Below are positions 1-27,036 of a stretch of DNA of 27,036 nt, piece by piece. Both the position numbers and the translations under genes were made by a program. Within the stretch, counting starts at the first letter, position 1; every line of letters starts with the position of its first letter. The DNA is from Cochliopodium minus (Eukaryota; Discosea; Himatismenida; Cochliopodiidae): positions 1-27,036 of the forward strand of contig JAMYWO010000433.1 of assembly GCA_024220525.1 (NCBI GenBank). The letters are read 5' to 3'. Under the pieces are notes generated by a model. That model saw only the letters and a list, made by a program, of their open reading frames with translations, ran no database searches and was not told the origin of the DNA.

Positions 1-2238
1 AAACAAGACCTGAAAGATGGTAAAGAGAACTTTCATTTTTTATTTTTTATTTTTACTTTTTATGCTTTATTATTATTTTTTTTTTATTGTGTATAATTTT
101 TTAATGATTTATTTGTTAATATTATATTTAATAATTAATTTTTTATTTGTTTTTTATTATTAAATATTAAATATTATTTATTTTTTATTTTGTTAATAAA
201 ATTTTTTAATAATTTATTTATAAATAATTTTTATTTTTATTAATTTTGTTATTCTCGTATATTTTTTTATTCATTATGAATTCATTACCATTATTTTTTA
301 TTCAAGGGTGGGAAGAGTGGAAAGAAATGGAAATTTCAAAGTTAAAAAACCTCAACCAAATAAAATATCTTAACGGAGAAAAAGAGGTGTACTGCATGAC
401 AAGAGAGAACGTTCTAATGTTAATCAATTTCACTGACAAAACGGAAAAAATACTTCTTGATTTGACTTTAAAGTTTTCTGACAAACCTGTTGGGCTCTGT
501 ACCATTTCTCAATCCCTTGATGGTTTATTTTTGGGTGTTGCTGATTCTTACAGAACAAAAGGATTGGGTACAAACATTTCTTTTGAAATATTTCTTCCTA
601 ATTTTTATTTTATTTTATTTTTATTTTATTTTATTTAAAAAGTATTTTTTATTTTATTTTATTTTATTTTATTTTATTTTATTTTTATTTTATTTTTTTA
701 AATTTTTTAATTTTTAATTTTTTAATTTTTTTATTTTTTTATTTATTTATTTTTTTCTTTTTTTCTTTTTATTTATTCATTTTTATTTATTTATTTTTTT
801 TTTTATTTTTATTTTATTTTTTATTTTTTTTTAATTTTATTATAATAGTTTTCGAAATTTCCACGTCTAAAATTATTTATGAGTTTGACAGAAACGACTA
901 CTACGCAAACAGATCCAAATTCGGAATAGCATGGACCACCGACAAAGAACGTCCCAACGAGCAACTTTTCGTGCACGCCACTGACTGGAACACAATGACC
1001 ATCAAAACTATCAATAAAAATCACGAAGTTGTAAAAAAAAAATATTTTTTTAATTAATATTTTTTTAAATTAATTTTTTAATTTTTGATTTTCAAAATTT
1101 TTTAATTTTTGATTTTTTAGATTTTGATTTTATTTTTTAATCTTTTTACCATTTATTTTTGTTAATTTTTAAATTTTTAATTTTTTTTGATTTTTTATAC
1201 ACATTTTTTAATACAAATTAATATTTTTTTGTATATATATTTTTCATTTTAATAGTTTTATTTTTATTTTATATTTTTTATTTTTTTTAGAAAGATTTTT
1301 TTAGTGAGAAGATTGATTTGGCTCACGTAGAGTTTTTCTTTGGAGATTTTACTTTCAGTCCCACACATCAATACTTGGCATCAAACGGGTGGGTTTGGCA
1401 ACCTGTTTCTTTCAGTAAAAAAGAAAAACAAACTATGAACAAACATTAATTTTATTTTAAATTAAAAAAAAAGTACATGTTTTGGATTTTGAGGTAAAAA
1501 AAAAGAATCAAAAAAATTAAAAAAATTCTTAAAATTAAAATTTTTTTTAAAAAAATAAATAAAAAACTAAATTTATAAAAATATAAAAATAAAATAAAAA
1601 TAAAAACAAAAAAATTAAAATTAAAATATTTAATTAACAAAAAAAAAATAGAAATAAATTAAAAATTAAAAATATGAATAAACAAATAAAATTATCTACA
1701 CAATAAAACAAAAACTTTAAACACATAAAACAAAAACTAAAAAATCTAAATAAAAATAATAAATAAATTAAAAAATAGATCCAATTTGTTTAAAAAAAAC
1801 TTTTTTTTTTGTTTATTTTAGAATTGGAAGAAAAACCAATCAGAATTCAACAAAACAGGAAAATATTTCGTTCCTTACATAGAATACGACTTTGAAAAAA
1901 TAGAGTGGGTCTCCAACAAACACTTCCTGATGAAAGGAGCAACCTCAGAAGAATATGTCATCACTCAAGTAAGCAAAAAAGAAGCCAAAGGATTTGTATT
2001 GCCTCAATTACAAAGAATGAAATATTGCAAATTTTTATTAGAAAAAAATTGTTTTTTTGTTTTGGAGGATGATTTTGTTGAACTTCTTTATCTTGACCTT
2101 CATTGTAAGAAGACTCTTTGTGTTTTTAAGAAGGAGCTTGGTGGGGATTTTAGAGTTCATTCTTATAATCCCTTCACTGGAAAATTTCTTTGTACGCAGA
2201 AAGGGAAAGTTGTGTTTTTGACTTTACACGAGAATTAA
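1..2238 (+). CDS. Beta-propeller (WD40-like) protein, 5' partial, 6 visible exons
   Basis: Exons: <1-19, 307-567, 849-1030, 1291-1414, 1474-1493 and 1822-2238. All join in frame through GT-AG introns and end at TAA. The visible part is about 340 residues and is open at the window start, entering as KQDLKDG. It has the texture of irregular WD/beta-propeller blades, with short hydrophobic strands and motifs such as FSPTHQYLASNG and HVLDFEN near the fourth and fifth exons. No catalytic motif is seen. Reading on past 1414 meets a stop after a few codons; using the 20-nt exon at 1474-1493 instead keeps the frame into the last exon. The introns are long for this window (287, 281, 260, 59 and 328 nt) and hold only T- or A-rich sequence. 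An AATAAA lies at 2240-2245, just after the stop. The family assignment is an inference; that it is a real gene is much surer. Confidence 0.7.
634..700. repeat. TTTTA-type simple repeat inside an intron
   Basis: Tandem TTTTA units on the + strand inside intron 568-848 of the beta-propeller gene. This is low-complexity intron sequence, not a mobile element. Confidence 0.7.
1474..1493 (+). other. 20-nt internal microexon of the beta-propeller gene
   Basis: The exon is flanked by an A-rich acceptor ending AAAAAG and the donor GTAAAA. It receives phase 1 (the A at 1414) and leaves phase 0, giving IHVLDFE between PVSF and NWKKNQ. Without it the upstream exon runs into a TAA at 1448-1450 and the last exon is out of frame. 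Confidence 0.6.
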
Positions 2239-2416
2239 AAATAAAGATTTAATGATTTTCGTTTTTTTAATTTAATTTTAATTTATTTTAATTTTTATTT
2301 ATTATAATTTAATTTTTTTAGAATTTTATTATAATTTTTATTAGACTTTGGTTCTGTGAGATATCCTGTATGATACTATTTTCTTTTTATCAATCTAAAA
2401 AATAATGTTTTGTTTT

Positions 2417-2827
2417 CTAATAAATACTTGGAAAAGAAAAAAAAAATTTGTTTACCACCAAATCATCCTCCATGATGTGGCATCCTTCTTTTGGTTCCAA
2501 AAACAAAGTGACATGATCACTTATGCATTCATAATCGGGATAAAAACTGATCATGGAGAAATCTTGTGCACAAATATAAGAATAGGAGTGAAATTCTTTC
2601 AATTTAAATTTCCCACTCACTTCTATATCACATTTCTCTTTTGATATTGTATTCTGAGTGTTTAATATCTTATAGGGTGCATTTTTGCAATTATGAAGTG
2701 AATAAAATGATATTTTGGATAAGGATCCAGCAGTATCTGCTTCATTCTCTGTTGATAAATCGATGGATAATGAAAGGTAACAAAGAATTGAAAAAATTAA
2801 AAATGAAATGAACGAATTTTTTGTCAT
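2417..2827 (-). CDS. Small secreted cysteine-containing protein
   Basis: Intronless ORF of 136 aa. Residues 1-22 form a signal peptide: a Lys near the N-terminus, then a hydrophobic core (FISFLIFSILCYLSLS). The mature part has five cysteines (in CKN, CDI, CAQ, CIS and CHI), which suits a small extracellular or vesicle-lumen protein with disulphides. No membrane segment follows. I do not recognise the family. It lies 178 bp from the convergent end of the upstream gene and 74 bp beyond the stop of the Asn-rich gene, which is transcribed in the same direction. Confidence 0.65.
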   Translation of the reverse strand: MTKNSFISFLIFSILCYLSLSIDLSTENEADTAGSLSKISFYSLHNCKNAPYKILNTQNTISKEKCDIEVSGKFKLKEFHSYSYICAQDFSMISFYPDYECISDHVTLFLEPKEGCHIMEDDLVVNKFFFSFPSIY

Positions 2828-2901
2828 TTTTTTTAGTTTTTTAATTATTTAATATTTTTTATTAATTAAATTGTATCAAAGCAAAAAAAAAAAGTTTTTA
2901 A

Positions 2902-3675
2902 TTAATTTTCACGAGTGAGAAAAGAGGATTCATTGTAAAGAGAGAAATCAGAAGTATCAAAAGAGGGGAAGGGAGATCTTGTATTGTTGGAGGGATGAGG
3001 AGATCTTAAAGAGTGGTTGCTGTTGCAAGGAGAAGACAACTCGTAATCAGTAGTGGGGTACTGTTTGGAGTTGTCAAGTTTGTTAGGAGAAAAAGAAAAG
3101 AAGCAGTTAGAAAGATCTGAGACGGAAGTATTCAGAGAGGGACGTTTTTGCTTGACCGGAGAGATGTTTTGTTGAATGTGTGGAGATTTATCGAAAGAAC
3201 TTAGGTTTAAGTTTACATTATTTTGTTGAATGTCGTTGTTATTGTTTGGAAGAAAAGAAGGGTTGTTGGGAGGATTTTTTAAGGGAAGATCTTGTTTATT
3301 TTTTTTAGGGATGGAGTTTTTAGATTTATTTACATTATTAACATTCTTTTTTGGTGTTTTGTTTTGAGTATTATTAACATTTTTAATGGTGTTGATTTTA
3401 TGAGTAGATTTTTTATTAGAAACTGTTTTTTGTGATTTATCCTCATTTTTTCTTTTTTTGTGAACATTATTTACATTATTTTTGAGATTATTGTTATTAT
3501 TATTATTGACATTATTAACGTTATTAGACTTTTTGAGAATAGGAAGGATGGAAGGAGGGATGTTTTGGTTCGTTTTGGGAGAGTTATTAGATTTGTTTTC
3601 TATTGTTTTCTTCATTTTGATTTTAATCAATTTGATTGCTTGTGTACTAATATTTGGAGGCAAATATTTTTTCAA
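2902..3675 (-). CDS. Asn/Ser/Lys-rich low-complexity protein
   Basis: Intronless ORF of 257 aa. The first 60 residues are basic, followed by Asn-rich stretches with repeated NNVNN motifs (about residues 52-120). The C-terminal half is Ser/Pro-rich with several SP dipeptides (for example FSPNKL, HIQQNISPVK and SPFPS), the kind of sequence often phosphorylated by proline-directed kinases. No folded domain is recognised; it is probably largely disordered. Asn-rich runs are common in AT-rich protist proteomes. The changing composition along the ORF and the lack of stops over 774 nt in such AT-rich DNA support real coding, but function is unknown. Confidence 0.55.
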   Translation of the reverse strand: MKKYLPPNISTQAIKLIKIKMKKTIENKSNNSPKTNQNIPPSILPILKKSNNVNNVNNNNNNNLKNNVNNVHKKRKNEDKSQKTVSNKKSTHKINTIKNVNNTQNKTPKKNVNNVNKSKNSIPKKNKQDLPLKNPPNNPSFLPNNNNDIQQNNVNLNLSSFDKSPHIQQNISPVKQKRPSLNTSVSDLSNCFFSFSPNKLDNSKQYPTTDYELSSPCNSNHSLRSPHPSNNTRSPFPSFDTSDFSLYNESSFLTREN

Positions 3676-3835
3676 TTCTTTAAAATAAAAAAATATAAAA
3701 ATTTAAAAAGTAATAAAAAATTTAAATAAATTCAAATAAACTTTAAAAATTAATTCAGAAATTTTTTTTAAAATATTAAATTGAAAATAAAAATCAAAAA
3801 ATTGAAAAAATTAACAAAAATTAATTATTTTTTAT

Positions 3836-6800
3836 TTAAAAATTACGTTGATTAGGTAAATGTTTGTGTTTTTCTGTGTTCAAAACACTTACAATCATCT
3901 CAACATCCTCCGCATTGACAGACAACTCATCAAGCAACCTCTGTTCGTCCAGACACATGTTCATCTCATAGCAATCGATCAAATGGTTGATGACTTTATT
4001 TCTGGGCAACTTCAAATTAGAACTGATGGTGGCAATGTTGCTCCCCTCAAAAAAAAAAGAAAAAATGTTGTCAGTCTCATTTTTATCGTTAAATTTTTTT
4101 GACATTTTTGGCGGGGTTTTTTCTTTCAAAAAATTTGTTATGACGCAACAAAAGTTTGAATGGTACTTTTGTGCTTTGAAATCGTTTATTTCTTCGATTT
4201 CACTGAAGGAAGTGAGGGTGGTAGGTTTCTTGGTGGCCATCTCCCAGAGGGAGTTCTCGGAGCAGATGAGAAAAGGGGCGATCTTTTGTTCGTCGGAGAT
4301 TCTCTTTCTTTCTTCGTACAAGAGGTTCATGAGTTCGTTCAACTCGTTCGTGTCGTCTTTTTTTTCTGCATCTTTTTTGTTGTCAACATTTTTGTTCAGA
4401 TTTTTTTTGATGACACTTTTTTTCTTAATCTCTTTTTTATTACTGTGATTGTCATTGTTATTGTAACTTTTTTTATTGATATCAACAATGTTATTTTTGT
4501 TTTTATTTAAATTATTATTATTATCATAATTTTGATTGTCACAGTTTTTGTTATTTATAATACAATTTTTAAAATCATTATTATTTTCATTATTATTTTC
4601 ATTATTATTATCATTTTCGTTATTTTGATTGTTGTCACTGTTTTCATTATTATTTTCGTTGTTAGAAGAAGATTCTTTGTTCTTTTTGCTGTTTTTTTTC
4701 TCCAAGTTGTTGTTGTGCTGCTCCAAAAGTAGCTGGAAACGAGGAGTGATCTTAACTTCGAAGCACTCATTCTCGCTCTTGTTCAAAAAGAGCAACGAGT
4801 CTTGAGAAAGGAAGAAAGTGGTCATGCTTATTTTTTTGTCTGTCATGGTATTCTCTTCCAAGATGAATCCTTCTGAAACGAGCATCGTGAACAACTCTTT
4901 CCAGAATTCCAAGGTGTATTCTTTTCCTTGGCTGTAGTACTTGAACTTTTGGTAGTTGTTGGAGGTCACCTTGGCGGACTTGCTTCCTCTGAGGATGTCT
5001 ATCAAAAGACGTGATCCGTAACGTTGACCTGTGTATTTGATAACGGAAAAGAGCATTCTGATTTCTATTTTTTATTTTAGAAATTTACATTTTAAAAAAA
5101 TAATAAAACTAAAAATTAAAAAAATTCATAAAATTAATAAAATTAATAAAATTAAGAATTAAGAAAAATTAATAAAATACAGAAAATTAATAAATTAATA
5201 AATGATTAAATAAATTTAAAGATTATTAAAAGATTGTTTAAAAAAATTTACCTTTACTAAGATCCAGTGTTGGAAGTTCGTTTCCACAGTTATCACAACA
5301 ATTCTTGTCTCCAGAAGGATGATAGATCTCGCCAAAGTAAGGCAACAAAATCTTCCTTCTGCACTCTGTTGTCAAAATATATTTCTTGATACATTTGAAC
5401 CCCTCCTCCTTTCTTTCTTGTTCTCTTTCAGAATGGATGTTTTGAGCAAAGAAATGAGATATTTGAAAATCATTTTCAGTGTAAAGAACGAAACAGTTTG
5501 ATCTCTTTCCATCTCTCCCTGCCCTCCCTGTTTCTTGGAAATAGGATTCTATCGATTGAGGCAGACCATAATGTATGATTGTTCTAATATCTTTTTACAA
5601 AAATAATGTTATAAAAAATTAATGATGAAAAATAAAATTTAAATGAATAAATAAAAAAATAATTGTTCATTAAAAAATGGGTGTTTTTGTTAAAAAAAAA
5701 ATAAGAAATTTACCAGGCTTATCTTTTTTTTTGAATTTTTTTTTTTTTAAAAAATTTTTTTGTTAAAAAGTCTTTAATAAATTTTTTCTTTAAAAATCTT
5801 TCTTACCAATACCCATCCCAAAAGCTACAGTGGCACACAAAACGGTGACTTGATCATTAATGAAGCTGATATGCGCTTGTTTCCTTTGTTCAATGGAAAG
5901 TCTCGCATGATAAGGTAAACAAGAAACCTTTTCTTTGGTGAGGAACTTGGTGATGGATTCTGTTTCATCGACGCGACTACAATAGATGATGGTGGGAAAG
6001 AATTTTCCATCTTCTCTTTTGGAGTGCTTTGTCAGAATTTCGAGCACTGTTTTGAATGGGTTGGTGTCTTTCTTTATTACTGCGTAGTAGTGGTTGGGAC
6101 GGTCGAATGATGATATTGTCACTTTTGGATGTCTCAGTTCGAGATTGTTAATGATGTCTTTCTATTTAAAAAATATTTAAAAATGAAATTAGTTAACAAA
6201 CATTATTAAATGAAAATGAAATAAGTTAACCAATTAACGGATTAATAAATAACATTTTTTAATTATTTTAAAAAATTTGAATTATTTTAAAAAATTTGAA
6301 ATATTTTATTTGAAATAATTTTCGTAGAAATAAAACATGTAAAAATAAATATGTTTTTTTTACTTGTACTTGTTTTGTTGCGGTTGCGGTTAGAGCTATC
6401 ATTGGTAAGCTTGGAATTTCTTTTCTTATTCTGCTTAAGAGATAGTAAGCTTTTCTGAAGTCATGTCCCCATTGGGAGATGCAATGAGCTTCGTCTATGG
6501 CCAAAAGTCCTATGTTATTCGCTTGGTGAATCAATTTCAACTTTTCAATGATGTTAGGTTGTGTAATTTTCTATTTATGAAAGAAAAAATAAAAAATTAA
6601 TTATAAAGTGTAAAATTGAATAAAAGATATAATTATTATACTTAAATGTATCTATTCATTGCATAAAATAATTTTTATTTGAATGAAGAATTTAAAAATA
6701 ATTTAATTTTCCCGCCATAAATTATAAAAATATATAATATTTTTTCAAATTCAATTACCTCTGGTGTGATATATAATATCTGCCATTTATCATTGTATGG

Positions 6801-7450
6801 ATCCAATATCTTGTCCATCTCTGTTTCTTTCATTTTGGAATTCAAATGCACAGCATTTATATTCCTCTCTTGCAATTTGGTCGTTTGATCTTCGATGAGG
6901 GATAGCAATGGACTCACCACAATTGTTTTTTTTTTGCTGATCAAACATGGAAATTGATAAAGCAAACTTTTGCCTTTAATAAAAAAAAAATTTGTAAGAT
7001 ATAAGATGATATGTTGGAAGAAATTCAATAGGATAACAGAATAAAGGATGATGTGAACAATAAAGAAATTTTATTGCTTAATATTTTATGCATTAAAAAT
7101 TATTGGATGAATTATTCAAATAAAGTTCATATATTTACCAAATCCTGTTGAACAACAAACAAAGCTATATCCATTTGAAATATTGAAGGAAATATTCAGA
7201 GGATTATTCAAATTTTTTTTTTTTTTTTTTAAATATTTTACTTGTCCTCGTTTCTTAATAGTGATTGGATCACATCTTCTTGATTTCTTTTGAATGTTGA
7301 ATAGCCAAAATGTTTTTTGAGTAACATCTGCCAGTGTTTTGGTGAATCTTCTTCCTCCTTCAAAATATCATTTTTAAATTCTTCAACTTCAAAAACATTT
7401 GAATTATCAAACAAATCAAATCCATCATCAAAAAAAGTATCGATATTCAT
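3836..7450 (-). CDS. RecQ-family DNA helicase, WRN-type domain order (8 exons)
   Basis: ATP-dependent 3'-5' DNA helicase expected to act in the nucleus in recombination and replication-fork repair. Exons in coding order: 7242-7450, 7139-7164, 6759-6973, 6364-6570, 5807-6161, 5714-5722, 5252-5590, 3836-5064. They total 2589 nt (862 aa) with all phases consistent. Visible motifs: Walker A STGFGKS (about residue 76), motif II DEAH followed by [10 protein letters not shown], motif III LTATAT, GMGIDKPDIR, and motif [12 protein letters not shown]. The RecQ zinc site follows (TTECRRK, then NCCDNCGN). The RQC winged helix contains [16 protein letters not shown]. An Asn/Lys-rich insert lies at about residues 570-690, then an HRDC-like domain (about 695-770) and a C-terminal helix-turn-helix like that of WRN. 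There is no exonuclease domain. The last four domains resemble WRN, but orthology is inferred. Confidence 0.93.
5714..5722 (-). other. 9-nt microexon in the RecQ gene
   Basis: Coding-strand ATAAGCCTG, preceded by an AG acceptor (5723-5724) and followed by the donor GTAAAT (GT at 5712-5713). It receives phase 1 and leaves phase 1. Joining 5807-6161 directly to 5252-5590 is also in frame but gives GMGIDIR. Including this exon gives GMGIDKPDIR, the sequence conserved in RecQ helicases. Confidence 0.88.
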
Positions 7451-7669
7451 TTCAGTTTCTCTTTTTTTTTATTATTAAAATTTAAATTAAAATTTAATGT
7501 ATAATAATTTATTTTAAAGTCAGTTTATAAAAATCTTTTAAATGAAATTAATTGAAATTAATTTTGGATTAAAAAAAAAAAAACAAAAAGAAGCACCTCT
7601 GTTTTTATAAAAAAGGATTATAGAGACAATGAGGCGGAAATTTAAATAATTTAATTTTTTTTTTTTTGA

Positions 7670-10600
7670 TTAGGTAAGAATGATAGAATAAACAAACTTG
7701 CAAAACAAATAAGAAATAAAAAGCAAAACCAAATAAAAAGTATACTGAAAAAGACCAGCATTGGAAGCAGAATTAAAAAAACGTTGAAAAAAAGATTCAT
7801 ATCCATCACTATTTCTATAATAGTCAATATAAAGGTGCTTGTTAGGCTTATCGGGAGGGTTTTCAAATGAGGAAGGTAGAGGGAAAAGAGAATCGTAGAA
7901 TTCAAAGAGCAAGTTTTTGGCTTGAGGGGTGTCTGGGTGGCTGTGGTTGAGGTTATCGTTGAGGCAGACGAATTTTTGTTTTTGTCTTCTGATTCCGTCG
8001 AGTTTTTCTTCCAAACCTTTGTCGTCACTGTTTATCATTATAAATGCGACTTCATCAGTTGCTAAAAAAAATGAAATAAAAAATTTTAATTTATATAATT
8101 AAACAAATAATTTTGTTAATAAATAATTTTATTTATAAAAATTGTAAAAAATGATGAAATAAAACATTAAATAAAAATTATTGTTTTAAATTATAATTAA
8201 AAGAAAAAAATGAAAAAAATTTTAAATTATTTAAAATACTACATAAAATTGATAATAAATAATTTTAAATTTTATTTATATGTAAAAAATGATAAATAAT
8301 TTTACTTTCTAATTCATATTTATACAAATTTTTTTGGTTATAATGCTCAAATAGTTTTTTTGCGATCTCAGATTCCTTCCAATTATCAAAGACAATCGAA
8401 GTGTCATTGTCAGAGTTGGAAGTGGTGTAAATGTCATTGACGATTCCTGTTATTTTTTCGTAGTTGCAAGGAAGATCGTAGACATAGGTGCAGCTTGTTT
8501 TGAGTTCGTTGTATTCCAAAACTTTGTCATGGTTTTTATCAATATCATAGAATACTGATTCAAGTGTATGTGTTTGTTTCACGTTCATCATGAAATAATA
8601 ATATCTAAAAAAATATTTAAACAAAATAAAAAATAAAAAATATTGAAAAATATTGAAATAAAATTATTAATAAACAAATAAAATTTAAAAATTTAAAAAT
8701 TAAAACAAAGTAAAATTGGTATTTAAAAAAGGTTTTTAAAAAATAAAATATTAAAAAAAAATTAAAATAATTTAAAAAGTTTTCTTACGAAAATGAGAAC
8801 TGCATATCATTTGATGCTCTAAACTTGTGTGAAGAAGTATTTTCAAATTCTTCAGGAAAGGTGCTGTGCAAATGCTTGATCACACTTTTCTTCATGTAAT
8901 GAGGCATGTGGGCAGGAACTTGTCTTTGCTTCCTTCCATACAATTTATTGTAAATTCTATCGACAAATTTAAGTGAATCCCCAAAAGTGTCCAACAATCT
9001 TCTTTGTTTGAAATTTTTGCTTTTTCTACTTAAATGTAAAGAATTGAAATCAGAATCTTCCAAATTCAAGAGTTTCCTGACATTGTTTTTATTTTTTAGG
9101 TTTAAACTCTCTTCGTTATCATCTTTTTCATCTTTTAAGATTGTATCATCCTTTGCATCATTTTTGATTTCTTCATTTTTCTCATCTTCATTTGCTTGCA
9201 TGTTTCTTTCTTCATCATTTTTGTTGATAAAATTCTCTTCGTTTTTTGGATCTAAAATTTCATTTTCTTCTGCTTTTACTTTATTTTCTTCATTTTTTTC
9301 TCCCAAACTCTTTTGCATATTATTTTTATCATCAATAACGGGAGTTTCTTCGATAGATGTTGGTTTTTCTGTTTCAACAATTTCACCATTTTCATTTTCG
9401 TCTTCTTGGACATTTTCAATTTTTTCTTCTTTTTTTTCTTCATTATTTTCATTTTCTGTTTTCATTATTTGCTCATTTTTATTATCTTGATCAATTTCAG
9501 AATCTACTTTAGTACTCTCCATCTTTCGGTCGGAAAAATGATGTTTGTGGTGCTTGCTTCTTTTTGAACGCCATTGCCCAAGTCTGTTCAAATTGAAAAA
9601 ATTTTCTCCATGAGTTTTTTTCTCAATATCATTTTTATCATCTTTTTCACCTAACAAAAAGTAATAAATTAAAAAGTGAAATAAAGTCATTTAAAAATTT
9701 TCAAACATTAAAATTCAAACATTAAAATTAAAAATTAAAAATTGAAAAATTGAAAAATTAAAAATTAAAAATTGAAAATTAAAAATAATTAATATAAATA
9801 CATCCAAAAAAATACCATTGGAAGTACTGTTATGATTTGTTTCATTTTGGTTGATCTCATTGTTTTCTACTGTAGAATTAGAAGGTTCTTTAGATTCGGG
9901 GTCTAGATATTTTTCGGGAATGTATTTGTTGAATTTTGGATGCAATCGTATATTTTTGTTATAAAAAGAAGGAGGGAGAGTAGGGTACGGAGAATATTCC
10001 ACTTTGGTAGTATTCAGGCTGACAGTAAAGGAAAAAATTTCGGTTGTATTGTCTAAGGCATACTCTATTTGAAAATTGATGTTGTCATCAAATTTGTCTT
10101 TGTAACAAACCAAAACTAAAATCCTATCATCTGAATCCTGAAGAATTTTTGCTGCTCTAAAAAATTTTAAAAAAATAAGAGTTAATAGTAATAAAAATAA
10201 ATAAAAAATGAAATCAAAAAAAAACAAATAAGAGTTAAAAAATAAAAATAAAAAAATTTCAAATAAACAATAAGATTTAAAAAAATTTTTTACCTTATTA
10301 CTTCAGAGTTGTTGTGTGAAGCATCTGTTATTGTGTTATCGCCTACCAATGATGTCAAGTTGAAAATTACAGCGAGATCTCTCACTTCTATGATATCTGT
10401 CTCATTATTTATCAAGAAACTAGGGAGTTCTTTGGTCCTTTCTATCCCACAATCACCTGCATCAAAACTTTAATAATCAACAAAATAAAAGTTAAAAGTT
10501 TTTTAATAAAAATTTTTATTTACCCACATTCTTTATTGTTGCATAGACTGTCACATCCTTTATCTCCCAAAAAATTATTAGGACAACCAGACATACAGTT

Positions 10601-11965
10601 ACCTGCGGCATTGTTGAAGATACTTGGATGATCTAAAAACATAAAATAAAACAAAACAAAAATAAAACAAAAGAAATAAAAATAATTTTTAAAACAAGGG
10701 TAAAAAAAAAAAATTTTAAAAGAAGAGTAAAAAAAATGATCTTACATTTTCCTTGTGTGTTTGATACGGGAGGAGGTGGAGCTGGTGTATCTCTTGGTTT
10801 AGAGCAATCACCATTATCCCAGTCACAATTAGTATGGTTACAAGCAAGATCACAAAATCCATCTCCAATCCTATGGTCACGGAAAAAATGTTAAATTTGA
10901 AAACTCAAATAAAAAGAAATGTATTTTTTTTTTTGATTTACCAGTTTGGCATACATCCGTCATTACATGGAGGGACGTTCCACGATAAAAACACTTTTTG
11001 TCCGTTAGATTTTGTGTAAAAATCAGAAGGATAAATATTGTTTCCAAACATCACATCATCATTCAAATAAATGAAATCTTATTTGACAAGTGAACAAAAA
11101 TATTAAAAGAATTTTACAAGTGAAAAAAAATATTAAAAGAATAATATTTTAATTTTCTTGTGAAAAAAATTATTTTTTTTGTTTAAACATTAAATTATTT
11201 GTTTTACCTTCGGATAATCCATTTATTTTATGAAGATGACATTCTATTGAAGGAGAAGAAAAAGTGGGCAAATGAGACTTGTTGTCGAAAATTTCTTGAT
11301 GTGTAACTACTGTGAGCTTTGGGTGATTCAAGTTCAACCAGTATGGAATTTGTCCGTTTGTTACGAGATAAATGTGGCGTACCCATGGAGCCATTTTCTC
11401 TACAGATCTCAATGAAAATCTTAGTTCTTCATTATCTATGAATCTACTAGGATCTGCATTATCACTTCTCTCTTCTGAAATTTCATATCAAAATAAAAAA
11501 AAATAAAAAAAATTTAAATTAATAAAAGTTTGTTATGATGAGGATTTAATCAATTGATATGATGGGTGAAATGCATTTATTTCTTCTCAAAGATATTTCT
11601 TCTTTCATTTTTTTTTTTTTTTTTTACCTTCTTTTTCACCACTCAATTCCCTTTTTGATTTCAATACTGCTTCTTTATGAAGTGGATCACTACCATTCAC
11701 CCAAGTGTAGATTATATCTATTTCTAATTGTTCGCTTTTATGCACATGATTGAAATTGATCTCTACATATTTTTTTTTATTGAAAGAATGTGAAAGATAT
11801 TCTATGGATCTTTTATATTGGTTTTTATAGCCTACCTTCTTGTATGCTCTTTTTTATCAACAATGATCCAACATAAAACATCATATTTAATGTTATAAAT
11901 ATTCCTAAGATAGCGGTATAGAATCCCCATTTGCTCATCAAAAAGGAAAAAAATTTTTTCTTCAT
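7670..11965 (-). CDS. GNPTAB: GlcNAc-1-phosphotransferase alpha/beta precursor (11 exons)
   Basis: Golgi type membrane enzyme that transfers GlcNAc-1-phosphate to mannose on lysosomal hydrolases, the first step of the mannose-6-phosphate tag. Exons: 11836-11965, 11628-11762, 11208-11474, 10942-11077, 10746-10870, 10524-10632, 10294-10467, 9816-10156, 8789-9650, 8306-8604, 7670-8061. They total 2970 nt (989 aa), all in phase. Order seen: N-terminal membrane anchor (about 14-37); Stealth CR1 ([11 protein letters not shown]); CR2 ([27 protein letters not shown]); two LNR/Notch repeats ([13 protein letters not shown] and CNNKECGFDAGDC); an Asn-glycosylation-rich spacer; an acidic Glu/Lys/Asp-rich insert (about 500-680); CR3 ([23 protein letters not shown]); an EF-hand ([15 protein letters not shown]); CR4 ([11 protein letters not shown]); and a C-terminal membrane segment. 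It is shorter than human GNPTAB (1256 aa) but has the same order. Confidence 0.95.
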
Positions 11966-12113
11966 ATGACACTGTTTTTAAAAATTTATCACACTTTATT
12001 TTTTTTTAATTATAATATTTTTTTCACTATAGTTTAAAAGAGATGAGGTATGATCCAAAACAAATGAATATATGATACACGAATCTATTCTTATTCTTGA
12101 TTTTTGGGTTGTT

Positions 12114-12443
12114 TCATCCTATGTAATCTGTTCTGTCGGAAATATTATCGAATAATCCTAAGAAAGGAAAAAGATATTTTTCATTGAGCATTATGCTATC
12201 ATCCTTTATTTTTTGATAATTTTCATTAAATTGAGACATTTTCTTGGTTGCTTCTTCCATTTGCTATATTTTATATTCAATTATATAAATTCAAGTTTAT
12301 ATGTTAATAATATGAATGATGAGTCTTGATATAAAGTTCAGATGTAACAAATGTTCTTTTTTTGTTACCAAAATAATATTTCTAATCAAAAATTTCTTTT
12401 CACTTTTATAATCACTTTCTTTCTTTCTTACATTATCATCCAT
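12114..12443 (-). CDS. 74-aa hypothetical protein, two exons
   Basis: Exon 1 is 12369-12443 (25 codons, MDDNVRKK...NIIL) and exon 2 is 12114-12263, joined in phase 0 across a GT-AG intron of 105 nt and ending TGA. The second exon encodes a helical, charged segment (MEEATKKMSQFNENYQKIKD) followed by a more hydrophobic LNEKYLFPFLGLFDNI. This could be a short coiled-coil subunit of a larger complex. A faint likeness to BLOC-1 subunit 2 (LNxKY...PFL) is only an impression. The start lies 140 bp from the divergent start of the NAA50-like gene. Being short, it is uncertain, but the clean splice sites and phase match favour a real gene. Confidence 0.45.
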
Positions 12444-12583
12444 ATTCAATATATTCTGTTCTGAATTGAATTTGATATATAGGTGTTGTATCTATTCAAT
12501 CTTTTTAAATTATATTTAAAAAAATAAAAAATAGAGACGAAGATCAAATTAAACACATATAAACCATATCAACATCAAAGATA
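12444..12583. promoter_or_regulatory. Shared divergent promoter region (140 bp)
   Basis: Lies between the divergent starts of the 74-aa gene (-) and the NAA50-like gene (+). It is AT-rich and I see no distinctive motif. Its role is inferred from position alone. Confidence 0.35.
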
Positions 12584-13364
12584 ATGGATTATAATCTTGA
12601 TAAATCAAATATAGAAATCACAAGCATCAGATTCAGAGATATAATGGAAAAAGATATCAACAGATTGAAGAAATTACATGTAAACTCCAAAATTATAATT
12701 CCTATCAAACTTATTCAACCAATATAATCAATAATCTGATCTCATCATCTTACAATATCAAAACAAAAAAGGAAAATTTATTTCCAGTGAAATATAGTGA
12801 TGAATTTTTCAAAGGATTATTCCGATCATCCATCAAGACGGTGATATGTGAGATAAATGGCACAGTGATGGGATTCGCAACATCGAAGATCAAAATAAAA
12901 AAGAATATCTGCGGGATGAAGAGGAGTATAACGGGTTATATCATGACAATAGGAGTATCAAATAAAATAAGAAGATTAGGGATAGGATGTAAGATATTGG
13001 ATAAAATGTTGGAGGTATTACAAGAAGGTAAATAAAAAAAAATAATTAAAAATAATTAAACTTTATTAAATATAAAAAAAATAAAAAATAAAAAATAGAA
13101 AATTGTGATGTTGCTACTTTGCACGTTCAAAAAGTGAACGAAGCAGCAGTCAAATTTTATTTTAAAAATGGGTTTGAAATACAAGAGTTCCTGCCAGGAT
13201 ATTACTCCATCAAAGATCCCGACGCTTACAAACTGACGAAAAGACTGAAAGAACAAGAAAAAAAGCAAACATTTCTCTCTTATTTATTTTCTCCTTTAAA
13301 ATTTGGTTTTTCAAAGTGTTTATCGTGGTTGTCTTCAAATAATAGTAATAATTACAATATTTAA
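12584..13364 (+). CDS. NAA50: N-alpha-acetyltransferase 50-like GNAT enzyme
   Basis: Transfers acetyl from acetyl-CoA to N-terminal residues; in other eukaryotes NAA50 associates with the NatA complex on ribosomes. Exons are 12584-12679, 12772-13027 and 13099-13364 (618 nt, 205 aa), in phase 0 and 1. Features of the family: RFRDI...INRLKKLHENLFPVKYSDEFF at the N-terminus (the FPVxYxDxF substrate-binding strand of NAA50), YIMTIGV on the central strand, the acetyl-CoA loop RRLGIG (R/QxxGxG), and LHVQKVNEAAVKFYFKNGFE near the C-terminus. The LHENLF join requires the acceptor at 12770-12771, not the later one at 12785-12786, which would give an immediate stop. A tail of about 45 residues after the GNAT fold, basic and Ser/Asn-rich with an aromatic stretch (LSYLFSPLKFGFSKCLSWL), is unlike human NAA50 and could bind a membrane or partner. 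Confidence 0.85.
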
Positions 13365-13487
13365 GCAATTTTAAATAGAAAAGAGTAATTAAAATAGAAT
13401 ATTTATTGAAAAAAAAAAAACAGAATATTTATTAAGATTAAAAAAAATTTCAAAAAATAATTTATTATTTCAAAAACTTTTTTTTAT

Positions 13488-14322
13488 TTAATTTTTTTCA
13501 TTTGTAATTTCCACTTTTTTGGGATCTACTTCTATGATAACTTTGTCTCCGTAATTAATACCTTCTATCTTTTTCATGATCAGCTCTAAAGTAGTCTTTT
13601 TGTGAAGATGTCTGAGTGTTCCGTTATCATTTAAAGGCTATAAATTTAAAAATTTTGTTTGTAATACAAAACTGATTTAAATAATTTTTAATTTAAAGTT
13701 ATTTTTTAATTTAAAGTTTTTTTATTTTTTTTAATTTTTTTATATTAAATTACCTTTGTTTCTAAAAAAAATATTAGAAACAAATTGATAGATACTTGAT
13801 AGATATTGAATTACCTGGATGTGGATAGTAGATATATCCTTCATGAACCTTCTCATTAAATTCCACTTTCACATCTATGAATGAAAAATCTTCCGTGACC
13901 CCTTGATACCAATTCACTTTGGAGAAATGATGATCTGCTTGCAGAACATTGTAGGAATAAGGTGATAAATTAACATTGAGTGTTCCTATGAAATATTCAG
14001 AGATATCCAATCCTAAATTTTTGAAATAAGGAACCTATATAATCTTATAGATTTAGTATATGGATAAGGCACTCTTTAATAGAAACACCATTTAAAATTT
14101 TATATTATAAAGATTTAATATATTGAAATATGAGCTTCATCTTGGAATTAGTAGTATGTATTATGGATTGGATATTGATTTAAAAATTAAAGATTTGAAA
14201 AAAGAAATGGATTTCTTTTTTTTTACTTGTAATTTAATTGATGATTCTGGATAGGGTGAATCTTTTGATGTTCCTGATGCAACATGAAATCCTTCTATTA
14301 TAATCCCTCCAACTTTATTCAT
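13488..14322 (-). CDS. Conserved hypothetical protein, 157 aa, four exons
   Basis: Exons: 14227-14322, 13815-14034, 13754-13761 (8 nt) and 13488-13637, total 474 nt, all phases consistent. The protein begins MNKVGGIIIEGFHVASGTS and contains YPESSIKLQVPYF, GTLNVNLSPYSY, VTEDFSFIDVKVEF, IYYPHPETK and YGDKVIIEVDP. The even spread of Gly, Pro and aromatic residues suggests a small beta-rich folded enzyme or binding domain. From memory, similar motifs occur in small uncharacterised bacterial proteins. The GTLNV motif also recalls the CTP-dependent riboflavin kinase fold (DUF120), but I cannot confirm either. No signal peptide or membrane segment is present. It faces the NAA50-like gene tail to tail. 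Confidence 0.75.
13754..13761 (-). other. 8-nt microexon in the conserved hypothetical gene
   Basis: Coding-strand AAACAAAG between an AG acceptor (13762-13763) and the donor GTAATT. It receives phase 1 (G) and leaves phase 0, encoding ETK after YYPHP. Without it the flanking exons (phase 1 into phase 0) do not join in frame. Confidence 0.75.
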
Positions 14323-14519
14323 TCACAATTTTTATTTTTATTTTAAAAAATTCAAAAGAAAAAAAAAATATTCATCATTAACCAGAAAGGCATTATTGAT
14401 CATTCTTTCAATGCGTTAAAATATGAATATTAGATTCTTTTTAAAAACAAATATAATGTTATGTTTTTATTTAAAAAACAAAAATATCATTTAGTTCTCA
14501 AAAAAAAAATAAAAATAAA
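14323..14519. promoter_or_regulatory. Divergent promoter region (197 bp)
   Basis: Lies between the start of the 157-aa gene (-) and the SKICH-like gene (+). It is AT-rich with A runs and has no recognised motif. The role is inferred from position. Confidence 0.3.
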
Positions 14520-15243
14520 ATGAAAAATGTGAGGCTCTTTTTAGAATCAAACTCTTTTATCTGATTAGTTTTATAATTCCTCAATTTTTTTCTTTTCATA
14601 GGCTTGGGAACATTCTATTATTGTAAAATTGGATGGAGATTCTTTAATTGCAAAAATTAATATGACAGGATCTTCAAACAATTCATGGGTGGGATTCTAT
14701 AAATCATGTTGCAAAGACAATGAATATTTATTCTACAAATATCTTTCGAAATTGGAAGATGATACTTATATAATGGAAATACCTTTTACAAATGGAGAAT
14801 ATGAATTCAGATCATTTATAAATAGATACCAACCATCTGCAAAAGTAAAAAAAAAAAAAAAATCAAAAATAAAAAGGGAGAAATCTAAAATTGAATTCAT
14901 TTAATAATAAAAAAAATTTGATTAGAGCCATATAATAAGGGTAAATAATCAAGATAAAATAGAAGTGTTAGTACAAAGTGAAGAAAAGTTTAGTGTTGAA
15001 AGATTCAGGTTGGTAGTTAATTGCCAAATAGCAACATTCGATCCTAAAACGGAAAATTGTTACTTTGTGATCAAAAGGGATGATTGTGAACAAATAATCA
15101 AAAGAGAAGTCATCAAAAAACCCAAGGAGGTCAAGATATTGGATATAGATGAGATGGGCAAATTTAATGCTTATGTTTATGTCGGATCTGATTTGAAAAT
15201 CAAATCTAAAACATTTGTTGTACAATCCAATCCTTACAATTGA
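14520..15243 (+). CDS. SKICH-like beta-sandwich protein, 189 aa
   Basis: Exons: 14520-14528 (MKN, 9 nt), 14602-14844 and 14926-15243, total 570 nt. The two later exons are secure; the short first exon is the only upstream ATG I could splice in frame, and its donor is GTGAGG. The region NNSWVGFYKSC...LFYKYLSK...GEYEFRSFINRYQPSAKSHIIRV follows the SKICH pattern (W-[VI]-G-[LF]-[YF], then YEFR and a closing strand), known from CALCOCO/TAX1BP1 proteins and from inositol phosphatases. A second beta-rich unit follows (KFSVERFRLVVNC...GKFNAYVYVGSDLKIKSKTFVV). There is no signal peptide or membrane segment. SKICH modules mediate protein or membrane contacts, so an adaptor role is possible. It ends 97 bp from the convergent F-box gene. 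Confidence 0.65.
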
Positions 15244-15340
15244 AATGATTAAAAGAAAATATTTGTTTAATAAATTAATAAAATTTAATAATTGAAAAAA
15301 CTATTTTGTGGAACAGTTTCCACTAATTCATAAAAGTCTT

Positions 15341-16333
15341 TTAGAGAAATAACAAATCTTTTGGGAGAATAGATGTTACATCCAAAACATAGCGAGGTGT
15401 CTCCAATCTAATTTTCATGTCTGAATAATCAAAATTACTTGCGAACAAATATAATTTTTCATCTTTTTTTACTTTGATGGAGTTTGTTGTGAAGATGTAT
15501 TCTAAGTTTGTTTTTTCAGGATGTTTTTTAAAGAAACTAACAGTAGCAACAGTGTCTTCTTGTGAGCTATAACTCCCTTTGTGAATGTACACAAATACTT
15601 TTCCTCTGTTCTCTGGAAAATTTTTAGAAATCAATCCCGTTCCACTGCTGTTGTGACAAAAAAAACTCATTTTTTTTTGAACATCATAATAATATCCATA
15701 TCTTAAACTTTAAGAAATAAATTTTTCGTGATATTTTTTTAATTTAAATATATTTTTTTTTTTTTTACTTGTCTGCATTAAAAGCAAAGTGCTTTTCATT
15801 TTAGGTAAAGGAGTTTAAAAATAAAAATAAAAATCTTTTTCTTACTTCAAAATTGGTATTTTTAAATGCCACCCCAAAATTCAAATCTCTATTCAAAGAA
15901 AATAATTTTTTTTTGAAAATTAAAAAAATAAATTTAAAAAAACTTACTGTGGTAATTTTTCAAGATAAAGAGAGTATAAAAATCCTTCCAGTAGATATTG
16001 TTTAGTAATCGCAGATTTCCAATGAATATTAGCAGTTTTTAATTCTGTCAACATGTATTTATCTTTTTTGTCTAATTTCAATTTTTTATTTAATCTTGAT
16101 TGATTCCATTCTATCAATGTTAAATTGGATAATTGTTTCCAACTTTTATATATTTTGTCTAATGTCTTTATATTCAATCTATTTTTGGCGAATATACTCC
16201 AAAAGATCTCATCTTCTTTTAAAATGAAGAAGAAACTTTTGCAAACCAATGAAATTAGGAACAAATCATCATATTCGAGCTTGGATAGAATCAATCTCCA
16301 TATTTGCTTTTGGAATGTAGTTAATTCATTCAT
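15341..16333 (-). CDS. F-box protein with C-terminal beta-rich domain (270 aa)
   Basis: Exons: 15948-16333, 15846-15888 (43 nt), 15769-15791 (23 nt) and 15341-15701, total 813 nt, all in phase. Residues about 5-50 form an F-box (QKQIWRLILSKLEYDDLFLI, LVCKSF, then DEIFW), which binds Skp1 in SCF ubiquitin ligases. The rest is probably the substrate-binding part. It has a Lys-rich linker, then a region reading NRDLNFGVAFKNTNFEHFAF-type strands and a beta-rich C-terminus (KVFVYIHKG, YIFTTNSIKVKK, KLYLFASNF). I do not recognise that C-terminal domain. The start lies 191 bp from the divergent start of the kelch-F-box-Arf gene, so two F-box genes share a promoter region. Confidence 0.78.
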
Positions 16334-16524
16334 CTCTTTCTTTGATATCTGCTTTCCTTCTTTTACATAAAATCAAAATTTAAAAAATTTATGAAATTTT
16401 CTTGATTATATTCTTTAATTTTTATCTATAATATAGGTCATTGAGATTGTTGTATGATGTTAATTGTTTATAAACTCTTTTTATTTTTACCCATTTTTTT
16501 TTTTTTTGTAAATAAAAAATAAGA
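16334..16524. promoter_or_regulatory. Divergent promoter region between two F-box genes (191 bp)
   Basis: Separates the starts of the F-box gene (-) and fusion gene copy A (+). It contains T and A runs and no recognised motif. Co-regulation is an inference from the head-to-head arrangement. Confidence 0.35.
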
Positions 16525-19500
16525 ATGAACAGCAAATGGAATGAAATAATAAAGCTTACCCATAATGAGATCATGACGATGCATTGTCCTATCTTGCTCC
16601 ATCACCAAAACAAATATATAATAATTGTAGGGAAAAATAATACTTATCATAACGCATACATCACAGTTGAAGACAATAAAATAGGGGAGAATATCAATTA
16701 TGAAATACAGAAAGAAAATATAAATAATAATCCAATGAATCTTACTGCTGGATCTTCATATTGCATAGATACAAATCAAAAGAGAATATGGATATTTGGA
16801 GGAAAATATGGAAAGAAGGGATTAATTGATAAATTTTGGGAAATCAGATTGGATGAGGAGATTTCTTTCAATTTTATAAGGAAGAAGGATTTATCTCCCA
16901 ATGGAAGAAAAGGAGCAAGCATGTTTTATTATGATGATTTCGTTTATTTGTATGGAGGTATTAGTGGTGATGAATTAAAGATCATTGGAACAATTCACAG
17001 GTGAATTAAATCTTTTTTTTTTTTAATTGCTTTTGAAATCAATCAAATTTTTTTTTTTGGTTGATAAATTTAGATATGATATAAACAAGAAAAAGTGGGA
17101 AAAGTTAGATGTGAACATGCCTGAAAGATCTTATCATTCAACTGTTTTAATCGGGAATATTGGTAAAAAAAAATTAGATTTAAATAAAAATCAAAATTTA
17201 AAATCAAATTTCAAATAAACATTAAATAAAATAAGATATTTTAAATAAACATTAAATTAAAAAATAAACATAAAATAAATTATTTTTTTTTTGATTTTTA
17301 AAAAAGCTTGGACATTTGGAGGTAATAGTCTGAAGGGAGAAGAAATTTCATCTCTTTTGTGGTTTAACATCAAAACAAGAGAATGGGGAGAAATAAATCC
17401 TTCAATGTTCAAGTTGATGAACAAATCAAAATGGCCAACTTCAAGGTAAAAAAAAAAATATTTTAATTTTAAATTTATTTTATTTAATTTACTTTTTCAA
17501 TTTTACTTAAATTTTTCTTTTATTACTTTAAAATTTTAAAAAAAAAGATACAAACATACAATGCAAGCGTACAAAAATACAATTATTATTCATGGTGGGA
17601 TGTCCAAAGGAAAAATTATCGATGAATTTCATGTTTTGGATGTTCTTAACTTTGAATGCTTTCAAATTTCATTTGGAGAAATAAAATTAAAAAGAAAGAA
17701 TCATTCTTCTCTCATTCACAATGATCATTTCTTTATTTTTGGAGGAAAAAAGGAGTATACCAAAGGTGAGATTGTATTTAATATGGGAATACCCATGTTC
17801 GAAATGGATCTAAAATTACTTGAAATAAAGTATGAAGAGAATTCTTTTTCAAGTTTTTGTTTTTCTGAAAAATACTTTTCAGAGTATGGTATTTTGAAAT
17901 TGTATGATCTTTCTTCTTCAAATCAAATTAATTCTCAATCAAACAAAATTGCTTTTTCTCACTTTTCAAACAATGTTTTTGTTGATCATTCTGGAAAATT
18001 ATTTCTTTTTAATTCCGAAAATAATGGTATAGAACCTTTTGAAACGAAATCGAAATTGAAATGTTTGAGAGGATATTCGTCAAAAGATTTCTTTTTTATT
18101 GTTTCTTTGAATGACAAAAACAATAATTCAAGTTTGATACAAATAATAAACAAAAAAGACAAAAAATCATTTGAATTGAAATTCAAAGAAATCGTTCAAC
18201 AAATAGAGTTTACTGATTCTTCTCCTTTCTTTCTTTCTTCAAATGGAAATTTATTTGAAGGTTCTTTCCAAAGCAACAAAACTAACTTTCAGCAAATCAA
18301 AATGGATTTTATTGTTTCTATGATTGGATGTGGTGATCAACATGTTTTGATTTTATCAAAAGAAGGAAAAGTAAAAAAAAAAAAAAATTATTTTTTAATA
18401 AATATTTTATAATTTTAAATGTAATATTAAATAAACATTTTTTCTAAATTTTTTTTTTTAATAACAAAAAAATTAAGGTTTTTGGTATTGGTAAAAATAC
18501 AAATCAACAATTAGGAATGAAAGATGTTGTAGAAATGAAAACTCCAAGTTTTATTGAAAGTTTATTGAATGAAAAAATAATTTCAGTTTCATGTGGTTCA
18601 AATTTTTCAGGAGTTTTAACAAACGATTCAAAAATTTTGATGTTTGGAGACAATTCAAAATATCAAATGGGAGTTTCAAATTCAAAAATGAAAGAAAATG
18701 ACGAAAAGAATGTCATTTTGAAGGATGTTTCTCAACAAATCAAACAAAATATCAAATTTGAATTTTTAAATATTTCTCAAGATTTTGTTTTGACAATTTC
18801 AATCAATGAAAATAACCAAAAAGAAGTTAATTATTGGGGAAATGGAAAAGAATTTGAAACACTTTCTCTTTCTATTTCAAATGAAACAAGTTATGTGAGT
18901 GTTTTGAAAGATAAATTGGTTTTGTTTGTTAGAGACAAGAAAGAAGTGAAAAAGTTGATTACAATGAGTGATTCTCAAGTTGAAATTTCAAAGAGAAAAG
19001 AATTGTTGGGAGATTTTTGTTTTCTTTCATTACCTATTGTCAAATTTATTTTGAAATTTTGTCATTCTTCTGTAAAATATTTTTTTTTTTTTTCACTTTT
19101 ATTAAACTTTTTTGTTACTTTTTTTATTTTTTTTTAATTTTTTTTTGATTTTAAAAAATAGACAATGATTGAATTATCAAAAGTAAATTCTCTTTGGAAC
19201 GAAATAACAAATGATGAAACATATTGGAAAGGTACCTCATTTATCTTCAAATTTATGAATTATATTTATAAAAATATTAGATTTAATCAGAAAAGAGTTG
19301 ACCAAAAATTGTTGGAATTTTTGTTTTGAAGAAAAATATTTATCATTCAAACATTCTTTTCTGAAATTCAGTAAAAGGAACGTAAATATGAAAGGAGTGA
19401 TCAAAGAATTTTTTAATAATGGTAATACAAGATTTATATATTTTTTTAAAAAAGTTTAAAAATAACAAAAAAAACATTTTTAAAAGGTGTCATTAATAGT

Positions 19501-20432
19501 ATTGGAGGCAAAAAATTTTATTGAATATTTTTATTTTTTATTTTTTTATTTTTTTATTTTTTTATTTTATTTATTGTTTTATTTTTTATTTTTATTTTAT
19601 TTTAAATAAAGGAGTTTTTAAAAATTTTGTGAATAAAATGACCCAAAAAAAAATTGAGCAAAAAGAAAATGTTAAGATACTTATGTTGGGATTAGATAAT
19701 TCAGGAAAAACGACTTTAATTTATAATCTTAAAATAGGAGAAGTGATCCAAACAGTTCCCAGTAAACTTTCACTTTTTTTTAATAACTTAAATTTTTATT
19801 AAATTTTTTATTTTTTTTATTTTAGCTATTGGTTTTTGTGTTGAAAGCTGCAAAAAAGGTAGAATTTATTTTTTGTTAATTTTTTTTTTAAATTTTTTTT
19901 TGATTTTTCATCATAATTTGAAATTAATACAGGTCACGTTCATCTCGACAGTTGGGGTTAAATTGTTTTTGAATAGAAATATACAGTATCAAATAAAAAA
20001 AATTTTTTTTTTTTTAGATACAAATGATCGAACCAGAATATTTCCTTTATGGAGGCATTATGCACCAAATTGTAGAGCACTAGTAAAAAAAAAAAATTTC
20101 TTTTTTCTTTGTAAAAAAAATTTTTTAATTAAATTTTTCTTTCATTTAATTAGATATGGGTTCTTGATTCAAGTGACAGAGATAGTTTTATTTCTTCAAG
20201 TGCTTCGTTGAAGAAAATTCTTGATAAATTTGAAAATTTAGTTTATTCTCACATTCTCATTTTAGCCAATAAACAAGATTTAACAAATGCTATGACTGTG
20301 GAAGAGATAAGGGAAAAAATGGTCATGGAAGTTCCTTTGGAGGGAAGAGTTTGGAATGTCTTTGGTTGCGTTGTTACTACTATGGAAGGTGTTCAAAAGG
20401 GATTTGATTGGTTGAATGATTCTTTTAATTAA
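16525..20432 (+). CDS. Kelch-RCC1-F-box-Arf fusion protein, copy A (967 aa)
   Basis: Exons: 16525-17000, 17074-17162, 17307-17445, 17548-18370, 18478-19071, 19162-19231, 19281-19421, 19487-19507, 19612-19761, 19826-19858, 19933-19956, 20018-20082, 20154-20432; 2904 nt with consistent phases. Residues about 80-330 carry five kelch GG motifs (IFGGK, LYGGI, TFGGN, IHGGM, IFGGK). RCC1-like repeats follow ([40 protein letters not shown]), then an F-box (about 690-735, [14 protein letters not shown]...[13 protein letters not shown]). From about 785 there is an Arf domain: GLDNSGKTT (P-loop), VPTIGF (switch I), NKQD and a C-terminal DWLNDSF. Switch II reads WDTNDR instead of WDVGGQ. The join into the Arf exons needs a GC donor at 19508-19509 (or skipping of the 21-nt exon); otherwise translation stops at 19520-19522 and the Arf part would need its own start, for example Met at 19639. 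Confidence 0.75.
17351..19219 (+). repeat. Inverted repeat arm 1 (about 1869 bp, apparently identical to arm 2)
   Basis: Mirrors 21761-23629 on the other strand (coordinates sum to 40980). The predicted proteins in it are identical, and its three complete introns have the same lengths (102, 107 and 90 nt) and, where compared, the same bases. The first mismatches outside it are at 17350 (A/T) and 19220-19221 (CA/TT). It covers the C-terminal kelch, RCC1 and first F-box exons of copy A. Confidence 0.9.
19508..19509 (+). other. Predicted GC splice donor (GC-AG intron) in copy A
   Basis: The sequence is GGAG|GCAAAA. At the matching place in copy B (minus strand, donor at 21466-21467) the sequence is GGAG|GTAAAT. 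GC-AG introns usually have a strong AG|GCAAG-like context, which fits here. If not used, the message reads into a stop 13 nt later. Confidence 0.5.
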
Positions 20433-20559
20433 ACAAAAAAAAATTTCACACTGAAACTAGTATTGTTTCTTGAATTTTCTTTTCAATAAAATATGAAACT
20501 TCCAAAACCTCTTCTTTCTAAAATTTTTTGCTAATTTATTTTTCAAATTGTATTATTTT
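20433..20559. terminator. Convergent 3' region of the two fusion genes
   Basis: 127 bp between the two stop codons. An AATAAA at 20485-20490 (+) and its reverse complement at 20535-20540 (for the - gene) are possible poly(A) signals, so the two 3' UTRs probably overlap. In DNA this AT-rich such hexamers are weak evidence. Confidence 0.35.
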
Positions 20560-23500
20560 TTAATTTTTAAAAGAATCGTTCAACCATTCAAATCCTTTTT
20601 TGATTCCTTCCATAGTAGTTGCAACACTTCCTTGAATGTGCCAGATTCTTCTATTCAAAAGAGGAGCATACATCAAAGCTTGTTCTTTGACTTCTTCGAC
20701 TGTCATTGCTCCCACAACGTCTTGATGGTTTGCAAAAATTAGGACATGTGCATCAATCAAGTCCTTAAAAATATCCATTACATCATTTAGTTCCAAGAAA
20801 GAATCTTCCATCTCTTTCCTTTCATTTGAATTTATAACCCAAATCTTTTGAATTGAAAATATAAAATAAAAAGGATTATTTTAAATAAAGTTACAATTCC
20901 TTTTGTATTTTTCATAAAATGAGACCATATTCCTCTTATTCTGTTGTGTCTTCTAACACCTTTATTTTAGAAAAAAAACATAAATTAAAAAATAATCAAA
21001 AAATAATAAAAATAAAATAATCAAAAAATAGTTATAAAAACAAAATTTTTGATTTTACTCCATGAATGCAAAAAAACATTTTCTGTAAAAAAAAAATTTT
21101 TAATAAAAATTTTAGTTAAATTTAACTATTAACCTTTTTGAATTGTTTTAACATTAAAACCGATAGCTAGCGATTTTAAAAATAAAATTAAACAAAAATA
21201 AAGAATAAAAATTTTTTTTTTTTACTAGGTATTGTATCAACTACTTCTCCAAGATTTAATCCATACATTATTGTGGATTTTCCAACACAATCATAACCCA
21301 ACATTATCATTCTAATTTCATTTTTTGAATGTTCTTTTTTGAAAAAACCAATCTTTTTTGCAAAACTTTTAAGAGTTCCTAAAATAATAAAAATAAAAAT
21401 GAAAAAATAATTAAAAAAATTAATTTAATAAAAATAAAATAAATTAAAAAAGTAAAAAAATATTTACCTCCTAATTCTGGTTTTTTTTTTTAAATTGTTA
21501 TTTTAATTTCCTGATTAAAATTTTGGAATATTTTTACTTCCGTTGACAAAAAGTTTAATTTGATCGTTGATGGGTTCAATTTTTTTGGAAGGATAATATT
21601 TCAAAAATCCCCTTTTCCAAGAAACCTCTTTTGACTCATTTTCACAAAAACTCCAAGTAGAAGGTTTTAATTCCCTGTAAACAATTTCTATTTTTAAAAA
21701 TAATGATTATTTTAATCTCAAATCAAAAAAAAAATTATTAAAAAAAACCTTTCCAATAAATTTCATCATTTGTTATTTCGTTCCAAAGAGAATTTACTTT
21801 TGATAATTCAATCATTGTCTATTTTTTAAAATCAAAAAAAAATTAAAAAAAAATAAAAAAAGTAACAAAAAAGTTTAATAAAAGTGAAAAAAAAAAAAAA
21901 TATTTTACAGAAGAATGACAAAATTTCAAAATAAATTTGACAATAGGTAATGAAAGAAAACAAAAATCTCCCAACAATTCTTTTCTCTTTGAAATTTCAA
22001 CTTGAGAATCACTCATTGTAATCAACTTTTTCACTTCTTTCTTGTCTCTAACAAACAAAACCAATTTATCTTTCAAAACACTCACATAACTTGTTTCATT
22101 TGAAATAGAAAGAGAAAGTGTTTCAAATTCTTTTCCATTTCCCCAATAATTAACTTCTTTTTGGTTATTTTCATTGATTGAAATTGTCAAAACAAAATCT
22201 TGAGAAATATTTAAAAATTCAAATTTGATATTTTGTTTGATTTGTTGAGAAACATCCTTCAAAATGACATTCTTTTCGTCATTTTCTTTCATTTTTGAAT
22301 TTGAAACTCCCATTTGATATTTTGAATTGTCTCCAAACATCAAAATTTTTGAATCGTTTGTTAAAACTCCTGAAAAATTTGAACCACATGAAACTGAAAT
22401 TATTTTTTCATTCAATAAACTTTCAATAAAACTTGGAGTTTTCATTTCTACAACATCTTTCATTCCTAATTGTTGATTTGTATTTTTACCAATACCAAAA
22501 ACCTTAATTTTTTTGTTATTAAAAAAAAAAATTTAGAAAAAATGTTTATTTAATATTACATTTAAAATTATAAAATATTTATTAAAAAATAATTTTTTTT
22601 TTTTTTTACTTTTCCTTCTTTTGATAAAATCAAAACATGTTGATCACCACATCCAATCATAGAAACAATAAAATCCATTTTGATTTGCTGAAAGTTAGTT
22701 TTGTTGCTTTGGAAAGAACCTTCAAATAAATTTCCATTTGAAGAAAGAAAGAAAGGAGAAGAATCAGTAAACTCTATTTGTTGAACGATTTCTTTGAATT
22801 TCAATTCAAATGATTTTTTGTCTTTTTTGTTTATTATTTGTATCAAACTTGAATTATTGTTTTTGTCATTCAAAGAAACAATAAAAAAGAAATCTTTTGA
22901 CGAATATCCTCTCAAACATTTCAATTTCGATTTCGTTTCAAAAGGTTCTATACCATTATTTTCGGAATTAAAAAGAAATAATTTTCCAGAATGATCAACA
23001 AAAACATTGTTTGAAAAGTGAGAAAAAGCAATTTTGTTTGATTGAGAATTAATTTGATTTGAAGAAGAAAGATCATACAATTTCAAAATACCATACTCTG
23101 AAAAGTATTTTTCAGAAAAACAAAAACTTGAAAAAGAATTCTCTTCATACTTTATTTCAAGTAATTTTAGATCCATTTCGAACATGGGTATTCCCATATT
23201 AAATACAATCTCACCTTTGGTATACTCCTTTTTTCCTCCAAAAATAAAGAAATGATCATTGTGAATGAGAGAAGAATGATTCTTTCTTTTTAATTTTATT
23301 TCTCCAAATGAAATTTGAAAGCATTCAAAGTTAAGAACATCCAAAACATGAAATTCATCGATAATTTTTCCTTTGGACATCCCACCATGAATAATAATTG
23401 TATTTTTGTACGCTTGCATTGTATGTTTGTATCTTTTTTTTTAAAATTTTAAAGTAATAAAAGAAAAATTTAAGTAAAATTGAAAAAGTAAATTAAATAA

Positions 23501-24397
23501 AATAAATTTAAAATTAAAATATTTTTTTTTTTACCTTGAAGTTGGCCATTTTGATTTGTTCATCAACTTGAACATTGAAGGATTTATTTCTCCCCATTCT
23601 CTTGTTTTGATGTTAAACCACAAAAGAGAAGAAATTTCTCCTCCCTTCGAACTATTACCACCAAATGCCCAAGCTTTTTTTAAAAAAATTTTAAAATAAC
23701 TTATTTTATGTTTATTTTTTAATTTAATGTTTATTTGAAATTTGATTTTGATTTTTATTTAAATCTAATTTTTTTTTTACCAATATTCCCAATTATAACA
23801 GTTGAATGATAAGATCTTTCAGGCATGTTCACATCTAACTTTTCCCATTTTTTCTTGTTTAAATCATATCTAAATTTATTAACCAAAAAAAAAATTTGAT
23901 GTTGTCAAAAACAATTAAAAAAAAAAAGATTAGATTCACCTGTCAATTGTTCCAATGATCTTTGATTCATTATCATCAGTTCCTCCATACAAATAAACGA
24001 AATGATCATAATAAAACATGCTTGCTCCTTTTCTTTCCTCTGGCCAAAAATCAGTTTTCGGGATGAATTTAAATTCGATTTTATCTCCCATTGATATTTC
24101 TCTGAATTGTGATTTTAATTTTTTTTCATGATACTTATTATTCCCTCCAAATGACCATATCTTATCTTTCTTCTCATTCATACAAAATGCTTGATTTAGA
24201 ACAGAAAGAAGATCACAATCATGTGTTTGCCATTCTCCATCTTTCATCGTATAATATTTTTTATAATCTTCTGATAAGAAATCCCCAGGGAAGAGATGAA
24301 AGGTGGAGTTCCATATCGTGAAGATGGGACGATTCATCTCGTAGATTCTTTTATGATTTGAATTTATGCAAAATTCTTTTTTCCAATTAGCTTCCAT
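20560..24397 (-). CDS. Kelch-RCC1-F-box-Arf fusion protein, copy B (963 aa)
   Basis: Exons: 23940-24397, 23781-23869, 23535-23673, 22610-23432, 21909-22502, 21749-21818, 21538-21687, 21468-21476 (9 nt), 21226-21378, 21134-21166, 21059-21082, 20895-20959, 20560-20844; 2892 nt, every phase consistent. Eight exon lengths equal those of copy A (89, 139, 823, 594, 70, 33, 24, 65). Domain order is the same: kelch, RCC1-like, F-box ([13 protein letters not shown]), Arf. The Arf exon begins GTLKSFAKKIGFFKKE with no start codon upstream of its first strand, so it makes sense only as part of the long message. P-loop is GYDCVGKST and switch I IPTIGF; switch II is WSVRRH rather than WDVGGQ, and the guanine motif is NHQD rather than NKxD, so GTP binding or hydrolysis may be altered. 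I chose the Met at 24397 (MEANWKK) by alignment with copy A (MNSKWNE); an in-frame Met lies six codons upstream. Confidence 0.75.
21468..21476 (-). other. 9-nt microexon linking F-box and Arf parts of copy B
   Basis: Coding-strand AATTAGGAG, with acceptor CCAG and donor GTAAAT. It receives phase 1 (A of the exon ending at 21538) and leaves phase 1, giving K-L-G-G at the join. The alternative reading without it ends in a stop soon after 21538. Confidence 0.55.
21761..23629 (-). repeat. Inverted repeat arm 2 (about 1869 bp)
   Basis: Reverse-complement partner of 17351-19219. It covers the same exons and introns of copy B. Outside it both flanks remain recognisably homologous but carry many substitutions. 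Confidence 0.9.
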
Positions 24398-24532
24398 CTG
24401 ATATATGTAGAACAATATGAATGCGAAAATGAAATATAAGAAAGATTTATGTTATTATTTCTCAATTTAAAACAATTTTTTTTATAATTTTTTTTATTTT
24501 ATAATTCAGATGTGCATCTTAGTTTTTTTAAA

Positions 24533-26724
24533 TCACTTCTCCAAGATCAATTCATCCAACTGTATTTTCATGTTTTTATCATTCAAAAGATTTTTGACAT
24601 TAGTAGCAGAAGGACGTTCTCTGGGTTCATAAGAAACCTTGGATGATTTAAAATGAAAAAATAAAAAATAAAAAATAAAAAATAAAAAATAAAAAATAAA
24701 AAATAAAAAATAAAAAATAAAAAATAAAAAATAAAAATAAATGGAAAAAAAGGAAAAAAAATGATTACCATGTTTTTAATAAGAGATATGAAAAGATAAG
24801 GACATTTGTGTTTATCTGGAGAAGGAAAAGAAGGGATCATCTCTTTCTTTGAAAACTTCTCGAGAATTTCTGCCATGAACTGCAAGTTGACGAGATGGAA
24901 AGGGTTTTGTTCAATGTAAACTTCTATATACAAAAGACCCAAAGAATAAATGTCTATTGACTCGTTATACTTTGGACTTGTGAACATTTCCTTTTGAAAA
25001 AATAATAAAATTAAAAATGATTGTTGAGAAGGAAAAAATAAAATTATAAAAAAATTTTTTTTTTTTTTTTTTTTTACAGGGGCCATATAAATTATTGTTC
25101 CCATATCTTGAGTCATTGTGGTTGCACAAATTCTTGAAACACCAAAATCTTTTTTTTTTATTAAAAAAAATTTAAGAAAATAATTAAATTGAAAATAAAT
25201 AAGAAATATTAAAAAAAAGAATATTTAATTATAATAAAATTTTTTATTTAAAAAAACAAAATAAAAAAAAAATGTGTATAAAAATATTTCATATAAAAAA
25301 ATATTTCATCTAAAAAAATGTTTTTTTTACCTGATAATTTACAAACACCATTCTTATTTAACAAAATATTTGATGGTTTTAAATCCCTGTGTATAATGGG
25401 AGGATCGAAAGAATGAAGGTACTCCAGAGCATTGGCGATTTGGTAACAAATATCAAACTTATTTTTAGGAGTGAGTCCGTTTCCAATCATTTTTTCCAAG
25501 TCAATGTCCATCTTCTCTGTGATCAATCTAAAAAATAAAAAAAATTAAATAAAAAAAAATCTTATATTAAATAAAATAAGAAAAATAATTTAAAAATAAC
25601 AATACAATTAAATAAAAGTAAAATTTTTTTACAATACTTCTCTTCCATAAACACATATTCCCAAAGTTTTGAGAACATTTTCGTTTTTTAGAGTGCACAT
25701 TAACTTTATTTCTCTCAAGAACTCCGAAAAATCACTTTCTCTCATCTGTAAAATTGATTTGGCAGCGACTTGCTTGCTCTTATAACGGGCATTTCTTTTT
25801 TGGTAAAAAAAATGTAGAATAAAAGATTAAGAAAATAAAATAATAATTAATAAAAAATAAAATGAATGAAAAAAAAATAAATGTTTAAAAGCAAAAAAAT
25901 ATATTTAAAACGAAGAAAAAATAAAAATAAAAATAAAAAATTACCTAACTACTGCTTGTCCACCTGATCCTATTAGATCTCCCAAAATAATATCCTTTTG
26001 ATCAATTTTAGGGATAGATTCATCTTTAAAAATGAATTCGAGATTGTTTTGTATGGAATTCACCTCGTAATTGGGCAAGGTGATGTAGGATTGGTGTTTT
26101 GGTTTCCATTTTTTGGCGAAGAAAGATGTCAAAATGATGACGAAGATTACAAACACCAAAAACCCCACGATGGAGAATACAATTATTTGTAATAAATTGA
26201 AAAATGGCCCTTTATAAACAAATAAACTAGACCCTTCACAATTTTCGTTTAAAACTGTTGCAAAAATTTAAATTAATGAAAATGCAAAATTAAAATAATA
26301 ATTAATAAGATTAAAATAAAAATAAAAATATAAATGAAATGAAAATAAAATAAAATAAAATAATATAATATAATAAAAATATTTATAAAAATTTATTATA
26401 AAAATCAATAAAATAAATTTTTTAAAAAAATAAAAAAATAATCGATATAATAAAAAAATTACCAAAGAAATTAGAGTTATTTTTTTGTAGATATAATTTT
26501 TTGCTTTTTTCTAGTTGAGAATTTTGAGTGAGGACGTATAAATAATCATCTTTGGTTACCACTATGTCTACAACATATTCGTCAGAAGATTGAAAGAACT
26601 GAGAAAGTCTATCATTTATACTTTCATCAAACTGAGAGTCGGTGAGATTTAATGCAGCCAAATTTGTTATTATGAGATCCGAAATCCTTTTTTAAAATTA
26701 TAAAATGAAAATAAAAATAAAAAT

Positions 26725-26755
<31 letters not shown>

Positions 26756-27036
26756 TAAAATAAATAAAAAATTTAAAAAATAAATAATCTTTAAATTTAT
26801 ATTATTTTTACTTGTTGAAATATCCTCCTAAATACAAAATATCTCCTTCTATCCAAAAACAATGAATGGAAGAATCTCCTCCGTGTGTTCCATCAATAGG
26901 AATGAACTCACCATTTACACTTCCCGGATTTACTTTGTAATGAATGATAGAAGAGTAATTATTGCCTCCCAAAGTTAAATTGTTGAACTTTACGATAAAT
27001 TTTTATTTTTATTTTTTTTAAATTTTTAATTTTTAA
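24533..27036 (-). CDS. Transmembrane receptor kinase (tyrosine-kinase-like), N-terminus beyond window
   Basis: Exons: 26812-26987, 26463-26686, 25945-26254, 25633-25794, 25331-25527, 25078-25148, 24769-24990, 24533-24637; 1467 nt in phase, giving the C-terminal 488 residues. The acceptor before 26987 implies that more exons lie to the right. The ectodomain part has beta-propeller-type repeats ([34 protein letters not shown]). A single membrane helix ([20 protein letters not shown]) is followed by a basic stop-transfer KKWKPK. The kinase has a Gly-loop [14 protein letters not shown] with the ATP-binding Lys, HRDLKPSN catalytic loop, DFG, a short APE-like MAPEM, and ERPSA near the end. All catalytic residues are present, so it should be active. 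HRDLKPSN favours Ser/Thr specificity. Confidence 0.9.
24655..24739. repeat. Period-7 microsatellite in a kinase intron
   Basis: About 12 near-perfect AAAAAAT units (+ strand) fill most of the 131-nt intron 24638-24768 of the receptor kinase gene. Probably polymorphic in length. Confidence 0.85.
26703..26770. repeat. Period-6/7 A-rich simple repeat in a kinase intron
   Basis: AAAAAT-type units inside intron 26687-26811. Ordinary low-complexity intron sequence. Confidence 0.6.

Follow-up and report, generated by a model that had tools for sequence, protein, structure and literature searches.

The window, which is the whole 27,036-nucleotide stretch of Cochliopodium minus DNA that was analysed, contains two paralogous genes on opposite strands, separated by 130 bases (Table 1). 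Copy A (16525-20432, + strand) and copy B (24397-20563, - strand) each assemble into a single spliced reading frame of 960 amino acids with zero internal stops. In both, the order of domains is kelch, RCC1-like, F-box and a C-terminal Arf, as had been proposed in the initial annotation. That annotation counted 13 exons joining in phase; the joining stands, with intron phases equal at 11 of 11 positions, and the number of exons is 12 in each gene. All 22 introns are bounded by GT-AG, at splice sites that were picked by us. The A+T content of the introns is 90.2-90.3% and that of the stretches read is 74-76%. Anaeramoeba also has A+T-rich introns (91.86% in A. ignava), but with 80.65% its genome A+T is unlike that of the stretches here (PMC11550330).

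Table 1. Exons of copies A and B and arms of the inverted repeat, in positions of the window.
Feature	Position	Strand	Basis
Copy A exon 1, diverged N-tip plus initial kelch repeats	16525..17000	+	gene model, Pfam kelch
Copy A exon 2, kelch	17074..17162	+	gene model
Copy A exon 3, kelch	17307..17445	+	gene model
Copy A exon 4, kelch to RCC1-like	17548..18370	+	gene model, Pfam
Copy A exon 5, RCC1-like repeats and first half of F-box	18478..19071	+	gene model, Pfam
Copy A exon 6, remaining half of F-box	19162..19231	+	gene model, Pfam, profile search
Copy A exon 7, linker after F-box	19281..19421	+	gene model
Copy A exon 8, N-terminal part of Arf with P-loop GLDNSGKTT	19612..19761	+	gene model, Pfam
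Copy A exon 9, Arf switch I	19826..19858	+	gene model
Copy A exon 10, Arf strand preceding switch II	19933..19956	+	gene model
Copy A exon 11, degenerate Arf switch II	20018..20082	+	gene model
Copy A exon 12, Arf, NKQD, up to stop	20154..20432	+	gene model
Copy B exon 1, diverged N-tip plus initial kelch repeats	23940..24397	-	gene model, Pfam
Copy B exon 2	23781..23869	-	gene model
Copy B exon 3	23535..23673	-	gene model
Copy B exon 4, kelch to RCC1-like	22610..23432	-	gene model, Pfam
Copy B exon 5, RCC1-like and first half of F-box	21909..22502	-	gene model, Pfam
Copy B exon 6, remaining half of F-box	21749..21818	-	gene model, Pfam
Copy B exon 7, linker after F-box	21538..21687	-	gene model
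Copy B exon 8, N-terminal part of Arf with P-loop GYDCVGKST, first strand not preceded by Met	21226..21378	-	gene model
Copy B exon 9, Arf switch I	21134..21166	-	gene model
Copy B exon 10	21059..21082	-	gene model
Copy B exon 11, switch II, degenerate	20895..20959	-	gene model
Copy B exon 12, Arf, NHQD, up to stop	20563..20844	-	gene model
Inverted repeat, left arm, most of copy A core including introns 3-5	17351..19219	+	mismatch profile; perfect identity, 1,869 bp
Inverted repeat, right arm, most of copy B core	21761..23629	-	perfect identity, 1,869 bp

The perfect inverted repeat of 1,869 bp was unexpected. Its arms span most of the kelch-RCC1-F-box core, and the N-tips have diverged to 36% identity and the Arf tails to 45%. 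This looks like gene conversion that homogenises the core of A and B and leaves the end modules free to change. Eight of the 12 exon lengths are common to A and B (89, 139, 823, 594, 70, 33, 24 and 65), the number given in the initial annotation, and this agreement is weaker than it appears because the identical tract takes in exons 4 and 5, introns 3-5 and the greater part of exons 3 and 6. In addition, GT and AG sites can be selected, which makes phase agreement weak evidence by itself. Since a single identical tract makes up much of the core and the splice sites are selectable, agreement in phase and exon length was dropped as the only proof. Within these models, the agreement that carries information is that of the diverged tail, where, at 45% amino-acid identity, introns 6-11 have the same phase and three short Arf exons are equal in length.

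The Arf family (PF00025) matches at an E-value of 4.6e-47 in A and 1.1e-42 in B, both above the Pfam cut-off of 22.3 bits, and the kelch and RCC1-repeat models also lie above their cut-offs in the two proteins. The whole-RCC1 (RLD) model is below cut-off, the RCC1-like part covering 137 of its 363 positions. With whole proteins A and B, the Pfam F-box is below cut-off (E 0.16-0.17), as is F-box-like in A alone (E 0.016). Across copies A to D, the last two of which are described below, F-box-like matches all four at E<=10 (best 1.5e-9), and a profile built from the four F-box sequences retrieves solved F-box proteins from among PDB chains, with a best E of 7.5e-7. These matches support the F-box identity, as first assigned to A and B in the initial annotation. 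The Skp1 family has matches at six places of this genome. At E<=1, the Pfam listing for A and B contains neither RING nor B-box. The kelch propeller is a separate domain with a putative role in substrate binding.

Further support for the joined order comes from two additional loci. In paralogue C, on C48, all four domains lie on the same strand in the sequence kelch, RCC1, F-box, Arf, with 27-42% identity outside Arf by tblastn; C was spliced only from the F-box exon on, its kelch and RCC1 parts being tblastn pieces. Paralogue D, on C243, has an F-box and then Arf (tblastn with A and B), and tblastn gave no RCC1 match in its region. An unseen exon is needed for D because no start was found, the first in-frame Met being inside the F-box and a stop lying two codons upstream of the modelled exon. 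From the F-box exon to the end, C and D are without stop or frameshift, one D donor having been re-chosen. The F-box exon of C continues into a stretch that by eye is like an Arf N-terminus (...TGFFSSIKSFF...), as does that of D (...EGFFGRL...); the stand-alone ARF N-terminus used for this comparison is MGIFGRLF.... Identity between the Arf part of C and ARF1 of this genome is 76%. Since one more locus has the four-domain order and another has an F-box followed by Arf, a chance origin of the joined order in A and B appears unlikely, and on this comparison C and D weigh more for the fusion than does the phase agreement between A and B.

An F-box was found by tblastn with A and B upstream of Arf genes in 2 of 20 fetched regions (C48 and C243), a non-random sample that covers the surroundings of a minority of the entries on the Arf hit list. 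C23:23676-24871 is a candidate fifth copy. The A-D profile revealed no F-box in the other 18 regions (best E 0.65), C48 and C243 matching by construction, and a scan of Viral_contigs with the four-sequence alignment gave 54 pattern matches and no relative. The Arf tree neither unites A-D nor rejects their union (p-AU 0.147); for other groupings the AU p is 0.23 (A-C) and 0.273 (A, B and D). As the tree does not group A-D, a single ancestral fusion is without support from it and was not adopted.

Reading upstream from the Arf exon, a stop precedes any ATG in all four copies. For one of the four (C, 11 codons), an in-phase ATG mini-exon fits into the gap that precedes the Arf exon. These tests cover one extra exon only, in the gap ahead of an acceptor chosen by us. 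In B, the first methionines of the Arf part (798 and 800) both lie in the first strand and none precedes it, which bears out the missing start codon described in the initial annotation; copy A has a Met at that place, at 787. That two adjacent genes, kelch-RCC1-F-box and then Arf, were wrongly joined is highly improbable: Met 787 of A lies ahead of the P-loop, the gap in C permits the short first exon and the spacing of A and B indicates that intergenic gaps here are short, but the same arrangement occurs at four loci, B and D have no readable start ahead of the Arf strand and the F-box exons of C and D pass into an Arf-like N-terminus. Separate F-box and Arf genes, being weakened by C, D and the start-codon tests, were set aside. 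The joined frames of A and B, the domain identities, the same order in C and the motif losses are visible in the sequence; each gene very probably encodes one polypeptide and would be transcribed as one message.

The initial annotation envisaged a receptor that is controlled by, or targeted through, its GTPase-like module. Control is weakened, as the catalytic Gln of DxGGQ is kept in none of the four fused modules (A DTNDR, B SVRRH, C DVGGP, D DVGIE) and B and D show changes in further nucleotide-binding motifs. The module may serve in targeting or docking. The P-loop GxxxxGK[S/T] is present in A, B and C, and D has GRKS with loss of the P-loop Lys; NKxD reads NKQD in A and C, NHQD in B and HKIK in D. 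Loss of the Gln is not peculiar to fused Arfs: of 21 further Arf rows in the tree set, 15 keep it, 4 carry another letter and 2 a gap. Between A and B, the Arf part has a dN of 0.48 and a dS of 1.58, a ratio of about 0.3 with dS near saturation.

An N-terminal Met-Gly for myristoylation is absent, the Arf part being internal to the joined frame, and the Gly likely equivalent to the ARF myristoylation Gly follows T in C and E in D. When the hydrophobic moment of the Arf N-terminal stretch was compared with 2,000 shuffles, all four fused copies were negative for an amphipathic helix, the observed moment being reached by 1296 shuffles in A, 330 in B, 882 in C and 1776 in D; in the same test, one of four stand-alone Arfs was positive (C356, 8 of 2,000 shuffles). 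As the fused copies are negative, membrane insertion is without direct support. Because the catalytic Gln is lost in all four fused modules, a docking or membrane module appears likelier than a working switch. A non-cycling docking module, specifically, is tentatively proposed, at slightly under an even chance.

Kelch-F-box proteins are SCF substrate receptors. Copies A and B have the kelch propeller and F-box in common with them and differ by the internal position of the F-box, the RCC1-like repeats in between and the added Arf tail. A and B are probably SCF receptors. The complete reading, in which each gene makes one protein that is an SCF substrate receptor with an Arf module that no longer cycles normally, may equally be right or wrong. 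Here, the kelch propeller, perhaps with a partial RCC1-like propeller, would read the substrate and the F-box would bind Skp1. The C-terminal Arf module, putatively derived from an ARF duplicate and without normal cycling, would most likely anchor the receptor at a membrane or an Arf effector. In copies that retain the nucleotide pocket (C, probably A) the module would be a GTP-locked Arf, and in those that have lost it (D, perhaps B) a nucleotide-independent, protein-binding fold.

The absence of any described F-box-Arf fusion, suggested in the initial annotation, is contradicted by Vargova et al. 2021 (PMC8358228, section 13), who state that some ARF-family proteins contain a BTB or F-box domain and also draw the parallel with TRIM23. 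A fusion of this general kind is, from that section, already reported. Their proteins are like A and B in having an F-box and an ARF GTPase domain in one chain, viewed as recruitment into ubiquitin-dependent circuits; in the main text, "RCC1" and "kelch" have 0 occurrences, and the passages on the F-box-ARF proteins give neither species nor domain order.

TRIM23 (ARD1) likewise has an N-terminal E3-ligase module and a C-terminal ARF domain in one chain, but it is a RING/B-box/coiled-coil E3, whereas A and B have no listed RING or B-box family, and its ARF cycles GTP (PMC5794181), whereas the modules here lack the catalytic Gln. A working switch of the TRIM23 type, with an Arf module that binds and hydrolyses GTP and a cycle that toggles the ligase or its location, is unlikely. 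The precedent of TRIM23 in joining E3 activity with GTP cycling (PMC5794181), the P-loop Lys and NKxD retained in A and C and the closeness of the C Arf part to ARF1 speak for it; the Gln lost in all four modules, the P-loop Lys lost in D and the NKxD changed in B and D speak against.

HERC1 also brings an RCC1-like domain, ubiquitin ligase function and ARF into one pathway (PMC6692442), but it is a HECT enzyme that acts on ARF in trans, whereas the fusion here carries Arf in the same chain. Its RLD2 was reported to bind ARF1, and its RLD1 possibly releases GDP from ARF proteins (PMC6692442). An RCC1-like propeller that acts in cis to release nucleotide from the Arf of its own chain, as proposed for the HERC1 domains on ARF, would fit the repeats that A, B and C carry ahead of F-box and Arf, but is distinctly unlikely given the partial, below-cut-off RLD match and the D region without an RCC1 match. 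A shade less probable again are decaying duplicates with Arf tails as functionless remnants: the motif decay in A, B and D and the strongly diverged N-tips and tails agree with this, but A and B are free of stops and frameshifts, as are C and D from F-box to end, the Arf dN/dS is about 0.3 and C is still close to ARF1.

It is conceivable, if rather doubtful, that the two genes form a module-shuffling cassette, in which the two diverged Arf tails are flanked by the identical arms and recombination between the arms inverts 19220-21760 and swaps Arf tails between N-tips, the GTPase-dead Arf modules being interchangeable address tags for an SCF receptor. If so, new pairings of N-tip with address module would arise. 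In A, B and C, the F-box-Arf chain also carries an RCC1-like domain. Should the proteins be made as read, a single genome would hold a graded ARF series, from C down to D with its broken P-loop, each on an F-box part, and the use of ARF folds as fixed address tags in protein degradation, separate from their role as switches, would become testable.

The kelch–RCC1–F-box–Arf architecture reported in the initial annotation is confirmed, with corrections, for the two convergent genes of the window, copies A and B (contig C423 of the organism's own eukaryotic assembly, which comprises 44.65 Mb in 598 contigs). Splicing models give each gene 12 exons and not the 13 first counted. In these models, eight exon lengths are equal between the copies, as had been noted, the intron phases are identical at 11 of 11 introns and GT–AG bounds 22 of 22 introns, the splice sites being chosen by the analyst. 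An ORF with an F-box and without an Arf match adjoins copy A (15944–16333, minus strand; Pfam F-box, E 6.7e-5), and protein kinase pieces adjoin copy B (24583–25526, minus). Also on the minus strand are RecQ-like helicase pieces at 3836–7028 (DEAD, Helicase_C, RQC and HRDC matches) and a Stealth CR3 match at 8785–9690 (E 1.2e-14).

Features of copies A and B
Feature	Position	Copy or strand	Description	Source
Copy A	16525–20432	+	12 exons, 960 aa	splicing model
Copy B	24397–20563	−	12 exons, 960 aa	splicing model
Inverted repeat arms	17351–19219 / 23629–21761	A (+) / B (−)		sequence comparison
Kelch repeats	residues ~28–303	A and B		Pfam
RCC1-like repeats	residues ~480–635	A and B		Pfam
F-box-like	within residues 694–733	A and B	weak match	Pfam
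Arf domain	residues 786–958 (A); 789–957 (B)	A and B		Pfam

Agreement in intron phase is by itself little proof of a single gene, and is outweighed by the paralogues, the run-on of the F-box exon and the missing start codons. A search of the genome using the F-box–Arf part of B as query pointed to contigs C48 and C243. The first holds copy C, spliced only from the F-box exon onward, where tblastn matches to kelch, RCC1, F-box and Arf lie in order on the same strand. The second holds copy D, which has F-box and Arf matches; tblastn found neither kelch nor RCC1 in this region. The start of D was not found in the modelled region, because its first modelled exon has a stop two codons ahead of it and no in-frame Met earlier than one within the F-box. 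The exon carrying the latter half of the F-box in C and D runs on into a stretch that, judged by eye, resembles an ARF N-terminus (...TGFFSSIKSFFTTKAGLFKF in C and ...EGFFGRLTSKI in D; stand-alone ARFs begin MGIFGRLFNQ or MGIFFKFFSS). Reading back from the Arf exon, a stop codon is met sooner than an ATG in all four copies. Between the F-box exon and the Arf exon, A and B contain no ATG and D no in-phase ATG exon; C has one there, of 11 codons. The Arf part of B does lack a start codon before its first strand, as first claimed, and only A has such a Met (787, inside the Arf exon). A candidate fifth copy, from match coordinates alone, has an F-box at C23:23676–23834 and Arf at C23:24647–24871 on the same strand.

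The F-box scores E 0.16–0.17 in whole proteins A and B, and 0.016, under the Pfam cut-off, in the piece of A comprising F-box and linker alone. With E up to 10, Pfam F-box-like matches all four copies (best 1.5e-9); Pfam F-box is found in two of four, and so is Elongin_A. A four-copy profile matched 29 PDB sequences (E up to 10). The best (4e-7) carries no name beyond 'Expressed sequence C85627'; F-box and WD-40 domain proteins 19 (7.5e-7) and 21 (1.5e-6), which rank second and third, belong to the same PDB entries, and after them come FBXL5, FBXW12 and FBXO4. Six complex-I subunit sequences (E 0.17–0.27) look like chance matches.

The P-loop pattern GxxxxGK[S/T] is retained in A (GLDNSGKTT), B (GYDCVGKST) and C, and D has GRKS there. 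Switch II, DVGGQ in ARF1, reads DTNDR in A, SVRRH in B, DVGGP in C and DVGIE in D, while NKxD reads NKQD, NHQD, NKQD and HKIK, respectively. None of the four fused modules retains the switch II glutamine, against 15 of 21 other Arf rows, some letters of which may be intronic because the rows were stitched from tblastn pieces; the remaining six include two gaps. These 21 come from the tree set, with four duplicates removed, as well as two partial rows that carry the Gln (L054 and L057). The lost residue corresponds to Gln71 of human ARF1, which is required for GAP-driven hydrolysis. Identity to the genome's own ARF1 is 76% for C, 42% for A, 43% for B and 41% for D. A and B are sisters in the Arf tree (100/99), which gives C and D no firm place and does not reject a clade of A–D. 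An ARF1-like gene (L048:7561–8364) lacks a Met-Gly start in its Arf exon and has the P-loop GRTT and the same switch II as copy C. Intronless ARF1 copies of equal score on C90 and C127 are possibly retrocopies, the ARF1 of C45 having introns and a protein 100% identical to the C90 product.

A and B share an inverted repeat, perfectly identical over 1,869 bp including introns 3–5, with strongly diverged flanks. Leftward to ~16910 there are 3–11 mismatches per block of 72–100 aligned bases; beyond that point, and right of 19219, there are 25–53, and 12/62 in the last, short block. Protein identity is 36% in the N-terminal tip, 84% in the left flank, 99.8% in the kelch–RCC1–F-box core, 39% in the linker and 45% in Arf. 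The identical tract is most simply explained by recent gene conversion of the core; it may otherwise be an assembly artefact. Speculatively, recombination between the arms would invert the middle and swap the Arf tails.

The initial annotation knew of no described F-box–Arf fusion. Vargova et al. 2021 (PMC8358228) give 75 multidomain proteins among >2,000 ARF-family sequences, and name BTB and F-box domains among the ARF partners, with TRIM23 as a parallel; the fusion type is therefore already known. The literature searched gave no match for the full order of kelch repeats, RCC1-like repeats, F-box and Arf, which does not prove its absence.

The RCC1-like part could act in cis on the attached Arf module, given that earlier reports link HERC1 and ARF (PMC6692442); however, it covers 137 of 363 RLD-model positions, under the Pfam cut-off. 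An amphipathic helix for membrane insertion had no statistical support. Skp1 matches occur at 6 places in the genome, and the F-box family is very large (at least 150 over the cut-off, with 150 of 469 candidates scored). The original interpretation, a ligase receptor with a GTPase-like module, is partly supported: the receptor is favoured, while normal cycling is not, given the lost glutamine. TRIM23 is an E3 of another type whose own ARF domain cycles (PMC5794181), whereas the modules of A–D are pictured without normal cycling. In the most likely working picture, the fused protein would be an SCF substrate receptor, in which the kelch part would read the substrate, the F-box would bind Skp1 and the Arf fold would hold the receptor at a membrane or Arf partner.
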